Positions 1-64,000 of a stretch of 64,000 bases of DNA are shown one piece after another (within the stretch, counting starts at the first letter, position 1; every line of letters starts with the position of its first letter). Below the pieces are notes generated by a model. That model was given only the letters and a program-made list of their open reading frames with translations. It searched no databases and was not told the origin of the DNA. The translations under genes and the position numbers were made by a program. This DNA is from Oscillospiraceae bacterium. Its GTDB lineage: Bacteria > Bacillota > Clostridia > Oscillospirales > Oscillospiraceae. The DNA lies in assembly GCA_902795195.1 (NCBI GenBank), contig CADBKF010000007.1, forward strand, positions 1 through 64,000, in the 5' to 3' direction.

Positions 1-2
1 CC

Positions 3-545
3 ATGAGAGTTATCGCAGGCACGGCGCGGTCCGTACCCCTTAAAACGCTCGACGGGCTTGCCACCCGGCCGACAACGGACCGGGTGAAGACGTCGCTGTT
101 CAATATCATCCAGTTTCAGATCGAGGGCCGCACGGTGCTGGATCTGTTCGCCGGCAGCGGCGCGCTGGGCATCGAAGCGCTCAGCCGCGGAGCTGAAAGC
201 GCGGTCTTTGTGGACCAGAGCGAGCAGGCCCTGGCCGTGGTGCGGGAGAACCTGCAGAAAACCCGGCTGCTCGATCGCGCCGAGCCGGTGCGCGCCGAGG
301 CCATCTCCTATCTGCAAAATTGCAAAAAACGCTTCGATTTGATCTTTTTGGACCCACCTTATGCGGAAAATTTGCTGGAAAATGCCTTAAAATGCATTTC
401 AGAAATTGACATATTGAAATCCGGTGGTATAATAATATGTGAGCGGCCGGTGGAAAAGCCGGGCTGCGGCGTATATCCGGGCCTGCAGGCCTCGAAGGAT
501 TACCGCTACGGCAAAACGGTCATCTCCCTGTACCGCAAGGAGTAA
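3..545 (+). CDS. rsmD: 16S rRNA (guanine(966)-N2)-methyltransferase RsmD
   Basis: SAM-dependent methyltransferase that modifies G966 of 16S rRNA during 30S assembly in the cytoplasm. The 180-residue product has the family's usual length. It starts MRVIAGTARS, carries the SAM-binding glycine loop DLFAGSGALG (about residues 47-56) and the N6/N2-methyltransferase catalytic motif DPPY (117-120). It is followed 3 bp later by coaD, the pairing seen in many Firmicutes. The start codon is only two bases from the window edge, so its ribosome-binding site is not visible. Confidence 0.95.
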   Translation: MRVIAGTARSVPLKTLDGLATRPTTDRVKTSLFNIIQFQIEGRTVLDLFAGSGALGIEALSRGAESAVFVDQSEQALAVVRENLQKTRLLDRAEPVRAEAISYLQNCKKRFDLIFLDPPYAENLLENALKCISEIDILKSGGIIICERPVEKPGCGVYPGLQASKDYRYGKTVISLYRKE

Positions 546-548
546 ACT

Positions 549-1037
549 ATGAAAATCGCAATCTATCCCGGCAGCTTCGATCCGGTGACGAACGGTCACC
601 TCAACATCATCGAGCGGGCCGCCAACATCTTTGACCGGCTGATCGTCTGCGTCATGGTCAACGCCGGCAAGGCCCCGATGTTCACCACCGACGAGCGCGT
701 GGCGCTGCTGCGGCAGGTGACCGGGCATCTGTCCAATGTCGAGATTGACAGCAGCAACCAGCTTCTGGCCGAGTACGCCCGCCAGCGCGGCAGCTGCGTC
801 ATCGTCAAGGGCCTGCGCGCCGCCACGGACTTTGAAAAAGAATTCCAGATGGCGCTCATCAACCACAAAATCAATCCGGGACTCGACACCATGTTCCTCA
901 CGGCGGAGCACCAGTACATGTACCTGTCCTCCAGCGCCGTCAAGGAGCTTGGTTCTTACCAGGTCGATCTGACGGAATTTTTGCCGGAAGCCATCATTCC
1001 GGCCTTTCAAGCACGACTCAATTCCACAAAGAAATAG
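549..1037 (+). CDS. coaD: Phosphopantetheine adenylyltransferase
   Basis: Transfers AMP from ATP to 4'-phosphopantetheine, the penultimate step of coenzyme A synthesis. The 162-residue protein has the nucleotidyltransferase motif GSFDPVTNGH near the N-terminus (residues 8-17, with the TxGH signature). Its second signature is in the YLSSSAVKEL stretch in the last quarter. Length matches bacterial CoaD (about 160). It lies immediately after rsmD and 11 bp before the coiled-coil gene, so the three are probably one transcript. Confidence 0.96.
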   Translation: MKIAIYPGSFDPVTNGHLNIIERAANIFDRLIVCVMVNAGKAPMFTTDERVALLRQVTGHLSNVEIDSSNQLLAEYARQRGSCVIVKGLRAATDFEKEFQMALINHKINPGLDTMFLTAEHQYMYLSSSAVKELGSYQVDLTEFLPEAIIPAFQARLNSTKK

Positions 1038-1048
1038 GAGGAATTCCC

Positions 1049-1543
1049 ATGAACGAACGCGGAATCGAAGAAATCATCAGCCAGCTCTACGAAATGGTGC
1101 AGGACGCGCGCAACGTGCCGCTGAGCGCCGACAAGTGCATGATCGAGCGCGACCGCGTGCTTGACCTGCTCGACGAGATCAGCAACCAGCTGCCCGGTGA
1201 GCTCAAGCAGGCCCGCACCATCGTCGAATCCAGAAGCGAGGTCATCAACAACGCCAAGCGCGAGGCGGAAAACATCCTCAAGCAGGCGCAGATGCAGGCC
1301 AGACAGATGGTCACCGAGGAGGAGATCTATCGCCAGGCCGAGATCGAATCGCAGAACCTCATCGAAACCGCCCAGGACAAGATCAAGCAGCTCAAGGACG
1401 CCACCAACGACTTTGTCGACGACGCCCTGCGCCGCACCGAGGAATCCATCAGCGACGCGCTTGCGGAGATCCGCGATTCCAGAGCAAAATTCGACGCCCT
1501 TCTGGCCCCGCAGAAGGAGCTGCCCATCGTAGAAGAGGAGTAA
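1049..1543 (+). CDS. Conserved coiled-coil protein downstream of coaD
   Basis: A 164-residue soluble, highly charged protein, rich in Glu, Lys, Ala and Gln with heptad-like spacing over most of its length (about 30-150), so it is predicted to be a long helical coiled coil. No catalytic motif is visible. It is preceded by a strong SD (AGGAGG, 7 bp before ATG). Similar charged coiled-coil proteins, often labelled ATPase-subunit-like or DivIVA-like, commonly follow rsmD-coaD in Clostridia. A structural or division-related role is only a guess. A strong terminator follows. Confidence 0.8.
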   Translation: MNERGIEEIISQLYEMVQDARNVPLSADKCMIERDRVLDLLDEISNQLPGELKQARTIVESRSEVINNAKREAENILKQAQMQARQMVTEEEIYRQAEIESQNLIETAQDKIKQLKDATNDFVDDALRRTEESISDALAEIRDSRAKFDALLAPQKELPIVEEE

Positions 1544-1555
1544 GGCTTCCAAAAT

Positions 1556-1591
1556 ACAGGTCAATTCACAATACGAATTGACCTGTTTTTT
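1556..1591 (+). terminator. Rho-independent terminator after the rsmD-coaD transcript
   Basis: Perfect 12-bp inverted repeat (1556-1567 with 1575-1586), 7-nt loop, followed by a run of six T. It ends the rsmD-coaD-coiled-coil transcript and separates it from pgm. Confidence 0.93.
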
Positions 1592-1636
1592 CACTTGAAT
1601 CAAAAATTTTGAATTATATTTTTTCAGGAGGACATT

Positions 1637-3340
1637 ATGGACGCATTAGAACGCTACGAGTATTGGAGAAAGAACGCACCGGCATCCTACCAGAAGGAGC
1701 TGGAGGCCGTGGGCGAGGACGAGCTGCTGCTCAAGGGCTGCTTCGGCGACGAGCTGGCCTTCGGCACCGCCGGCATCCGCGGCATCATGGGCCCCGGCAC
1801 CAACCGCCTCAATGAGTACACCGTGCGCAGAACCGCGCAGGGCGTCGCCAAGTGGCTGGGCGGCACCGACCTGCCCAAGCGCTGCGCCATCGGCTACGAC
1901 AGCCGCCACAATTCCCGGCTCTATGCCGAAATCTGCGGCGCGGCCCTGGCCGAAACCGGCGTCAAGGTCTACATCTATCACGAGCTCTGCCCCACGCCGA
2001 TGCTCTCCTACGCGGTGCGCGAGCTGGGCTGCGGCTGCGGCATCATGGTCACCGCCAGCCACAACGCCGGCATCTACAACGGCATCAAGTGCTACGGCGA
2101 GGACGGCTGCCAGATGACCGACGAGCCGGCTGCGATCGTCTACAACGAGATCTGCGCGCTGCCCTATTTTGTTCCCGCCAAGAAGTCCTTCCATGAGCTC
2201 ATGAGCGAGGGCATGATCGAAAACGTTCCCATGTCTCTGTGGGAGGCCTACTACGCCAGAGTCTGGCAGGAGGCCCTTGCCCCCGAGCGCGTGGCCAAGG
2301 CTGAGCTGCACGTGGTCTACACCCCGCTGCACGGCACCGGCAACAAGCCCGTGCGCGAGATGTTCCGCAGACTGGGCGTCAAGGTGGACGTGGTTGCCTG
2401 CCAGGAGCTGCCCGACGGCGATTTCACCACCTGCGAGTACCCCAACCCCGAGACCGACGCCGCCCTCAACGAGAGCTACAAGGTCGCTGACCGCGTCTAT
2501 CCCGATCTGATCGTCGGCACCGACCCCGACTGCGACCGCGTCGCCATCGCCGTGCCGCACGACGGCAAGTACATCAAGCTCTCCGGCAACGAGCTGGGCT
2601 GCGTGCTGCTCGACTACATCCTCCGCACCCGCACCGAGCGCGGCGATCTGCCCGAAGGCGCCGAAGCCATCCGCTCCATCGTCTCCACCCCGATGGCCGA
2701 CAAGATCGCTGCCAAGTACGGCTGCAAGATCGTGAGCGTGCTGACCGGCTTTAAGTACATCGGCGGCGAGATCCTCCGGCTCGAGGGCCTGGGCGAGGAG
2801 AACAAGTACATCTTCGGCTTCGAGGAGAGCTGCGGCTACCTCAAGGGCACCTACGCCCGCGACAAGGACGCCGTCATCGCGTCTCTGCTCATCTGCGAGG
2901 CGGCTGCCTGGGCCAAGGAACAGGGCATGGACCTGGTCGACTACCTCAACACCCTGTACGCCGAGCACGGCTGCTTCGCGGCCAAGGTGCAGTCCATCGA
3001 GCTGCAGGGCATCACCGCCAACGAGGTCTCCAAGGCCTTCATGAGCTCCATCCGCGAGAATACCCCGGCGGAGATCGCCGGCTGCAAGGTCACCGCCACG
3101 GTGGACTACCTCTCCGGCCTGCGCAAGTGCCTGGCCTGCGGCAAGACCGAGCCCACCGGCCTGCCCTCCTCCAACGTGTTCACGCTGGAGCTCGGCGAGC
3201 AGGGCAAGATCATCGTCCGTCCCTCCGGCACCGAGCCGAAGATCAAGCTCTACTACACCGCCATCGGCAAGACCTGGGATGAGGCCAACGCGCTGCTGGC
3301 TGCGCTGCAGGACGCCATGAAGGGCTTCCTGCCCGCATGA
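1637..3340 (+). CDS. pgm: Phosphoglucomutase/phosphomannomutase (alpha-D-phosphohexomutase)
   Basis: Interconverts hexose-1-phosphate and hexose-6-phosphate through a phosphoserine enzyme, feeding cell-wall and storage sugar synthesis. The 567-residue protein has all four landmarks of the superfamily: active-site serine loop TASHN (139-143, Ser141), metal loop DPDCDR (296-301), sugar-binding loop GFEES (394-398) and phosphate-binding loop RPSGTEPKIK near residue 530. The active-site loop reads TASHNAG rather than the usual TASHNP. The long form resembles B. subtilis PgcA-type enzymes. SD AGGAGG lies 5 bp before ATG. The stop overlaps the next gene by 4 bp (ATGA). Confidence 0.95.
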   Translation: MDALERYEYWRKNAPASYQKELEAVGEDELLLKGCFGDELAFGTAGIRGIMGPGTNRLNEYTVRRTAQGVAKWLGGTDLPKRCAIGYDSRHNSRLYAEICGAALAETGVKVYIYHELCPTPMLSYAVRELGCGCGIMVTASHNAGIYNGIKCYGEDGCQMTDEPAAIVYNEICALPYFVPAKKSFHELMSEGMIENVPMSLWEAYYARVWQEALAPERVAKAELHVVYTPLHGTGNKPVREMFRRLGVKVDVVACQELPDGDFTTCEYPNPETDAALNESYKVADRVYPDLIVGTDPDCDRVAIAVPHDGKYIKLSGNELGCVLLDYILRTRTERGDLPEGAEAIRSIVSTPMADKIAAKYGCKIVSVLTGFKYIGGEILRLEGLGEENKYIFGFEESCGYLKGTYARDKDAVIASLLICEAAAWAKEQGMDLVDYLNTLYAEHGCFAAKVQSIELQGITANEVSKAFMSSIRENTPAEIAGCKVTATVDYLSGLRKCLACGKTEPTGLPSSNVFTLELGEQGKIIVRPSGTEPKIKLYYTAIGKTWDEANALLAALQDAMKGFLPA

Positions 3341-3555
3341 GACGCCGGGGCTTTCAGATCTTTACCGCGATCTTCATCCCGATCCTGGTGATCCTGGGCG
3401 TGGTGGTGAGCATCGCGGCAAACGATCAGACGACCTTGATCATGACGCTGGTGATGGCGGCGCTCTATGCGTTCTACCTCACCCGGCTGATCCCGGCACT
3501 CAAAAAGGACAAGGAGCAGAAGGCGAAGAACACCTCGCCGCTGCAGAGAAGATAA
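3337..3555 (+). CDS. Small two-helix membrane protein
   Basis: A 72-residue protein translationally coupled to pgm (ATGA overlap). Two hydrophobic segments (about 6-27 and 33-50) are followed by a basic C-terminal tail with several Lys and Arg, predicting a small inner-membrane protein with a cytoplasmic tail. No family is recognised. Overlap with pgm and good codon use support a real gene. Confidence 0.7.
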   Translation: MRRRGFQIFTAIFIPILVILGVVVSIAANDQTTLIMTLVMAALYAFYLTRLIPALKKDKEQKAKNTSPLQRR

Positions 3556-3621
3556 GCAAAGCGGAGACTGCTGCGCGGGGAAGGTGTCAGCAGCCTCCGG
3601 AAGAGAGCAAAGGAGAGAGCA

Positions 3622-5046
3622 ATGGCAACTACCGCAAAGGATATCATTGCGCGCATCGAGCGCGAGCAGATCAAAATGGTGGACTTCAAGATCGTGGACA
3701 TCAACGGTCAGTTCCGCCATGTGACGATCCCGGCCGCCAACTTCACCGAAGAGACCATCGCCAACGGCATCGGCTTCGACGCCTCCAACTATGGCTACGC
3801 GGTCGTGGAAAAGAGCGATATGGTCTACATCCCCGATCTGGACAGCGCCGCGATCGACCCCTTCTGTGAGATCAAAACCCTGTCGATGATCGGCAACGCC
3901 ATGGTGATCGACTACCCGAAGAACCGGCCCCTGGCCCAGTATCCGCGCAACATCGTCCGAGCCGCTGTGGACTACATGAAGGCCAGCGGCATTGCCGACG
4001 AGATGCAGATCCTGCCGGAGTTTGAGTTCTACCTCTTCGACCAGGTGGGCTGGAAGGTCGCCAACAACGAGATCTCGGCCTTCATCGACGCCGACCAGGC
4101 CCACTGGAACAGCGCAACCCAAGGCCAGGGCCGCGTGGTGCCCTTCCAGAAGAACTACCACATCGCCAAGCCCTTCGACCCCACCTACGAGTGCCGGTCG
4201 GAAATGTGCATGGAGATCGAAAAGGCCGGCATCCCGGTCAAGTACCACCACCCCGAGGTGGGCGGCGCCGGCCAGTTCGAGATTGAGCCGCTGCTTGGCG
4301 AAATGACCAGGATGGCCGACGGCACGATGATGGTCAAGTACATCATCCGCAACGTGGCGCAGAAGTACGGCCTGTCCGCCACCCTGATGCCCAAGCCCGT
4401 CTACGGCGAGGCCGGCAGCGGCATGCACGTACACATGCTGCTTCTGAAGGACGGCGAGCCGGTCTTCTCGGACGATACCGGCTATTCGCATCTGTCCAGA
4501 GAGGCGCACTGGTTCATGGGCGGCCTTCTCAAGCACATCGCGTCGCTTTGCGCGCTCACGAACCCCTCGACCAATTCCTTCAAGCGTCTGGTGCCGGGCT
4601 TTGAAGCGCCGGTCACGGTGGGCTATGCCACCTCCAACCGCAGCGCGGTCATCCGCATCCCGGCCTATGCCAAGAGCCCCAAGCTGCGCCGCTTTGAGCT
4701 GCGCAACCCGGACGCCACCTGCAACCCCTACTTCGCCTATGCGGCGATCCTGATGGCGGGCCTGGACGGCATTCAGAACCGGATCGACCCCCACGAAAAC
4801 GGCTGGGGCCCCTACGACTGCAACCTGTTCGACCTGCCCGAGGCGGAGAAGAAAAAGCTCCATCAGCTGCCCACGCGGCTGGAGGACGCGCTCGATGCCC
4901 TGGAGGCCGACCACGACTATCTGACCGCCGGCGGCGTGTTCCCGGAGGAGCTGATCGCCAACTTCCTCAAGACCAAGCGCCGCGAGTGCAGCGAGCTCTC
5001 GCGGATCCCCCATCCCGCGGAGTTTGACCGCTATTACAACGCCTGA
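3622..5046 (+). CDS. glnA: Glutamine synthetase, type I
   Basis: ATP-dependent ligation of ammonia to glutamate. The 474-residue protein has the beta-grasp N-domain (about 15-105) and the catalytic domain with EFEFYLF and a glycine-rich GGAGQFEIEP segment holding metal-binding glutamates. The N-terminal motif reads FDASNYGY instead of the common FDGSS. The site aligned with the adenylylated tyrosine of enteric enzymes (NLYDLP) reads NLFDLP, so control by adenylylation is not expected. SD AAAGGAGAG precedes the ATG. It stands alone, without glnR or glnB genes nearby. Confidence 0.95.
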   Translation: MATTAKDIIARIEREQIKMVDFKIVDINGQFRHVTIPAANFTEETIANGIGFDASNYGYAVVEKSDMVYIPDLDSAAIDPFCEIKTLSMIGNAMVIDYPKNRPLAQYPRNIVRAAVDYMKASGIADEMQILPEFEFYLFDQVGWKVANNEISAFIDADQAHWNSATQGQGRVVPFQKNYHIAKPFDPTYECRSEMCMEIEKAGIPVKYHHPEVGGAGQFEIEPLLGEMTRMADGTMMVKYIIRNVAQKYGLSATLMPKPVYGEAGSGMHVHMLLLKDGEPVFSDDTGYSHLSREAHWFMGGLLKHIASLCALTNPSTNSFKRLVPGFEAPVTVGYATSNRSAVIRIPAYAKSPKLRRFELRNPDATCNPYFAYAAILMAGLDGIQNRIDPHENGWGPYDCNLFDLPEAEKKKLHQLPTRLEDALDALEADHDYLTAGGVFPEELIANFLKTKRRECSELSRIPHPAEFDRYYNA

Positions 5047-5097
5047 GTTCGCCACCGCATCGAGGCGGACCTGCACGGCGAAGATTGGAGAAAAGCT

Positions 5098-6111
5098 ATG
5101 GCATCTTTCGCTGAATTTACCCAAGCGGTTTCATCACTGGGCTTTTTCCCGGTGCTGAACTTCCAATGCGGCACCTGGCGCGGTTATGCTGTTTCCATCT
5201 GGAGAAGCAGCGGAAGGCGCTGGTTTGCAACCGCCGCAGTTCGCATCCCCAACCTCAGCGGCGTGCGCAAAACCCTCAAAAACGCCGTGAAGGAGCTGGG
5301 CGCAAAGCCCGGCGTGGTGCAGCAGTGCACCGATACCCGCGCGATGTTCGGCTTCACCCTGGGCGGAACGGAGGACACCCGGCAGAGCATTCAAAGCAGC
5401 TTAGATCTGATGGCTGCCACCCTGCAAAAGGTGGGAATCGCGCCGGCCGACAGCTGCGCTGTCAGCGGCCTGCCCGCGCCGGACAGCCTCTGCCTTGTGC
5501 GGACAAAGGACGGCGCCTACAGCTATCAGCCGGTGATGGCCTCGGTCATCCGCAGCGAAAACGCTGAGGTCCAGAAGCGCACCGAGGAAAACGAGGCGGA
5601 CGGCAGCATGGTCTCCGGCTTCGTCGGCGCGGTTCTGGGCATGCTGGTGGGTGTGGTGCTCAATCTGTTGACGATCATCTTCCTGGAGCGGGTCATTGCG
5701 CTGGTCTTTGCGCTGGTGCCGCTGGCCGCCATGTTCGGCTACAAGCTGTTCAAGGGAAAGATGAACAAGGGCGCGATTGTGATCGTGCTGCTTCTCTGTT
5801 TGTTCGCGGTGCTGCTGATGCCCTATCTGGAGCTGGTCTACTATGGCGTCCATGACTACGGCGTCTCGCTGGGTGAGGCGCTGCCGGCCTGCGTGCAGCT
5901 CTACGTAGAGAACTTCTCGGAGCTGACCGGCGAGCTGGCACAGCTGCTGCTGTTCATGGGCCTGGGCGTCTTCATCGCCTGGCGCAGCATGTTCGGGCAG
6001 ATCAACAGCGCCCAGGTGCGGGCCTCGCAGCTCCAGCTGGACAGCCTGCGGCCGAATCCCAACCATCCGGCGCAGACTGCGCCGCAGCCGGAGAGCCCCC
6101 GCACCTGGTAA
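5098..6111 (+). CDS. Uncharacterised multi-pass membrane protein with soluble N-domain
   Basis: A 337-residue protein with no family I recognise. The first 165 residues are hydrophilic and look like a folded cytoplasmic domain. Four hydrophobic segments follow at about 172-194, 197-216, 225-245 and 279-296. The C-terminus is proline-rich (about 318-337). The next gene starts 4 bp after its stop, so it heads an apparent operon of membrane proteins (6115-7839). SD GGAG lies in the glnA-to-gene spacer. Function unknown. Confidence 0.75.
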   Translation: MASFAEFTQAVSSLGFFPVLNFQCGTWRGYAVSIWRSSGRRWFATAAVRIPNLSGVRKTLKNAVKELGAKPGVVQQCTDTRAMFGFTLGGTEDTRQSIQSSLDLMAATLQKVGIAPADSCAVSGLPAPDSLCLVRTKDGAYSYQPVMASVIRSENAEVQKRTEENEADGSMVSGFVGAVLGMLVGVVLNLLTIIFLERVIALVFALVPLAAMFGYKLFKGKMNKGAIVIVLLLCLFAVLLMPYLELVYYGVHDYGVSLGEALPACVQLYVENFSELTGELAQLLLFMGLGVFIAWRSMFGQINSAQVRASQLQLDSLRPNPNHPAQTAPQPESPRTW

Positions 6112-6114
6112 GCG

Positions 6115-7125
6115 ATGCTGTATCTGCATTCTCTTTCCCATCTGCTGGTGGACGCGCTGTGCGCGGCAACGCTCTTTGGCCCCGTGGTCTCGGGCGGCGG
6201 GGATTATGCGACCTTGAGCCTGCTCTACAGCACGCTGGCCTTTGCCACGCAGTGTCTGGTCGGCCTCGCGGCGGACCGGCTGCGCCGGCACCGGCTGGGC
6301 GCCGGGCTTTCGATGCTCGTTGTGGTGCTGGGCTTCGTGCTGCCGCTGCCGCCGACCCTGCGCGTGGTGCTGATCGGCCTGGGCAACAGCGTGTTCCACG
6401 TGGCCGGCGGCGCCGACGTGCTCGAAGCCAGCCGCGGCAAGGCAGGGCCCCTGGGCGTCTTTGTGGCGCCCGGCGCCATCGGTTTGACGCTGGGCATCCT
6501 CTGGCCGGGCCTTGGCTGGCTCTTTGCCGCGCTTCTGGCGCTGGCTGCGCTGGCAGAGCTGGTCTCTGCCAAACGGCAGCAGAGAGAAGAAGCTCCGGAC
6601 TTCGCCGGAGAAGCAGCGGACGTCAACAGCCGCACGCTGCTGCTGTGCACGCTGCTGACGCTGGCGGTTGCCGTACGGGCGATCGGCGGCACGGCGGCGG
6701 TCTTCCCCTGGAAGACCGGGACGCTTGCAACGCTTGCCATGACCTTCTGCGTCTTTCTCGGCAAAACCGGCGGCGGCCTGCTCTGTGACCGGCTGGGGCC
6801 GCGGAACACGGCGCTGCTCTCGCTGCCCCTGAGCGCGCTTCTGATCGCGTTGTGCACCGCCTGGCCGCTGCCGTCGCTGCTGGGCCAGCTGCTGCTCAAT
6901 CTCACCATGCCCGTCACGCTGTGGCTGCTCTACCGCCTGACGCCGGAGCACCCCGGCTTTGCCTTCGGGATTGCGGCCTCGGCCCTCTGGCCGGGGACGA
7001 TCGCCGGTACGCTCATGCAGCAGAATGAAAAGCTCCGCGCGCCGCTGGTCCTGCTGAGCTTCCTGTTCGGCCTGTTTGCCATCCTGTATGCCGACAAACG
7101 AAAAAGAAACGGAGGAGAACCATGA
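6115..7125 (+). CDS. Probable MFS-type transporter
   Basis: A 336-residue, very hydrophobic protein with 10-12 predicted helices, small for the major facilitator superfamily. A DRLRRHR basic loop after the second helix resembles the MFS loop 2-3 signature, and a second DRLGPRN loop sits at the equivalent place in the C-terminal half, consistent with two six-helix halves. Substrate unknown. It begins 4 bp after the preceding gene and overlaps the following small gene by 4 bp. Confidence 0.7.
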   Translation: MLYLHSLSHLLVDALCAATLFGPVVSGGGDYATLSLLYSTLAFATQCLVGLAADRLRRHRLGAGLSMLVVVLGFVLPLPPTLRVVLIGLGNSVFHVAGGADVLEASRGKAGPLGVFVAPGAIGLTLGILWPGLGWLFAALLALAALAELVSAKRQQREEAPDFAGEAADVNSRTLLLCTLLTLAVAVRAIGGTAAVFPWKTGTLATLAMTFCVFLGKTGGGLLCDRLGPRNTALLSLPLSALLIALCTAWPLPSLLGQLLLNLTMPVTLWLLYRLTPEHPGFAFGIAASALWPGTIAGTLMQQNEKLRAPLVLLSFLFGLFAILYADKRKRNGGEP

Positions 7126-7325
7126 ACTTGCTGATTTCTCTGCTCGGCACTTTGCTGAGCGTACATTTGGTGGCCGATGTGCCGCCGATCGCAGTCTTTC
7201 TGCCGCTGGCGGTCTATGGTTTGGCAATCGCTCTGGCCATTGGCCTGATCGTGGGAGTCGTCATCGGGCTCACGCAAATGATCCGCAGGAGGAAAGAGAA
7301 GAAAGAAGAGGAGAAAAAGCCATGA
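7122..7325 (+). CDS. Small membrane protein with DVPPI motif (copy 1)
   Basis: A 67-residue protein: hydrophobic N-terminus (signal-anchor-like), the sequence ADVPPI at residues 18-23, a second long hydrophobic segment (about 24-52) and a very basic tail (RRRKEKKEEEKK). It overlaps the transporter gene upstream and the next gene downstream by 4 bp each, with SD GGAGG before the ATG. The same ADVPPI sequence recurs in the following gene, suggesting a shared processing or interaction motif. Function unknown. Confidence 0.7.
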   Translation: MNLLISLLGTLLSVHLVADVPPIAVFLPLAVYGLAIALAIGLIVGVVIGLTQMIRRRKEKKEEEKKP

Positions 7326-7525
7326 AACGCCTTGAAATCTGTCTGATGAGTTTTGCAGCGGCCCTGCTGTGCGCGCTTCCGGGCTTTGCGGACGTGCCGC
7401 CGATCGAGCCGGAGCCGATCAAGTCCGGCGGCCTGGATTCGCCGCTGGCGATCGCGGTGGCCGTCGGCGTGCTGGCGCTGGGCGTCGGAATTCTGATCTG
7501 GGTGCTGAAAAACCGGAAGAAATGA
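7322..7525 (+). CDS. Small secreted/membrane protein with DVPPI motif (copy 2)
   Basis: A 67-residue protein with a clear signal peptide (MKRLE, then a hydrophobic core, cleavage plausible after GFA), then DVPPIEPEPIKSGG, a C-terminal hydrophobic helix (about 41-61) and a KNRKK basic end. This layout resembles surface proteins held by a C-terminal anchor, with a very short exposed segment. The start at 7322 is preferred because it gives the signal peptide, has an SD (GAGG) and overlaps copy 1 by 4 bp. Family unknown. Confidence 0.7.
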   Translation: MKRLEICLMSFAAALLCALPGFADVPPIEPEPIKSGGLDSPLAIAVAVGVLALGVGILIWVLKNRKK

Positions 7526-7839
7526 GCTTGTTTTTGCCCTGCGTCCTCACGCTGCTGCTGGAGACGCCGGTGTTTTTGCTGGCAGGCTACCGCAGCCGTG
7601 ACGAGGTCACGATCGTCGTGTGCGCCAACGTGATCACGAATCTGACCCTGCAGCTGCTGTTCTTGATTCTGCCCTACAACGCCCTCTGGCTCACGATCCT
7701 GGAGCTGGCCGTGCTGGCAGGGGAGTACGGCATCTACGCCGCCGCCTTCGGCCGGTCCAAAAGGCTCTTTCTTCTGACGCTTGCCGCCAACGCTCTGTCC
7801 CTCACCGTCGGCCTTCTCATCCGCTGGCTGCTGCGTTGA
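7522..7839 (+). CDS. Small hydrophobic membrane protein
   Basis: A 105-residue protein with three or four predicted helices and little soluble sequence. Its ATG overlaps the stop of the preceding gene (ATGA), so it is the last gene of the translationally coupled series that starts at 5098. A bidirectional terminator follows directly. No family recognised. It could be a partner of the two DVPPI-motif proteins. Confidence 0.65.
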   Translation: MSLFLPCVLTLLLETPVFLLAGYRSRDEVTIVVCANVITNLTLQLLFLILPYNALWLTILELAVLAGEYGIYAAAFGRSKRLFLLTLAANALSLTVGLLIRWLLR

Positions 7840-7860
7840 CGCCGGCTGCCGCATGGAAAA

Positions 7861-7896
7861 ACGCCCTCCCGCATCGCTGCGGGAGGGCGTTTTTTG
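7861..7896. terminator. Bidirectional terminator between membrane cassette and feo operon
   Basis: Perfect 13-bp stem (7861-7873 with 7878-7890), 4-nt loop, T run on the + side and A run on the other. It serves both the rightward membrane-protein genes and the leftward feo operon, whose last gene ends at 7897. Confidence 0.9.
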
Positions 7897-8133
7897 TTAT
7901 GCGGTTTGTTTGGTGTTTTTGTTCGGGTGTGAGGCCGCAGATCCGGACTGCGTTGCACAGGCAGAGCAGCCTGCACAGCCGCCGCAGGCACCGCAGGCGG
8001 CGCAGTTGCCGCCGCAGCTGTGCTTTCCGGCCTTTCGATCGCGGATCATGCCGCGGATGATCCAGCCAACCAGCAGCACCACACCGGCGATCAGCACGAG
8101 GTTGATCCAGTTGACACTCAGCCATTGCAGCAT
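7897..8133 (-). CDS. FeoB-associated Cys-rich membrane protein
   Basis: A 78-residue protein with one N-terminal transmembrane helix (about 11-30) and a Cys-rich tail with CGGNCAACGACGGCAGCSAC spacing. This is the architecture of the small proteins encoded after feoB in Firmicutes. It is probably a metal-binding accessory to FeoB-mediated ferrous iron uptake. It sits 27 bp after feoB on the same strand and is the last gene of the feo operon. Confidence 0.88.
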   Translation of the reverse strand: MLQWLSVNWINLVLIAGVVLLVGWIIRGMIRDRKAGKHSCGGNCAACGACGGCAGCSACATQSGSAASHPNKNTKQTA

Positions 8134-8160
8134 TTCATCACATCCTTCCGAAAAATATGA

Positions 8161-10449
8161 TTACTTGACAGTCAGCTTCTGCGCTTCCTTGTAGGGCTTG
8201 AAGAGCTGATACAGCAGCGCAGCCAGCGCCAGCAGGGCAATGATCAAACCGATCACGTTGACGCCGCCGGCGAACAGGCGGCCGATCTGCCAGACCATCA
8301 GCGCGATCACATAGGCGAACGCGCACTGGTAGCCGATGGCAAACAGGGTCCACTTGGGGCTGTTCATCTCACGCTTGATGGCGCCCATGGCTGCGAAGCA
8401 AGGCGCGCACAGCAGGTTGAAGAGCATGAAGGCAAAGGCAGCGAGCTTGCCGTGGCCGTTGGAGAAGTCGTTAAAGTCGGCTTCCACCTTCGACCAGATC
8501 TGATCGCCGTTCTCCTCGAGCTGTTCCTCGCCGTCCTGATCGTCGTAGTTGTACAGAACGGCGAAGGTGCCGACGACCTCTTCCTTGGCAACCAGGCCGG
8601 TCACCGTGGCAACGGTGGGCTTCCAGTCGCCGAAGCCCAGGGGCTTGAAGATGATGGAAACGGGCTGCGCAACGCGGGCCAGGATGGAGTCGTCCATGGG
8701 CTCGACCTCGTCCTCGGGGATGCTCATGCGCTCAGCGACCTGCACGACGTAGTCCTCGGTGACGATGCTCTCGTCCTCGTAGAGCTCATCGACCATGCCG
8801 AAGTGGCCGTTCACAACACCGAAGCCGGAGAGGAACCAGATGACGATGGAGGCGATGACAATGACGGTGCCGGCGCGCTTGATGAAGGACCAGCCGCGCT
8901 CCCAGGTGCCGCGCAGCACGTTGCCGACGGACGGGGCGTGGTAGGCGGGCAGCTCCATGACGAACGGAGCCGGGTCGCCGGCAAAGCGCTTGGTCTTCTT
9001 CAGCATGATGCCGGAGACGACGATGGAGGCAATGCCGATGAAGTAGGCGGAGGTTGCGATCCAGGTGCTGCCGCCGAACAGAGCGCCGGCGATCAGGCCG
9101 ATGATGGGCAGCTTCGCGCCGCAGGGCATGAAGGTGGTGGTCGTGATCGTCATGCGGCGGTCACGCTCGTTTTCGATGGTACGGGAGGCCATGATGCCGG
9201 GGATGCCGCAGCCGGTGGCGACGAGCATCGGGATGAAGCTCTTGCCGGACAGGCCGAAGCGGCGGAAGATCCGGTCCATGATGAAGGCGATACGGGCCAT
9301 GTAGCCGATGTCCTCGAGGATGCAGAGCATCAGGAAGAGCACGAGCATCTGGGGCACGAAGCCGAGCACCGCGCCGACGCCGGCGATGATGCCGTCAGAG
9401 ATCAGGCCGACCAGCCAGGACGCAGCGCCCCAGCCTTCGAGCAGAGAACGGGAGCCTTCGACCAGCCACTCGCCGCCGAGCACGTCGTTTGCCCAGTCGG
9501 TGAGGAAGGTGCCGATGCCGATGCCGCCGTCGGCAACAGACTTGCCCATGGAGATGGCATAGACCAGGAACATTACGCAAGCGAAGATCGGCAGGGCCAG
9601 CCAGCGGTTGGTCACGATCTTGTCGATCTTGTCGGACACGGTGAGCGCGCCCTTTTCCTTCTTCTTGTGGATGCCCTTGAGCGTCTGGCCGATGTAGACG
9701 TAGCGCTCGTTGGTGATGATGGACTCAGCGTCGTCGTCGAGCTCCTTCTCGACTTCGGCGATGTGCGCCTCGACGTCCTTCTTGGTCTCGGCGTTGAGCT
9801 TGAGCTGCTCGGTCGCCTTTTCATCGCGCTCAAAGAGCTTGATGGCGTACCAGCGCTGCTGGCCCTCGGGCAGGCCCGCGACCGCGTGCTCCTCGATGTG
9901 CGCCAGCACATGCTCGACGGTGCCGGAGAAGTTGTGGGTGGGCACGGCCTTGCCGCTCTTGGCGGCCTCGATGGCAGCCTTGGCGGCCGCGTCGATGCCC
10001 TGGCCCTTGAGGGCGGAGATCTCCACCACCGGGCAGCCGAGACGACGGCTGAGCTCCTTGACGTTCACGGTGTCGCCGGCCTTCTTGACCAGGTCCATCA
10101 TGTTCAGGGCGATGACGGTGGGGATGCCCAGCTCGGTCAGCTGGGTGGTTAAGTACAGGTTGCGCTCAAGGTTGGTGGCGTCCACGATGTTGAGGATCGC
10201 GTCGGGCTTTTCCTCCAGCAGGTAGTTTCTCGCCACGACCTCCTCCAGGGTGTAGGGGGAGAGGGAGTAGATGCCGGGCAGGTCGGTCAGCGTGACGCTC
10301 TTGTCAACGCTCAGCTTGCCTTCCTTCTTTTCCACGGTGACGCCGGGCCAGTTGCCGACGTACTGATTGGCGCCGGTCAGCTTGTTGAACAGGGTGGTTT
10401 TGCCGCTGTTCGGGTTGCCGGCCAGAGCAATGCGAAGTTGTTTGTCCAT
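8161..10449 (-). CDS. feoB: Ferrous iron transport protein B
   Basis: GTP-dependent ferrous iron transporter of the cytoplasmic membrane. The 762-residue protein has an N-terminal G domain with G1 GNPNSGKTT (11-19), G3 DLPG (56-59) and G4 NMMD (116-119). A charged helical linker with many Glu and Lys follows (about 190-270), then a polytopic membrane domain with two Gate-like repeats. An acidic loop (about residues 555-590) splits the membrane part. It lies 12 bp after feoA with SD GGAGG. Confidence 0.97.
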   Translation of the reverse strand: MDKQLRIALAGNPNSGKTTLFNKLTGANQYVGNWPGVTVEKKEGKLSVDKSVTLTDLPGIYSLSPYTLEEVVARNYLLEEKPDAILNIVDATNLERNLYLTTQLTELGIPTVIALNMMDLVKKAGDTVNVKELSRRLGCPVVEISALKGQGIDAAAKAAIEAAKSGKAVPTHNFSGTVEHVLAHIEEHAVAGLPEGQQRWYAIKLFERDEKATEQLKLNAETKKDVEAHIAEVEKELDDDAESIITNERYVYIGQTLKGIHKKKEKGALTVSDKIDKIVTNRWLALPIFACVMFLVYAISMGKSVADGGIGIGTFLTDWANDVLGGEWLVEGSRSLLEGWGAASWLVGLISDGIIAGVGAVLGFVPQMLVLFLMLCILEDIGYMARIAFIMDRIFRRFGLSGKSFIPMLVATGCGIPGIMASRTIENERDRRMTITTTTFMPCGAKLPIIGLIAGALFGGSTWIATSAYFIGIASIVVSGIMLKKTKRFAGDPAPFVMELPAYHAPSVGNVLRGTWERGWSFIKRAGTVIVIASIVIWFLSGFGVVNGHFGMVDELYEDESIVTEDYVVQVAERMSIPEDEVEPMDDSILARVAQPVSIIFKPLGFGDWKPTVATVTGLVAKEEVVGTFAVLYNYDDQDGEEQLEENGDQIWSKVEADFNDFSNGHGKLAAFAFMLFNLLCAPCFAAMGAIKREMNSPKWTLFAIGYQCAFAYVIALMVWQIGRLFAGGVNVIGLIIALLALAALLYQLFKPYKEAQKLTVK

Positions 10450-10461
10450 ACTGCTGCCTCC

Positions 10462-10689
10462 TTACCTGACCTCGATCATTTCCGCGTCGGCCTTGCGCAG
10501 GCTGAGCTCATAATCTCGGACGTTAATTTCAATGGGGTCTCCCAGCGGGGCCAGCTTGCGGACATAGATCTCCACGCCTTTGGTGATGCCCATGTCCATG
10601 ATGCGGCGCTTGACCGCGCCCTCGCCGTGCAGCTTGACGACGGTTGCCGTCTCGCCGACTTTGACATCTCGCAGTGTTTTCATCTGCAT
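10462..10689 (-). CDS. feoA: FeoA domain protein (copy 2)
   Basis: A 75-residue SH3-like FeoA protein, a cytoplasmic partner of FeoB. The characteristic RRIMDMGITKG segment at about 28-38 matches the FeoA core (RLxxLGxxxG). It is encoded directly before feoB and after a second feoA-like gene, a common tandem arrangement in Clostridia. An SD (AAGGAGA) lies 6 nt upstream. Confidence 0.93.
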   Translation of the reverse strand: MQMKTLRDVKVGETATVVKLHGEGAVKRRIMDMGITKGVEIYVRKLAPLGDPIEINVRDYELSLRKADAEMIEVR

Positions 10690-10704
10690 TCTCCTTTTCT
10701 ATTC

Positions 10705-10917
10705 TTATTTAATAAAAATCTTACCTGCCATCTCGCGGCTGATTGCCACGCGGGATTCCTTGACGCGGACGATGAGGTTTCCGCCGATCGTGCTGAGCAC
10801 CGTGACCACGCTGCCGGGGACAAAGCCCATGTCCTCCAGGTGCTTTTTGACGTCCGGTGTGCCGCCGACGCGGAGGATGACGCTCTCCTCGCCCAAATTT
10901 GCCATTGCCAGGGGCAT
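10705..10917 (-). CDS. feoA: FeoA domain protein (copy 1)
   Basis: A 70-residue FeoA-like protein. The core KHLEDMGFVPGS (about 25-36) and ending REMAGKIFI are typical of FeoA. The start at 10917 is chosen because an AAAGGAG SD lies just upstream; the upstream in-frame extension runs through the operator region and is unlikely to be translated. First gene of the feo operon, with a roughly 210-nt leader. Confidence 0.92.
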   Translation of the reverse strand: MPLAMANLGEESVILRVGGTPDVKKHLEDMGFVPGSVVTVLSTIGGNLIVRVKESRVAISREMAGKIFIK

Positions 10918-10980
10918 GACGAATCTCCTTTCTGTCTGTGCGAAAAAGTCAGTGGAAGCCAAGGAACCATGTTGTCTGGA

Positions 10981-10996
10981 GTTAGCTCTCTCTAAC
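10981..10996. promoter_or_regulatory. DtxR-like palindrome in the feo leader
   Basis: GTTAGCTCTCTCTAAC: 5-bp inverted arms (GTTAG/CTAAC) with a 6-bp centre. The half-site resembles DtxR/IdeR-type iron-dependent repressor boxes (TTAG...CTAA). A second copy with identical spacing lies next to the promoter at 11114-11129. Confidence 0.6.
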
Positions 10997-11113
10997 TTTG
11001 CGGGGTGAAAAAAGCTCGTTTTCACGAACGACTCTGATGAGATGGCCCGATGTTCCGACGTTTTTCGGAACAAAAACAGTCTGCTGCGCCCCGCAGGGGT
11101 GCTTTTGCAGATG

Positions 11114-11129
11114 GTTAGCCATCTCTAAT
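11114..11129. promoter_or_regulatory. Second DtxR-like palindrome at the feo transcription start
   Basis: GTTAGCCATCTCTAAT has the same 5-6-5 layout as 10981-10996 with one arm mismatch. It begins about 7 bp downstream of the -10 of the leftward feo promoter, where a repressor would block initiation. Further GTTAG half-sites lie at the promoter spacer (about 11149-11155) and upstream (11168-11174). Confidence 0.6.
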
Positions 11130-11136
11130 CGATGAC

Positions 11137-11165
11137 AGTTTACCACATCTAACTAAAGTTGTCAA
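11137..11165 (-). promoter_or_regulatory. feo operon promoter
   Basis: On the minus strand, -35 TTGACA (11165-11160), 17-bp spacer, -10 TAAACT (11142-11137). Overlapped and flanked by GTTAG half-sites, consistent with iron-dependent repression. Confidence 0.75.
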
Positions 11166-11200
11166 TAGCTAACTTTCACGAAAAAGAGATGCGGAATACA

Positions 11201-11240
11201 AAAGAGATGCAGCAGAATGATTCTGCTGCATCTCTTTTTT
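11201..11240. terminator. Terminator hairpin between GH13 gene and feo promoter
   Basis: A 17-bp perfect inverted repeat (11201-11217 with 11221-11237) with T run on the + side and a shorter one on the minus side. It probably ends leftward transcription from the GH13 gene before the feo promoter. Confidence 0.8.
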
Positions 11241-11260
11241 GCATTTGGTTTGACAATTAT

Positions 11261-11445
11261 CGGAAGCTGCGGGCCCAGTTGCAGCATGCCGTAGTGGCCG
11301 ATGCCCACATCGGCCATAAAGGTACATTGCAGGACGAAGCATCATGGCCGATGTGGGCATCGGCCACTACGATGTCATCCTGAGCGCCTTGAAGGGCGTT
11401 CTGCATGGATGGGACAATTTCACCGGAAGCTGCGGGCCCAGTTGC
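11261..11445. repeat. 80-bp GTAG-headed palindromic element (type A, copy 1) flanked by a 22-bp direct repeat
   Basis: The element at 11291-11370 has perfect 27-bp terminal inverted repeats (11291-11317, 11344-11370), each beginning GTAG at the outer end and containing its own small palindrome GGCCGATG...CATCGGCC. It is bracketed by a 22-bp direct repeat (11261-11282 and 11424-11445) that is the 3' end of the GH13 gene, so the last codons of that gene are present twice. Between element and right repeat is a TGTCATCCTGAGC fragment resembling the type B repeats. Other copies: 58984-59063, and a half copy at 32207-32233. Confidence 0.85.
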
Positions 11446-12991
11446 GGAGGGAGCCCAGGTGACGGTTGTCGTCCACCTCGCGGCGCATGCGGTCGGTGAG
11501 CGGGCCGTTGGCTGCCATGCGGGCGAGGATGTAGGATTGCAGCTCGCCCACGTCCATCTCATCGATGGACTTGCCGGCCGGCGGGGCGGATACGGCAGGC
11601 TGCGCCGCAGGGCCGGTCTCAGCGGGCGCCTGATACGCAATCGCGGGGATCGCCTCATAGCTTTGCGGTTCGTTTTCTGCCTCCGGCAGCAGCAGGACGG
11701 CACTGTGCGGCTGTACGGTGAGGGCCACTTTTCCGTCCTGCGCGGCAAGGCGCTCGCCGGTGAGCGGCGCTGCATATCCTGGCAGCCGGGCGTCCAGCCA
11801 CAGCTCTGCCGGACTGTCTCCGTTGTTGGCCGCGACCAGCAGCTCTGCATCCCCCAGCTGCCGGGCGAAGGCATACACCGTGGTGGTCAGCTGCAGCTGG
11901 CGGTATTCGCCCGCCTGCATCACCGGATGCGTCCGGTAGAGCTCGGCCAGCCGGGCAATCAGCGCCTGCTGGGGGCAGGCCGGCAGGGCCTCGAGCGACA
12001 GCGCCGGGCGCAGCGAGGCGTCCGAGCCGTGCTCCTTGCGGCCCTCGATGGCAAATTCCGAGCCGTAATAGACCGACGGGATGCCGGGCAGCGTGAAGAG
12101 CAGCACGTGGACGGGGAAGAAGTCCGCCTTGCAGCGCAGCCGGGTCTGGATGCGCTCGACGTCGTGGTTGTCGACAAAGTTGTAGAGCTGATAGCTCAGC
12201 GGCCCGAGCTGGCCGATCGTGTGGGCGAGCTCGAAATAATTGTGGTCGTTGTGGGCTGAGTAGAGCGCCTTGTGCAGCCGGTAGTTGGTCACGCTATGCA
12301 GCCCGGCGTCGCGGATCCAGCGGATGTACTCGCCGTGGATCACCTCGCCCATCAGCCAGAAATCGGGCTTGAGCGTCTCGGTGAAGCCGCGCAGCTGCTG
12401 CAGAAAGCCGAAGTCCAGCACGTCGGCGGCGTCCAGCCGCAGGCCGTCCACGTCAAATTCCTCGACCCAGAAGCGGACTGTGTCCAGATGATACTGCCGC
12501 ACGGCGGGGTTCTGCAGGTTCAGCTTCGCCAGCAGCTCGTAGCCGCCCCAGGTCTCGTAGCGCAGACCGTCGTGATAGCCGTTGTCGCCGGAAAAATCGA
12601 CGCCCTGGTACCAGTCGCGGTAAGCCGAGCCCTCCCGATGGGCCAGCAGGTCCCGGAAGGCGAAAAATTCGCGCCCCGTGTGGTTGAACACCGCGTCGAA
12701 GATCACGTGCAGGCCCATGCTGTGGCAGTGGGCCACAAAGTCCTTCAGATCCTCGTTTGTACCCAGCCGCCGGTCGAGCTGCCGATAGTCGGTCGTCTCA
12801 TAGCCGTGCCCGACGGATTCAAACAGCGGCCCGATGTAGAGCCCGCGAAAGCCCATCTTCTGAATATGCGCGACCCAGGGCCAAAGCTGCCGCAGCCGCG
12901 GCACGGGGTCGCCGCCCTCATTTTGCAGTGGCGCGCCGGTCAGCCCCAGGGGATAGATGTGATAAAACGCACCCTGCTGATACCATTTCAA
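11420..12991 (-). CDS. Alpha-amylase family (GH13) glycoside hydrolase
   Basis: A 523-residue intracellular (no signal peptide) GH13 enzyme acting on alpha-glucans or maltodextrins. Conserved regions: I DAVFNH (99-104), II DGLRLDAAD with nucleophile Asp187 (182-190), III GEVIHGEY with acid Glu216, IV FVDNHD (272-277). The C-terminal beta domain follows. Residues about 465-523 are an extra low-similarity tail ending NWARSFR, a segment also duplicated downstream by a repeat. Cyclomaltodextrinase/neopullulanase-like, exact specificity unresolved. SD AAGGAAG precedes the ATG and its own promoter lies at 13025-13052. Confidence 0.9.
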   Translation of the reverse strand: MKWYQQGAFYHIYPLGLTGAPLQNEGGDPVPRLRQLWPWVAHIQKMGFRGLYIGPLFESVGHGYETTDYRQLDRRLGTNEDLKDFVAHCHSMGLHVIFDAVFNHTGREFFAFRDLLAHREGSAYRDWYQGVDFSGDNGYHDGLRYETWGGYELLAKLNLQNPAVRQYHLDTVRFWVEEFDVDGLRLDAADVLDFGFLQQLRGFTETLKPDFWLMGEVIHGEYIRWIRDAGLHSVTNYRLHKALYSAHNDHNYFELAHTIGQLGPLSYQLYNFVDNHDVERIQTRLRCKADFFPVHVLLFTLPGIPSVYYGSEFAIEGRKEHGSDASLRPALSLEALPACPQQALIARLAELYRTHPVMQAGEYRQLQLTTTVYAFARQLGDAELLVAANNGDSPAELWLDARLPGYAAPLTGERLAAQDGKVALTVQPHSAVLLLPEAENEPQSYEAIPAIAYQAPAETGPAAQPAVSAPPAGKSIDEMDVGELQSYILARMAANGPLTDRMRREVDDNRHLGSLRNWARSFR

Positions 12992-13024
12992 ATCAAAACA
13001 CTTCCTTGCATAGAGAGTTTCGAT

Positions 13025-13052
13025 ATTATATCACAAACTCCCCGGAATGCAA
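13025..13052 (-). promoter_or_regulatory. Promoter of the GH13 gene
   Basis: Minus strand -35 TTGCAT (13052-13047), 16-bp spacer, -10 TATAAT (13030-13025) preceded by TGTGA (extended -10). Confidence 0.7.
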
Positions 13053-13075
13053 CTGAAAAATTCCCAAAACCGGGC

Positions 13076-13104
13076 TTGATATCCGGGGGGAAAGAGGGTA
13101 TAAT
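13076..13104 (+). promoter_or_regulatory. Promoter of the PfkB kinase gene
   Basis: -35 TTGATA (13076-13081), 17-bp spacer, -10 TATAAT (13099-13104), 44 bp before the ATG. It is divergent from the GH13 promoter. Confidence 0.8.
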
Positions 13105-13148
13105 CGAGACAAAAGGAACCTTGCTCTGCAACGAAAGGAGACTTCCTC

Positions 13149-13937
13149 ATGAGTAGAATCGCCTGTATCGGGGACAGCTGCGTGGACCACTATACGCAGC
13201 AGGGGCAGAAATTCCCCGGCGGCAATCCGGTCAATTTTGCGGTGTATGTGCGAAGACTCGGCGGCGAGGCAGCCTTCATCGGCGCCGTGGGCAGCGATGA
13301 GGACGGCGCGCTCGTCTGCCAGGCGCTGCGGGACAAGGACGTGGATGTGAGCCATGTGCAGGTGCTGCCGGGCCCGACGCCCACCACGCAGGTCGAAATG
13401 CAGGACGGCAACCGCGTCTTTACGGCCTACGACACCGGCGTGATGGAGCAGTATCAGCTGCGGGACGAGGATTTTGACTTCATCGGCACCTACGATCTGG
13501 CGGTCTCGGCCCTCTGGGGCCGCTGCGAGGCCGACCTGGGCCGCATCCGGGCCATGGGCGTCCCGGTGGCCTTTGACTGCGCCGACCTGCCCGAGGACCC
13601 GGCTGCGCAGACGGCGCTTCCCAACACCGACATCGCCTTTTTCTCCGACGACGGGGCTGAGGAAGCGGCGCTCAAGCAGCACATGCTGGCCCTGGCCGCG
13701 CTGGGCCCCAGGATCGTGGTGGCCATGCGGGGCAAGCAGGGGAGCCTGGCCTATGAGGACGGGCAGTTTTACAGCCAGGCGGCCATCGACTGTGAGGTGG
13801 TCGACACCCTGGGCGCCGGCGACAGCTTCATTGCCGGCTTCCTGCACGGCCTGCTCAGCGGCCTGCCCATGCAGGAGCGCATGCGCCTCGGCGCGGAAAA
13901 CGCCTCGATCACGATCGGCTATCTCGGCGCGTGGTAA
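13149..13937 (+). CDS. PfkB-family sugar kinase, fructoselysine 6-kinase-like
   Basis: A 262-residue ATP-dependent sugar kinase of the ribokinase family. N-terminal GGNPVNFAVYVRRLGG substrate motif (about 24-39) and C-terminal DTLGAGDSF with catalytic Asp (near 220). The N-terminus (GDSCVDHY) and short length resemble FrlD, which phosphorylates fructoselysine, but the deglycase (frlB) is not adjacent, so the substrate is uncertain. SD AAAGGAG precedes the ATG. Monocistronic, with promoter and terminator on either side. Confidence 0.85.
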   Translation: MSRIACIGDSCVDHYTQQGQKFPGGNPVNFAVYVRRLGGEAAFIGAVGSDEDGALVCQALRDKDVDVSHVQVLPGPTPTTQVEMQDGNRVFTAYDTGVMEQYQLRDEDFDFIGTYDLAVSALWGRCEADLGRIRAMGVPVAFDCADLPEDPAAQTALPNTDIAFFSDDGAEEAALKQHMLALAALGPRIVVAMRGKQGSLAYEDGQFYSQAAIDCEVVDTLGAGDSFIAGFLHGLLSGLPMQERMRLGAENASITIGYLGAW

Positions 13938-13950
13938 AAATTCAGAAAAA

Positions 13951-13988
13951 AAGCAACCCGGCATCCGCGGATGCCGGGTTCTTGCTTT
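13951..13988. terminator. Bidirectional terminator between convergent genes
   Basis: Strong hairpin with a 13-bp core (AACCCGGCATCCG with CGGATGCCGGGTT, 13955-13980), extended by an AAGC/GCTT outer stem. It lies between the convergent kinase and TrkA-C genes. Confidence 0.85.
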
Positions 13989-14697
13989 AGTCCGAAAAAT
14001 ATTCTTTTGCGGAAAAAACCTCGCACAGGTGGGCATAGTCGCCGAATACGGTCACGCGGTCGCCGGGGTGCAGGACCGTCTCTGCGTTGGCGGCGATGGC
14101 CTTTTCACCGGGGCGCTCCACCAGCAGCACCAGAATGTTCTGCTGCCGCTTGAGGTCGGCCTCGAGCAGGGTCTTGCCGTCGAGCACCGGCGGCACCACC
14201 TTGAGCGTCACCTGGGCGATCGCGTCCTTGTCGATCTGATCAAACGGCGTGATGCTGTTGTAGGCATCCTCGCCGGTCATGCGGCCGGCCAGGCGCTCGA
14301 TCTGCCGGTCGAGCCAGAAGCGCACCACGCGCACCCGGGAGAGCACAATCACGCCCAGGGCTACGCTGATGGGGATCAGCATACTGATGATGTGCGCGCC
14401 GAGCTGCGAGAGCTTCATGGACACGAACACATTGACGAAGGCCGAAACGATCGTGATGTTGAACACGTAGCCGAAGAGCATCGTGATGTGCGCCAGGCGC
14501 CGCCGCGAGCGGTTGGAGAGGATCATTTCGCTCTCGTGCGTGGTGAAGCCGCAGCCGGTCAGCAGGGACGTGACCTGAAAGCGGGCCTTGTCCATCGGCA
14601 GGCCGATCAGCCGGAAGAGCACCGTAAAGACCTCGGAGATGACCCAGTAGAGGAAAATGAGCAGGGCAAAGAGGGTTGCAGCAACGTAGATATTCAT
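13987..14697 (-). CDS. Membrane protein with C-terminal TrkA-C (RCK_C) domain
   Basis: A 236-residue protein. N-terminal helix (about 5-25), two further hydrophobic segments (about 70-120), then a soluble C-terminal TrkA-C-like domain (about 155-230) with PPVLDGKTLLEADL and LHPGDRVTVFGD, the fold that senses ions or nucleotides in Trk/Ktr and related transporters. It probably regulates or forms part of a cation transport system, but no channel gene is adjacent. It overlaps the upstream deoxyribonucleotidase gene by 4 bp. Confidence 0.8.
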   Translation of the reverse strand: MNIYVAATLFALLIFLYWVISEVFTVLFRLIGLPMDKARFQVTSLLTGCGFTTHESEMILSNRSRRRLAHITMLFGYVFNITIVSAFVNVFVSMKLSQLGAHIISMLIPISVALGVIVLSRVRVVRFWLDRQIERLAGRMTGEDAYNSITPFDQIDKDAIAQVTLKVVPPVLDGKTLLEADLKRQQNILVLLVERPGEKAIAANAETVLHPGDRVTVFGDYAHLCEVFSAKEYFSD

Positions 14698-15260
14698 ACC
14701 GCCACCGCCTCCTTTTCCGCAGCCAGGCTTGCGATCACGGCCTCGATCTCGGCCCAGCTGCTCACGCGGATCATGCCGTTGGCCTCGGCGTCGTAGTCCA
14801 TATTGTGCGGCGCGGTGACCAGAATTTTGTGGTAGTCGCCGCCCACGAGGTTATGTACGCCGTCGTCTATGAGCACGTCGCCGCGGATCAGCTGCTTGCG
14901 GCAGGTGATGATGACCTGTTCCCAGCGCAGAAACGGGAAGTAGCGGAAGAGCAGCTCGTTCATCTTCTCGGGGACCGAGTCGCACTCGGTGGCGGTGACG
15001 ATGTAGACCTCATGCCCGGCGGCCATGAGCCGCTGCAGCGCCTCGGCGGCGCCGGGGATCGGCTCCACGGTCTTCCAGAAGCCGGGGGTCATGGGGATCT
15101 CGTAGATCTGCTCCCAGCTCAAGCCGTCGTAGGCCGCAGAGACATCCCAGCTGCGGATGTCCTCATAGCGCACGTCGCGGCCGTAGCGCTCGTTGGCGCC
15201 CTTGACCCAGGCCTTGAGCAGCTGCTCAATGGTATCGTCCATATCGACCAGAATGACCAT
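14694..15260 (-). CDS. 5'(3')-deoxyribonucleotidase-like HAD phosphatase
   Basis: A 188-residue HAD-superfamily hydrolase. The DMDDT nucleophile motif near the N-terminus (residues 6-10) and the second acidic pair in VLIDDG match the NT5C family, which dephosphorylates deoxyribonucleoside monophosphates. The start at 15260 is chosen because an AAAGGAG SD lies 9 bp upstream; longer in-frame extensions run into AT-rich repeats. The TrkA-C gene follows with a 4-bp overlap. Confidence 0.85.
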   Translation of the reverse strand: MVILVDMDDTIEQLLKAWVKGANERYGRDVRYEDIRSWDVSAAYDGLSWEQIYEIPMTPGFWKTVEPIPGAAEALQRLMAAGHEVYIVTATECDSVPEKMNELLFRYFPFLRWEQVIITCRKQLIRGDVLIDDGVHNLVGGDYHKILVTAPHNMDYDAEANGMIRVSSWAEIEAVIASLAAEKEAVAV

Positions 15261-15300
15261 AGGGTTGTCTCCTTTTTCCGTGAAAGTATTGCTTTCATCA

Positions 15301-15480
15301 TATGCAAGCTGGGATGAGAGAGGAAAAATGAAAGAATGAGAATATGAAAAAATGAAAAAATTGCGGTGTTTTTCATATCGCGATATGAAAAACAATTCAA
15401 ATTCATCCCGAAGGGATACCTTAATTCTTTCATTGTTTCATTGTTTCATTGTTTCATTCCTTTGCTGTTGCGCAGCAAAA
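15301..15480. repeat. AT-rich intergenic repeat region with 26-bp palindrome and octamer tandem
   Basis: The 257-bp gap between the deoxyribonucleotidase and DUF4317 genes contains a perfect 26-bp palindrome (15368-15393), GAAT/GAAA-rich flanks and a tandem of TTTCATTG octamers (15428-15459, last copy TTTCATTC). The word AATTGCGGTGT is shared with the repeat region at 35703-35901. No gene is seen. Confidence 0.7.
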
Positions 15481-15517
15481 CCAAAGCGCCGCGCGGCGAA
15501 ACGGGTTGTGCGCCGCT

Positions 15518-16645
15518 TCAGGCTTCGTCGGCAAACTGCAGGTTCACGTCGTTGAGGGCCACACCCTCGTCCACGTTGAGCACCAGATAGTGTGCGCCGC
15601 CCATCGTGCGCAGGCTGATGAGATCCTGCCGCTCGGGGTCGAGCTTGATGGTGGCATAGGGGGTCTTGTACTCGAGCTTGTTTGTGCCCAGCAGATTCTG
15701 CGGCGGCAGCTGGCTGTCGGTGCCGAAGGCGGAGTCGAACTGCACGTTGAAGGCGGCCAGCTTCTGCTCGGTCACGCCGGAGGACTGCAGCACCGCGCCG
15801 ATCTCCTCGCGGGAGACGGCCAGCGGCTCAGCGATCTTGGCCTCCTTGTGCAGGGCGACCATCTCGCGCAGGCCCGTGTGGACGGCCTGCACCACGGGCA
15901 GCCGGCATTCGTCCTCCAGCGCGTCGGTCAACACGTCGCGGAAGGTCTCCTGCTGCTCAGGCACCGGCATCGGCGGCTTGGTGTGGAACACGGCGTCAAA
16001 GAGCTCGTCGTAGCTGCCCTTGCCGCCCTTGGTGTAGTAGAGCGCGCCGTAGAGGTTGGTCGCGCGCTCGTCGAAGGCCGGGAACAGGAAGCCCAGATTC
16101 GGCGCGCCCACGACGCGCTCGGTGGGACGGTTCTCAAAGCTGCTGGCCTGCACGTCAAAGTGCAGCACCGAGAGCACCTCCTTGACCGGGCAGATGCTGC
16201 AGATGATGTAGGAAAACTGCGTGTCGTCGTCGCTGCCGCCGTCCCCGCGATAGGGGACGTCGTAGGTATCTGCAGCCAGTAAAATCAGGTAGTTTTCGTC
16301 AAAATGGAGTGTTTTCGTGATTTTTTCAAAGAGCTCGGCGCGGGCCTCCTCGTCGGCGCAGGCGCTCTCGCGCAGCTTCATGAGCAGGCGGTGCTCGTCG
16401 CTGTCCGCCACCTGGGCGGTGGAGAAGACCACGTCGGTCAGCGTCTTGCCGATCGTGCCGGAGATGGCCTTTTTCAGCAGCTCCAGGTATTTTTCCTGCG
16501 CCGCCTGGGGCAGCATGCCCATGGACTCGGCAAACTCGGTGATGACCTCACCGGTCTGGTTGACATAACATCCGTATACTTTCGTGATCGCGCTGCGGTC
16601 ATACTTGAATCTCCGCCGCAGCTCCGATACTTCTTTATCGATCAT
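15518..16645 (-). CDS. DUF4317 family protein
   Basis: A 375-residue cytoplasmic protein of the DUF4317 family, widespread in Clostridia and of unknown function. The N-terminal MIDKEVSELRRRFK and the internal CPVKEVLSVLHFD segment are typical as I recall the family. No catalytic motif is evident. The start at 16645 is preferred because AGGAGG lies 6 bp upstream. It is divergently transcribed from the dihydropyrimidinase gene. Confidence 0.82.
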   Translation of the reverse strand: MIDKEVSELRRRFKYDRSAITKVYGCYVNQTGEVITEFAESMGMLPQAAQEKYLELLKKAISGTIGKTLTDVVFSTAQVADSDEHRLLMKLRESACADEEARAELFEKITKTLHFDENYLILLAADTYDVPYRGDGGSDDDTQFSYIICSICPVKEVLSVLHFDVQASSFENRPTERVVGAPNLGFLFPAFDERATNLYGALYYTKGGKGSYDELFDAVFHTKPPMPVPEQQETFRDVLTDALEDECRLPVVQAVHTGLREMVALHKEAKIAEPLAVSREEIGAVLQSSGVTEQKLAAFNVQFDSAFGTDSQLPPQNLLGTNKLEYKTPYATIKLDPERQDLISLRTMGGAHYLVLNVDEGVALNDVNLQFADEA

Positions 16646-16674
16646 TTTTGAGCCTCCTTTGTACATACCTCGGC

Positions 16675-16683
16675 ATTATATCA
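16675..16683 (-). promoter_or_regulatory. Extended -10 promoter of the DUF4317 gene
   Basis: Minus strand TGATATAAT (TG plus TATAAT at 16680-16675). No good -35 at 17 bp, consistent with an extended -10 promoter. Confidence 0.55.
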
Positions 16684-16721
16684 CAGTCTGCGCCGAAATT
16701 CCATATTTTTTTCCGCTTTTC

Positions 16722-16750
16722 TTGCAACTGCCGGCGGCGCGTGGTATAAT
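16722..16750 (+). promoter_or_regulatory. Promoter of the dihydropyrimidinase gene
   Basis: -35 TTGCAA (16722-16727), 17-bp spacer, -10 TATAAT (16745-16750), 31 bp before the ATG. Confidence 0.75.
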
Positions 16751-16781
16751 ATGGGCAGAAAAGCGGAAGGAGGCTGTTTCG

Positions 16782-18155
16782 ATGAAAACGCTTTTGAAAA
16801 ACGGTACGATTGTCAACGCATCCGGCTCCCGCAGGGCGGACGTGCTGATCTGCGGTGAAAAAATCAAAGTGATCGGCGAGCATCTGGAATCCGAAAACGC
16901 AAACATCGTCGACTGCACCGGCAAGCTGCTCTTCCCGGGCTTCATCGACGCGCACACGCACTTTGACCTCGACGTGTGCAACACCACCACGGCGGACGAC
17001 TTCTACACCGGCGGCCGGGCGGCCTTGAAGGGCGGCACGACCATGGTCATCGACTTCGCCTGCCCCAACAAGGGCGAGAGCCTGCAGTACGGCCTCGACC
17101 TCTGGCACAAGAAGGCCGACGGCAGGACCGCCTGCGACTACAGCTTCCACATGACCATCGACGACTGGAACGAGAGCATCCGGGCCGAGATCCCGAAGAT
17201 GTTCGAGCAGGGCGTCACCTCATTTAAAATGTATCTGACCTATCCCGCCATGATGATCGGCGACGGCGAGATGTTCCAGGCGCTGCAGGAGCTCAGAAAG
17301 TACGGCGGCATCACCGGCGTGCACTGCGAGAACGCCGGCGTCATCGACGCGCTGATCGCCGAGCACAAGGCCGCGGGCAAGCTGGGCCCGGAGAACCATC
17401 CCAGGTGCCGGCCGGACGTGCTCGAGGCCGAGGCGGTTGGCAGGCTCCTCAAGATGGCCTGCGTGGCGGACGTGCCCGTGGTCATTGTGCACCTGACCTG
17501 CGACGCCTCCCTCAAGGAGGTCGAGGCTGCCCGAGCCCGCGGCCAGAGAGTCTATGTCGAGACCTGCCCGCAGTACCTGCTGCTCGACGAGCGCCGCTAC
17601 AGCTTGCCGGACTTTGAGGGCGCAAAGTATGTCTGCGCCCCGCCGCTGCGCACGCCCTATGACCAGGCCCGGCTCTGGAAGGCCCTGCGCGACGGCGAGA
17701 TCGACACGATCTCCACCGACCACTGCTCCTTCACCCTGAAGCAGAAGGACGCCGGGCGGGACGACTTCACGAAGATCCCCGGCGGCGTGCCCGGTGTGGA
17801 GACGAGAGGCGAGCTCATCTACACCTACGGCGTGGCCGAGGGCCGCATCACCAAGGAGCAGATGGCAAAGTACCTCTCGGAAAACCCGGCGAAGCTCTAC
17901 GGCGCCTACCCCCGCAAAGGCGCGATCCTGGAGGGCAGCGACGCCGACATCGTGATCTACAACCCGGAAGGGGAGAAGACCGTCCGCGCGAAGGACCTGA
18001 TCGCGAACGTGGACTACAACCCCTACGAGGGCTTCCGCATCGCCGGCGGCATCGAGCAGGTCTATCTGCGCGGCCGTCTGGCCGTGGAAAACGGCCGGGT
18101 TCTCGAGGACAAGGGCGGCGTATTCATCCCGCGCGGCCTTTCGGACCTCAAATGA
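16782..18155 (+). CDS. hydA: Dihydropyrimidinase / D-hydantoinase
   Basis: Zinc-dependent cyclic amidohydrolase of reductive pyrimidine (or hydantoin) degradation. The 457-residue protein has the metal motif DAHTHFD (His58, His60) and the carboxylatable lysine in TSFKMYLTYP (Lys149). Zinc histidines lie in HCENA and VHLTC, and the catalytic Asp in STDHCSF. SD AAGGAGG precedes the ATG. No dihydropyrimidine dehydrogenase gene is adjacent, although the oxidoreductase at 20417-23200 has a related N-domain. Confidence 0.93.
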   Translation: MKTLLKNGTIVNASGSRRADVLICGEKIKVIGEHLESENANIVDCTGKLLFPGFIDAHTHFDLDVCNTTTADDFYTGGRAALKGGTTMVIDFACPNKGESLQYGLDLWHKKADGRTACDYSFHMTIDDWNESIRAEIPKMFEQGVTSFKMYLTYPAMMIGDGEMFQALQELRKYGGITGVHCENAGVIDALIAEHKAAGKLGPENHPRCRPDVLEAEAVGRLLKMACVADVPVVIVHLTCDASLKEVEAARARGQRVYVETCPQYLLLDERRYSLPDFEGAKYVCAPPLRTPYDQARLWKALRDGEIDTISTDHCSFTLKQKDAGRDDFTKIPGGVPGVETRGELIYTYGVAEGRITKEQMAKYLSENPAKLYGAYPRKGAILEGSDADIVIYNPEGEKTVRAKDLIANVDYNPYEGFRIAGGIEQVYLRGRLAVENGRVLEDKGGVFIPRGLSDLK

Positions 18156-18184
18156 TTGACATTTCGCCGAATGCATAGTATAAT
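18156..18184 (+). promoter_or_regulatory. Consensus sigma-A promoter of the dCMP deaminase gene
   Basis: Perfect TTGACA (18156-18161), 17-bp spacer, perfect TATAAT (18179-18184). It starts immediately after the stop of the dihydropyrimidinase gene. Confidence 0.92.
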
Positions 18185-18215
18185 GAGGAAAATATGACCT
18201 TCGGGAGGGCGAATT

Positions 18216-18710
18216 ATGAGCCGGATCGACAAGGAAAACTATTATCTCGACATCGCGCAGACGGTGGCCGAGCGCTCCACCTGCGCGCGCAAGCGCTACG
18301 GCGCGCTGATCGTGCGCAACGACGAGATCGTCTCCACGGGCTACAACGGCGCCCCCAGAGGCCGGGCCAACTGCATCGACCTCGGCTACTGTATCCGCAA
18401 CAAGCTCAACATTCCCTCCGGCGAGCGCTACGAGCTCTGCCGCAGCGTCCACGCGGAGATGAACGCGATCATCTCGGCCTCGCGCAGCGAGTGCATCGGC
18501 GGCACGCTGTATCTGGCCGGCTTTGAGGCCACCACCGGCGACTATGTCAAGAACATCCGTCCCTGCTCCATGTGCTCCCGCGTGATCATCAACGCCGGTA
18601 TCAAGAAGATCGTCATGCGCACCAGCGCCGACACCTACGAGACCATGAACGTCCAGGAGATGGTCTTCAACGACGACACCATCATCGACCCCTCGAAGTA
18701 CGATTATTAA
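18216..18710 (+). CDS. Deoxycytidylate (dCMP) deaminase family protein
   Basis: Zinc-dependent deamination of dCMP to dUMP, feeding thymidylate synthesis. The 164-residue protein has the HAE motif (79-81, catalytic Glu80) and the PCSMC zinc motif (116-120), plus the dCMP-type TGYNGAPRG loop (41-49). ComEB-like. SD GGGAGG lies before the ATG and a consensus promoter directly upstream. A terminator follows. Confidence 0.93.
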   Translation: MSRIDKENYYLDIAQTVAERSTCARKRYGALIVRNDEIVSTGYNGAPRGRANCIDLGYCIRNKLNIPSGERYELCRSVHAEMNAIISASRSECIGGTLYLAGFEATTGDYVKNIRPCSMCSRVIINAGIKKIVMRTSADTYETMNVQEMVFNDDTIIDPSKYDY

Positions 18711-18719
18711 GTGTTTATA

Positions 18720-18761
18720 AAATCCCCGCTTCCGGAATGGCCGGAAGCGGGGATTTCTTTT
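18720..18761 (+). terminator. Terminator of the dCMP deaminase gene
   Basis: A 15-16 bp GC-rich stem (AAATCCCCGCTTCCGG with its complement) around 18720-18756, then a T-rich tract. It also separates the convergent PfkB kinase gene. Confidence 0.85.
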
Positions 18762-18767
18762 GCTTGC

Positions 18768-19700
18768 TCAGTCCTCCACGTCGATGTCGAGGCCCAGCTC
18801 CCGGGGGAGGAAGCGGGGGCAGACGTTTTCCATGGTCATAATGACCGCCGCAGCCAGATAGGCGCCGATCTCGCAGGCTTCGGGCAGGCTCTTGCCATAG
18901 GTCAGGCCGGCAAAGGCGCCCGCGCAGAAGGCGTCGCCTGCGCCGGTCGTGTCGCGCACGGTGACATTTCTGGCCGGGCAGAAGCCGCTCCGGCCGTGCA
19001 TATCGGCGTAGACCGCGCCGTCGCCGCCCAGCGTGACGATCATGCCGGGGATCTCCGCGCGCACCACCTTGTTGCACAGGATCTCCTGCAGCTCGGGGAT
19101 GCTCTTGTCGCTGTAGTCGTCGGAGAAGAGGATGCCGAACTCCTGGCGGTTGCAGATGAAGCAGGCCGTGTCCTGCAGAAAGTCGCGGCGCTGCACGGCG
19201 ATGCTCATGTTGGCCACCACCGTGTAGATCGGCTTGTCATACTTCTTTGCGAGCTTGAAGCACTTTTTGACGATATCCTTGTCCATGTCGATCTCGATGA
19301 CGATGCTGTCGGCGTTGGCAAAGATCTCGTCGCCCTGCTCGTCGAGGATCTCCATGAGCGGGCTCAGATCCGGCCGCTGGGAGATCGAGGCGTACGCGTC
19401 GCCGGTGTGGTCGAACACGGCCAGCCACGTGCCCATGCCGTGCGGCACCTGGCGGATGTAATCGGTGTTGACCTTGTGGCTGCGGAGCTTTTTCAGGACG
19501 GCGTCGCCGGCGGCGTTGTCGTCCACCAGGCTGACGTAGGTGGGCCGCAGCTCCACGTTGGCGATGTCCTCCACCACGTTGCGGCTCACGCCGCCGTGGA
19601 TCTCCTCAATGTGGCCGACATTCCGGCCGCGGGGGATGAAAACTTCATCCGGAAAGCCCTTGATATCGACGAACACCGCGCCGATGACAACAATTCCCAC
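18768..19700 (-). CDS. PfkB-family carbohydrate/nucleoside kinase
   Basis: A 310-residue ribokinase-family kinase. N-terminal VIGAVFVDIKGFP, a GGVSRNVVEDIANV substrate-binding helix (about 36-49) and DTTGAGDAF with catalytic Asp (about 255-263). Substrate not deducible. The gene starts with GTG (19700-19698) preceded by AAGGAGG; no nearer ATG fits. It stands alone, convergent with the dCMP deaminase gene. Confidence 0.85.
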   Translation of the reverse strand: MGIVVIGAVFVDIKGFPDEVFIPRGRNVGHIEEIHGGVSRNVVEDIANVELRPTYVSLVDDNAAGDAVLKKLRSHKVNTDYIRQVPHGMGTWLAVFDHTGDAYASISQRPDLSPLMEILDEQGDEIFANADSIVIEIDMDKDIVKKCFKLAKKYDKPIYTVVANMSIAVQRRDFLQDTACFICNRQEFGILFSDDYSDKSIPELQEILCNKVVRAEIPGMIVTLGGDGAVYADMHGRSGFCPARNVTVRDTTGAGDAFCAGAFAGLTYGKSLPEACEIGAYLAAAVIMTMENVCPRFLPRELGLDIDVED

Positions 19701-19787
19701 TTGCTTGCCCTCCTTGTTTCAAAGAAATTCTGTACCTGTTTTGTCGCCACAGCAGTTGGAAAATGCAGAACAGCCGAAGACCATACT

Positions 19788-19918
19788 GTAGGGACGGCGC
19801 TTCGCCGTCCGCGCATCCGAAGGATGCATGTTCCGCAGGAAAATCGGCACAGGATTATCGTTTACTGTACGCAAACGATGTGCGCTTCGCGCACCGGACG
19901 AGCAATGCTCGTCCCTAC
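19788..19918. repeat. 131-bp GTAG...CTAC multi-hairpin element (type D, copy 1)
   Basis: Starts GTAGGGACGGCG and ends CGTCCCTAC. Successive self-complementary blocks: GGACGGCG-CTT-CGCCGTCC, GCATCC-GAA-GGATGC, CGTTT...AAACG, GTGCG-CTT-CGCAC and GGACGAGC-AAT-GCTCGTCC. The right end matches the right half of the RAYT-associated units at 26878-27979. An inverted copy of the same length lies at 63521-63651. The sequence after it (19948-19985, CTTTCCGCTTTCCACTG) resembles the arm repeats at 59416-59467. Confidence 0.85.
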
Positions 19919-19986
19919 GTTTCCTGTCGAGCTGCACGCCGGAAAGCCGGAACTTTCCGCTTTCCACTGTCAACTGTCCACTTCGA

Positions 19987-20382
19987 TCAGTTCAGCGTGT
20001 CAAATTCTGCGCTGATCTCGCCCTCCTGGTCGTCCTCGCCCTCGGCCTCGATCTCTTTGATGATACACTCGTTGCCGGTGAGCAGCCAGGTCTGGTCGCT
20101 TTGGCAGTAGGGGCACTGCCGGCCGTATTTCACGGTCTCATAGGTCTTTTTGCAGCTGTCGCACCAGGTGACGGCCGGCAGCGTCTCGAGCCGCAGCTCG
20201 GACTCGGCCAGCACCGGGTGGCGCACCTTGAAGTAGTTCCAGCAGTCGACAAACAGGCCGGTCATGATGCCGGAGACCTCGCCCACCTGGAGCGTCACGC
20301 TGCCGATTTTTTTCAGGCGCTGCTCCCTGGCCGTGTCCTCGAGGGACTTGGCCAGGTGCAGCACGATTCCCATTTCGTGCAT
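19987..20382 (-). CDS. hypA: Hydrogenase/urease nickel insertion protein HypA
   Basis: Nickel metallochaperone for [NiFe] enzymes. The 131-residue protein starts MHEM (N-terminal His2 is the nickel ligand) and carries a zinc site built from CDSC and CPYC (about residues 74-95). Length is slightly above the usual 115-120 because of an acidic C-terminal tail. No hypB or hydrogenase subunits are nearby; it follows the Fe-S/FAD oxidoreductase gene by 34 bp on the same strand, so the two may be co-transcribed. Confidence 0.88.
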   Translation of the reverse strand: MHEMGIVLHLAKSLEDTAREQRLKKIGSVTLQVGEVSGIMTGLFVDCWNYFKVRHPVLAESELRLETLPAVTWCDSCKKTYETVKYGRQCPYCQSDQTWLLTGNECIIKEIEAEGEDDQEGEISAEFDTLN

Positions 20383-20416
20383 AATTCGTTCCGATCCTGA
20401 GAATGCTTTCTGCAGA

Positions 20417-23200
20417 TTACTTTTTGCCGAAGAGGATCTTCGCCTCGCGCTTGGCGGCGTACTTGGCGACCACGCCCATCTTGTCCTCGCAGCGGACCAT
20501 GTTGGATGCGTCAGGCAGATCGCGGGTCAGGTGGATGGCGTCAAACTCGCAGCGCGTGGTGCAGAGGCCGCAGCCGATGCAGCGGTTGATGTCCACGATG
20601 GAGGCGCCGCAGCCCAGGCAGCGGTTGGCCTCGGCCTTGACCTGCTCCTCGGTGAAGGTCAGGCGCACGTCGCCGAAGGTGTCGCGCGCGTTGCCGGGCT
20701 TCTTGCCGGGAACCTGGCGCTTGGCCACGTCGAAGCCGGCGGGGTCAATGAGGATGTTGTTCTTGTCGAGCTCCTTGAACTCGCGCTTGTCGCGGGCAAT
20801 GGTCTGGCTCTGGCCGGGGTGCACGTAGCGGTGCATGGACTCGCAGCCCTTCTTGCCCTCGGCGATGGCGTCGATCGCGAAGCGGGCGCCGCCGGCGATG
20901 TCGCCGCCGACAAAGATGCCCGGCTCGCCGGTCTCAAAGGTGACCGGATCGTAAACCACGGTGCCGTTGCGCTTGAGCTCGACCTTGGTGTTCTGCAGCA
21001 GATCGCCCCAGAGCGCGGACTGGCCGATGGCCTCGAGCACATTCTCGCAGGGGATCGTGATGGTGTCCTGCTCGTCGTATTCCGGGCTGAAGCGGTGCTG
21101 CTCGTCGTAGACGCGGGTGCAGCGCTTGAAGACGATGCCGGTGACCTTGCCGTCCTCGGTGAGGATCTCCTTGGGGCCCCAGCCGTTCATGACCTCGATG
21201 CCCTCCTCCCGGGCCTCTTCCACCTCGTCCCTGGCAGCGGGCATCTCGGCCTCGCTCTCCAGGCAGAGCATGGTGATCTTGCCGGAAGTGGTTCTGGCCG
21301 CGGCTCTTGCCACGTCGACGGCCACGTTGCCGCCGCCCACCACGACCACGTCGCCGGGCAGCTTCACGGTCTCGTCGAGATGGACGCGCTTGAGGAAGTC
21401 CACGCCGGACTCCACGCCCTCGGCGTCCTCGCCGGGCACGCCGGTCTTCCGGCCGCCCTGCAGGCCGATGGCCAGGTAGAAGGCCTTGTAGCCCAGGGCC
21501 TTGAGCGCGGACAGGGTGATGTCCTTGCCGACCTCGATGCCGCAGCGGAACTCCACGCCCATCTGGCGCAGCACGTCGATCTCGGCCTCGAGCACGTCCT
21601 TTTCCAGGCGGAAGTTGGGGATGCCGTGCATCAGCATGCCGCCGGGACGGGCTTCCTTTTCAAAGACGGTGACGTCGTAGCCGCGGGTGCGCAGATAGTA
21701 GGCGCAGCTCAGGCCCGCGGGGCCGGCGCCGATGATCGCCATCTTGTAATCCGGGCCCCACATGCCGCCGTCGTCCTTCTCGCAGATGGGGATGTAGCGC
21801 TGCTCCTGCTTGAGCTCGAGCGCGGAGACGAACTTCTTGACCTCGTCGATCGCCAGGGGCTGATCGATGGTGCCGCGGGTACAGGCGTCCTCGCAGCGGC
21901 GGTTGCAGACCGCGCCGCAGACCGCAGGCAGGGGATTGTCCTGCTTGATGAGCTTGAGCGCATCCAGGTAGCGGCCCTCCTTGGCCATCTTGAGGTAGCC
22001 CTGTACGGCGATGTGCGCCGGGCATGCGGTCTTGCAGGGGGCCGTGCCGGTGTCATAGCAGTTGATCTTGGCGTCCTCGCGGTAGTTGACGTTCCAGTTG
22101 TCGGCGGTCCACTTTTTGGCGTCGGGCAGAACCGTCAGCGGGTATTCGATCTCGCCCTGCTTGGTGCAGAGCTTCTGGCCGAGCTTGGCCGCGCCAACCG
22201 GGCAGACCTCCACACACTTGCCGCAGGCCACGCAGTTTTCCTTCTGCACGTGGGCGCGGTAGGCCGAGCGGGACATATTCGGGGTGTTGTAGAGCTGGCT
22301 GGTGCGCAGCGCGTTGCACACGCCGGGCGCGCAGTTGCAGATGGCGACGATCTTGTCCTCGCCGTCGATGTTGGTGATCTGGTGGACAAAGCCGTGGCGC
22401 TCGGCGCGCTCGAGGATCTCCAGGGCCTCCTCGTAGCTGATGTAGCGGCCCATGCCGCGGTCGACGCAGTATTCCGCCATGTCGCCCACGCCCATGCAGA
22501 ATTCGCCGTTGATCTCGCCCGAGCCCTCGCCGCGCATGGTCTGCTGCTTGCGGCAGGTGCACTGGCCGACGGAGTACTTGTCATACTTGCTCAGCCAGTG
22601 GGAGATGTGCTCCACGCTGGCGGACTGACTTTCGGCCTCGATGGCCTTTTCCACGGGGATGACGTGCATGCCGACGCCGGCGCCGCCCAGGGGGATCATG
22701 GGGGTGACGTTTTCCAGCGGCATCTGGGTCATCAGATTGAAGAAGGTGGCAAGCTCCGGATGCTGCGCGGTGAGCTCGTCGTTCATCATCATGAACTCGG
22801 CAGAGCCGGGGACGAAGATGGGAACGTTGTAGACCTTGCTCTTGTCGGGGCTTTCGCGGGTCATTTCGATCACGCCGACCCAGACCAGGTGGTCGATCAT
22901 CTTCTGCGTGTCCTCAACGGACATCTTGTTCATCTTGGCCAGCTGCTCAACGGAGTAGGAGACGCGGGTCTTTTTGAAGTTCAGCAGGAATTGGGCTTCT
23001 TCCTTGGTGAGGACGGCGTCGAGCGCCCAGTATTCGGGGTCGTCGGTCCGCATCGTGCGGGAATATTTGACCAGATAGCGGTCGGTGATCATGGTACCGA
23101 GCTTGAGGATGAGCTTTTCCTTTTCTTTGTCGGGTGCAACGTAATTCGGGGCCTGCTTAAAGTCCCGTTCGTTCACCATACGGTTTTTTTGATCCTTCAT
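20417..23200 (-). CDS. FAD/NAD(P)-dependent iron-sulfur oxidoreductase, GltD-like with ferredoxin domains
   Basis: A 927-residue cytoplasmic flavoprotein. N-terminal helical/winged region (about 1-130), a Cys-rich segment and a 4Fe-4S motif CVACGKCVEVCPVG in the middle third. Then a dihydropyrimidine-dehydrogenase-like Fe-S domain (CGAVCNRRCEDACTRG), FAD loop IIGAGPAGLSC, NADPH loop VVGGGNVAVDVA, and a C-terminal ferredoxin domain with CLGCG and CIGCGLCTTRC. This resembles glutamate synthase small subunit/NfnB-type electron transfer proteins. Start at 23200 fits SD TTGGAGG. The electron partner is unknown. Confidence 0.88.
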   Translation of the reverse strand: MKDQKNRMVNERDFKQAPNYVAPDKEKEKLILKLGTMITDRYLVKYSRTMRTDDPEYWALDAVLTKEEAQFLLNFKKTRVSYSVEQLAKMNKMSVEDTQKMIDHLVWVGVIEMTRESPDKSKVYNVPIFVPGSAEFMMMNDELTAQHPELATFFNLMTQMPLENVTPMIPLGGAGVGMHVIPVEKAIEAESQSASVEHISHWLSKYDKYSVGQCTCRKQQTMRGEGSGEINGEFCMGVGDMAEYCVDRGMGRYISYEEALEILERAERHGFVHQITNIDGEDKIVAICNCAPGVCNALRTSQLYNTPNMSRSAYRAHVQKENCVACGKCVEVCPVGAAKLGQKLCTKQGEIEYPLTVLPDAKKWTADNWNVNYREDAKINCYDTGTAPCKTACPAHIAVQGYLKMAKEGRYLDALKLIKQDNPLPAVCGAVCNRRCEDACTRGTIDQPLAIDEVKKFVSALELKQEQRYIPICEKDDGGMWGPDYKMAIIGAGPAGLSCAYYLRTRGYDVTVFEKEARPGGMLMHGIPNFRLEKDVLEAEIDVLRQMGVEFRCGIEVGKDITLSALKALGYKAFYLAIGLQGGRKTGVPGEDAEGVESGVDFLKRVHLDETVKLPGDVVVVGGGNVAVDVARAAARTTSGKITMLCLESEAEMPAARDEVEEAREEGIEVMNGWGPKEILTEDGKVTGIVFKRCTRVYDEQHRFSPEYDEQDTITIPCENVLEAIGQSALWGDLLQNTKVELKRNGTVVYDPVTFETGEPGIFVGGDIAGGARFAIDAIAEGKKGCESMHRYVHPGQSQTIARDKREFKELDKNNILIDPAGFDVAKRQVPGKKPGNARDTFGDVRLTFTEEQVKAEANRCLGCGASIVDINRCIGCGLCTTRCEFDAIHLTRDLPDASNMVRCEDKMGVVAKYAAKREAKILFGKK

Positions 23201-23247
23201 AATTACCTCCAAAGCAGAAAGATTGACATGGTCTTTCCTTATTCTAC

Positions 23248-23276
23248 AGTATACCACAAACGGCACCGGAGAACAA
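23248..23276 (-). promoter_or_regulatory. Promoter of the oxidoreductase-hypA genes
   Basis: Minus strand -35 TTGTTC (23276-23271), 17-bp spacer, -10 TATACT (23253-23248). Confidence 0.65.
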
Positions 23277-23328
23277 GCGGAAATCCATAATTTTTCGGCG
23301 CAGCCCGCGGCAAAAAACGACCCGGCTA

Positions 23329-23357
23329 TTGACAAAAATCGCGGATTTTTGTATAGT
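23329..23357 (+). promoter_or_regulatory. Promoter of the polyamine locus
   Basis: -35 TTGACA (23329-23334), 17-bp spacer, -10 TATAGT (23352-23357). It lies about 310 bp upstream of the decarboxylase start, implying a long leader RNA. Confidence 0.88.
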
Positions 23358-23360
23358 ATA

Positions 23361-23670
23361 GACATACGCAAGGGAATATCCCAGAGTCAAGCGTATGTCG
23401 GACCACTTCTGCGGAAGTTAAGGCCATACGGACAGCCGGGTCCACTGCCGATCGGCGGCTTGCCGCCTTATTGAATTTTATAAGTTGGTTCATAACCAAA
23501 ACTGCGTTTACGGCGCAGGCTTGTGAAACGGTCAATAAGAGCAGATCACGTTTGGCTCTAAAATCCGCGGCCTTGTTCGGCGGCTTTTGCCGTCGTTGGA
23601 GGCGCGTCCCCGGATCATGTTTCGCAGGCTGTGTCACAGCCTGCAATTTTTTTGTATTGAGGTGCTGGCC
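23361..23670 (+). ncRNA. Structured leader RNA of the polyamine operon (unidentified cis-regulator)
   Basis: Transcribed 5' region with several perfect stems: GACATACGC/GCGTATGTC (23361-23369, 23391-23399); GGACC/GGTCC (23400-23404, 23449-23453) enclosing hairpin ACTTC/GAAGT (23405-23418); GGCGGC/GCCGCC (about 23455-23470); CTGCG/CGCAG (about 23502-23518). It ends in an intrinsic terminator (23624-23653) placed just before the decarboxylase SD. GCAGGCTTGTG at 23515-23525 nearly duplicates the terminator's 5' arm and could pair with its 3' arm. A possible 8-codon leader peptide (23395-23421) overlaps. I do not recognise a known riboswitch or T-box consensus. Confidence 0.6.
23624..23653 (+). 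terminator. Attenuator terminator before the decarboxylase gene
   Basis: GCAGGCTGTG (23624-23633) pairs with CACAGCCTGC (23635-23644), followed by AA and seven T. It lies 18 bp upstream of the start codon, between promoter and gene, so it can only act as a conditional terminator. Confidence 0.8.
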
Positions 23671-25146
23671 ATGGATGAAAACAGAGAATTTGAGCATGTC
23701 GAGGCGCTCGACCAGAATGAGGCGCCGATCTACGAGGCGCTGCAGACCTTCCGGCAGATGCGCGTGGTGCCCTTTGACGTGCCCGGCCACAAGCATGGCC
23801 GCGGCAACCCGGAAATGACCGCCTTCTTGGGTGAAAAATGTGTCTCCATCGACGTCAACTCCATGAAGCCGCTGGACAATCTCTGCCACCCCGTGTCGGT
23901 CATCCGCCGGGCGGAGGAGCTGGCGGCCGACGCCTTCGGCGCGGCGCACGCCTTTTTGATGGTCGGCGGCACGACCAGCTCCGTGCAGACCATGGTGCTG
24001 GCCACCTGCAAGCGCGGCGACAAGATCATCCTGCCGCGCAACGTCCACCGCTCGGTCATCAACGCGCTCGTGCTCTGCGGCGCGGTGCCGGTTTATGTCA
24101 ACCCCGAGGTCGACGACCGGCTGGGCATCTCCCTGGGCATGCGGCGCGACCAGGTCGCCAAGGCGATCCGGGAGCACCCCGACGCCGTGGCGGTGCTGGT
24201 GAACAACCCCACCTATTACGGCGTGTGCTCCGACCTCAAGATGATCACGGCCATGGCGCACTCGGCCGGCATGTACTGCCTGGTGGACGAGGCCCACGGC
24301 ACGCACTTTTATTTCGGCGCCGGCATGCCCACCACCGCGATGGAGGCGGGCGCGGACATGGCGGCAGTCTCCATGCACAAGTCCGGCGGCAGCCTCACGC
24401 AGTCGAGCTTCCTGCTCACCGGGCCCAACATGAACCCCGGCCACGTGCGGCAGATCATCAACCTGACGCAGACCACCTCGGGCTCCTATCTTCTCATGTC
24501 CAGCCTGGACATCAGCCGGCGCAACCTGGCCCTGCGGGGCAGGGAGGTCTTTGCCAAGGTCGTGACCATGGCCGACTACGCCCGCGAGGAGATCAACGCG
24601 ATCGGCGGCTACTACGCCTTCGGCAAGGAGCTGGTCAACGGCGACTCCATCTTTGATTTTGACCCCACCAAGCTCTCGATCCACACCAGGGACATCGGCC
24701 TTGCCGGCATCGAGGTTTATGACATTCTGCGCGACGAGTACGACATCCAGATCGAGTTCGGCGACATCGGCAACATCCTGGCGTATCTGTCCATCGGCGA
24801 CCGGCCGCAGGAGCTCGAGCGGCTGGTGTCTGCGCTCGCGGAGATCCGCCGGCGCTATCAGAAGGATCCGTCCGGCCTGCTCTCCTCCGAGTACATCGAC
24901 CCCGAGGTCGTGGCGAGCCCCCAGTATGCCTTCTACGCGCCGAAAAAATCCGTGCCCCTGCGCGAGAGCGAGGGCATGGTCTGCTCGGAATTTGTCATGT
25001 GCTATCCTCCCGGCATCCCGATCCTCGCCCCCGGCGAGCGCATCACCAAGGACATCCTGGATTATATCGAGTTCGCCAAGGAGAAAGGCTGCTCCATGAC
25101 CGGCCCGGAGGACCCGGATATCCTTCGCCTGAACGTGCTGGCCTGA
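23671..25146 (+). CDS. speA: Orn/Lys/Arg decarboxylase, probable arginine decarboxylase
   Basis: PLP-dependent decarboxylase, most likely arginine to agmatine given the downstream speE and speB. The 491-residue protein is the short form typical of B. subtilis SpeA (about 490). PLP-binding SMHKSGGSLTQSS contains the Schiff-base lysine; N-terminal FDVPGHKHGRG and LVDEAHGTH are family signatures. The start at 23671 is chosen over an in-frame upstream ATG because GAGGTG lies in SD position and the upstream stretch covers the attenuator. speE follows 20 bp later. Confidence 0.9.
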   Translation: MDENREFEHVEALDQNEAPIYEALQTFRQMRVVPFDVPGHKHGRGNPEMTAFLGEKCVSIDVNSMKPLDNLCHPVSVIRRAEELAADAFGAAHAFLMVGGTTSSVQTMVLATCKRGDKIILPRNVHRSVINALVLCGAVPVYVNPEVDDRLGISLGMRRDQVAKAIREHPDAVAVLVNNPTYYGVCSDLKMITAMAHSAGMYCLVDEAHGTHFYFGAGMPTTAMEAGADMAAVSMHKSGGSLTQSSFLLTGPNMNPGHVRQIINLTQTTSGSYLLMSSLDISRRNLALRGREVFAKVVTMADYAREEINAIGGYYAFGKELVNGDSIFDFDPTKLSIHTRDIGLAGIEVYDILRDEYDIQIEFGDIGNILAYLSIGDRPQELERLVSALAEIRRRYQKDPSGLLSSEYIDPEVVASPQYAFYAPKKSVPLRESEGMVCSEFVMCYPPGIPILAPGERITKDILDYIEFAKEKGCSMTGPEDPDILRLNVLA

Positions 25147-25166
25147 ACGCAATAGGAGATTGAACA

Positions 25167-26024
25167 ATGGAACTATGGTTTTCTGAATTCCACGCGCCGG
25201 ATGTGCAGCATATGATCCGCGTGAACCGGCATTTGTATTCCCAGAAATCGGACTATCAGCAGATCGACATCTTTGACACGCCGGAGTTCGGGCGGGTGCT
25301 GGCGCTCGACGGCAACGTCCAGCTCACCGAGCGCGACGAATTCATCTACGACGAGATGATCACCCACGTGCCCATGGCCGTGCATCCGGGCATCAAGGAC
25401 GTGCTGGTCATCGGCGCCGGCGACGGCGGCGTTGTCAAGGAGCTGGCCCGGTATGAGCGCATCGAGCGCATCGACCTGGTCGAGATGGACCCCGAGGTGG
25501 TCAAGGCCTGCCGGATGTATCTGCCCGAAAACGCCAGCCGTCTCGACGACAGCCGCGTGCACATCTACTACGACAACGCGCTGCGCTTTATCCGCCGCTG
25601 CAACGCGAAATACGACCTGATCATCGTCGATTCCACCGACCCCTTCGGTCCCTCCGAGGGCTACTTTACCCGCGAATTCTACGGCATCTGCTTCAACGCG
25701 CTGCGCGAGGATGGGATTATGGTAAACCAGCAGGGCAGCCCGTTCTACAAGCACGACGCCGAGGCCATGCAGAGAAGCCACCAGCGCATCGTCTCCACCT
25801 TCCCGATCTCGCGCGTCTACCAGGCCCATATCCCGACCTATGCGGCCGGCTACTGGACCTTCGGCTTTGCCAGCAAGAAGTATCACCCGGTCAACGACCT
25901 GGACGCCGAGGGTTGGAAGAAGCTGAATCTGCAGACGAAATACTACACCACCAAGCTGCACGTGGGCGCGTTCTGCCTGCCGGCGTTTTTAGAGCGCATG
26001 CTGGAGGAGGTCGAGCACAAATGA
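25167..26024 (+). CDS. speE: Polyamine aminopropyltransferase (spermidine synthase)
   Basis: Transfers aminopropyl from decarboxylated SAM to putrescine or agmatine. The 285-residue protein has the nucleotide loop VIGAGDGGVVKE, the acidic VEMDPEVV and the catalytic VDSTDPFGPSEGYF. Between an arginine decarboxylase and an agmatinase-type ureohydrolase it may act on agmatine to make N1-aminopropylagmatine (inference). No speD (SAM decarboxylase) is in the window. ATGA overlap with speB. Confidence 0.94.
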   Translation: MELWFSEFHAPDVQHMIRVNRHLYSQKSDYQQIDIFDTPEFGRVLALDGNVQLTERDEFIYDEMITHVPMAVHPGIKDVLVIGAGDGGVVKELARYERIERIDLVEMDPEVVKACRMYLPENASRLDDSRVHIYYDNALRFIRRCNAKYDLIIVDSTDPFGPSEGYFTREFYGICFNALREDGIMVNQQGSPFYKHDAEAMQRSHQRIVSTFPISRVYQAHIPTYAAGYWTFGFASKKYHPVNDLDAEGWKKLNLQTKYYTTKLHVGAFCLPAFLERMLEEVEHK

Positions 26025-26881
26025 ACCCGAATGTAGAGACCTTTCTCGGCTGCGACGCGGGCTTTGCGGAGGCGAAGATCGTCCTCTTCGGCGCACCCTT
26101 CGACTCCACCACGAGCTTCCGTCCCGGCGCCCGCTTCGGCAGCGCCGCCATGCGGCACGAGAGCTTCGGCCTGGAGAGCTACAGCCCCTACCAGGACAAG
26201 GACCTGACCGATTACGCGGTGTTCGACTCCGGCGATCTGGAGCTCTGCTTTGGCTCGAGCGAGCAGGCGCTGGCGGACATCGAGGCCCGGGCCAGGGAGA
26301 TCCTGGACGCCGGCAAGCTGCCGCTGCTGATCGGCGGCGAGCATCTGGTGACGCTCGGCAGCGTGCGCGCGGTGCTGGAACGATACCCCGACCTGCACAT
26401 CATCCACTTTGACGCACACACGGACCTGCGGGACGACTATCTGGGCGCAAAGCTCAGCCACGCCTGCGTGATCCGCCGTTGCCACGACCTTCTGGGCGAC
26501 GGCCGCATCCACCAGTTCTGCATCCGCAGCGGCGAGCGGGCCGAGTGGGAATTTGCAAAGCAGCACACCGAGCTGCACCCGTTCTGCTTTGACGGGCTTG
26601 CGGAGTGCTGCGAGCGCCTGGCTGCCAGCGGCGCGCCGGTGTATTTCACGATCGACCTCGACTGCCTGGACCCGTCGTGCTTCCCCGGCACCGGCACGCC
26701 CGAGGCCGGCGGCGTGAGCTTCCCGCAGCTGCTGGACGCCATTCTGACCGTCTGCAAAACCAACGTGGTTGCCGCCGACGTCAACGAGCTGGCCCCCATG
26801 CTCGACCCCAGCGGCGTCTCCACCGCCACCGCCTGCAAGGTCCTGCGCGAGCTGCTGCTGGCACTCTCAGACAACATGTAG
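26021..26881 (+). CDS. speB: Agmatinase / N1-aminopropylagmatine ureohydrolase
   Basis: Manganese ureohydrolase releasing urea from agmatine or aminopropylagmatine. The 286-residue protein has the Mn ligand motifs GGEH, HFDAHTDLR and the SIDxDxxDP-equivalent TIDLDCLDPSCFPGTGTPEAGG. The start overlaps speE by 4 bp. Its TAG stop (26879-26881) lies inside the first GTAG-headed repeat unit, so the repeat supplies the end of the gene. Confidence 0.94.
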   Translation: MNPNVETFLGCDAGFAEAKIVLFGAPFDSTTSFRPGARFGSAAMRHESFGLESYSPYQDKDLTDYAVFDSGDLELCFGSSEQALADIEARAREILDAGKLPLLIGGEHLVTLGSVRAVLERYPDLHIIHFDAHTDLRDDYLGAKLSHACVIRRCHDLLGDGRIHQFCIRSGERAEWEFAKQHTELHPFCFDGLAECCERLAASGAPVYFTIDLDCLDPSCFPGTGTPEAGGVSFPQLLDAILTVCKTNVVAADVNELAPMLDPSGVSTATACKVLRELLLALSDNM

Positions 26882-27356
26882 GGACAAGCCTCGCTTGTCC
26901 GAAAACAGAGCTTCGGATAGAAAAACCGGACGAGCGCGGCTCGTCCCTACGGCAAGGTCAAAAAACAGTGTAGGGACAAGCCTTGCTTGTCCGGAGAATA
27001 ACGCAGAGAAAACCGCAGAGAAAAACCGGACGAGCGCGGCTCGTCCCTACGGCAAGGTCAAAAAACAGTGTAGGGACAAGCCTTGCTTGTCCGGAGAAAA
27101 CCGCAGAGAAAACCGGACGAGCGCGGCTCGTCCCTACGGCAAGGTCAAAAAACAGTGTAGGGACAAGCCTTGCTTGTCCGGAGAAAACCGCAGAGAAAAA
27201 CCGGACGAGCGCGGCTCGTCCCTACGGCAAGGCCAAAAAACAGTGTAGGGACAAGCCGCCTTGCTTGTCCGGAGAAAAACGCAGAGAAAACCGGACGAGC
27301 GCGGTGTCCCTGCAACAAGGTCAAAAAACAGTGTAGGGACAAGCCTTGCTTGTCCG
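26878..27356. repeat. Array of RAYT-associated palindromic units (left side)
   Basis: Units at 26878-26950, 26970-27050, 27070-27137, 27157-27225, 27245-27312 (right end degenerate) and a left half at 27333-27356. Each full unit is GTAG plus hairpin (GGACAAGC...GCTTGTCC), an A-rich centre and an inverted hairpin (GGACGAGC...GCTCGTCC) ending CTAC. Units are separated by a nearly identical 19-bp spacer (GGCAAGGTCAAAAAACAGT). The centre differs: unit 1 has ACAGAGCTTCGGATAG, inner units have CCGCAGAG. The half unit faces the transposase gene. Confidence 0.93.
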
Positions 27357-27386
27357 AAAAGCCTAATGAACAGGTGATGATGAACG

Positions 27387-27857
27387 ATGAATCCGTTTCC
27401 GACCCGGAAGAAAAATCGTCTGGAAAACTACGACTACTCGTTGCCGGGGTTTTATTTCATCACCTTTTGCACAGAAGGCCGCAAATGCATCCTGGGAAGT
27501 ATAGAAGAAAACGCGGATGATGCAAAGATTTGTTTGTCCCAATTTGGGAAAATAACGCAGGATGCGATCGAACGCATATCAAAAAGCTATAGCGGCGTAT
27601 TTGTTGACAGTTTTGTTATCATGCCAAACCATGTTCACATGATCCTGGTTTTACAGGACGGGTTTGATCAACTGCCAACCATCTCCAGAGTTGTTCAGCA
27701 GACAAAAGGTTTGATCAGCAAAAGAGTTGGCCAAAGGATTTGGCAGGTGCATTTTCATGAGCATGTGATTCGCGGTGAACAGGATTACCGGGAAATATGG
27801 GAGTATATTGAGCAAAATCCGGAAAAATGGATGTTGGATCGATATTACTGCGAATGA
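27387..27857 (+). mobile_element. REP-associated tyrosine transposase (RAYT, IS200-like Y1 family)
   Basis: A 156-residue single-strand transposase gene. The HUH motif is PNHVHMIL (His82, His84), and the C-terminal FHEHVIRGEQDYREIWEYIEQNP is typical of RAYT/TnpA-REP proteins. The catalytic Tyr is probably Tyr134 or Tyr140 (not assigned). The coding sequence is visibly AT-richer than its neighbours, suggesting acquisition. It lies between a left half-unit (27333-27356) and a right half-unit (27864-27887) of the surrounding palindromic repeat, as if the full element is hairpin-gene-hairpin and the other units are gene-less derivatives. It splits the polyamine gene cluster. Confidence 0.92.
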
Positions 27858-27863
27858 AAACAA

Positions 27864-27979
27864 CGGACGAGCGCGGCTCGTCCCTACGGCAAGGTCAAAA
27901 AAACATGTAGGGACAAGCCTTGCTTGTCCGAAAACAGAGCTTCGGATAGAAAAACCGGACGAGCGCGGCTCGTCCCTAC
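27864..27979. repeat. RAYT-associated palindromic units (right side)
   Basis: Right half unit 27864-27887 directly after the transposase stop, a 19-bp spacer, then a complete unit 27907-27979. This last unit and the first unit (26878-26950) are almost identical, including the ACAGAGCTTCGGATAG centre, so the array has matching outer units and different inner ones. The next gene's SD follows 9 bp later. Confidence 0.93.
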
Positions 27980-28002
27980 AATAAAAATACGGAGGTAACA
28001 AC

Positions 28003-29262
28003 ATGAGCAGAGTATTAGTGATCGGCTGCGGCGGCGTGGCGAATGTCGCGATCCGCAAGTGCTGCCAGGTTTCGGAGGTCTTCACCGAGCTGTGCATCGC
28101 GTCCAGGACCAAGTCCAAATGTGACGCCCTTGCGGAGGCTCTCAAGGGCAAAACCGCAACCAAAATCACCACCGCCCGCGTGGATGCGGACAATGTGGAG
28201 GAGCTTTGCTCCCTCATCAACAGCTACAAGCCCGACCTCGTTATGAACATCGCCCTGCCGTATCAGGACCTCACGATCATGGACGCCTGCCTGGCCTGCG
28301 GTGTCAACTACATGGACACGGCCAACTACGAGCCCGAGGACACCGACGACCCCGAATGGCGCAAGATCTACGAAAAGCGCTGCAAGGAGCAGGGCTTCTC
28401 TGCCTACTTTGACTACTCCTGGCAGTGGGCCTACCGCGAGAAGTTCGAGCAGGCGGGCCTGACCGCCCTGCTGGGCTGCGGCTTCGACCCCGGCGTGACC
28501 CAGGCCTACTGCGCCTACGCCAAGAAGCACCAGTTCGATGAGATCGACACCATCGACATCCTCGACTGCAACGGCGGCGACCACGGCTACGCCTTCGCCA
28601 CCAACTTCAACCCTGAGGTCAATCTGCGTGAGGTCTCCGCGCCCGGCTCCTACTGGGAGGACGGCCATTGGGTCGAGATCCCGGCGATGAGCATCAAGCG
28701 GGAGTACAACTTCGACCAGGTGGGCGACAAGGACATGTACCTGCTCCACCACGAGGAGATCGAGTCGCTGGCGCAGAACATCCCCGAGGTCAAGCGCATC
28801 CGCTTCTTCATGACCTTCGGCCAGAGCTATCTGACGCACATGAAGTGCCTGGAGAACGTCGGCATGCTCTCCACCACACCGATCCTGTTTGAGGGCAAGG
28901 AGATCGTTCCGATCAAGTTCCTCAAGGCCCTGCTGCCGGACCCGGCCAGCCTCGGCCCCCGCACCCACGGCAAGACCAACATCGGCTGCATCTTCACCGG
29001 CCGCAAGGACGGCAAGGAGAAGACCTACTATATCTACAACGTCTGCGACCACCAGGAATGCTACAAAGAGGTCGAGAGCCAGGCCATCAGCTATACCACG
29101 GGCGTTCCGGCCATGTGCGGCGCGCTGATGATGCTGACCGGCAAGTGGACGCAGAAGGGCGTGCACACGGTCGAGGAGTTCGATCCCGATCCGTTCCTGG
29201 ACGCGCTGGACAAGTACGGCCTGCCCAGAAGCGAGAATTTCGAGCCCAAGCTGGTGGATTAG
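28003..29262 (+). CDS. Carboxynorspermidine/carboxyspermidine dehydrogenase (saccharopine dehydrogenase family)
   Basis: Reductive condensation of aspartate semialdehyde with a diamine (putrescine or diaminopropane), using NADPH, to carboxy-polyamine. The 419-residue protein has the Rossmann start VLVIGCGGVANVA (4-16) and the saccharopine-reductase fold, including LLGCGFDPGVTQAYC. Its role is inferred from the adjacent nspC gene. SD GGAGG lies 8 bp before ATG, just after the repeat array. Confidence 0.9.
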   Translation: MSRVLVIGCGGVANVAIRKCCQVSEVFTELCIASRTKSKCDALAEALKGKTATKITTARVDADNVEELCSLINSYKPDLVMNIALPYQDLTIMDACLACGVNYMDTANYEPEDTDDPEWRKIYEKRCKEQGFSAYFDYSWQWAYREKFEQAGLTALLGCGFDPGVTQAYCAYAKKHQFDEIDTIDILDCNGGDHGYAFATNFNPEVNLREVSAPGSYWEDGHWVEIPAMSIKREYNFDQVGDKDMYLLHHEEIESLAQNIPEVKRIRFFMTFGQSYLTHMKCLENVGMLSTTPILFEGKEIVPIKFLKALLPDPASLGPRTHGKTNIGCIFTGRKDGKEKTYYIYNVCDHQECYKEVESQAISYTTGVPAMCGALMMLTGKWTQKGVHTVEEFDPDPFLDALDKYGLPRSENFEPKLVD

Positions 29263-29332
29263 AGACCGGTTGACCGTTGAAAGCAGACAGTGCAGGGACG
29301 GAAATATACCGTCTGCGCATCGATCTGCACCT

Positions 29333-29359
29333 GTAGGGGACGGCGTCCTCGACGTCCCG
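29333..29359 (+). repeat. GTAG-headed single hairpin (type E, copy 1)
   Basis: GTAGGGGACGGCG followed by a GACGTCCCGC arm; an inverted, nearly identical copy is at 39931-39957. The preceding bases (29290-29330) look like a decayed relative (GCAGGGACGG...CCGTCTGC). It fills the gap between the two carboxynorspermidine genes. Confidence 0.7.
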
Positions 29360-29393
29360 CCCGACAGAAGAAACAACAGATGAGGAGAGGCCT

Positions 29394-30683
29394 ATGGACA
29401 ACAGAGCACCGTTTCAAATACTCGGTTCCCAGACCCCGGAACAGCTGTTCGGGGGCCTGAAAACGCCGTGCTATATCCTCGACGAGGCTGCCCTGATCCG
29501 CAACGGCGAGATTATGCAGGGCGTGGCCCGGCGCACCGGGGCACGGATGCTGCTGGCCCAGAAGGCCTTTTCCAACTACGACTGCTATCCGATCCTGGCG
29601 CCGTTTCTGGCGGGCACCGAGGCCAGCGGCTTGTTTGAAGCCCGGCTCGGCAGAGAGGAGCTGCCTGAGAAGGAGAACCATGTCTTCTGCGGGGCCTATC
29701 GGGATGATGAATTTGACGAGCTGCTCCGCTATGCCGATCATATCGTCTTCAATTCCCCGGCGCAGCTGGCCCGCTTCGGCGGCAAGGCGAAGCAGGCCGG
29801 CAAGAGCCTGGGTCTGCGCGTCAATCCGGAGCGCTCCACGCAGGAGGGCCACGCGATCTACGATCCCTGTGCGCCCGGCAGCCGCCTGGGCACGAACCGC
29901 GCCCAGTGGGACCGCTATATGACGGACGAGCTGATCGGGCTTCTGGACGGGCTGCACTTCCACACCCTCTGCGAGCAGAATTCCGACGATCTTGAGACCA
30001 CGCTGGACGCTTTCGCGGAAAAATTCGGGGACGTGCTGCCCCGAATGCGCTGGCTCAACATGGGCGGCGGTCACCATGTCACGCGGCCCGACTACGACAT
30101 CCCGCGGCTCGAGCGCTGCATCCGGCGGGCGCAGCAGGCGTGGGGCGTCACGGTCTATCTCGAACCCGGCGAGGCCTGGGCGCTGAACGCGGGTTTTCTG
30201 GCAAGCCGCGTTCTGGACCTCACGGAAAACAGCGGCGTCAAAAACGCGATCCTGGATGCCTCAGCTGCCTGCCACATGCCGGACGTGATCGAAATGCCCT
30301 ACAGCCCGCCCATCTTTGAAGCACAGGAGAGATCAGAACCCGTAGGGGACGGGTCCCCCGTCCCCGTAACGGACGGTTCCCCCGTGCCCGCAGCGGATGG
30401 GGCCCCCGTCCCGCTCCGGGAACCGGGATTCGATTGTTTGTATCGCCTCGGCGGGCCGACCTGCCTGGCCGGCGACGTGATCGGCGATTACGCCTTCCGG
30501 AAGCCGCTGCAGGTGGGCGATCTGGTCCTCTTTGGCGATCTGGCGATCTATTCCACCTGCAAGAACAACACCTTCAACGGCATGCCCCTGCCGGACATCT
30601 GGCTGCGGCACAGGGACGGCCGCCTCGAGCGCCTGACGGAATTCGGCTATGCCGATTTCAAAGGGCGGCTCGGAAGACGATAG
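29394..30683 (+). CDS. nspC: Carboxynorspermidine decarboxylase with in-frame repeat insertion
   Basis: PLP enzyme (alanine-racemase-fold decarboxylase) converting carboxy(nor)spermidine to (nor)spermidine. The 429-residue protein has the PLP-lysine region LLAQKAFSNYD (about 51-61), the glycine-rich NMGGGHHVTRPDYD and the C-terminal RLGGPTCLAGDV. It is longer than typical NspC (about 380-400) because residues 317-340 are three 8-residue repeats of the pattern xxDGxPVP, encoded by a triplicated palindromic DNA repeat. The insertion lies just before the conserved GGPTCLAGD motif, in what is probably a surface loop. Whether the enzyme is active is unknown. Confidence 0.9.
   Translation: MDNRAPFQILGSQTPEQLFGGLKTPCYILDEAALIRNGEIMQGVARRTGARMLLAQKAFSNYDCYPILAPFLAGTEASGLFEARLGREELPEKENHVFCGAYRDDEFDELLRYADHIVFNSPAQLARFGGKAKQAGKSLGLRVNPERSTQEGHAIYDPCAPGSRLGTNRAQWDRYMTDELIGLLDGLHFHTLCEQNSDDLETTLDAFAEKFGDVLPRMRWLNMGGGHHVTRPDYDIPRLERCIRRAQQAWGVTVYLEPGEAWALNAGFLASRVLDLTENSGVKNAILDASAACHMPDVIEMPYSPPIFEAQERSEPVGDGSPVPVTDGSPVPAADGAPVPLREPGFDCLYRLGGPTCLAGDVIGDYAFRKPLQVGDLVLFGDLAIYSTCKNNTFNGMPLPDIWLRHRDGRLERLTEFGYADFKGRLGRR
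30342..30413 (+). repeat. Three tandem 24-bp REP-like units inside the nspC reading frame
   Basis: Units 30342-30365, 30366-30389 and 30390-30413. The first is intact: GTAG followed by GGGACGGG-TCC-CCCGTCCC. The other two are diverged (GTAACGGACGG..., GCAGCGGATGG...). Each is exactly 24 bp and codon-aligned, so the frame is kept. Confidence 0.9.
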
Positions 30684-30690
30684 AAAACAT

Positions 30691-30830
30691 GGGCCTGTTG
30701 CAAAATGCACAAACCCGTCATTTCGAGGGAGCTTGCGACCGAGAAATCCGTATTCTCACCGCAGACAGATGCGAAAAAGAAACGGATTTCTCGCTTCGCT
30801 CGAAATGACAGAGCATTTTGCAACAGGCCC
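30691..30830. repeat. 140-bp inverted-repeat element (type B', copy 1)
   Basis: Outer 18-bp perfect arms (30691-30708 and 30813-30830, GGGCCTGTTGC...). Inner arms contain GTCATTTCGAG...GAGAAATCC and its inverse. A second copy in opposite orientation lies at 56320-56458. MITE-like and without coding capacity. Confidence 0.88.
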
Positions 30831-30877
30831 ATTTTTCTGTATTTTCAAAAATAAATGGTGCAATTTTCTGACGTTTG

Positions 30878-30886
30878 TGATATGAT
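30878..30886 (+). promoter_or_regulatory. Extended -10 promoter before the chromate transporter genes
   Basis: TGATATGAT (TG at 30878-30879, TATGAT at 30881-30886); the -35 is poor. 30 bp before the small membrane protein gene. Confidence 0.5.
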
Positions 30887-30916
30887 AGCAAAAAATATCA
30901 AACGAGGTGAAATGCG

Positions 30917-31108
30917 ATGGATGATTTTGAACAGAAGGTTCCCGGCAAACCGGAGGAGCCGGAAGAAGTGCTGCCGGCGCAGGATGCCGCGCAGCCCGAA
31001 CCCTATACCCCGCGGCCGCTCGGCGTGCGGATCTTTGCCTGGGTGCTGGCGATTTTGGTGATCATCGGCCTGGCGCTCTACTACTACAATATCATGTTTG
31101 CAAAATGA
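30917..31108 (+). CDS. Small single-helix membrane protein
   Basis: A 63-residue protein: acidic, proline-rich N-terminal half (about 1-36), one transmembrane helix (about 38-57) and the end NIMFAK. Encoded just before and overlapping (ATGA) the first chromate transporter gene, with SD GAGGTG. It may be a small accessory to the transporter; no family recognised. Confidence 0.65.
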   Translation: MDDFEQKVPGKPEEPEEVLPAQDAAQPEPYTPRPLGVRIFAWVLAILVIIGLALYYYNIMFAK

Positions 31109-31647
31109 AGGATTTACTCGACCTGTTTCTCGCTTTTTTCCGCGTGGGCCTGCTGACCTTTGGCGGCGGCTACGCGATGCTCCCGATGCTCCAGCGGGAG
31201 GTTGTGGATAAGACCCATTGGGTGACCGAGGAGGAGCTGCTCGACTGCTACGCCATCGGCCAGTGCACGCCCGGCGTCATCGCGGTCAACACCGCCACCT
31301 ATGTTGGCTATCAGCGAAAGGGGATCGCCGGCTCCATCTTCTCGACTGTGGGCGTGGTGTTTCCTTCGCTGATCATCATCTCGATCATTGCGCTCTTCCT
31401 GCGCAGCTTTGCAGACAACGTCTATGTGCGCCATGCCTTCGCGGGCATCCGCGTGGCGGTGGGCGTGCTGGTCTGCGACGCGCTGATCAAGCTCTACAAA
31501 AAGGGCGTCAAAGGCGCGCTTGCCAACGGGATCTTCATTGCGGCGGCGCTCTTTGCGCTTTTGACGAATTTCTCCCCGGTGTGGGTCGTCCTTGCGGCGA
31601 TCGTGCTGGGCGTGGGTGACGCGCTGCGAAAGGGGAGAGCCAAATGA
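31105..31647 (+). CDS. chrA: Chromate transporter family protein, half 1
   Basis: A 180-residue CHR-family monodomain protein with about five helices. The N-terminal FRVGLLTFGGGYAMLPML and the GQCTPGVIAVNTATYVGY segment are family signatures. It overlaps the second half by 4 bp, forming the short-chain pair that together equals a full-length ChrA. The natural substrate in anaerobic gut-type bacteria is unknown; chromate efflux is only the family name. Confidence 0.88.
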   Translation: MKDLLDLFLAFFRVGLLTFGGGYAMLPMLQREVVDKTHWVTEEELLDCYAIGQCTPGVIAVNTATYVGYQRKGIAGSIFSTVGVVFPSLIIISIIALFLRSFADNVYVRHAFAGIRVAVGVLVCDALIKLYKKGVKGALANGIFIAAALFALLTNFSPVWVVLAAIVLGVGDALRKGRAK

Positions 31648-32207
31648 TTTATCTGCAACTGTTCTGGGAATTTTTCAAGACCGGCCTGTTCTCCATCGGC
31701 GGGGGTCTCGCAACGCTGCCGTTCCTGCGGCAGATGGGCCAGCGCTACCACTGGTTCACCGAGACGGAGCTGGCCAATATGCTGGCTGTTTCCGAGTCTA
31801 CGCCGGGCCCCATCGGCATCAACATGGCGACCTATGTGGGCATCACTGTGACCGGCGGCAACATTCTCGGCGGCGTGGTCGCCACGTTCTCGCTGGTGCT
31901 GCCCTCGGTGATCGTCATCGTGATCGTAGCGAGCATCCTCAACCACTTCCGGGAAAACCGCTTTGTGCAGTCGAGCTTTGCGATGATCCGGCCGGCCTCT
32001 GTCGGCCTGGTGGCCGCGGCGGTGCTCTCGGTGCTGAAAATCGCGCTGCTTACCGGAGACGCGGCAAATTCCGCCTGGTGGATGCCGGTCTGGCCGGCCG
32101 TGGCGCTGTTTGCGGTGCTGGCCGTGGGCCGCTGGAAGCTGCAGAAGCTGCACCCCATTGTGTTTATCGCAGTCGGCGCGGCTGCCGGCATTCTGCTGAA
32201 GCTGTGA
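31644..32207 (+). CDS. chrA: Chromate transporter family protein, half 2
   Basis: A 187-residue CHR monodomain paralogue of the previous gene, with FFKTGLFSIGGGLATLPFL at the N-terminus and ESTPGPIGINMATYVG. Translationally coupled to half 1. The TGA stop (32205-32207) shares its last base with a half copy of the type A repeat. Confidence 0.88.
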   Translation: MIYLQLFWEFFKTGLFSIGGGLATLPFLRQMGQRYHWFTETELANMLAVSESTPGPIGINMATYVGITVTGGNILGGVVATFSLVLPSVIVIVIVASILNHFRENRFVQSSFAMIRPASVGLVAAAVLSVLKIALLTGDAANSAWWMPVWPAVALFAVLAVGRWKLQKLHPIVFIAVGAAAGILLKL

Positions 32208-32330
32208 TGGCCGATGTGGGCATCGGCCGCTACGACGCTGCAACATCATAAACTTGTCATTCTGAGGAGCTTGCGACGAAGAATCTATTCCCCGGCACAG
32301 TCGAGATTCTTCGCTGCGCTCAGAATGACA
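32207..32330. repeat. Half type A repeat followed by a type B inverted element
   Basis: 32207-32233 is one 27-bp arm of the type A element (one mismatch). 32255-32330 is an inverted repeat TGTCATTCTGAG...GAAGAATCT with its complement AGATTCTTC...CTCAGAATGACA. The same A-then-B order is seen at 11344-11400. No gene in this 170-bp gap. Confidence 0.8.
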
Positions 32331-32377
32331 TGTGTCCGGTTTTATGCGTTACACAGTACGACGAAATGTGATTTGAA

Positions 32378-32884
32378 ATGAAGGTATTGGGAATTGATCC
32401 CGGGTATGCGACCACGGGATTCGGATTGATCGAGGCGGACCGCGGCAGCTACCGGCTGCTGCAGTACGGCGTGGTGACCACGCCGAAGGAGCTGCCGTTT
32501 CCGCAGCGGCTGGAAATCCTGCACAGCGACATGCTGGAGCTGATCGGCGCGACCAAGCCGGACGCCAGCGCGGTGGAGGAGCTCTTCTGGGGCCATAACA
32601 TCACAACCGGCATCGGCGTGTCCCACGGACGCGGCGTGATCCTGCTGGCCCTGCAGCAGGCCGGTGTGCCGATCTTTGAGTACACGCCCATGCAGGTCAA
32701 GCAGGCAGTCGTGGGCTACGGCAAGGCCGAGAAGCGGCAGGTCATGGACATGACCCGGCGGCTGCTGCACATGAAGGAGGTCGCCCGGCCCGACGACGCG
32801 GCCGACGCCATCGCCATTGCGCTCTGCCACGCCAGGTCCAATACCTCGCTGCTTTCCAGGGCAATGAACCAAGGGGTGAAATAA
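32378..32884 (+). CDS. ruvC: Holliday junction resolvase RuvC
   Basis: Endonuclease that cuts Holliday junctions during recombinational repair. 168 residues, N-terminal LGIDPGYATTGFG with the first catalytic Asp (Asp7), VEELFWGHN with catalytic Glu, and C-terminal HARSN with the acidic DDAADA cluster. First gene of ruvCAB; only a weak SD is visible. Confidence 0.96.
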   Translation: MKVLGIDPGYATTGFGLIEADRGSYRLLQYGVVTTPKELPFPQRLEILHSDMLELIGATKPDASAVEELFWGHNITTGIGVSHGRGVILLALQQAGVPIFEYTPMQVKQAVVGYGKAEKRQVMDMTRRLLHMKEVARPDDAADAIAIALCHARSNTSLLSRAMNQGVK

Positions 32885-32886
32885 CC

Positions 32887-33489
32887 ATGTTCTATTATTT
32901 GACCGGAAAAATCACGGTGATGGACGCAAATCTCGCGGTTGTGGACGTCGGCGGCGTGGGCTATGCCTGCCACGCGAGCAACTACACCCTGGCGCAGCTG
33001 CGCCTGGGCGAGGAAAAGCGCCTGTACACCTACTGCAATATCAAGGAGGACGCCTTCGACATCTACGGCTTCGCCTCCCGGGAGGAGCTGCGGCTGTTTG
33101 AGCTGCTGCTCTCGGTCACGGGCGTGGGCGCCAAGGTGGCGCTCTCGATCCTGTCCGCGGTCTCGCCCGACCAGCTGACGCTGGCCATCGTGACCGGCGA
33201 TGAGAAGACCGTGACCATGGCCCAGGGCGTGGGCAAGAAGATGGCCCAGCGCATTCTGCTCGAGCTCAAGGACAAGGTCGGCGGCGAGCTGGACTTCTCC
33301 GGCGGCGTGTCGATGGGCGACGTGGCGCCGGCACCCAAGAGCGGCAAACTTGCCACCGCCACGGCCGCGCTGGTCGAGCTGGGTTATTCCCAGGCCGAGG
33401 TGGGCAGGGCCCTCAAGGGCGCAGACGTGGAGAAGCTCTCGGTCGAGGAGCTGGTCCGCTACGGATTAAGAGCCATGGTAATGGGGTAA
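32887..33489 (+). CDS. ruvA: Holliday junction branch migration protein RuvA
   Basis: Tetrameric junction-binding protein that loads RuvB. 200 residues: OB-fold N-domain (1-62), helix-hairpin-helix pair with VTGVGAKVALSIL and GVGKKMAQRILLELK, and a C-terminal RuvB-binding three-helix domain (about 150-200). It begins 2 bp after ruvC. Confidence 0.97.
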   Translation: MFYYLTGKITVMDANLAVVDVGGVGYACHASNYTLAQLRLGEEKRLYTYCNIKEDAFDIYGFASREELRLFELLLSVTGVGAKVALSILSAVSPDQLTLAIVTGDEKTVTMAQGVGKKMAQRILLELKDKVGGELDFSGGVSMGDVAPAPKSGKLATATAALVELGYSQAEVGRALKGADVEKLSVEELVRYGLRAMVMG

Positions 33490-33495
33490 TTTGAT

Positions 33496-34536
33496 ATGAG
33501 CATTGACTTTTCACAGAACTATGAAGCGCCGATCGTGACCTCGTCGCTCACGCCGCTCGACGAGACCGAGTTCACCCTCCGGCCCAAGACGCTGCGGGAC
33601 TACACCGGCCAGGAGAAGGCCAAGGAAAACCTCGCGGTCTATATCGAGGCGGCCAAGCGAAGGAACGAATCGCTCGACCATGTGCTGCTCTACGGCCCGC
33701 CAGGCCTGGGCAAGACCACGCTGGCCGGCGTCATCGCCAACGAGATGGGCGTGAACATCCGCATCACCTCGGGCCCTGCCATCGAGAAGGCCGGCGATCT
33801 GGCCGCGCTGCTGACCAATCTCAACCCCGGCGATATCCTGTTCATCGACGAGATCCACCGGCTCAACCGGGTGGTGGAGGAGATCCTGTACCCCGCGATG
33901 GAGGACTTTGCCATCGACATCATCGTGGGCAAGGGCCCGTCTGCCAACTCCATCCGCCTGGATCTGCCGCGCTTTACGCTGATCGGCGCGACCACCCGGG
34001 CCGGCCAGCTCTCCTCGCCGCTGCGCGACCGCTTCGGCGTGTCGCTGCGCCTCGAGCTCTACACCACCGAGGAGCTGGCCCGGATCGTCACGCGCTCTGC
34101 CACACTGTTCGGCATGCAGATCGACCCCGACGGCGCACGCGAGATCGCTTCGCGCAGCCGCGGCACCCCGCGTATCGCCAACCGCATTCTGCGCCGCGTG
34201 CGCGACTACGCCCAGGTCTACTATGACGGCGTTATCACCAAGCAGGCCGCCGACCACGCGCTCGATCGCCTGGAGATCGACCGCCTGGGCCTGGACAACA
34301 TCGACCGGCGCATGCTGCGCGCCATCATCGAGAACTACGCCGGCGGCCCGGTGGGCCTGGAAACGCTGGCTGCGACGATCGGTGAGGAGGCTGTGACACT
34401 CGAGGACGTGTACGAACCGTATCTCATGCAGATCGGTTTTCTCAGCCGGACGCCCCGCGGCCGCTGCGTCACGATGCTGGCCTATCAGCATCTGGGCATT
34501 CCGTACAGCGGTCAACAGCAGTTATTGAACGTGTGA
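33496..34536 (+). CDS. ruvB: Holliday junction branch migration ATPase RuvB
   Basis: Hexameric AAA+ motor for branch migration. 346 residues with Walker [10 protein letters not shown] (about 66-74), Walker [10 protein letters not shown], sensor I GATTR and a C-terminal winged helix (FLSRTPRGR). Last gene of ruvCAB, 6 bp after ruvA. Confidence 0.97.
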
Positions 34537-34589
34537 GCTCGTTTTTTCAGAATAAAGAGAAAAATATATCACAATAACGAAAAATGCTG

Positions 34590-34617
34590 TTGACAGATTG
34601 CAGATTGGTGGTATAAT
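34590..34617 (+). promoter_or_regulatory. Promoter of the sigma-H-like gene
   Basis: TTGACA (34590-34595), 16-bp spacer, TATAAT (34612-34617), 27 bp before the first ATG. Confidence 0.88.
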
Positions 34618-34644
34618 AGCGTTAATATTTTAGAAATATATCGC

Positions 34645-35220
34645 ATGATGGATCAAAACTTTTCAACCATGACCGATGAGGCGCTGCTGCTGCAGTGCCA
34701 AGGCTCCGAAGCCGCGCTCGAGGCGCTGATCCGGCGGCATTTCCGCCTGGTTACGGCCTGTGCCCGTTCCTTTTTCCTGGTGGGCGCAGAGGAGAGCGAC
34801 CTCATTCAGGAGGGCATGATTGGCCTGCTTGGCGCCATCCGGAGCTACCGGGCAGAGCAGGACGTCAGCTTTCCCAGCTATGCAAAGCTATGCATCCGGC
34901 GGCACATGATCTCCGCGGTCCGCGCCGCCAACGCCGAGAAGAATTTGCCGCTGAACGACGCCATTCCCCTGGATGATTACGAGGAACAGATCAACCGCAT
35001 GGACCCGGAGACGGCCTATCTCGGAAAGGAGCGCATGGAGGACCTGCTTGCGGCGCTGCGATCGCAGCTGTCGGCGTTTGAGCAGGCGGTTTTGCAGCTC
35101 TATCTCGAGGGCTTTTCCGGCCGAGAAATTGCCCTGACCCTTCACCGGCCCGCCAAATCCGCAGACAACGCGATCCAGCGCATCCGCAGCAAGGCGGCCA
35201 AGCTTTTCCCACGGCGATAA
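34645..35220 (+). CDS. sigH: RNA polymerase sigma factor, SigH-like
   Basis: A 191-residue sigma-70-family factor. Region 2 contains FFLVGAEESDLIQEGMIGLLGAIRSY, a hallmark of sigma-H of spore formers. Region 4 (about 130-185) has QAVLQLYLEGFSGREIALTL and ends in a basic helix. Slightly shorter at the N-terminus than SigH of Bacillus (about 218). The start region (ATGATG) lacks a clear SD, so translation may be weak or controlled. Stands alone downstream of ruvB. Confidence 0.85.
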   Translation: MMDQNFSTMTDEALLLQCQGSEAALEALIRRHFRLVTACARSFFLVGAEESDLIQEGMIGLLGAIRSYRAEQDVSFPSYAKLCIRRHMISAVRAANAEKNLPLNDAIPLDDYEEQINRMDPETAYLGKERMEDLLAALRSQLSAFEQAVLQLYLEGFSGREIALTLHRPAKSADNAIQRIRSKAAKLFPRR

Positions 35221-35310
35221 CGGGTCTGCCCGTTCGCAATATTCAATTCCGTCCTGTACCGTACACAGCATCAACCGTGGTTCGTCAGGGCAAAAGAGAG
35301 GTAACAAACC

Positions 35311-35592
35311 ATGTTCGAAGACAAGACTTTAGTTTGCAAAGAATGCGGTAAGGAATTCGTGTTCACCGCCGGTGAGCAGGAGTTCTATGCTGAAAGAGGC
35401 TTCCAGAATGAGCCCCAGCGCTGCAAGGCTTGCCGTGACGCCAGAAAGAATGCTGCTCGTGGCCCCAGAGAGTTCTTCACTGCCACCTGCGCTGCCTGCG
35501 GCGGCGAGGCCCGCGTTCCGTTTGAGCCCAAGTCTGACCGTCCCGTCTATTGCAGCGACTGCTTCGCAAAGATGAGAGGCGAGAACGCCTGA
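35311..35592 (+). CDS. Zinc-ribbon protein (CxxC zinc-binding domain)
   Basis: A 93-residue protein with two zinc ribbons: CKECGKEF...CKACRDAR (about residues 9-44) and CAACGGEA...CSDC (about 59-83). Such small zinc-ribbon proteins are abundant in Clostridia; their role (RNA or DNA binding, zinc storage) is unknown. SD AGAGGT precedes the ATG. Codon use differs from neighbours (more AGA and GCT), as in highly expressed genes. A strong terminator follows. Confidence 0.85.
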   Translation: MFEDKTLVCKECGKEFVFTAGEQEFYAERGFQNEPQRCKACRDARKNAARGPREFFTATCAACGGEARVPFEPKSDRPVYCSDCFAKMRGENA

Positions 35593-35605
35593 TTATTTCA
35601 GACGC

Positions 35606-35646
35606 AAAAAGAACGACCCGATGATTTTCGGGTCGTTCTTTTTTTG
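35606..35646 (+). terminator. Terminator of the zinc-ribbon gene
   Basis: A 14-bp stem (35608-35621 with 35628-35641) with T run to 35645. Confidence 0.9.
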
Positions 35647-35702
35647 TGTGCCACTCGCTGTCGAACAAGAATCAGACGCTTGCAGCTGGGGGTTGGCGAA
35701 GA

Positions 35703-35901
35703 GAATGAAGGAATGAAGGAATGAAGCTGCGACTTCGTCACGAATGAAGCCGCTTCGCTAATTGCGGTGTCGCTATGCGACGAATTGAATGGGCGGCTTG
35801 CGCCGCAGTTCTTAAACAGGGTGCTGGGCATTGAAAAATTCAATCTGTTTTTCAATTAGCAAATTGAAAAACACCACAATTAGGCGAAGCCGGCTTCATT
35901 C
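35703..35901. repeat. Long imperfect inverted repeat with octamer tandem
   Basis: Three tandem GAATGAAG octamers (35703-35726), then arms of about 30 bp (35742-35770 and 35871-35901: GAATGAAGCC...AATTGCGGTGT and its inverse) enclosing smaller palindromes. The 370-bp gap between the zinc-ribbon and pyrophosphatase genes holds no gene. Related words occur at 15301-15480. Confidence 0.75.
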
Positions 35902-35963
35902 GGCCGCAGGCCGGCATCATTTCTTCATGAACAAAGTGACTTCATTCCGATTTGAATCGCTCA

Positions 35964-37580
35964 TCAGCCCCAGAGGGCGGACAGCATCGGGATGATCTGC
36001 TTCTTTCTGGACATGACGCCGGGGAGGAAGAAGGTCTGATCGGAGGCGGAGACGCCGAAGGCCTGCTCCATGGTGTCCCGGTCGCCGAGGTAGATGACGC
36101 GCGTGCCCTCAAGCAGCACGTCGGTCAGCATGAGCAGCAGGATGGAATAGCCCTTGTCGGCCTTGATTTTCTCCATGACCTCCAAAAATTCGTCCTTCCG
36201 GTCCAGCATCCGGGCCGAATCCACGCAGGTGATCTGGCTCACGCCGAGGTAGTGGTCGGCAATGTGGAAGTCCTTGAAGTCGGTGAGGAACATGCTCTCC
36301 GCGCTCTTGCCCTCGCCGCTGGAGGCCGAGAAGATGTACTGGCCCAGTTCATCGAGCGAGATGCCGGCCAGGCGCGCCAGACGCTCGGCGATGTCGCGGT
36401 CCCGCTGGGTCGCGGTGGGGGACTTGAAGAGCACCGTGTCGGACAAAATCGCCGCGCACATGAGGCCCGCCATCTTGACCGGCGGCATGATGCCGCGCTC
36501 CTGGTACATGCCGGCGACGATGGTCGTCGTGCTGCCCACGGGCTCGTTGCGGAAGTAGATGGGGTTGTTGGTCTGGATGTCGGCCAGGCGGTGGTGGTCG
36601 ATGATCTCCAGGATTTCGGCCTGCTCCAGGCCTGGGACGGACTGGGCCAGCTCGTTGTGGTCCACCAGCACGACCTGCTTGCGGTGCGGCTTGATCAGAT
36701 GGAAGCGCGAGAGCGTGCCCACGACTTTCTCATTTTCGTCCAGGATCGGGTAACTGCGGTAGCGGCTGCGGGAGACCACCTCGCGCACATCGTCGAGATA
36801 GTCCGTCAGGTGGAAGCACTCGATGTCCTTCGTGCGGCAGATCCGCTCGATCGGGATCGCCTGGAAGATCAGCCGCGCCGCGCGGTAGGCGTCAAACGGC
36901 GTGGAGATGACGCAGGTGCTGCCGGCCATGGCCAGCAAATCTGCGGAAATCTCCGCCTCGCAGAGGATCAGGCAGTGGATCTTGGATTCCAGCGCCCAGC
37001 GGATGACCTCCGGCTGGTTGCCGCAGATGGCGATGTAGTTTGAACCGTTGAACAGCAGACTGTCCTTGCCCTTGGGCAGGGCGAAGACGATCTCACCGGA
37101 GATGGCGTCAAGGTCCGTGCCGTCTTCGTTGAGCACATGGCCCTCGAGCACCGAGAGCAGATTGAACAGCGGAATGCTCTCCACCATGGGGTCGGTGATC
37201 GACTGCATGTCATAGCTGGCGATGTCGCCGGCGGTGAGCATGCCGTAGAGCAGACCGTTTTCGTCCGTGACGGGGATGGCGTTGATGGCGGGGTCCTGCT
37301 GCAGGATGGACCAGGCGTGGCGGACCGTCAGCGCGCTGCTGAGCGCCGGCGGCGTGTCGTAGGCCAGGTCGCGCACCTGCGTGCGCATATTATAGATGTG
37401 CAGCGGGGGATCGAAGCCGAAGCGGTCGAGCACCAGCTTGGTCTCGTCGCTGATGTGGCCCAGGCGGGCGGCGATGTACTGCCGGTCGCCCAGGGCGTTG
37501 CGCAGCGCGGCGTAGGCCATGGCCGAGACGATGGAGTCAGTGTCCGGATTGCGATGCCCGGTGACGTAGATACGTTCCAA
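35964..37580 (-). CDS. ppaC: Manganese-dependent inorganic pyrophosphatase with CBS and DRTGG domains
   Basis: Family II pyrophosphatase hydrolysing PPi, in the regulated CBS-PPase form. The 538-residue protein has the DHH start GHRNPDTDS (8-16), two CBS domains (about 75-130 and 255-310) split by a DRTGG domain (about 135-250), then VDHNE, IDHHRL and the C-terminal DHHA2 domain with SRKKQ. In this form adenine nucleotides bind the CBS pair and diadenosine polyphosphates also act. SD AGGAGG precedes the ATG. Confidence 0.94.
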   Translation of the reverse strand: MERIYVTGHRNPDTDSIVSAMAYAALRNALGDRQYIAARLGHISDETKLVLDRFGFDPPLHIYNMRTQVRDLAYDTPPALSSALTVRHAWSILQQDPAINAIPVTDENGLLYGMLTAGDIASYDMQSITDPMVESIPLFNLLSVLEGHVLNEDGTDLDAISGEIVFALPKGKDSLLFNGSNYIAICGNQPEVIRWALESKIHCLILCEAEISADLLAMAGSTCVISTPFDAYRAARLIFQAIPIERICRTKDIECFHLTDYLDDVREVVSRSRYRSYPILDENEKVVGTLSRFHLIKPHRKQVVLVDHNELAQSVPGLEQAEILEIIDHHRLADIQTNNPIYFRNEPVGSTTTIVAGMYQERGIMPPVKMAGLMCAAILSDTVLFKSPTATQRDRDIAERLARLAGISLDELGQYIFSASSGEGKSAESMFLTDFKDFHIADHYLGVSQITCVDSARMLDRKDEFLEVMEKIKADKGYSILLLMLTDVLLEGTRVIYLGDRDTMEQAFGVSASDQTFFLPGVMSRKKQIIPMLSALWG

Positions 37581-37666
37581 ATTGCGCTCCTCCTTGTGAT
37601 TATAGCTAATTATATTATGCTATTTTTCGGAAAATTTGTCAATCCGTAAAACACGAAAACAAGCGG

Positions 37667-37695
37667 TTGCAATCGGAAAAAAATTGTTGTATAAT
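37667..37695 (+). promoter_or_regulatory. Promoter of the SPT-like gene
   Basis: -35 TTGCAA (37667-37672), 17-bp spacer, -10 TATAAT (37690-37695), 50 bp before the ATG. Confidence 0.8.
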
Positions 37696-37744
37696 AGCAA
37701 AAAATCAGAACCTAGAGCGATATTTCGCACGAAAGGATAAGCAC

Positions 37745-38920
37745 ATGGATATTTTTGAAAAATGCAGAAAGCCCGCGATCCAGCATGAGCTGCGGGCCCG
37801 GGATCTGTATCCATATCACCGCGCGCTCGAGTCGCGGCAGGACGTCGAGGTCATCATGGAGGGCAAGCGCCGCATCATGCTGGGCTCAAACAACTATCTG
37901 GGCCTGACGACCCAGCCCGAGGTCGTCGAGGCAGGCATCAAGGCCATCGAGCAGTACGGCACCGGCTGCTCCGGCTCCCGCTTCCTCAACGGCACGCTGG
38001 AGATGCACCTGGAGCTCGAGGCCGAGCTGGCGAAGTTCCTCGGCAAGGAGGAGGTCATCACCTTCTCGACCGGCTTCGGCGCGAACCTGGGCATTCTGTC
38101 CGCCATCGTCGGCATGCACGACTATGTGATCTGCGACCGGGAAAACCACGCCTCCATCTACGACGGCTGCAAGCTCAGCTACGGCAAGATGCTCCGCTAT
38201 CGCCACGCGGATATGGAGGATCTGGAAAAGCAGCTGCAGAAGGTCCCCGAGAAGAACGGCTGCCTGATCGTGACCGACGGCGTGTTCTCCATGGGCGGCG
38301 ACATTGCGAAGCTCCCTGAGATCTGCGCGCTGGCCAAGCAGTACGGCGCCAGAGTCATGGTAGACGACGCCCACGCCCTGGGCGTGATCGGCAAGGGCGG
38401 CCGCGGCAGCGCCAGCTACTTCGGCCTTGAGGACCAGGTGGACATCTACATGGGCACCTTCAGCAAGTCCCTGGCCTCCCTGGGGGGCTACTGCGCGGCC
38501 AGCCATGAGGTCTGCGACTTCATCCGCCACGCCTCCCGGCCCTATATCTTCACCGCGTCCATCCCGCCCGCCAACTGCGCGGTCGCGCTGGCTGCCCTGC
38601 GCTATCTCGAGGCCCATCCCGAGATCGTGCAGAACCTGGCTGACATCAGCAACTTCGCCAGAGACTGCTTCCACCGCAAGGGCGTGAAGATCATCGAGGC
38701 GAATACCCCCATCGTGCCCATCTACACCTACGACGCCTTCCGCACGCTGGAGAAGTCCAAGCGGGCCTACGAAGAGGGCGTGTATGTCAATTCCGTTTTG
38801 CCGCCCGCCTGTGCCGAGGGCGAATGCCTGCTGCGCACGAGCTACATGGCGACGCTGACCAAGCCCCTTGTGGAGGAGGCCACGGACATTCTTGCCCGCG
38901 TCCTCAAGGAAGATGGCTAA
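37745..38920 (+). CDS. Alpha-oxoamine synthase, serine palmitoyltransferase-like
   Basis: A 391-residue PLP enzyme of the alpha-oxoamine synthase family (SPT, KBL, BioF, HemA), condensing an amino acid with an acyl-CoA. Landmarks: GSNNYLGL (47-54), RFLNGTLEMHLELE (79-92), cofactor-stacking His135 in ENHAS, VDDAHALGVIG (206-215), Schiff-base Lys241 in GTFSKSLASLGGY. The wording of these motifs is closer to bacterial serine palmitoyltransferase than to BioF as I recall them, and the next gene is an SDR rather than threonine dehydrogenase (the usual KBL partner) or bio genes. 2-amino-3-ketobutyrate ligase remains the main alternative. SD AAAGGA. Confidence 0.8.
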   Translation: MDIFEKCRKPAIQHELRARDLYPYHRALESRQDVEVIMEGKRRIMLGSNNYLGLTTQPEVVEAGIKAIEQYGTGCSGSRFLNGTLEMHLELEAELAKFLGKEEVITFSTGFGANLGILSAIVGMHDYVICDRENHASIYDGCKLSYGKMLRYRHADMEDLEKQLQKVPEKNGCLIVTDGVFSMGGDIAKLPEICALAKQYGARVMVDDAHALGVIGKGGRGSASYFGLEDQVDIYMGTFSKSLASLGGYCAASHEVCDFIRHASRPYIFTASIPPANCAVALAALRYLEAHPEIVQNLADISNFARDCFHRKGVKIIEANTPIVPIYTYDAFRTLEKSKRAYEEGVYVNSVLPPACAEGECLLRTSYMATLTKPLVEEATDILARVLKEDG

Positions 38921-39704
38921 GGTCGCGATCGTGACCGGCGGCAGCTCCGGTATCGGACTTTGCGCTGCACAGTCCCTGCTCGCGCAGGGCTGTAAGGTCT
39001 ACATTTTCAGCCGGCGGCCCTTCACGCTCAAGGGCGCGGCGCACATCTGCGTCGACGTGACCGACGAGACGCAGGTGAAGGAGGCTGTCGCCCAGGTGCT
39101 GGGCCACGAAAAGCGGATCGACCTGCTGGTCAACTGCGCGGGCTTCGGCATCTCCGGCGCGGTCGAGTTCACTGAACTGGCCGACGCCAAGCGGCAGATG
39201 GACGTGAACTTCTTCGGCATGGTCAACATGAACAAGGCGGTGCTCGGCCCCATGCGCGCGCAGGGGAGCGGCCGCATTGTGAACATCAGCTCGGTGGCTG
39301 CGCCCGTGGCGATCCCGTTCCAGACCTACTACTCGGCGTCCAAGGCGGCGATCAACGCCTACACCTGCGCGCTGGCCAACGAGGTCCGGCCCTATGGGAT
39401 CACGGTCTGCGCCATCCAGCCCGGCGACATTGCCACCGGCTTCACTGCGGCGCGGAAAAAGTCGGAGCTGGGCGACGAGGAATATGGCGGGCGGATCTCC
39501 CGCAGCGTGGCGGTCATGGAGCACGACGAGCAGAACGGCATGAAGCCCGAGGTCGCCGGCGCCTACATCGCCAAGATCGCGCTGAAAAAGCGCGTCAAGC
39601 CGCTCTACACCATCGGCTTTTCCTACAAATGCGTGTGCTTCCTCGTCAAGATCCTGCCCTGCGGCATTCTGAATAGGCTCGTGGGCATGATTTATGCGAA
39701 GTAG
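38913..39704 (+). CDS. Short-chain dehydrogenase/reductase, possible 3-ketosphinganine-reductase role
   Basis: A 263-residue SDR with NAD(P) loop TGGSSGIG (8-15), NCAG, catalytic Ser-Tyr-Lys in NISS and YYSASKAA, and a hydrophobic C-terminal segment (about 232-258) that could tether it to the membrane. It overlaps the SPT-like gene by 8 bp, so the two products probably act in sequence: reduction of the keto product of the first enzyme would fit, but this is inference. Its TAG stop lies in a GTAG that begins a heptamer repeat. Confidence 0.85.
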   Translation: MAKVAIVTGGSSGIGLCAAQSLLAQGCKVYIFSRRPFTLKGAAHICVDVTDETQVKEAVAQVLGHEKRIDLLVNCAGFGISGAVEFTELADAKRQMDVNFFGMVNMNKAVLGPMRAQGSGRIVNISSVAAPVAIPFQTYYSASKAAINAYTCALANEVRPYGITVCAIQPGDIATGFTAARKKSELGDEEYGGRISRSVAVMEHDEQNGMKPEVAGAYIAKIALKKRVKPLYTIGFSYKCVCFLVKILPCGILNRLVGMIYAK

Positions 39705-39756
39705 GGATCAGGGGGACCAGGGATCAGGGATCAGGGGTCAGGGGTCAGGGGTCAGG
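39701..39756 (+). repeat. Degenerate heptamer array GGGATCA/GGGGTCA (type F, copy 1)
   Basis: Seven to eight 7-mers of the type GGGATCA or GGGGTCA directly after, and overlapping, the stop codon of the SDR gene. Related arrays are at 43856-43892 and 48475-48553. Confidence 0.8.
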
Positions 39757-39817
39757 CACCACCCGGCGGCGGTTCGGCGATGCGGCGTTTGCGCCTGTTC
39801 GGACTGCAGCTCGTTCC

Positions 39818-39849
39818 TGTCATTCTGAGGAGCTTGCGACGAAGAATCT
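39818..39849. repeat. Half type B repeat
   Basis: TGTCATTCTGAGG...GAAGAATCT matches the left arm of the element at 32255-32330; the right arm is missing. Confidence 0.75.
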
Positions 39850-39930
39850 GAAAAAGACGGGCAGCAGGAGACGCGAACCGCTTCTCCCGCTGCCTGTTTG
39901 TCTATTTCAATTGTATGTGGTCTGTTTCCT

Positions 39931-39957
39931 GCGGGACGTCGAGACGCCGTCCCCTAC
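39931..39957 (-). repeat. GTAG-headed hairpin (type E, copy 2)
   Basis: Inverted copy of 29333-29359 (one base shorter in the loop). It is followed by a GCCxATTGCCTC-type heptamer stretch (39961-39993) and the nifJ terminator. The whole 39705-40046 gap consists of repeats plus the terminator. Confidence 0.7.
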
Positions 39958-39994
39958 GTCTCCTATTGCCGATTGCCTCACTGCCTGTTGCCTC

Positions 39995-40032
39995 AAAAAA
40001 CACCGACCGGAATTTCCGGTCGGTGTTTTTTT
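39995..40032. terminator. Terminator downstream of nifJ
   Basis: A 16-17 bp perfect stem (AAAACACCGACCGG...CCGGTCGGTGTTTT) with A run on one side and T run on the other. It ends leftward transcription of nifJ. Confidence 0.9.
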
Positions 40033-40046
40033 GAAATTCGATCAGA

Positions 40047-43738
<3,692 letters not shown>

Positions 43739-43782
43739 TTATGTATCGTCTCGCAGCCAAAGCCTCTTCCGGATATAAAGTC

Positions 43783-43811
43783 TTGCAATCAGATGAAAAA
43801 TAGGGTATAAT
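43783..43811 (+). promoter_or_regulatory. Promoter of the tagA-tmk gene group
   Basis: -35 TTGCAA (43783-43788), 17-bp spacer, -10 TATAAT (43806-43811). Confidence 0.8.
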
Positions 43812-43824
43812 AACCCAGATATAA

Positions 43825-43892
43825 AGGCAATAGGGAAGAGGCAACAGGCAATAGGAGTCAACTGACCCCTGACCCCTGAATCCTGACCCCTA
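43825..43892. repeat. Heptamer repeats (GGCAATA and TGACCCC types)
   Basis: GGCAATAGGGAAGAGGCAACAGGCAATAGGAG words (43826-43857) followed by TGACCCC heptamers (43863-43892), the inverse orientation of the array at 39701. It sits in the leader of the tagA-like gene. GGCAATAGGAG recurs at 44624-44634, at the end of the same gene. Confidence 0.65.
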
Positions 43893-43914
43893 AAACAAAC
43901 TAAGGAGTCCCGCC

Positions 43915-44631
43915 ATGCAGATTGACGTTCTTGGCGTTGCATACGACAATGTGACAATGGAAGAGGCGGTGTCGGCCGGGCGGCAGCTGCTGCAGGGCAG
44001 CAGAGCGGCCGTGTGCGTCACGCCCAACGCCGAGATCGCCTACGACGCCACGCAGGACGCGGCCTTCCGCGCGCTGCTCAACCGGGCCGATCTGGTGCTG
44101 CCCGACGGCGCCGGCGTGGTGCTGGCGGCAAAGCTGCGCAAAACGCCCCTCAAGCAGAAGGTGGCGGGCGTCGACTTTGCCGGGCAGATGCTGCAGGTCT
44201 TTGCCGAGACCGGCACGCGCCTGTACCTGCTCGGCAGCAAGCCCGGCATTGCGGAGCGGGCGGCGGAGAACATGAAGAAAACAGCCCCGGGGCTCGTTAT
44301 CTGCGGCACCGCCGACGGCTATTTCACCGACGAGGCCGCCGTGGTTGAGAAAATCAACGCCGCGCAGGCACAGGCGCTCTTTGTCTGCCTGGGAAGCCCC
44401 AAGCAGGAGCGCTTCATGTTTGACCACCAGGAGGAGCTGACCACCGTGCGCCTGATGGCAGGCCTCGGCGGCACGCTCGACGCCTTTGCCGGCACGGCCA
44501 AGCGCGCGCCCGACTGGATGATCCGGGCAAATCTGGAATGGCTCTACCGCCTGTACAAGGAGCCCAAGCGCCTCGGCCGCATGATGCGCCTGCCGAAGTA
44601 TTTGCTGAAGGCAATCGGGGAGAGGCAATAG
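43915..44631 (+). CDS. tagA: WecG/TagA/CpsF family glycosyltransferase
   Basis: Adds N-acetylmannosamine to undecaprenyl-PP-GlcNAc, the first committed step of wall teichoic acid or related glycopolymer synthesis, at the membrane's inner face. The 238-residue protein has the family's PNAEIAYDA (with catalytic-type Asp), LPDGAGVV and CLGSPKQE motifs and usual length. SD AAGGAG precedes the ATG. No other teichoic acid genes are adjacent; it heads a group running to the U32 peptidase gene. The 3' end (GAGAGGCAATAGGAG) contains a repeat word. Confidence 0.9.
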   Translation: MQIDVLGVAYDNVTMEEAVSAGRQLLQGSRAAVCVTPNAEIAYDATQDAAFRALLNRADLVLPDGAGVVLAAKLRKTPLKQKVAGVDFAGQMLQVFAETGTRLYLLGSKPGIAERAAENMKKTAPGLVICGTADGYFTDEAAVVEKINAAQAQALFVCLGSPKQERFMFDHQEELTTVRLMAGLGGTLDAFAGTAKRAPDWMIRANLEWLYRLYKEPKRLGRMMRLPKYLLKAIGERQ

Positions 44632-44642
44632 GAGATTACTTC

Positions 44643-45311
44643 ATGGGAAAGCTTATCGTATTTGAAGGGACCGACGGGTCCGGGAAGTCCACGCAGTTTG
44701 CGCTGCTCAAGGAGCGGCTCGAGCGCGAGGGGACTGAGTTTCGCACCATCGTCTTTCCGCAGTATCAGGAGCCGTCCTCGGCTCTGATCCGCATGTATCT
44801 GGGCGGCGAGTTCGGCAGCGACCCCGCCGACGTCAACGCCTACGTGGCCTCCACGTTCTACGCGGTGGACCGCTACGCCTCCTTCCGCAAGGCCTGGGGC
44901 GAATACTATCAAAACGGCGGCGTGGTGCTCTCCGACCGCTACACCACCTCCAACGCCGTGCACCAGGGCTCGAAGGAGCCGGATGCGCGGCAGCGGGACT
45001 TTTTTGCCTGGCTTTCGGAGCTGGAGTTCACCCACATGGAACTCCCGCGGCCGAATCTCGTCATATATCTGGACGTGCCAACCGAGCTGACCGAGCGGCT
45101 CATGCGCCACCGCGAGCACGAGGGCGGCACCCACGCGGACATCCACGAGCAGAATCTGGCCTATCTGCGCCGCTGCCGGCAGACCGGCCTGGCCGCCGCG
45201 GAATTCTTCGGCTGGCGGGTCGTCCGCTGCGCCGAAAACGGCGAAATGCGTTCAATCGAAGACATCCATGCGGAGATCTATGATCTTGTCCGCAAGTGCC
45301 TGGAGGAATAA
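44643..45311 (+). CDS. tmk: Thymidylate kinase
   Basis: Phosphorylates dTMP to dTDP. The 222-residue protein has P-loop EGTDGSGKST (8-17), the DRYTTSN motif and a LID-like region RHREHEGGTHADIHEQN. It is a divergent, slightly longer TMK than usual (about 205-215). The start is set by SD AGGAGA at 44630-44635. It follows tagA by 11 bp. Confidence 0.87.
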   Translation: MGKLIVFEGTDGSGKSTQFALLKERLEREGTEFRTIVFPQYQEPSSALIRMYLGGEFGSDPADVNAYVASTFYAVDRYASFRKAWGEYYQNGGVVLSDRYTTSNAVHQGSKEPDARQRDFFAWLSELEFTHMELPRPNLVIYLDVPTELTERLMRHREHEGGTHADIHEQNLAYLRRCRQTGLAAAEFFGWRVVRCAENGEMRSIEDIHAEIYDLVRKCLEE

Positions 45312-45314
45312 AAC

Positions 45315-45863
45315 ATGGTTTATATTTTACTTGGAACCGGATTTGAAGAGGTCGAGGCCGTCACCCCCTGCGACCTGCTGCGCCGCGCGGGCGTGGAGGT
45401 GCGCTTTGTAGGCTTGAACGGCCGACAGATCGTGGGCTCGCACAAGATCACCGTGACGGCCGATCTCACCATCGAGGAAGTCAGCGAGCTGCCTGAGCTG
45501 CTGGTGCTGCCGGGCGGTCTGGGCGGCGTGCGCTCGATCCGCGCGTGCCCTGCTGCGCTCGCGCTCACGAAACAATGCTGGGACGAGGGAAAGCTGGTCG
45601 CAGCCATCTGCGCTGCGCCGACGATCCTGGCGGAGCTCGGCATTGTGGGTGAGAAAAAAGCCACCTGCTACCCCGGCATGGAGGATCAGATGGGCCCGGC
45701 TGACATGCAGGACGCGGCCTCGGTCACCGACGGCCGCCTGATCACCGGCCGGTCCGCCGGCTGCGCGATGGACTTTGCCCTGACGCTGGTTGAGCGCATG
45801 GCCGGCAGAGGCGAGGCGGAGCGCATTGCAAACGGCGTGGTCTATCGCCACTGGGAGGCATAA
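45315..45863 (+). CDS. DJ-1/PfpI family protein
   Basis: A 182-residue protein of the DJ-1 superfamily. GFEEVEAVTP at the N-terminus supplies the conserved Glu and AAICAAPTIL the nucleophile Cys99; closest in pattern to YajL/ThiJ-type proteins, with proposed deglycase or protein-repair activity. It begins 3 bp after tmk and is followed 1 bp later by mltG. Confidence 0.9.
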   Translation: MVYILLGTGFEEVEAVTPCDLLRRAGVEVRFVGLNGRQIVGSHKITVTADLTIEEVSELPELLVLPGGLGGVRSIRACPAALALTKQCWDEGKLVAAICAAPTILAELGIVGEKKATCYPGMEDQMGPADMQDAASVTDGRLITGRSAGCAMDFALTLVERMAGRGEAERIANGVVYRHWEA

Positions 45864-45864
45864 C

Positions 45865-47163
45865 ATGGCAGATTACCGGGACAACAATGGCCTGAGCGAC
45901 GCTTCGCTCGATGAGCTGCTCGACGATGCGAACAGCTACTTCGAGCCGCCGCAGAGCGAGTCGCTCAGCCGCGCAAACCAGACCGTCAAGGTCGAGGCCG
46001 ACGGCTTCTTTGAGCCGGACTTCGGCAACGCCTTCGACGACTACGGCGAATATAACGCCGACGCCTACGACCGGCAGCCGGCCCCTGCGCCGGGCAAGCG
46101 CATGCGGCGCAAAACGCACCTGAAAAAGTTCAAGTTCCCCGCGCTTTTGAAGCTGGCGATCTATTTTGCCATCGTGGCGGCGCTGGCTGTGTTTCTGGCC
46201 AAGGCCGGCTGGGCCATGGCCGACGACGTGCTGGCCCTCACCCGGCCGGACATCGACGTTGAGATCACGATCAACCAGACCGACACAGTCGAGGAAATTG
46301 CAGACACGCTCAAGGACGCCGGCGCGATCAAATACGACTGGCTCTTCAAGCTCTACTGCAAGTTCACCAAGTCGGAAAACTATTTTGACCCCGGCGTCTA
46401 CACGGTCAATCTCACGAGCGACTACCACGCGCTGGTCAACAGCCTGATGGCCGTCACCGGCAGCCGCGAGACGGTCACGGTGATGATCATCGAGGGCGCC
46501 TCCTGCAGCGATATCTTCGACCTTTTGGAGGAAAACAACGTCTGCAGCCGCGCCCGGCTGGAGCAGTGCGCGGCGGAATACCACTTTGACTACGACTTCC
46601 TGCGGCGGCTGCCCTACGGCGACGCCAACCGGCTGGAGGGCTACCTCTTCCCGGACACCTACGAGTTCTACCTGATGGACGAGCCCGAGGCGGTGCTCGA
46701 CCGCTTCCTCAAGAACTTCCAGAGCAAGTATGAGGACGACATCCTCGACATGCTCGAGGGCAGCGAGTACAGCCTCAGCGAGATCATCACCATGGCCTCC
46801 ATCATCGAGGGCGAGGCGGCCAACGACGGCGAGCGCGCCGATGTGGCCTCGGTCATGTACAACCGTCTGAACAACTGGGAGGTCCCGACCCTCGGCATGG
46901 ACTCCACGGTCTACTACGGCGCAAAGCTGCTGGGGACCGAGTTCAGCCTGGAGCTCGACAGCCCCTACAACACCTACCGTTATGCGGGCTTGCCCAAGGG
47001 GCCCATCAACAACCCGGGCATGAATTCCATCCGCGCGGCCCTGAACCCCGCCGAGACCGATTACTATTACTTCGCCACCGGCGTGGACGGGCTCAACCAC
47101 TTCTTCCACGAGGAGCAGGACTTCCTGGACTTCCTCAACAGCGAGGAGTTTGACGGGCAATGA
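45865..47163 (+). CDS. mltG: Endolytic murein transglycosylase MltG
   Basis: Membrane-bound lytic transglycosylase that cuts nascent glycan strands and helps terminate peptidoglycan synthesis. The 432-residue protein has an acidic cytoplasmic N-tail (1-80), a basic KRMRRKTHLKKFK stretch, one TM helix (about 92-112), a LysM-like domain and the YceG domain with GYLFPDTYEF and catalytic Glu315 in ASIIEGEA. The N-tail is long compared with E. coli MltG, as usual in Gram-positives. It precedes the U32 peptidase gene as in Bacillus. Confidence 0.93.
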   Translation: MADYRDNNGLSDASLDELLDDANSYFEPPQSESLSRANQTVKVEADGFFEPDFGNAFDDYGEYNADAYDRQPAPAPGKRMRRKTHLKKFKFPALLKLAIYFAIVAALAVFLAKAGWAMADDVLALTRPDIDVEITINQTDTVEEIADTLKDAGAIKYDWLFKLYCKFTKSENYFDPGVYTVNLTSDYHALVNSLMAVTGSRETVTVMIIEGASCSDIFDLLEENNVCSRARLEQCAAEYHFDYDFLRRLPYGDANRLEGYLFPDTYEFYLMDEPEAVLDRFLKNFQSKYEDDILDMLEGSEYSLSEIITMASIIEGEAANDGERADVASVMYNRLNNWEVPTLGMDSTVYYGAKLLGTEFSLELDSPYNTYRYAGLPKGPINNPGMNSIRAALNPAETDYYYFATGVDGLNHFFHEEQDFLDFLNSEEFDGQ

Positions 47164-47170
47164 GCGTTTC

Positions 47171-47208
47171 GTGGTTAGTGTTTAGTGTTTAGTGGATAGT
47201 GGTTAGTG
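47171..47208 (+). repeat. Heptamer array (TTAGTGT type)
   Basis: About five degenerate TTAGTGT/GTGGTTAG heptamers fill the short gap between mltG and the U32 peptidase gene, ending at its SD (GAGGAGAG). Confidence 0.7.
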
Positions 47209-47223
47209 AGGAGAGAGAACGCG

Positions 47224-48468
47224 ATGAACGATCCGAAAGACGGGCAGCGCCCGTCCGTGCCGGAGCTGCTGTCTCCGGCAGGTGATTTTGAGAGATTGCA
47301 GATGGCCGTGCGCTACGGCGCAGACGCGGTGTATCTGGCGGGCACGAGCTTCGGCATGCGCTCCTTTGCGGGCAACTTTACCCCGGAGGAGCTGCCGAAG
47401 GCGATCCGGTTCTGCCACGAGCACGGCGTCAAGGTCCATGTGACCGTGAACACCATGGCCCGGTCGAATGAGGTCGAGCAGCTGCCGGCGCATCTGGAGC
47501 TGCTGGACGAAGCCGGCGCCGACGCGCTCATCATCGCGGACCTGGGCGCCTTCCGCATGGCGCAGAAATACGCGCCGCACTGCCAGCGGCATGTTTCCAC
47601 CCAGGTCTCCGTGGCAAACTACGCCACGGCGGCGGCCTGGTACGATCTTGGCGCGAGCCGCGTGGTGCTTGCGCGGGAGCTGAGCCTGGACGAGATCCGA
47701 ACGATCCGGGAGAAGGCCCCGAAGGAGCTGGAGTTGGAGGTCTTTGCCCACGGCGCCATGTGCGTGAGCTATTCCGGTCGCTGCCTTTTGTCCAACTACA
47801 TGACCGGCCGCGACTCCAACCGCGGCCAGTGTGCCCAGCCCTGCCGCTATCAGTACGCGCTGATGGAGGAAAAGCGGCCCGGCGAGTATTTCCCCATCTT
47901 CGAGGACGAGAAGGGGACCTACATCATGAACTCCCGGGACATGTGCATGATCGACCATCTGGACGATCTGATCGGCCTGGTGGATTGCCTGAAGATCGAG
48001 GGCAGAGCCAAGAGCGCCTACTATGCGGCCATCGTGACCGGGGCCTACCGCCACGTGCTCGACGATCTGGCCGCCGGCAGAAGTCCCGACCCCGTCTGGC
48101 GCGACGAGGTGGACAAGGTCTCCCACCGGCACTATTCCACCGGCTTCTATTACGGCGAGCCGGGGCAGTATTACCAGAATTCCCGGTACATCCGGGACTA
48201 CCAGGTGGTCGCCATCGTGACGGACTGCGACGAAACCGGCCTTGCCACTTTGAGCCTTCGCAACAAGTTCTGCGCCGGCGATGAGATCGAGGTCGTCGGC
48301 CCTGACTGCAAGCCCTTTGCCGTGCAGGCCGTGCCCATGCAGCTTACGGACGGCACCGTGACCGACGAGGTCCGCACGCCGCAGACCGTCTTCCGGATGC
48401 AGCTGCCCCATGCGGTGCAGCCGTATTCCATCCTGCGGCACGCGGTGGATCTGTCTGCGAAAGAGTAG
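47224..48468 (+). CDS. Peptidase U32 family protein (tRNA 5-hydroxyuridine biosynthesis type)
   Basis: A 414-residue protein. LLSPAGDFERLQMAVRYGADAVY at the start, FAHGAMCVSYSGRCLLSNY and RGQCAQPCR with conserved cysteines, and LKIEGR are U32 signatures. Members next to mltG in Bacillus (TrhP) are needed for prephenate-dependent hydroxylation of tRNA wobble uridine. The start at 47224 has a good SD; an upstream in-frame ATG lies within the SD region. Confidence 0.9.
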   Translation: MNDPKDGQRPSVPELLSPAGDFERLQMAVRYGADAVYLAGTSFGMRSFAGNFTPEELPKAIRFCHEHGVKVHVTVNTMARSNEVEQLPAHLELLDEAGADALIIADLGAFRMAQKYAPHCQRHVSTQVSVANYATAAAWYDLGASRVVLARELSLDEIRTIREKAPKELELEVFAHGAMCVSYSGRCLLSNYMTGRDSNRGQCAQPCRYQYALMEEKRPGEYFPIFEDEKGTYIMNSRDMCMIDHLDDLIGLVDCLKIEGRAKSAYYAAIVTGAYRHVLDDLAAGRSPDPVWRDEVDKVSHRHYSTGFYYGEPGQYYQNSRYIRDYQVVAIVTDCDETGLATLSLRNKFCAGDEIEVVGPDCKPFAVQAVPMQLTDGTVTDEVRTPQTVFRMQLPHAVQPYSILRHAVDLSAKE

Positions 48469-48474
48469 TTTGAA

Positions 48475-48553
48475 GGGATCAGGGGTTAGGGGTCAGGGAT
48501 CAGGGCTTTTGGATCGCCTCCCCTGATCCCTAATCCCTGATCCCTGATCCCTG
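48475..48553. repeat. Inverted heptamer arrays forming a long hairpin (type F, copy 3)
   Basis: GGGATCA-type heptamers (48475-48505) are followed by their inverse TGATCCC-type array (48520-48553), able to fold into a hairpin of about 30 bp with 14-nt loop. It ends in TTTTT and could act as a terminator between the U32 peptidase gene and the metK promoter. Confidence 0.8.
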
Positions 48554-48564
48554 AATTTTTTCTC

Positions 48565-48592
48565 TTGACATTTCGGAAATAATCGCTATACT
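48565..48592 (+). promoter_or_regulatory. metK promoter
   Basis: TTGACA (48565-48570), 16-bp spacer, TATACT (48587-48592), followed by the SAM riboswitch. Confidence 0.88.
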
Positions 48593-48611
48593 ATATGCAC
48601 AACTGAATAGC

Positions 48612-48742
48612 CTTATCAAGAGTGGCGGAGGGACCGGCCCTGTGAAGCCCGGCAACCTACAGCAATGTAAGGTGCCAAATCCGGCGAGAAATCGGCAGAT
48701 GAGGATGCATGACAACCAACTCTGCGAAAGCAGAGTTTTTTT
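48612..48742 (+). promoter_or_regulatory. SAM-I (S-box) riboswitch controlling metK
   Basis: Starts CTTATCAAGAG and contains GGAGGGAC, TGAAGCCCGGCAACC and AAGGTGCCAAATCC in order, the S-box consensus. The expression platform ends in a terminator, CTCTGC-GAAA-GCAGAG (48720-48735) plus seven T. It is expected to stop transcription when SAM is abundant. Confidence 0.95.
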
Positions 48743-48766
48743 CTGCCCTATGGAAAGGAAATATAA

Positions 48767-49933
48767 ATGATGAACAAACGAATTTTTACCTCCGAATCCG
48801 TCACGGAGGGACATCCCGACAAGGTCTGTGACCAGATCTCCGACGGCGTGCTCGACGCCATTCTGGCCCACGACCCCATGGCCCGCGTGGCCTGTGAGTG
48901 CGCCGCTACCACCGGCATGGTGCTGGTGATGGGCGAAATTTCCACCAACTGCTATGTGGACATCCAGAAGGTCGCCAGAGAGACCATCTGCAAGATCGGC
49001 TATGACAAGCCCGAGGCCGGCTTCAACGGCAACACCTGCGCGATCCTCACCACGATCCACGAGCAGTCCGGCGACATCGCCATGGGCGTCGACCGCTCCT
49101 ACGACGACGGCGAGACCAACGGCGCAGGCGATCAGGGCATGATGTTCGGCTTCGCCTGCGACGAGACCGAGGAGCTCATGCCAGCGCCCATTTCCTATGC
49201 ACACAACCTCTCCCGCGCGCTGGCCGAAAAGCGCCGCGACGGCACGCTGAGCTGGCTGCAGCCCGACGGCAAGAGCCAGGTCTCCGTCCAGTACGGCGAC
49301 GACGGCAAGCCCGAGCGCATCGACACGGTGGTCGTGTCCACCCAACACAGCGAAGAAGTTGACATAACAACTCTGCGCGAGGCGGTCATTGAGACCATCA
49401 TCCGGCCCCATCTGCCCAAGCGCCTGCTGGATGCGGACACCCGCTTCTTTGTCAATCCCACCGGCCGATTCGTGCTGGGCGGCCCGGCGGCGGACGCCGG
49501 CCTGACCGGCCGCAAGATCATTGTGGACACCTACGGCGGCTATGCGGCCCACGGCGGCGGCGCCTTCTCCGGCAAGGACCCCACCAAGGTCGACCGCAGC
49601 GCGGCCTACATGGCCCGCTACGTGGCCAAGAACATCGTCAAGGCCGGTCTTGCCACCAAGTGCCAGATCGAGCTGGCCTACGCCATCGGCGTGGCGCAGC
49701 CGGTCTCTGTGCTTGTGGAGACCTACGGCACCGGCAAGCTCAGCGACCTGCGCCTGGCCGAGCTGGTCAAGCGCTGCTTCGATCTGCGCCCCGCGGCCAT
49801 CATCGAGACCCTCGACCTGCGCCGGCCCATCTACCAGCAGACCGCCGCCTACGGCCACTTCGGCCGCCGCGAGCTGGATCTGCCCTGGGAGCGCACCGAC
49901 GCGGTGGAGAAGCTGCTTGCGGAAGCAATCTGA
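48767..49933 (+). CDS. metK: S-adenosylmethionine synthetase
   Basis: Makes SAM from methionine and ATP. The 388-residue protein has TEGHPDK near the N-terminus, the GAGDQG ATP-binding motif and [16 protein letters not shown]. Two adjacent ATG codons (48767, 48770) follow the SD GGAAAGG; either could be used. Under S-box control. The Nif3-like gene follows 17 bp later. Confidence 0.96.
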
Positions 49934-49950
49934 CAGTTGACAGTAAAAAG

Positions 49951-50724
49951 ATGCATACAGTAAATGACATTTTGAATTCGCTCTGGGCGCTGGCGCCGGA
50001 GGCGTGCAAGGAGCATTGGGACAATGTCGGCTTCCTGGTTGGGCGCGGGGATGCGCCGGTTTCCCGGGTGCTCGTCGCGTTGGACCTGACCGAGGCCGTG
50101 GCGGCAGAAGCGGCCGAGCTGGGCTGTGAGCTGATCGTGACGCACCACCCGCTGATCTTCGGCGGCGTACTGCAGGTGACCGACCAGACTCCCGTGGGCC
50201 GGCGGCTGCTGGCGCTGATCGAGCGAGGCATCGCGCTCATCTCGATGCACACGAACCTGGACTGCGCAAAGGGCGGCGTCAACGACCGGCTGGCGGAGGT
50301 TTTAGGTTTACATAATGTTTTCACCTACGAAGACGGCGAGACTGCCGGCCTGATCCGGATCGGCGAAACCGAGCCGCAGACACTGCCGGAATTTGCGGCC
50401 TTTGTCAAAAAAGCGCTGCGCTGCCCCGGTCTGCGCCTTGCTTCCGCCGGGCGGCCGGTCCGCCGCGTGGCGGTGGGCGGCGGCAGCTGCGGCGAATACG
50501 CCGAGCGCCTGGCCGCGGCGGGCTGCGACACCTTTGTGACCGCGGACCTCAAATACCACCAGTTTGCCGATGCAAAGGCGCTGGGCATCAACCTGATCGA
50601 CGCCGGGCATTTTGAAACCGAGGACCCGGTGTGCGATGTCGTGATCGCGCATCTGCAGCGGCAGCTTCCGGCGCTGGACGTGCGCAAATCCGCCGTTCAC
50701 ACCGGCTGCATCCAATATTTGTGA
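49951..50724 (+). CDS. Nif3-like dinuclear metal-binding protein
   Basis: A 257-residue member of the Nif3/YqfO (GTP cyclohydrolase 1 type 2) family, a hexameric protein with a dinuclear metal site; biological role uncertain. THHPLIFGG supplies metal histidines, the C-terminal DAGHFETE the second cluster. This is the short form without the inserted YqfO domain. No obvious SD precedes the ATG (AGTAAAAAG). It overlaps no neighbour but sits 8 bp before apgM. Confidence 0.85.
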   Translation: MHTVNDILNSLWALAPEACKEHWDNVGFLVGRGDAPVSRVLVALDLTEAVAAEAAELGCELIVTHHPLIFGGVLQVTDQTPVGRRLLALIERGIALISMHTNLDCAKGGVNDRLAEVLGLHNVFTYEDGETAGLIRIGETEPQTLPEFAAFVKKALRCPGLRLASAGRPVRRVAVGGGSCGEYAERLAAAGCDTFVTADLKYHQFADAKALGINLIDAGHFETEDPVCDVVIAHLQRQLPALDVRKSAVHTGCIQYL

Positions 50725-50732
50725 GGCATTTT

Positions 50733-51941
50733 ATGAAATACATCGTTGTTTTAGGCGACGGCATGGCGGATTACAAGGTCCCCGAATTAGGCGGCCGCAC
50801 GCCGCTGGAGGCCGCTGACAAGCCGTATATGGACGCGCTGGCCAAGAAGAGCGTGGTCGGCATGGCGCAGACGATCCCTCTGGGCATGCCCCCGGGCTCG
50901 GATGCGGCCAACATGTCGGTCATGGGCTTTGCCCCGGCCAGGTACTATTCCGGCCGCTCGCCGCTCGAGGCGGTGGCCATGGGCATCGAGCTGGGCAGCC
51001 ACGACGTGACCTACCGGACCAACCTGGTGACGCTCTCGGACGAGGCTGAGTTCTCAAGCCGCTCGATGGTGGACTATTCCGCGGGCGAGATCACGTCGGA
51101 CGAGGCCCGGCAGCTCATTAAAGCGCTGCAGCCGCTGTTTGCATCAAACGGCCTGGAGCTCCATGCCGGCATCAGCTACCGCCACTGCGCGGTGCGCCGA
51201 GGCGGCGAGACCGGCGCGCTGCTCACGCCGCCGCATGACATCTCCGGCAAGCCGATCTCGGTTCATCTGCCCAAGGGCAGCTACGGGGTCGAGCTGACGG
51301 CGCTGATGGCCGAGGCCGCCGACATTCTGCAGGCTCATCCGGTCAATCAGGCACGGATCGCGGCAGGCAGGCACCCGGCCAATTCCGTCTGGTTCTGGGG
51401 CGAGGGCACCCGGCCCAGCTTCGCCGCCTTTGAGGAGCTCTACGGCAAGAAGGCCGGCGTGGTCTGCGCGGTGGATCTTATCCGCGGCCTGGGCCTGTGC
51501 GCCGGGATGCGGGTGCGGACGCCTAAGGGCGCCACCGGCGGCATGGTAACTGACTACCGCGCCAAGGGCGAAGCCGCGCTGCAGCTTCTGAAGGACGGCT
51601 GCGATCTGGTTTACGTGCACATCGAGGCGCCCGACGAGTGCGGCCACCAGGGCAACCCGACGGCCAAGGTCGCGGCCATCGAAGCCATCGACCGGGACAT
51701 CCTGGGCTATCTGACCGACGCGCTCGGCGCGGCAGGGGAGGATTATCGCGTGCTCGTCTGCCCGGACCACCCCACGCCGGTCTCCATCCGGACGCACACG
51801 GCCGAGCCCATTCCGTTCATGGTCTATGACAGCAGAAAGGCCGCCGACGGCGCCACACGCTACACCGAGGACGAGGCAGCAAAAACCGGCCTGCTTCTCC
51901 CGGAAGGGCCGATGCTGATGCGGCTTGTGCTGGAACAATAG
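50733..51941 (+). CDS. apgM: Cofactor-independent phosphoglycerate mutase, archaeal type (ApgM-like)
   Basis: A 402-residue alkaline-phosphatase-fold metalloenzyme interconverting 2- and 3-phosphoglycerate. N-terminal VVLGDGMAD with metal Asp8, GSDAANMSVMGF with catalytic Ser, and C-terminal CPDHPTPVSIRTH. The same family is sometimes annotated as homoserine kinase in Bacteria and Thermoplasma, so phosphotransfer to another substrate is possible. SD GTGAGG precedes the ATG. Confidence 0.88.
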   Translation: MKYIVVLGDGMADYKVPELGGRTPLEAADKPYMDALAKKSVVGMAQTIPLGMPPGSDAANMSVMGFAPARYYSGRSPLEAVAMGIELGSHDVTYRTNLVTLSDEAEFSSRSMVDYSAGEITSDEARQLIKALQPLFASNGLELHAGISYRHCAVRRGGETGALLTPPHDISGKPISVHLPKGSYGVELTALMAEAADILQAHPVNQARIAAGRHPANSVWFWGEGTRPSFAAFEELYGKKAGVVCAVDLIRGLGLCAGMRVRTPKGATGGMVTDYRAKGEAALQLLKDGCDLVYVHIEAPDECGHQGNPTAKVAAIEAIDRDILGYLTDALGAAGEDYRVLVCPDHPTPVSIRTHTAEPIPFMVYDSRKAADGATRYTEDEAAKTGLLLPEGPMLMRLVLEQ

Positions 51942-51950
51942 GGAGACGCT

Positions 51951-52478
51951 ATGCGATACATCGCCTTTGACGTGGAAACGCCGAACCACTGGAACAACCG
52001 GATGAGCGCGATCGGTATCACGGTCATTGAGGACGGGGAAATCACGCAGGAGTTCTTCTCCTACGTGGACCCCGAGCAGCCCTTTGACTGGTTCAACACG
52101 CAGCTGACCGGCATCGGCCCGGAGACCGTGCAGGGCGCGCCGAACTTTGCCGCCCTCTGGCCGCAGATCGAGCCGCTCCTGGCCGGCGGTGTTCTCGTTG
52201 CGCACAACGCCAGCTTCGATATGGGCGTGCTGCGCAAATGCCTGTGGGATTACGGCATCCGCTGGCGGACGGAGGTGACGGGCCTGTGCACGGTCGTGAT
52301 GGGCCGCCGCCTGCTGCCCGGCATCAGCCACAAGCTCAACGACATGTGCAGCTACTACGGCATCTGCCTGAACCACCACCAGGCCGACAGCGACGCCCGC
52401 GCCTGCGCCGAGATCCTGCTGCGCTACATCGAATCCGGCGCAAAGCCGGAGCAATTCTACCGAAGCTACCGCCTCTGA
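51951..52478 (+). CDS. DEDDh 3'-5' exonuclease (DnaQ/PolC epsilon-like)
   Basis: A 175-residue exonuclease domain protein. ExoI FDVET (Asp7, Glu9), ExoII HNASFDMGVL and ExoIII HHQADSDARA match DEDDh nucleases such as DNA polymerase III epsilon. A free-standing single domain, so a role in proofreading, repair or RNA turnover cannot be chosen. It lies 9 bp after apgM. Confidence 0.88.
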   Translation: MRYIAFDVETPNHWNNRMSAIGITVIEDGEITQEFFSYVDPEQPFDWFNTQLTGIGPETVQGAPNFAALWPQIEPLLAGGVLVAHNASFDMGVLRKCLWDYGIRWRTEVTGLCTVVMGRRLLPGISHKLNDMCSYYGICLNHHQADSDARACAEILLRYIESGAKPEQFYRSYRL

Positions 52479-52604
52479 GCGCCGGCCATGCCAGCGCTGC
52501 TCTTTTCCCGGGAAAAGGCCCTGTGAAATTGGTGAAAAACGCGAAGTGCTGCACCACCGAACCCTGTCAGATTTTACAAAATCGAGCAGAGTTTTTTGGA
52601 TTTA

Positions 52605-52633
52605 TTGACATCTGAAATCGCAGAAGTTATAAT
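52605..52633 (+). promoter_or_regulatory. Promoter of the cofE-hpt-xpt-guaA group
   Basis: TTGACA (52605-52610), 17-bp spacer, TATAAT (52628-52633), both perfect consensus hexamers. Confidence 0.92.
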
Positions 52634-52717
52634 AACTCCGTCGAAAAAAAGCACCATTCGGATCCCATCTGCGAACGGCGCGCTGCGCCGCTCATACACG
52701 TAAAGGAGCGTAAAAGC

Positions 52718-53911
52718 ATGAGAACCATTGGAACTGTTGTGCGCGGTGTGCGCGCGCCCATCATCCGTCAGGGAGACGACATTGCAAAGATCACTGCCGA
52801 AGCTGTGCAGGCTGCCTGGGCCGAGGCCGGCATCACCCCGAGAGACCGGGACGTGGTGGCCGTGACCGAGTCCGTCGTGGCACGCAGCCAGGGCAACTAT
52901 GCCACCATCCAGCAGATCGCGGCCGACGTCAAGGCCAAGACCGGCGGCGGCACGATCGGCGTTGCCTTCCCCATCACCAGCCGGAACCGTTTCTCTCTGC
53001 TGCTCAAGGGCATCTCTCTTGCGGCGAAGAAGGTTGTCGTGCTGCTCTCCTATCCCGCCGACGAGGTGGGCAACCATCTGGTGGACATCGACCAGCTCGA
53101 CGAGGCCGGCGTGAACCCCTACACCGACACGCTGACCGTGGCCCAGTTCCGCGAGAAATTCGGCCACATCATTCACCCCTTCACCGGCGTGGACTACATC
53201 GACTTCTTCACCGACCTCATCGAGGGCTGCGGCGCCGAGGCGGAGATCCTGCTGGGCAACCGCATCCAGACCCTGGTCCCGCTGTGCGACGCGGTCATCG
53301 CCGCCGACATCCACACCCGCTTCCGCTCCAAGCGGCAGCTCAAGGCCGCCGGCTGCAAGGTGATCCTCGGCCTGGACGACATCCTCAACGCCTCCGTGGA
53401 CGGCAGCGGCTACAATGAGAAGTACGGCCTTCTGGGCTCCAACAAGGCTACCGAGGAGACCATCAAGCTCTTCCCGAGAGACTGCACCGCCGTGGCGCAG
53501 CGCATTTCCGATCTTCTGAGCGAGGCCTCCGGCAAGCACATCGAGGCCATGGTCTACGGCGACGGCGCCTTCAAGGACCCCGTCGGCAAGATCTGGGAGC
53601 TGGCTGACCCCGTGGTTTCCCCCGGCTACACCGCCGGCCTGCAGGGCACCCCGAACGAGCTCAAGCTCAAGTACCTGGCGGACAACGATTTTGCCGGTCT
53701 GAGCGGCGAGGAACTGCGCGAGGCCGTGTCCGACCGCATCCGCAGCAAGACCGGCGAGAGCCTCGTGGGCAACATGGCCGCCCAGGGCACCACGCCCCGG
53801 CAGCTGACCGACCTCATCGGCTCGCTGTGCGACCTGACCTCCGGCTCCGGCGATAAGGGCACCCCCATCATCTACATTCAGGGCTATTTCGACAACTACA
53901 CCAACGAGTAA
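52718..53911 (+). CDS. Coenzyme F420-0:L-glutamate ligase family protein
   Basis: A 397-residue CofE-family ligase. In methanogens and actinobacteria CofE/FbiB adds glutamates to F420-0. N-terminal GTVVRGVRAPII, VVAVTESVVAR and DAVIAADIH segments match the family as I recall it. No other F420 genes are in the window and Clostridia of this type are not known for F420, so the substrate may differ. SD AAAGGAG precedes the ATG. hpt follows 12 bp later. Confidence 0.8.
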   Translation: MRTIGTVVRGVRAPIIRQGDDIAKITAEAVQAAWAEAGITPRDRDVVAVTESVVARSQGNYATIQQIAADVKAKTGGGTIGVAFPITSRNRFSLLLKGISLAAKKVVVLLSYPADEVGNHLVDIDQLDEAGVNPYTDTLTVAQFREKFGHIIHPFTGVDYIDFFTDLIEGCGAEAEILLGNRIQTLVPLCDAVIAADIHTRFRSKRQLKAAGCKVILGLDDILNASVDGSGYNEKYGLLGSNKATEETIKLFPRDCTAVAQRISDLLSEASGKHIEAMVYGDGAFKDPVGKIWELADPVVSPGYTAGLQGTPNELKLKYLADNDFAGLSGEELREAVSDRIRSKTGESLVGNMAAQGTTPRQLTDLIGSLCDLTSGSGDKGTPIIYIQGYFDNYTNE

Positions 53912-53923
53912 TCAGGAGGCATC

Positions 53924-54475
53924 ATGCTGATCAGAACCGCCGAACAGGATATCAAATACGTTTTATTCACGGAGGAGCAGATCGCCAGCCGCGTGAGCGA
54001 GCTGGCCAAGGAGCTCTGCGCCCGCCTGGAGGGCAAGCGGCCGCTGATGATCTGTGTGCTGCGCGGCGCGTCGTTCTTCTTTGCCGACCTCTGCCGCAAG
54101 ATGACGATGGACCTGGATATGGACTTCATCGCCGTCTCAAGCTACGGCAGCGGCGCCACGAGCTCGGGCGCAGTGCGCCTGCTCAAGGACACGCGCTACG
54201 ACGTAGAGGGCAGAGATCTGGTCCTGGTGGAGGACATCATCGACTCCGGCCTGACGATCCAGTACCTCAAGCGGCTCTATGCCGCGCGGAACCCCGCCTC
54301 CATCACCACGGTCAGCTTCCTGGACAAGGACACCGGCAAGCCCGGCAAGCCGGGTGTGGATCTGTGCGGCTATACGATCGCCAACGAGTTCGTGGTGGGC
54401 TATGGGCTGGACTATGCCGACCACTACCGCAATCTGCCCTACATCGGGGTCATCAAGCCCGAGTGCTATCAATAA
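53924..54475 (+). CDS. hpt: Hypoxanthine phosphoribosyltransferase
   Basis: Purine salvage, hypoxanthine (and guanine) plus PRPP to the nucleotide. The 183-residue protein has the PRPP-binding VLVEDIIDSGLT and SYGSGATSSG motifs; usual length. SD CAGGAGG precedes the ATG. Followed by xpt and guaA, a purine salvage/GMP cluster. Confidence 0.94.
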   Translation: MLIRTAEQDIKYVLFTEEQIASRVSELAKELCARLEGKRPLMICVLRGASFFFADLCRKMTMDLDMDFIAVSSYGSGATSSGAVRLLKDTRYDVEGRDLVLVEDIIDSGLTIQYLKRLYAARNPASITTVSFLDKDTGKPGKPGVDLCGYTIANEFVVGYGLDYADHYRNLPYIGVIKPECYQ

Positions 54476-54488
54476 CAGTCGAACTATG

Positions 54489-54517
54489 CCGTGCAGCGGC
54501 TTTCGCTGCACGGCGTT
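54489..54517 (+). other. Intercistronic hairpin before xpt
   Basis: Perfect 11-bp GC-rich stem (GCCGTGCAGCG with CGCTGCACGGC) with 5-6 nt loop and no T run, 36 bp before the xpt start. Possibly a processing or stability element; no purine riboswitch consensus seen. Confidence 0.55.
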
Positions 54518-54552
54518 CATCATTCTATTTCATGAAAGAGAGGAAGCGAAAC

Positions 54553-55134
54553 ATGCAAGCACTGAAGGACCGAATCGTAAACGAGGGCAAGGTACTGCCC
54601 GGAAACATCATCAAGGTGGACGGATTTCTGAACCACCGTGTCGACTGCGCGTTCATGGGCGAGATCGCCGACGCCTTTGCCGAGCGGTTTGACATCAACA
54701 ATGTAGACGTGATCCTCACCGCCGAGGCCAGCGGCATTGCGCTTGCGTCCATCTGCGCCTATCGCTGGAACAAGCCGATGATCTTCGCCAAGAAGGCCAA
54801 GTCCGACAACATCGAGGGCGGCCTGTACAAGAGCGAGATCATGTCCTATACCTATAACAAAAAGGTCACGCTGCTGGTTTCCAAGCAGTGGCTGGCGCCC
54901 CGCACCAAGGTGCTGGTGATCGACGACTTCATGGCCAGAGGCGAGGCCGTGCGCGGACTGTGCGAGCTGGTGGGCGAGGCCGGCGCGGAGCTTGTCGGCG
55001 TGGGCATCGCGGTGGAAAAGGGCTTCCAGGGCGGCGGCGACCGCCTGCGCGAGATGGGCATCAACTACCAGGCCCTGGCCGTCATCGACAAGGCCACCCC
55101 GGACGAGATCGTTTTCCGCGCGGACGAAGACTAA
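54553..55134 (+). CDS. xpt: Xanthine phosphoribosyltransferase
   Basis: Xanthine plus PRPP to XMP. The 193-residue protein starts MQALKDRIVNEGKVLPGN, closely patterned on B. subtilis Xpt, with the PRPP loop VLVIDDFMARGEA and C-terminal VEKGFQGGGDRL. The start at 54553 follows SD GAGGAAG. Its product XMP is the substrate of the next gene's enzyme. Confidence 0.94.
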   Translation: MQALKDRIVNEGKVLPGNIIKVDGFLNHRVDCAFMGEIADAFAERFDINNVDVILTAEASGIALASICAYRWNKPMIFAKKAKSDNIEGGLYKSEIMSYTYNKKVTLLVSKQWLAPRTKVLVIDDFMARGEAVRGLCELVGEAGAELVGVGIAVEKGFQGGGDRLREMGINYQALAVIDKATPDEIVFRADED

Positions 55135-55167
55135 TTTGATACATATTTCAGAACAGGAGATATTACC

Positions 55168-56157
55168 ATGATCGATTTCAACGCAAACAAGCGCCCTGAG
55201 GAGATGGAGCGCATTTCGACCCCCGCACTGGCCAACGCCTTCATCGACGCCCAGGTCGAGGCCCTGAGAAAGCAGATCGGCGACGGCAAGGTCCTGCTGG
55301 CCCTTTCCGGCGGCGTGGATTCCTCCGTCGTGGCGGCGCTGCTGATCCGCGCGGTGGGCAAGCAGCTGACCTGCGTGCACGTCAACCATGGCCTGCTCCG
55401 CAAGGGCGAGAGCGAGCAGGTGATCGACGTCTTCCGCAACCAGATGGACGCAACGCTCATCTATGTGGACGCGGTCGACCGCTTCCTCGACAAGCTGGCC
55501 GGCGTGGCCGAGCCCGAGCAGAAGCGCAAGATCATCGGCGCAGAGTTCATCCGCGTGTTTGAAGAGGAAGCCCGCAAGCTCGAGGGCATCTCCTTCCTGG
55601 GTCAGGGCACCATCTACCCCGACATTCTCGAGTCCGACGGCGTCAAGGCGCACCACAACGTGGGCGGCCTGCCCGAGGATCTGAACTTCCAGCTCGTGGA
55701 GCCGGTCAAGCTGCTCTACAAGGACGAGGTCCGCGTGGTCGGCAAGGCCCTGGGCCTGCCCGATTCCATGGTCTACCGTCAGCCGTTCCCGGGTCCCGGC
55801 CTGGGCGTGCGCTGCGTGGGCGCCATCACCAGAGATCGCCTCGAGGCGGTGCGCGAGTCCGACGCGATCCTGCGCCAGGAGTTCTATAAGCACGGCCTGG
55901 ACGAGAAGGTCTGGCAGTACTTCACCGTGGTGCCCGACTTCAAGACCACCGGTATCACCGACGGCAAGCGGACCTACGACTGGCCCGTGGTCATCCGCGC
56001 GATCAACACCGTCGACGCCGTGACCGCCGAACCGTATGAGCTGAACTTCAGCTTCGTCCAGAAGCTCGTCAAGCGCATCACCACCGAGGTCCCCCACGTC
56101 AACCGCGTCCTCTGGGACGTCACCCCCAAGCCCAGCGCAACCATCGAGTGGGAATAA
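55168..56157 (+). CDS. guaA: GMP synthase, ATP-pyrophosphatase domain only
   Basis: Aminates XMP to GMP. The 329-residue protein has P-loop SGGVDSS (47-53), LGQGTIYPD and the C-terminal dimerisation domain ending TPKPSATIEWE. The N-terminal glutamine amidotransferase domain (about 190 residues in fused GuaA) is absent; the gene starts with its own SD (CAGGAG). This is the split form known mainly from Archaea, so a separate GuaAa subunit or direct ammonia use is expected. The 3' end (GAGTGGGAATAA) is a known type of integration site for mobile elements. Confidence 0.92.
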   Translation: MIDFNANKRPEEMERISTPALANAFIDAQVEALRKQIGDGKVLLALSGGVDSSVVAALLIRAVGKQLTCVHVNHGLLRKGESEQVIDVFRNQMDATLIYVDAVDRFLDKLAGVAEPEQKRKIIGAEFIRVFEEEARKLEGISFLGQGTIYPDILESDGVKAHHNVGGLPEDLNFQLVEPVKLLYKDEVRVVGKALGLPDSMVYRQPFPGPGLGVRCVGAITRDRLEAVRESDAILRQEFYKHGLDEKVWQYFTVVPDFKTTGITDGKRTYDWPVVIRAINTVDAVTAEPYELNFSFVQKLVKRITTEVPHVNRVLWDVTPKPSATIEWE

Positions 56158-56319
56158 GGAAAAAGTGATCCTTCGAGACCGCGAGGCCTTGAAAATACTG
56201 GACTTTTGAGTTCCCGTTACTCCGAGTGATAGCAAATTGATAGCACGAGAATCCGAGATTTGTTGAGAGCAAATCCAAGGGTTTGCGAGTGAGCTGTCAC
56301 CCATCATCCATAAACCAAA
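56145..56319. other. Probable integration scar at the guaA 3' end
   Basis: The region after the guaA stop has no gene and a different, AT-richer composition (GATAGCAAATTGATAGCACG, CAAATCCAAGGGTTTG). The 3' ends of guaA genes are used as attachment sites by integrative elements, and fragments of a foreign gene follow at 56459-56710. I saw no second copy of the guaA end in the window, so this is a decayed scar rather than an intact element. Confidence 0.45.
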
Positions 56320-56458
56320 GGGCCTGTTGCAAAATGCTCTGTCATTTCGAGCGAAGCGAGAAATCCGTTCCTATTTCACGCTTTTTCACGGGAAAGTACG
56401 GATTTCTCGGTCGCAAGCTCCCTCGAAATGACAGGTTCGTGCATTTTGCAACAGGCCC
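56320..56458. repeat. 139-bp inverted-repeat element (type B', copy 2)
   Basis: Opposite-orientation copy of 30691-30830: identical outer arms (GGGCCTGTTGC...GCAACAGGCCC) and inner GTCATTTCGAG...GAGAAATCC arms. It cuts into the fragment at 56459-56657. Confidence 0.88.
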
Positions 56459-56657
56459 TTTCTTTTTGTCTTCGGACAGGCATTTCTTCTTTTTTCAATT
56501 CTTCAATCAGTGCATCAGACAGAGTTTGAGAAGGAATCTTGGCCCACCGCCCGGCTTGATCCAACTCCGGGTACTTGGAGCGCCAGCGGTCATATTCCTC
56601 TTTGCTGATCTCCCCGTGCTCCAGCTTGGCGGCTTGCTCTCGCCAGGAACGAAACAT
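56459..56657 (-). pseudogene. Gene fragment from a mobile element (truncated by repeat)
   Basis: Minus-strand reading frame with ISKEEYDRWRSKYPELD and WAKIPSQTLSDALIEELKK, a C-terminal pattern I associate with proteins on clostridial conjugative elements, but I cannot name the family. The frame continues into the type B' repeat, which supplies an artificial end. On the + strand (about 56646-56709) a tail reading IVEDIGDILRKLKEA* looks like another gene remnant. Low GC compared with neighbours. Confidence 0.4.
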
Positions 56658-56808
56658 ATCAAATAGTTGAAGATATCGGAGACATTTTGCGCAAGCTGAA
56701 AGAAGCGTAACAGATACATATCATCTGCCGCAGATGTTGATACACCGTTGATAAGATTCATACATCTTTGATAGAATCAGGCTCTTTTTTGTCGTAAAAT
56801 GAGATCAT

Positions 56809-57087
56809 AAGCAGCGGAGAGTCGAACCCAAGTCGGTTTTCCCGGAGCGGCGGTCCGCCGATGCTTCGGAAAGCGTCTTGAACATTCGGCAAGGATTCTC
56901 AGCGGCGTTTTTCTCGCCTGGGCGAACCGCCGCTCCGGGAAAACTGCTTTGCACCTCCGCGCGAGTATTTTTCGAGGGATTTTCGGTGCGGCGAACGCAG
57001 CCTTGCTGGCGCAAGGCAAGGACAACAAGCCGAAAAGCACCGAAAAAGACCGCGCAGAGGCAGCTTGGGTTCGATTCCCCGCTGCTT
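56809..57087. repeat. 279-bp nested inverted repeat upstream of the GPH transporter
   Basis: Outer arms of 24 bp with two mismatches (56809-56832, 57064-57087). Inside are two further stem domains: 20-bp arms with one mismatch (56835-56854, 56926-56945) and 10-bp arms (56980-56989, 57037-57046) enclosing hairpin GCCTTG/CAAGGC (57000-57017). The right outer arm contains GGGTTCGATTCCCC, which looks like a tRNA T-arm, but no tRNA can be folded. MITE or structured leader RNA. Confidence 0.7.
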
Positions 57088-57141
57088 AAGGCACAGCCGC
57101 CTGAAAGAATGAGATCAGTGAAAACAGAAAGGAGCCTCACC

Positions 57142-58626
57142 ATGGCAAGAACCCGAAAGCTCAGGGGTCCGGAGTCCGTCGGCGCAAAGGAAATTTTCGG
57201 CGTCACGGCGCTATCGACCAACAACGGCTTCGCAGCCATCTTCATGTCCACCATGTTCATGACCTTCATGACCGACTATGCAGGTCTGGGCAAGATGGGC
57301 GCCACCCTGGCCACCGTCCTTTTGCTGGCTGCGAGAGTCATCGACGCAGTGGACGACCCGATCCAGGGCTTCATCATGGACCGCGGCAAGATCGGCAAGC
57401 ACGGCAAGTACAAGCCCTTCTTCATGCTCTCCATCATCATGACCGCCATCGGCGTCATTTTCCTGTACCTGATGCCCAAGGGCATCACCGGCTCGGCAGT
57501 GATCGTGACCGTCTGGGTCATCTTCTTCTACCTTGTCTATGACATCGGCGCATCCTTCTACAACCCGAATCTGCTGTTCCGTGCCATGACCACCGACACG
57601 AACGAGCGCTCCAAGCTGCTCATCGGCCCCCGTGTCTGGGTCATGATCATCGGCATGATGGGCTCCGGCATGGCCGCGGTCGCCGTCACCATCCAGGCCG
57701 CCACCGGCAGCTACAAGACCGCCTACATGATCCTGGCGATGGTCGCCATGGTCGTCTCGAGCATCATCTCCGTCATTGGCTGGTTCATGGTCAAGGAGAA
57801 GCACGTGGTCGAGCAGGACCCCGAGGACAAGGTCAAGTTCACCGACTTCTTCGAGCTCATGAAGACCAACAAGCCCATGATGCTGAACTTCTTCAAGTGC
57901 ATCGCCACCGGCTTTATCTGGACCTTCCTGTTTGCCGCGCCCGTCTACTACGTCAAGTACGGCTACTGCGCCGACCTCACCACCGGCGCGGTGGATATGG
58001 CAAAGTTCGGCAGCCTGTCCATGGTCGTCTCCCTCATGATGCTCTTCCCGCTGCTACTTGGCACCATCGTCGCCAACCCCATGCTCAAGGCCTTCAAGGG
58101 CGACTTCCTCAAGATGCACATCTTCGACCTTGCCATGCAGGGCGGCGCCGGCCTTCTGATGTTCATTCTGCAGCTGCTCGGCCTGCTGCGCACCAGCCCC
58201 ATTTTCTTCTTCATCCCCATGTTCCTGATGGCCTTCTTTGTGGGCATCGACTTCGTGCCCGGCAACAACCTCAGCATGGAGATCATGGACTACACCGTCT
58301 ATAAGACCGGCAAGGATCGCTCCGCGCTCACCGGCGTGCTCGAGAAGTTCCTGGAGAAGGCGCAGAGCGCGGTTTCCGCCTCGATCGTCGGCGCTGTGCT
58401 GATCGCCATCGGCTATCAGGTCGACTCCGTCACCGGCAACTACGTGGGCGACATCGCCAAGATGCCCACCCTGCTGACCTGGATGATCGTCATCATGGGT
58501 CTCGTTCCCGCGATCCTGGCCTTCGTCGGCATCATGGTCATCGGCAAGTACCCCATCGACCAGACCGAGCGCGGCAAGATCCGCGCGTACATCGCAGAGC
58601 ACCAGACCAAGAAGGAAGTCGACTGA
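57142..58626 (+). CDS. GPH-family (glycoside-pentoside-hexuronide) cation symporter
   Basis: A 494-residue 12-helix MFS transporter of the MelB/XynP type. RVIDAVDDPIQGFIMDRG (about 67-84) matches the GPH signature DxxxDPxxG in helix 2, followed by GKHGKYKPFF. Probable import of an oligosaccharide or glycoside, fitting the GH3 and GH43 genes downstream. SD AAAGGAG precedes the ATG. A terminator follows. Confidence 0.92.
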   Translation: MARTRKLRGPESVGAKEIFGVTALSTNNGFAAIFMSTMFMTFMTDYAGLGKMGATLATVLLLAARVIDAVDDPIQGFIMDRGKIGKHGKYKPFFMLSIIMTAIGVIFLYLMPKGITGSAVIVTVWVIFFYLVYDIGASFYNPNLLFRAMTTDTNERSKLLIGPRVWVMIIGMMGSGMAAVAVTIQAATGSYKTAYMILAMVAMVVSSIISVIGWFMVKEKHVVEQDPEDKVKFTDFFELMKTNKPMMLNFFKCIATGFIWTFLFAAPVYYVKYGYCADLTTGAVDMAKFGSLSMVVSLMMLFPLLLGTIVANPMLKAFKGDFLKMHIFDLAMQGGAGLLMFILQLLGLLRTSPIFFFIPMFLMAFFVGIDFVPGNNLSMEIMDYTVYKTGKDRSALTGVLEKFLEKAQSAVSASIVGAVLIAIGYQVDSVTGNYVGDIAKMPTLLTWMIVIMGLVPAILAFVGIMVIGKYPIDQTERGKIRAYIAEHQTKKEVD

Positions 58627-58642
58627 GTTCCGTCACCCAACC

Positions 58643-58678
58643 CCGCGGCGCAGATTTTCCTGCGCCGCGGCTTTTTTC
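58643..58678 (+). terminator. Terminator of the GPH transporter gene
   Basis: Perfect 11-bp GC stem (58643-58653 with 58660-58670), 6-nt loop, C then six T. Confidence 0.92.
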
Positions 58679-58722
58679 TGCACTCCGAAGCAGAAGAAAT
58701 TGCCGGAAGGGAAAACAGAAAG

Positions 58723-59467
58723 TTGAAAGTGGAAAGTGGAAAGTGGAAAGTTTCGGTATCGCTTCGCGATGAATTGAATTGTAATACCAGCGTGTCAAAA
58801 ACTTCCGGCAGCAGCGCAGTTGCTTGAATCGGCCGCAGTCTCAACCCCGTCATTGCGAACCAGTGACCAATGTCTGCATTTTTGCCTACGCAAAAAGCGG
58901 TGTGGCAATCCGTTTCCCTTGGAGGGAAGTGTGCGGGCGGCAGATTGCCGTTCTTTCGCGTGCAGTGCAGCATGAGACATTCCGTAGTGGCCGATGCCCA
59001 CATCGGCCATAAAGCTACGATGCGCAACGATGGCTTATGGCCGATGTGGGCATCGGCCACTACGGGTGCTTTTTCTGGCAGGCGAAAATTACCAACCCTG
59101 GCGCTTCCGTCACCGGGTCCTGCCTCCGGCGGCCCTATTTTCTTTGGCTCTTGCCCAAAGAAAATAGGGGAAAAGAAAAGCCGCTTTCCTTCGCGGAAGC
59201 TTTCCCGGCAACCATCGTACACGCTACGTGCTGCTTGCTTTTTGGGTACCTGGGAAGGATCTGACTGGTGTTCTATCCCCGCGCCAGCGCTGGCCTGATT
59301 CCGAGCGTGGTGTTCTGCTCCATCGGCCTTTGCTGAACTGCATCATGATGATAGAACATGATACCGTAGGGTAAGCTTTGACAGCCTGATATCTTAATTA
59401 TGCGATTTGAAATATCAATTCAATTCATCGCGAAGCGATACCGAAACTTTCCACTTTCCACTTTCAA
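58723..59467. repeat. Composite intergenic repeat island bounded by long inverted arms
   Basis: Arms of 52-59 bp (58723-58781 and 59416-59467), perfect inverses apart from one extra GTGGAAA heptamer in the left arm. Each carries heptamers plus the palindrome TATCGCTTCGCGATGAATTG. Between them lie a GTCATTGCGAAC...GTGGCAATCCG repeat (58849-58914), a type A element (58984-59063) and a 15-bp perfect hairpin (59133-59147 with 59155-59169). No gene in the 940-bp gap 58627-59566. Confidence 0.82.
58984..59063. repeat. 80-bp GTAG-headed palindromic element (type A, copy 2)
   Basis: Same length, arms and GTAG ends as 11291-11370 (27-bp perfect arms 58984-59010 and 59037-59063); only the 26-bp centre differs. 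Confidence 0.9.
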
Positions 59468-59508
59468 CTGTCCACTTCCCACTGGCCCTTGCCCCGGCAA
59501 ATTCCAAT

Positions 59509-59537
59509 TTGCATTCTTTTCCGCCCTGTGTTATAAT
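59509..59537 (+). promoter_or_regulatory. Promoter of the AraC-family regulator gene
   Basis: -35 TTGCAT (59509-59514), 17-bp spacer, -10 TATAAT (59532-59537), 29 bp before the start. Confidence 0.75.
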
Positions 59538-59566
59538 GGGTTCACTCACAGACGGAGGTGCTTGCG

Positions 59567-60781
59567 ATGGCTTCATGGGCGGATGGGATTTCGGATGCCT
59601 GGAAAAACGATATCGGCTTTTTGCAGCTTGTGAGCGAGCTGTCTGGGCTCTCTGCTGCCATCTGGATGACCGGGAGAACTCCGAAAGAGGCCTGCTGGAG
59701 CACGCTGGGCGAGGCGCACCCCTGCCTGACCGACGACGCGCTGCGCAAAGCCCTGGAGGAATCCTGCGGCGGTGGAAGCGCCGGACTCTACTTTGACACC
59801 GACTGCATTTTCTACGGGGTTCTCCCGGTCGGGCCGTTTTCTCTGGCGCTGGGCCCGGCCGCGACCGGCGCTGCGACCGCTGCGCTTCTGCAGAACTATG
59901 CAGAGGATTATGGTTTGGATGCACAGATCAAGATCCAAACGCGGGATCTCCGGACCGTCTCAAAGCTTCTCAATCTGCTGCACTGCCACTTCATCGGCAC
60001 GCCCATGAGCGGAGAACCCCTCCGGTTTCATTTTGACACCGACGAGCAATGGCAGATCGAAAGCGAGCTGGCCTCCTACCAGCTCGAGCAGCACGAGCAG
60101 GAACGGAACTTCCAGGCCGGCGTGGAGTATGAAAATACGCTGCTGCAGGCCGTGGAGCACGGAGATGTCGATGGGCTCAAGGCGCTGCTCTCCGGCCCCA
60201 TGCCCGACACGGAACAGATCTCCGGTTATTCCTTTTCGCATTCCAGGGAGATGGAATACATGATGGTCTCCAGCATCACGCTGATGACCCGGGCTGCGAT
60301 TGCCGGCGGCGTGCCGCTGGAGCTGGCGCACCAGCTCGGCACCGTCTACATGAACCGGCTGGCCAAGGCGGTGGACCAGGGCGCGGGCTTTGTCAGCCTC
60401 GGCTACAACGCCATGCTGGAGTATACCGAGCTGGTCCGCCGCTGCCGGGAGGAAAAGAGCGCGGTCTCCTATGTCGACGCCTGCAAGCAGTACATCGAGG
60501 ACAATTTCCGCAAGCAGCTGCAGGTTGGCGAGATCGCGCCGGCCATCGGCCTGAGCCGGACCTATCTCTCCCGGCTGTTCCACGAGGCCGAGGGGATCAC
60601 CGTGCAGCAGTACATCCAGAAGGTCCGCTGCCGCCACGCCGCCCAGATGCTGCAGTATTCCGACTATTCCATCGCGCAGATCGCCCTGTACAACGGCTTC
60701 TCCTCCCAGAGCTACTTCGGCGCCTGCTTCCAGAGCTGGTACGGCATGACGCCGAACGCCTACCGGAAGGCGAAGCACTGA
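59567..60781 (+). CDS. AraC-family transcriptional regulator
   Basis: A 404-residue regulator. The N-terminal two thirds (about 1-290) has no recognised sensor motif and could be a PocR-like or GAF-like ligand domain (Cys-containing YFDTDCIFYGV). The C-terminal domain (about 305-402) has two helix-turn-helix motifs, with VGEIAPAIGLSRTYLSRLFHEAEG and IAQIALYNGFSSQSYFGACFQSWYGMTPNAYR. The start at 59567 has SD GGAGG 8 nt upstream. Probable activator of the adjacent GH3/GH43 genes. Confidence 0.92.
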   Translation: MASWADGISDAWKNDIGFLQLVSELSGLSAAIWMTGRTPKEACWSTLGEAHPCLTDDALRKALEESCGGGSAGLYFDTDCIFYGVLPVGPFSLALGPAATGAATAALLQNYAEDYGLDAQIKIQTRDLRTVSKLLNLLHCHFIGTPMSGEPLRFHFDTDEQWQIESELASYQLEQHEQERNFQAGVEYENTLLQAVEHGDVDGLKALLSGPMPDTEQISGYSFSHSREMEYMMVSSITLMTRAAIAGGVPLELAHQLGTVYMNRLAKAVDQGAGFVSLGYNAMLEYTELVRRCREEKSAVSYVDACKQYIEDNFRKQLQVGEIAPAIGLSRTYLSRLFHEAEGITVQQYIQKVRCRHAAQMLQYSDYSIAQIALYNGFSSQSYFGACFQSWYGMTPNAYRKAKH

Positions 60782-60805
60782 GAATTTTGTCAGATTTGTA
60801 CATCC

Positions 60806-60886
60806 TTGATAAAAAAGTCACACGATTGATAGAAGAACAAAACCGCCTCTGGTACAATGTTCCTGTAAGATCATTGTATCAGAGGC
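60806..60886 (+). promoter_or_regulatory. Candidate operator and hairpin in front of the GH3 gene
   Basis: Two TTGATA direct repeats 20 bp apart (60806-60811, 60826-60831), a layout typical of AraC-type sites, precede a TACAAT -10-like hexamer (60853-60858). A 42-bp inverted repeat (GCCTCTG..ACAATG at 60845-60859 with 60872-60886, one mismatch) overlaps that hexamer. Confidence 0.5.
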
Positions 60887-60912
60887 TATTATCAAAAACG
60901 GAGGATTCGGTT

Positions 60913-63477
60913 ATGGCAAAGTTTTACGCAGGTAATCAGCAGCAGGTCAGCGCCCGCGAGACGCGCAACATGGAAAAGGTCCGCCGCATCGCTGCCGACG
61001 GCATGGTGCTGTTGGAGAACAGCGGCGTGCTTCCGCTGAAAAACGACGGGCGGCGTCTGGCGGTCTTCGGCAACGGCGTGCGCCGCATGGTCAAGGGCGG
61101 CACCGGCTCCGGCGACGTCAACTCCAGAACGGTCATCAACGTGGAGCAGGGCCTGGAGGCGGCCGGCTTCCGCATCGGAACCAAGCGCTGGCTCGATCAA
61201 TACGACAGCGACTGCACCGAATATGGGACGCAGTATATGGCAAGCTTCCAGAAGGTTCTGGCAGAGCAGGGCTTTGCCGGCGTCAACTGGGCGCTGGAAA
61301 ACCCATATCGGGACCCCGACGTGCCCGTGATCACCGAGGCCGACTGCGCGGATGCAGACCGCGACTGCGCGATCTACGTGATCGCCCGCACCTCCGGCGA
61401 GGGCTCGGACCGGAAGCTGGCCCCGGGCGACTACGAGCTCACGGACCGCGAAAAGGAGAACCTCCTGACGCTCACGAGGCTGTTTGCCCACACCGTCGTC
61501 GTGCTCAATGTCGGCGGCGTGATCGACACAATATTCCTCAGATCGACCCCGGGCATCGACGCGGTGCTGCTCATGAGCCAGCCCGGCTGCGCCGCCGGCC
61601 AGTCCCTGGCCGACGTGCTGACCGGCAGGGCCGCGCCCAACGGCCGCCTGAGCGCCACCTGGGCAGAGAACTACAGCGACTATCCCTTCGCCGATTCCTT
61701 CAGCTATCTCAGCGGCGATCTGGACGATTCCTTCTACCGCAGCGGCCTCTATGTGGGCTACCGCTACTTTGACAGCTTCGGCGTGCGGCCTGCCTATCCC
61801 TTCGGCTTCGGCCGCTCCTATACTGATTTCTCCCTGCAGGTCAAACGGACCGAGATCCAGGGCGAGCACGTCTGCGTGAGCGTCGCAGTCAAGAACACCG
61901 GCGCTGCCCAGGGCAGACAGACCGTGCAGGTCTATGTCTCCCAGCCCCAGGGCCGGCTCGACAAGCCCTATCAGGTGCTGGCCGGCTTTGCCAAGACCGG
62001 CACCCTGGCCCCGGGCCGCGAGGAGACCGTGACGGTCCGCTTCGCCCTGCGCGATCTGGCCTCCTATGACGAGGCCGCGGCCGCCTATGTGCTCGAGTCC
62101 GGCCTGTACTATGTGCGCGTCGGCACGCATTCGCGCAACACCCACATTGCCGCCGCCCTGAAGCTCGACGAGACCGTTCTCACCGAGCAGCTGCAGAACA
62201 AGCTCCGCCCGAACTGCGATTTTGAGGTGCTGCGCGCCGACCCCGCGCGCTTCTATTCCTACCCCTCCGAGGCCATCGAGAAGGCAAACGCCCTGGTTTT
62301 GGAGCTGATTCCCGCGACCATCCCCACCAAGACGGCCGTCTATGCCCCGGCGCCCGCCGTTCTCACGACCGACAAGACCGCTCCCGTTACGATGGACGAC
62401 GTGGCGAGCGGCACAGCGAGCCTGGACGATCTCACCGCCCAGCTGACGGTGGAGGAGCTTGCCGCCCTGACCGTCGGTGCGTCCCGCGGCGGCCTGCTCG
62501 AAGGCTCCATCGTGGGCGCGGCCTCCACTGCCTGCCCCGGCGCGGCCGGCGACACGACCTCCTGCCTCATCGAGACCAGAGGCGTGCAGAACCTCGTGCT
62601 TGCCGACGGGCCTGCCGGCCTGCGGCTGTCCAGAGTCTTCGTGGCAGACGCCCAGGGCAACGTTCTCCCCGGTCTGGGCGAGTCCGCCTTCGGCAACCTG
62701 GACCAGCTGCTGGGCATGCCGAAGCCGGAGCGCCCCGCGGACGCCGTGGACTACTACCAGTACTGCACCGCCATCCCGATCGCCACCCTGCTGGCCCAGA
62801 CCTGGGACCCGGACCTCATCGAGGAGGCCGGCGACCTGGTGGGCGAGGAGATGGAGGAATTCGGCGTGACCCTCTGGCTCGCGCCCGGCATGAACATCCA
62901 GAAAAACCCGCTCTGCGGCCGCAATTTCGAGTATTATTCCGAGGACCCGCTGCTCTCCGGCCGCTGCGCCGCCGCCGACACCCGCGGCGTGCAGAAGCAT
63001 CCCGGCTGCGGCACCACGATCAAGCACTTCGCCCTGAACAACCAGGAGGACAACCGCCAGCACAACAACGCCCACTGCACCGAGCGGGCCCTGCGCGAGC
63101 TCTATCTCAAGGGCTTTGAGATCGCCGTGAAGGAGTCGCAGCCGCTGTCGCTCATGACCTCCTACAACCTGCTCAACGGCATCCACACGGCAAACCACAG
63201 AGAGCTCCTCACCGACGTGCTGCGCTCCGAGTGGGGCTTTGCGGGCCTCGTCATGACCGACTGGGGTACCACCGACGCTGCCGACGGCTTCAAGTACGGC
63301 GCATCCAGCCCCGTGCAGTGCATCCGGGCCGGCAACGATCTGACCATGCCCGGCTCGCAGGCCGACGTGGACGCCATCGTCGCAGCCGTGGGAGCCGAGC
63401 TGCCCCCGGCCGAGCTCCAGGCCTGCGCGAAGCGCATCCTGGCCCTGGCGCTGCTCCGGCACAGAAGCGGCATGTGA
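60913..63477 (+). CDS. Glycoside hydrolase family 3 enzyme with permuted domain order (beta-glucosidase/xylosidase-like)
   Basis: An 854-residue cytoplasmic (no signal peptide) GH3 enzyme. Domains run C-to-N relative to classical GH3: the alpha/beta sandwich (DGMVLLENSGVLPLKN, about 20-310) comes first, then a fibronectin-III-like domain (about 310-415), then the TIM barrel (about 520-850) with nucleophile Asp783 in VMTDWG and KHFALNNQEDNR. Ruminococcus albus-type beta-glucosidases share this order. The start at 60913 fits SD GGAGG. Next to an AraC regulator, GPH transporter and GH43 gene. Confidence 0.92.
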   Translation: MAKFYAGNQQQVSARETRNMEKVRRIAADGMVLLENSGVLPLKNDGRRLAVFGNGVRRMVKGGTGSGDVNSRTVINVEQGLEAAGFRIGTKRWLDQYDSDCTEYGTQYMASFQKVLAEQGFAGVNWALENPYRDPDVPVITEADCADADRDCAIYVIARTSGEGSDRKLAPGDYELTDREKENLLTLTRLFAHTVVVLNVGGVIDTIFLRSTPGIDAVLLMSQPGCAAGQSLADVLTGRAAPNGRLSATWAENYSDYPFADSFSYLSGDLDDSFYRSGLYVGYRYFDSFGVRPAYPFGFGRSYTDFSLQVKRTEIQGEHVCVSVAVKNTGAAQGRQTVQVYVSQPQGRLDKPYQVLAGFAKTGTLAPGREETVTVRFALRDLASYDEAAAAYVLESGLYYVRVGTHSRNTHIAAALKLDETVLTEQLQNKLRPNCDFEVLRADPARFYSYPSEAIEKANALVLELIPATIPTKTAVYAPAPAVLTTDKTAPVTMDDVASGTASLDDLTAQLTVEELAALTVGASRGGLLEGSIVGAASTACPGAAGDTTSCLIETRGVQNLVLADGPAGLRLSRVFVADAQGNVLPGLGESAFGNLDQLLGMPKPERPADAVDYYQYCTAIPIATLLAQTWDPDLIEEAGDLVGEEMEEFGVTLWLAPGMNIQKNPLCGRNFEYYSEDPLLSGRCAAADTRGVQKHPGCGTTIKHFALNNQEDNRQHNNAHCTERALRELYLKGFEIAVKESQPLSLMTSYNLLNGIHTANHRELLTDVLRSEWGFAGLVMTDWGTTDAADGFKYGASSPVQCIRAGNDLTMPGSQADVDAIVAAVGAELPPAELQACAKRILALALLRHRSGM

Positions 63478-63520
63478 GAAGACAATCAATTGGAATTTGA
63501 CGAGAAGTTCGATTTTAATT

Positions 63521-63651
63521 GTAGGGGCGAGCATTGCTCGCCCGGTGTGCGAAGCACACATCGTTTGCGTCCAGCAAACGATTTATTTGCATCGATTTTC
63601 CTTTGGAAAATGCATCCTTCGGATTCGCGGGCGAGCAATGCTCGCCCCTAC
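63521..63651. repeat. 131-bp GTAG...CTAC multi-hairpin element (type D, copy 2)
   Basis: Same length as 19788-19918 and in the opposite orientation: GTAGGGGCGAGC-ATT-GCTCGCCC, GTGTGC-GAA-GCACAC, CGTTTGC...GCAAACG, GCATCC-TTC-GGAT and GGGCGAGC-AAT-GCTCGCCCCTAC. Compensatory changes keep the terminal stems paired. Confidence 0.88.
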
Positions 63652-63707
63652 AGGCGAATATGAAACTGCTCGACATATTCCTGTTTATCGAAAGAAGGAC
63701 GTGACTT

Positions 63708-64000
63708 ATGAAACAGGTATTCAACCCCTATCTCCCGGAATGGGAGTACGTTCCCGACGGAGAGCCGCATGTGTTTGGGGACCGGGTCTATCTCTTCGGC
63801 AGCCATGATGCGTTTGACGGCAAAAAGTTCTGCCCCAACGACTATGTCTGTTGGTCCGCGCCGGTCACCGATCTGAGCGACTGGCGCTACGAGGGCGTCA
63901 TCTACCGAAAGACCCAGGACCCGCACATGACGGACGGCAAGCACGAGCTCTGGGCGCCGGATGTGGTGCAGGGCAAGGACGGGCGCTACTACCTGTACTA
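63708..64000 (+). CDS. Glycoside hydrolase family 43 protein (3' end beyond window)
   Basis: The first 97 codons. NPYLPEWEYVPDGEPHVFGDRVYLFGSHD and WAPDVVQGKDGRYYLYY match the first and second blades of GH43 five-bladed propellers (arabinofuranosidases/xylosidases), with catalytic-base Asp expected in the first segment. No signal peptide. SD GAAGGA precedes the ATG. With the GH3, GPH transporter and AraC genes it forms a plant-glycan utilisation locus. Confidence 0.85.
   Translation, partial: MKQVFNPYLPEWEYVPDGEPHVFGDRVYLFGSHDAFDGKKFCPNDYVCWSAPVTDLSDWRYEGVIYRKTQDPHMTDGKHELWAPDVVQGKDGRYYLY

Follow-up and report, generated by a model that had tools for sequence, protein, structure and literature searches.

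A conserved structured leader RNA with a predicted transcription attenuator ahead of polyamine genes, probably a polyamine riboswitch

The window analysed here is a stretch of 64,000 nucleotides from an Oscillospiraceae bacterium (assembly GCA_902795195.1, contig CADBKF010000007.1, positions 1 to 64,000). It contains a group of polyamine genes in the order decarboxylase, speE, speB, a repeat-rich stretch, a CASDH-like gene and an nspC-like gene (Table 1). The product of the first of these falls short of the curated NCBIfam cut-offs for lysine, ornithine and arginine decarboxylases. Its ATG at 23671, with a Shine-Dalgarno-like GAGGTG, follows shortly 3′ of the T-run of an intrinsic terminator, and the leader between promoter and ATG is ~300 nt long. 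Folding of this leader (23364-23653) gave -119.4 kcal/mol, compared with -92.7 +/- 5.34 kcal/mol for 200 dinucleotide shuffles (z -5.0), none of which was as stable. A real structured leader RNA is thereby confirmed ahead of the polyamine genes. The preliminary description of this DNA had reported a strong promoter, a stem-rich leader and a terminator directly before the Shine-Dalgarno sequence of the decarboxylase gene, and each of these observations holds.

Table 1. Features of the polyamine leader and the genes that follow it, in window coordinates
Feature	Position	Strand	Remarks
Sigma-70-type promoter, TTGACA-17-TATAGT	23329..23357	+	11/12 consensus matches
5′ hairpin GACATACGC/GCGTATGTC holding AGAGTC	23361..23399	+	
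Closing helix (alternative pairing), AGAGTCAAGCGT with ACGTTTGGCTCT	23383-23394/23548-23559	+	encloses the whole domain
Conserved RNA element (model R1 positions 1-196)	23399..23559	+	109.7 bits
5′ module, match to Rfam RF02440	23400..23451	+	P2, P3 and P4 covary
P2	23400-23404/23439-23443	+	
P3	23405-23409/23414-23418	+	
P4	23422-23424/23435-23437	+	
Possible 3-bp pseudoknot, CGG 23429-23431 with CCG 23448-23450	23429..23450	+	
P5 hairpin GGCGGC/GCCGCC	23454..23467	+	two-sided changes at 6/6 pairs
P7, TATTGA 23469-23474 with TCAATA 23532-23537	23469..23537	+	encloses P9
P9, TTTTATAAG 23476-23484 with CTTGTGAAA 23520-23528	23476..23528	+	encloses P8 and P10
P8	23487-23490/23494-23497	+	
P10	23502-23506/23514-23518	+	
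Putative antiterminator strand CGCAGGCTTGTGA (P10 3′ + P9 3′)	23514..23526	+	complementary to terminator 5′ arm
P11 hairpin AGAGC/GCTCT	23538..23559	+	compensatory relative to the common AGAGT/ACTCT
Intrinsic terminator	23622..23653	+	5′ arm from 23622; stem 23624-23644 (9 pairs); then AA; T7 23647-23653
speA-type Orn/Lys/Arg decarboxylase, first regulated gene	23671..25146	+	PF01276, E 4.3e-72
speE, polyamine aminopropyltransferase	25167..26024	+	NF002010, 363 bits (cut-off 260)
speB, agmatinase	26018..26881	+	TIGR01230, 264 bits (cut-off 174); start unrefined
Carboxynorspermidine synthase-like (CASDH)	28003..29262	+	NF043000, 418 bits (below cut-off 800)
Carboxynorspermidine decarboxylase-like (nspC)	29394..30683	+	TIGR01047, 394.8 bits (just below cut-off 409)

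Several other features of the window and its genome may be recorded here. In the repeat-rich stretch (26927-27975), CGGACGAGCGCGGCTCGTCC occurs six times without mismatch, and an 88-bp unit is repeated four times in tandem (27006-27356). A small ORF amid these repeats (27387-27857) matches Y1_Tnp below threshold (20.5 bits, cut-off 23), and the whole resembles a REP/RAYT-type element that sits within the polyamine gene cluster. Elsewhere, a SAM-I riboswitch (RF00162, 81.1 bits) is located at 48610-48705 ahead of an ORF at 48767, which we take to encode S-adenosylmethionine synthetase (metK). A search with PF02675 found no AdoMet decarboxylase in the window's genome, which is 92.8% complete. 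The genome thus has speE without a detected AdoMet decarboxylase, a combination also described for the pneumococcus (PMC7531197).

A single Rfam family, RF02440 (SpF59_sRNA, "ldcC RNA"), matches the leader: positions 23400-23451 align with the full model (1-54) at 70.8 bits, against a gathering threshold of 37.2. Apart from a chance match to U6, no other Rfam family was detected at E <= 5 in 23340-23700, and RF02440 alone matched at the corresponding place in 18 related loci. The preliminary description had found no known riboswitch to which the leader could be matched, and had suggested an Rfam scan in which a hit to a known class would speak against a new sensor. There is such a hit, so that the first statement holds for riboswitches and fails for Rfam families; it is a known class only in a formal sense, as RF02440 is entered as a 54-nt sRNA.

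Conservation runs far past these 54 nt on the 3′ side. When an exact 23-mer of the core was scanned through the genome collection, it was found at a minimum of 118 loci; among the matches listed are Bacillus, Neobacillus, Paenibacillus, Cohnella, Kurthia, Faecalibacterium, Gemmiger, Phascolarctobacterium, Acidaminococcus, Blautia and many Clostridia MAGs. The element that emerges occupies 23399-23559 plus flanks in the window and ~200 nt elsewhere, with the domain ranging from ~160 to 230 nt. Eleven helices (P2-P12) were modelled: a 5′ module of P2, P3 and P4, followed by P5, P7 (enclosing P6 and P9), P9 (enclosing P8 and P10), and P11 and P12. The two stems of RF02440 are P2 and P3 of this model.

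Pairing was assessed in two alignments. A1, made with MAFFT only, comprises 53 hand-picked rows out of 62 non-redundant ones; its source set was drawn from the 118 loci without one that lacks GACC (L110), 16 that lack the expected 3′ end, and those with <60 nt of flank. (With long 5′ flanks included, alifold yielded no usable consensus.) In A1, 93.4% of cells are paired, as opposed to 88.6% in shuffles, and two-sided changes occur at 24 of 59 pairs, where shuffles give 12.3 +/- 1.7. Two covariance models were used, R1 with 196 positions and R2, built separately for the 3′ domain. Alignment A4 was fitted to the model and has 90 rows (86 distinct, 87 outside the training rows of R1); its type-2 and streptococcus-like rows match the model only partially. 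Its paired fraction is 96.2% (86.2% shuffled), two-sided changes are found at 44 of 56 pairs (21.3 +/- 2.1 shuffled, a number reached by 0 of 500 shuffles), and sliding the partners reduces pairing to 32-44%. P7 and P9 are nearly invariant in A4, with two-sided changes at 3 of 7 pairs of P7, and P10 is poorly aligned. The possible pseudoknot is invariant in A1, and covariation neither supports nor contradicts it. The closing helix appears in the window's unconstrained fold, its closing strand pairing over at least ten positions; across relatives, matched strands scored -10.21 and permuted ones -8.90 +/- 0.29 (0 of 3000 permutations, n=55). For the portion of the helix outside the element, taken by itself, 19 of 3000 permutations did as well, and for two control segments 681 and 2561 of 3000. 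The proposal of a structured sensor, which the preliminary description would have given up had stems not been conserved upstream of orthologues, is strengthened in that the stems are both conserved and covarying upstream of the relatives' genes. The window copy lacks the P6 hairpin that is usual within P7 of relatives, and likewise the usual P12 motif (GTAAAAGTA..TTGCTATATAG). It is a reduced member of the group, and its function could be altered.

The RNA is widespread. Of 147 genomes in the window's order, R1 matches 39, R2 the same 39, and RF02440 33, all of them within the 39; the Rfam entry, which covers the 5′ module only, thus misses six of the larger elements. The element is present in 3 of 10 genomes of the window's family in this sample, and as a single copy in the window's own genome. 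Further afield, R1 matches 21 of 200 genomes in the class of G066. With R2, matches occur in 15 of 97 genomes from the family to which G543 belongs and in 6 of 98 from the order that includes G477, and RF02440 reaches its cut-off in 9 of 249 genomes of a phylum-wide sample. One R1 match of 17.5 bits (L128) lies within a coding sequence and was discarded as false. A phage or mobile-element origin was also rejected: the exact 21-mer core is absent from viral_contigs, and the element of L007, an intact relative from Paenibacillus, had no blastn match in phages. The same element had one match among plasmids, on a 2.7-Mb Paenibacillus replicon.

Of 190 element loci, seven end within 43 nt of the element. 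Downstream sequence is readable at the other 183, and the first reference-protein match encountered at every one of these is a polyamine gene; seven proteins served as reference in this test, such that another gene could intervene. These genes are speA (63, window included), speD (51), CASDH, or carboxynorspermidine synthase (48), and potA (21). After removal of duplicates, the 190 loci reduce to 183 and those with a gene to 176 (speA 61, speD 49, casdh 45, potA 21). The median distance from element to gene is 157 nt, with two of the 183 beyond 450 nt (L193, 639 nt; L197, 914 nt). Loci sampled from genomes regardless of their genes gave the same picture, with a polyamine gene in 71 of 71, one being a duplicate. 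In the potA loci inspected, two permease-like ORFs come next and a binding-protein-like ORF is found in three of four; one PotA (L031) scores above the NCBIfam cut-offs for spermidine/putrescine ABC ATPases.

Eight weaker matches from the order sample (L200-L207) were kept outside the 190. Six of these precede polyamine genes directly, and two are exceptions. The copy in G302, from the window's own family (L238, C1:249400-254400), precedes a secreted M28 peptidase with a PA domain, and no polyamine gene was found in the rest of the 5-kb stretch around it. In G383, three other small ORFs come before speD-speA, which begins 2.1 kb on. Direct placement before a polyamine gene thus applies to 37 of the 39 order copies.

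Between the RNA and the gene, a terminator was found at 170 of the 183 loci, compared with 113 of 915 shuffled spacers. The rule applied overlooked the window's own terminator, which a separate terminator search recovered. Across these loci, the strand made up of P10 3′ and P9 3′ (consensus ..gACUUGUG) can pair with the 5′ arm of the terminator, for example CGCAAGUUGUGCA. In a permutation test on 167 loci (the 170 plus the window, minus four without a CUUG-like motif), the duplex scored -12.89 for matched strands and -11.64 +/- 0.14 when strands were permuted within gene class. For 43 non-redundant loci, which include no casdh locus, the matched score was -12.37; permuting across all of them gave -9.79 +/- 0.36, and permuting inside gene classes -10.18 +/- 0.36 (0 of 5000 permutations in each case). 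A control segment elsewhere in the RNA was equalled in 934 of 2000 permutations. A single-sequence search had left the matter unsettled, with the best partner at P9 for 72 of 171 terminator arms (chance 330 of 3420) and elsewhere for the other 99; the predicted pairing was settled by the covariation test, which included P10. It appears strong in many loci, though not in all, and it supports the identification of the covarying strand as an antiterminator.

In the window, the duplex of antiterminator strand and terminator arm is calculated at -17.4 kcal/mol. The preliminary description had pointed to a near-copy of the terminator arm at 23515-23525 as a possible antiterminator within an attenuator. 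The motif is present there, and the role is upheld by the covariation of the strand that includes it; only the detail was amiss, as the strand would act as the complement of the terminator 5′ arm and not as its copy. With the antiterminator forced, the calculated fold is -101.2 kcal/mol, compared with -119.4 kcal/mol in the terminator state. The terminator fold is the more stable, and therefore the switch would have to be co-transcriptional. This order of energies is as expected in models of a kinetic switch, yet it is no proof of one.

Taken together, the comparative sequence evidence gives good probability to a reading in which a large conserved RNA domain forms the centre of a cis-acting transcription attenuator in this leader and serves as a riboswitch, with spermidine or a close polyamine as its ligand. 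The attenuator part is the more certain, and the identity of the ligand the less so. Two riboswitch-type properties are found, namely a conserved structured domain ahead of genes of a single pathway and, as judged by comparison, a platform of mutually exclusive terminator and antiterminator. In the proposed mechanism, the ligand would bind the RNA directly and stabilise the folded domain, P9 and P10 would then hold the antiterminator strand, and the terminator would form and stop transcription. If the ligand were absent, the antiterminator strand would capture the 5′ arm of the terminator and the operon would be transcribed. An OFF switch is proposed because the antiterminator strand sits in P9 and P10, so that stabilisation of the domain should favor termination. 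In the cell, genes for polyamine synthesis and import would thus be switched off when polyamines are plentiful.

By established pathways, arginine decarboxylase, AdoMet decarboxylase, the carboxyspermidine route and import by PotABCD all lead to spermidine. Spermidine or a close polyamine is favored as ligand because it is the end product common to all of these. The same RNA switch could instead sense an upstream metabolite, such as agmatine, arginine, putrescine or a SAM-derived compound. This is a rather unlikely alternative, and one for which the neighbouring genes can be read both ways: speA, which makes agmatine, and speD, which uses SAM, are the neighbours in 62 loci (besides the window) and 51 loci, respectively, but arginine, agmatine and SAM are a poor fit to the CASDH (48) and potABCD (21) neighbours, and no AdoMet decarboxylase was found in the window's genome by PF02675. 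Among the ligands listed in the preliminary description, a polyamine would therefore fit the regulated genes best, whereas arginine, agmatine and SAM explain only part of them.

The same choice between terminator and antiterminator might also be set by a protein bound to the RNA domain, one responsive to polyamines or to some other signal. The comparative evidence for the attenuator would be identical under such a reading, and proteins can recognise RNA domains of this large, conserved kind. Yet the domain occurs widely (Bacillaceae, Paenibacillaceae, Oscillospiraceae, Negativicutes and others) with no conserved regulator gene so far noted at its side, and its complexity and near-invariant core resemble an aptamer, making a protein sensor an improbable explanation next to the riboswitch.

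The name of the Rfam entry implies a further reading, in which the RNA is a small RNA acting in trans, as in SpF59 (F59, SN20, srn235). It is listed as an sRNA in PMC3395615 and PMC12323649, and SN20 is a discrete transcript of 318 nt with a predicted promoter and terminator, at 869478-869791 between SP0915(-) and SP0916(+) (PMC2887815). Other accounts give 327 nt (869478-869804, as srn235/F59 or M7; PMC12323649) and 82 nt for F59 (PMC3395615). Transposon insertions in srn235/SN20 resulted in a lung fitness of 0.05 (PMC3395615, Table 2), and in one paper an FMN switch was suggested for SN20 from a shared motif. No mechanism for RF02440, SpF59 or ldcC RNA was found among open-licence PMC papers. 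A free-standing trans-acting RNA is nevertheless very improbable: all 183 readable loci place the RNA in cis before four kinds of polyamine gene, 170 of them with a terminator, and this terminator covaries with the RNA; a discrete transcript is what termination itself would yield.

SP_0916 is an arginine decarboxylase gene (PMC7531197), and the RNA from which RF02440 takes its name lies directly before it. In four close relatives with a SpeA start similar to the SP_0916 primer used in PMC7531197, the -10 box and the end of the terminator are 322-332 nt apart, and the published lengths of 318 or 327 nt fit a terminated leader. Because of this position and this length, the pneumococcal SN20/srn235/F59 is probably the terminated leader of an arginine decarboxylase gene, a conclusion drawn from the relatives' loci. 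In the sources cited, this RNA was published as an sRNA, whereas the leader described here is read as a cis attenuator.

Attenuation by a leader peptide, from the ORF at 23395-23421 or another small ORF, is scarcely credible: the ATG..TAA frame raised in the preliminary description as an alternative sensor does exist in the window, but an ATG is kept at the corresponding place in 8 of the 187 elements with enough flank, the 93 of 187 with a nearby ATG, GTG or TTG start and at least six codons include ATG-led peptides and stops that are unrelated, and conservation tracks RNA pairing.

To return to the putative riboswitch, its architecture varies in a manner that appears modular. Losses of the 5′ module, which is the RF02440 core, appear independent of losses of the 3′ module, which comprises P9/P11/P12 with GUAAAAGUA..UUGCUAUAUAG. 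For example, the 5′ core is absent from one speA and one potA locus (L201 and L205) and from the type 2 RNAs, all before speA; in the window, L117, L005 and L200 it is the 3′ motif that is lacking or shortened. A crude tally, with all three modules in 148 of 185 elements, conflates absent and merely divergent modules and was not relied on. Tentatively, the RNA could represent a new, widespread class of polyamine (spermidine) riboswitch of unusual size, with two separable sensor modules on one platform. Were each module to bind one polyamine, a steep or graded response might result.

Two kinds of variant deserve mention. In the type 2 RNAs (L177, L178, L179 and L197, from G477, G543, G244 and G692, respectively), the 3′ domain is shared and the RF02440 core is exchanged for another conserved 5′ part; the genus g295 contains both RNA types. 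A minimal member (L203 in G335, complement of 580-712) has P6-P10 replaced by a short P7 loop, which keeps CACUUGA, complementary to UCAAGUG of its terminator arm.

A leader RNA with a terminator is an ordinary device. Its form here is unusual: large, and little described. The RNA is common and highly conserved, its expression platform is readable, and a 54-nt Rfam entry would grow to a domain of ~200 nt. If the interpretation is true, the pneumococcal virulence "sRNA" srn235/SN20 would be recast as an arginine decarboxylase leader, and the defects caused by insertions in it might stem from disturbed polyamine genes and not from lost regulation in trans.

Polyamine riboswitches were long doubted. 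Among leader RNAs already known, a T-box was rejected, since its model found no match where RF02440 and the chance U6 match were alone at E <= 5. The canonical SAM-I riboswitch at 48610-48705 of the window is likewise a leader riboswitch, unrelated in sequence and structure to the present leader. A close functional parallel is the spermidine riboswitch of Salvail et al. (PMC10853860), a SAM-I variant that, on paper, is also turned OFF by transcription termination before polyamine genes. It is a different RNA, and identity with it was rejected, as no SAM-clan match occurs in 23340-23700 even at E <= 5. According to that paper, this rare SAM-I derivative is the only accepted class of polyamine riboswitch and its authors expect more. 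It was drawn from 13 representatives, and the RNA described here is far commoner, with 39 of 147 genomes in a single order.

Follow-up and report, generated by a model that had tools for sequence, protein, structure and literature searches.

Palindromic repeats carried in frame in one loop of a polyamine decarboxylase in a genus of gut Clostridia

How does a dispersed palindromic repeat come to be translated, three times in succession, within a conserved enzyme? This question is raised by nspC, the gene for carboxynorspermidine/carboxyspermidine decarboxylase, in a 64,000-nt stretch of DNA from an Oscillospiraceae bacterium (hereafter the window), whose genome comprises 2.39 Mb in 94 contigs. 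The features discussed are located in Table 1. The nspC reading frame begins with ATG at 29394 and its product matched TIGR01047 in two stretches (E 2.5e-118; 394.8 bits, with a curated cut-off of 409). The closest PDB structure was the carboxyspermidine decarboxylase (CASDC) of C. leptum (53% identity). Catalytic residues of that enzyme (Lys43, His170, Cys173, Asp276, Cys306 and Tyr335; PMC11866407) were mapped onto NspC from the published work and an alignment, giving K57, H190, C193, D297, C357 and Y386, all of them invariant in a 52-sequence alignment (A1). As far as its sequence tells, NspC is presumably enzymatically active. The spacing between the catalytic Asp and Cys was 30 residues in the C. 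leptum enzyme (D276–C306) and 60 in NspC (D297–C357).

Table 1 Positions of the repeat units, the nspC region and other genes with in-frame inserts. Plain positions refer to the window; positions with an L prefix refer to other loci of the source genome.
Feature	Position	Strand	Sequence or match
Unit 1, REP with a GTAG head and a perfect 9-bp hairpin, encoding VGDGSPVP	30342..30365	+	GTAGGGGACGGGTCCCCCGTCCCC
Unit 2, diverged copy, hairpin mostly gone, encodes VTDGSPVP	30366..30389	+	GTAACGGACGGTTCCCCCGTGCCC
Unit 3, diverged copy, hairpin mostly gone, encodes AADGAPVP	30390..30413	+	GCAGCGGATGGGGCCCCCGTCCCG
alpha9/beta12 loop segment, CHMPDVIEMPY to GGPTCLAGD, 49 aa	30303..30449	+	
nspC, carboxynorspermidine/carboxyspermidine decarboxylase, 429 aa, intact ORF	29394..30683	+	TIGR01047; PDB 9eaf
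Carboxynorspermidine synthase gene, immediately 5' of nspC	28003..29262	+	NF043000, E 4.6e-125, under its curated cut-off
Intergenic GTAG REP 5' of nspC, subfamily other than that of unit 1	29333..29359	+	
prfC with in-frame insert	L180:3-1703	-	
uxaC with in-frame insert	L153:12730-14319	+	
thrC with in-frame insert	L172:16035-17750	-	
nrdG2 with in-frame insert	L159:7634-8683	+	

Repeats were also seen on both sides of this gene pair. A BIME-like array at 26878-27979 adjoins the carboxynorspermidine synthase gene on its upstream side and holds two GTAG REP types (ACAAGCC..GCTTGTCC on the forward strand and ACGAGCC..GCTCGTCC on the reverse strand), alternating in orientation and mostly ~90-100 bp apart. 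Right behind the nspC stop lies a MITE-looking element of 152 bp (30685-30836) with 24-nt terminal inverted repeats (TGGGCCTGTTGCAAAATGC), enclosing a nested TGTCATTTCGAG-type palindrome.

The original prediction described three codon-aligned 24-bp units that give xxDGxPVP three times, the first being a perfect GTAG-headed hairpin. Direct reading of units 1-3 (30342-30413; NspC residues 317-340) and TRF, which reported an array at 30339-30412 (period 24, 3.1 copies, 80% matches, 0 indels), bore this out. Unit 1 reads GTA followed by GGGGACGGG-TCC-CCCGTCCCC, a 9-bp stem around a 3-nt loop, and its folding energy of -19.5 kcal/mol (z -3.3) was equalled by none of 200 shuffles, confirming the hairpin. 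Units 2 and 3 folded no better than shuffles (z -0.1 and -0.5, respectively). Differences among the three units were mostly confined to the first two codons and to third codon positions; they fall at few sites and, as a sequence pattern, do not prove selection at the protein level.

Unit 1 belongs to a family dispersed in the genome. Its pattern occurred at 54 places when up to three mismatches were allowed, and a reversed-pattern control at none. With a GTAG head, a palindrome and many, mainly intergenic, copies, unit 1 is a GTAG REP on the grounds of both anatomy and copy number, and units 2 and 3 are degenerate. In 790.9 kb of sampled DNA from the same genome, 422 GTAG hairpins of several subfamilies were counted. 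Weak matches to Y1_Tnp (PF01797; 20-26 bits), three of them above the Pfam cut-off, were detected in the genome, and one of the putative transposase genes (L003) is flanked by GTAGGGG REPs on both strands. The earlier claim that a REP resembling the intergenic repeats lies inside nspC with its frame kept and has been tandemly multiplied is supported. Arrays of the unit 1 subtype elsewhere in the genome had a spacing of at least 33 bp, compared with 24 bp in nspC; given this tighter spacing, the array may have arrived ready-made by copying instead of forming in place. Among ten long ORFs surrounding further copies of the subtype, a single Pfam domain (trmD) was recognised, with the REP upstream of it. 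A further 902-aa ORF with a REP pair and no family match (L179) was left out of the counts.

The repeat-encoded residues lie between CHMPDVIEMPY and GGPTCLAGD, a segment that we read in 85 nspC genes (71 outgroup and 14 from the genus) taken from draft, mostly metagenome-assembled genomes, one per species. In the C. leptum structure this stretch is named the alpha9/beta12 loop; it adjoins the helix that places Asp276 and precedes Cys306, its length varies among CASDCs, and helix alpha9 selects polyamine chain length (PMC11866407). The loop measured 16-20 aa in 64 of the 71 outgroup Clostridia, 22-50 aa in the other seven (L035, L045, L052, L056, L066, L068 and L095) and 21-76 aa in each of the 14 genus members whose loop could be read, and the part of NspC N-terminal to it was near-constant at ~302 aa throughout the orthologues. 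No convincing repeat origin was found for the long outgroup loops of L035 (50 aa) and L056 (41 aa) in comparison with their own loci. Subtracting the 24 repeat residues from the 49-aa loop of the window leaves 25 aa, the loop length in the early-branching genus member G012. The segment corresponding to residues 317-340 is absent from the orthologues, and these lengths rule out an ancestral loop of conserved length. The insert had been taken to create a new proline/glycine-rich loop: the repeat-encoded enlargement stands, whereas the loop itself already exists as alpha9/beta12. An assembly chimera was rejected, because the parts of the gene before (~77-83% identity) and after the loop (75-83%) are similarly distant from each relative. 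The AlphaFold2 model of NspC (52 sequences) had a mean pLDDT of 85 and dropped under 50 in just two stretches, 316-338 and 392-394; the repeat-encoded part (316-338) is predicted to be disordered.

The other genus members filled this loop with different repeats, each of which keeps the reading frame and lies on the coding strand. REPs with a GTAG head but of other types occurred in G002, G001 and G020, and in degenerate form in G017. A palindrome of MITE-like character, which encodes CHSERSEES or CHCERSEES, was present in the loops of G017, G003, G002, G001, G013 and G020, and GGGATCA heptads in those of G011, G014, G006 and G020. In a scan of the 14 genus nspC genes, stringent enough to overlook the degenerate G017 REP and one MITE-like copy, 13 repeat matches fell in the 1,851 nt of loop, compared with one terminator-like match in the 15,930 nt elsewhere. 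These fillers match repeats that are scattered through their carriers' genomes, with reversed controls at zero or low. The REP type of the crown reached 13-214 copies in carriers where it is common, and MITE-like ends numbered 29-190 in five carriers and 14 in G013 (reversed controls 0 for both). The MITE-like element was absent both genome-wide and from the loop in G012 and G004. Heptads were abundant in G000 and G006; counts for G011 and G014 are less telling, as the reversed control also matches there. Two loop palindromes were not tied to a dispersed family, namely that of G014 (0 copies in the DNA sampled) and that of G007 (4 loose matches in G006). In the window, GGGATCA-type heptads also stand beside a GTAG at 39701, and the heptad pattern had 345 matches genome-wide, overlapping ones included.

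At least two gains of a REP are required because lineages without one separate G000 from the REP-bearing crown on the tree. Three different REP cores were seen in the loops of the genus, and together with the split on the tree these call for several independent events in the loop. The earlier claim of an insertion into nspC is supported as to the REP; the case is not an isolated one, as relatives fill the same loop with other repeats.

We also looked beyond nspC, scoring repeat islands in sampled DNA of the source genome for coding potential in one frame on both sides. Only 9 of 247 islands passed (8/219 and 1/28), compared with 1159/2000 (58%) and 549/1000 (55%) random sites. Most repeats avoid genes, and islands are strongly depleted in coding sequence. 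Among the nine that passed, known families were recognised in nspC, in uxaC and prfC (MITE-like) and in nrdG2 and thrC (REPs). The prfC spacer was 26 aa in all seven orthologues read and 47 aa in the source genome, the 21-aa insert surrounding a 61-bp palindrome. The uxaC insert was absent in G012, the sole relative found with the gene, and the thrC insert in both relatives found. Inserts in nspC, prfC, uxaC and thrC are in frame and absent from the orthologues found, in the manner of Rickettsia palindromic elements (RPEs). In-frame repeats were likewise present in dnaE and aroE of relative G006, and in dnaE, rimM and a phosphopantetheinyl transferase gene of relative G020. Two other ORFs of G020 carry tandem MITE-like units in frame: a decarboxylase ORF with a very long insert that may be broken (L275:9127-11100) and an ORF with several units and no family match (L281:3748-4737). 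The MITE-like element has four open frames out of six, yet nspC, prfC and uxaC all use its most hydrophilic one (GRAVY -2.1). The heptads are open on the forward strand only, which explains their orientation. The peptide string HSERSEE had no occurrence in the literature searched.

These observations are best explained by selfish repeats having entered a disordered loop in frame and been tolerated there, combined with local 24-bp duplication (probability roughly 0.8). The alpha9/beta12 loop of NspC would be permissive and would have taken up, in frame, a GTAG REP of the genome-dispersed family, probably moved by the host RAYT (REP-associated tyrosine transposase). Local tandem duplication, possibly aided by the hairpin, would then have made the three 24-bp units, in what we take to be the order of events. 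No target-site duplication could be defined for the nspC insert. The enzyme would tolerate the product, a flexible loop rich in Gly and Pro, whose effect is probably near-neutral. Across the genus, conserved proteins would occasionally come to carry REPs, the 61-bp MITE-like palindrome or GGGATCA heptads as fixed parts of their surface loops, and the NspC loop appears to be the site reused most. Selfish insertions would survive where the loop they enter is permissive and the frame is preserved.

The repeats might instead have been kept because a longer alpha9/beta12 loop tunes helix alpha9, the selector of polyamine chain length. The loop is joined to this helix, which sets specificity, and comes just before the catalytic Cys; it is the one loop that has been hit repeatedly in the genus, and other CASDCs vary there: the loop of the Akkermansia enzyme contains an insertion of 27 aa, which is not stated to be repeat-derived (PMC11866407). 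However, the fillers share neither sequence nor length (21-76 aa), the insert is predicted from the model to be disordered, inserts in prfC, uxaC, thrC and other genes share no common function, and a permissive loop accounts for the pattern without any benefit, which makes an adaptive origin improbable. We consider it very unlikely that expression is controlled by the hairpin within the nspC mRNA, or by a DNA-binding site there, with translation being incidental. The 85-nt segment does fold better than nearly all of its shuffles (z -3.55) and REPs are thought to work in mRNA stability (PMC3733652), but the hairpin was lost in units 2 and 3 while the reading frame stayed open, and relatives have heptads or nothing where the hairpin would be. 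A chance resemblance of an ancestral low-complexity loop to a REP can practically be dismissed: loop length does vary elsewhere without recognisable repeats (L035 and L056), yet identity to a 54-copy family with no control matches and the short loops of most outgroups already contradict it.

On a bolder reading, the genus repeatedly captures its mobile repeats in the NspC loop, a genuine capture site where they become coding sequence. The loop would diversify by species in length and composition, might tune the helix that sets polyamine specificity, and the genus as a whole would be a free-living counterpart of Rickettsia for protein-coding repeats. We regard this as tentative and rather doubtful.

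In-frame palindromes have precedents. GTAG REPs, which have a 5' GTAG head and an imperfect palindrome of ~20-40 bp, are mostly intergenic, with a minority in frame within conserved genes ('REP-decorated' proteins), and are linked to RAYT genes; more than half of the intragenic inserts are dimers or groups, and recB of two Xanthomonas species carries different REPs at about one site (PMC3733652). The repeats described here share the GTAG palindrome, the mainly intergenic location, the few in-frame cases in conserved genes and the RAYT link, and differ in the tight 24-bp tandem array of nspC and in the genus-wide reuse of one loop by REPs and two unrelated repeat families. A term search of that paper returned no mention of Firmicutes or Clostridia. 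RPEs of Rickettsia are palindromic, lie in frame in many conserved genes, and are translated and presumed tolerated (PMC10969869, PMC2229807). The likeness is one of behaviour only, with no claim of family membership by sequence: palindromes lie in frame in conserved genes and would be translated, and nspC, prfC and uxaC all use a single frame of the 61-bp CHSERSEES element, whereas RPEs measure ~105-150 bp in an intracellular alphaproteobacterium and the present repeats 24-61 bp in gut Clostridia. In the papers we read, we found no description of a Clostridia genus with this habit, or of one loop used by three unrelated repeat families. The novelty lies in the phylum and in a single loop being reused by three such families.

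Protein-coding palindromes, so far best known in Rickettsia and some REP-rich species, are thereby extended to gut Bacillota. Three unrelated repeat families have independently come to occupy the same enzyme loop in related species, a natural replicate experiment that makes it testable how selfish repeats become protein, which frame survives and whether the inserts are neutral or function-changing.
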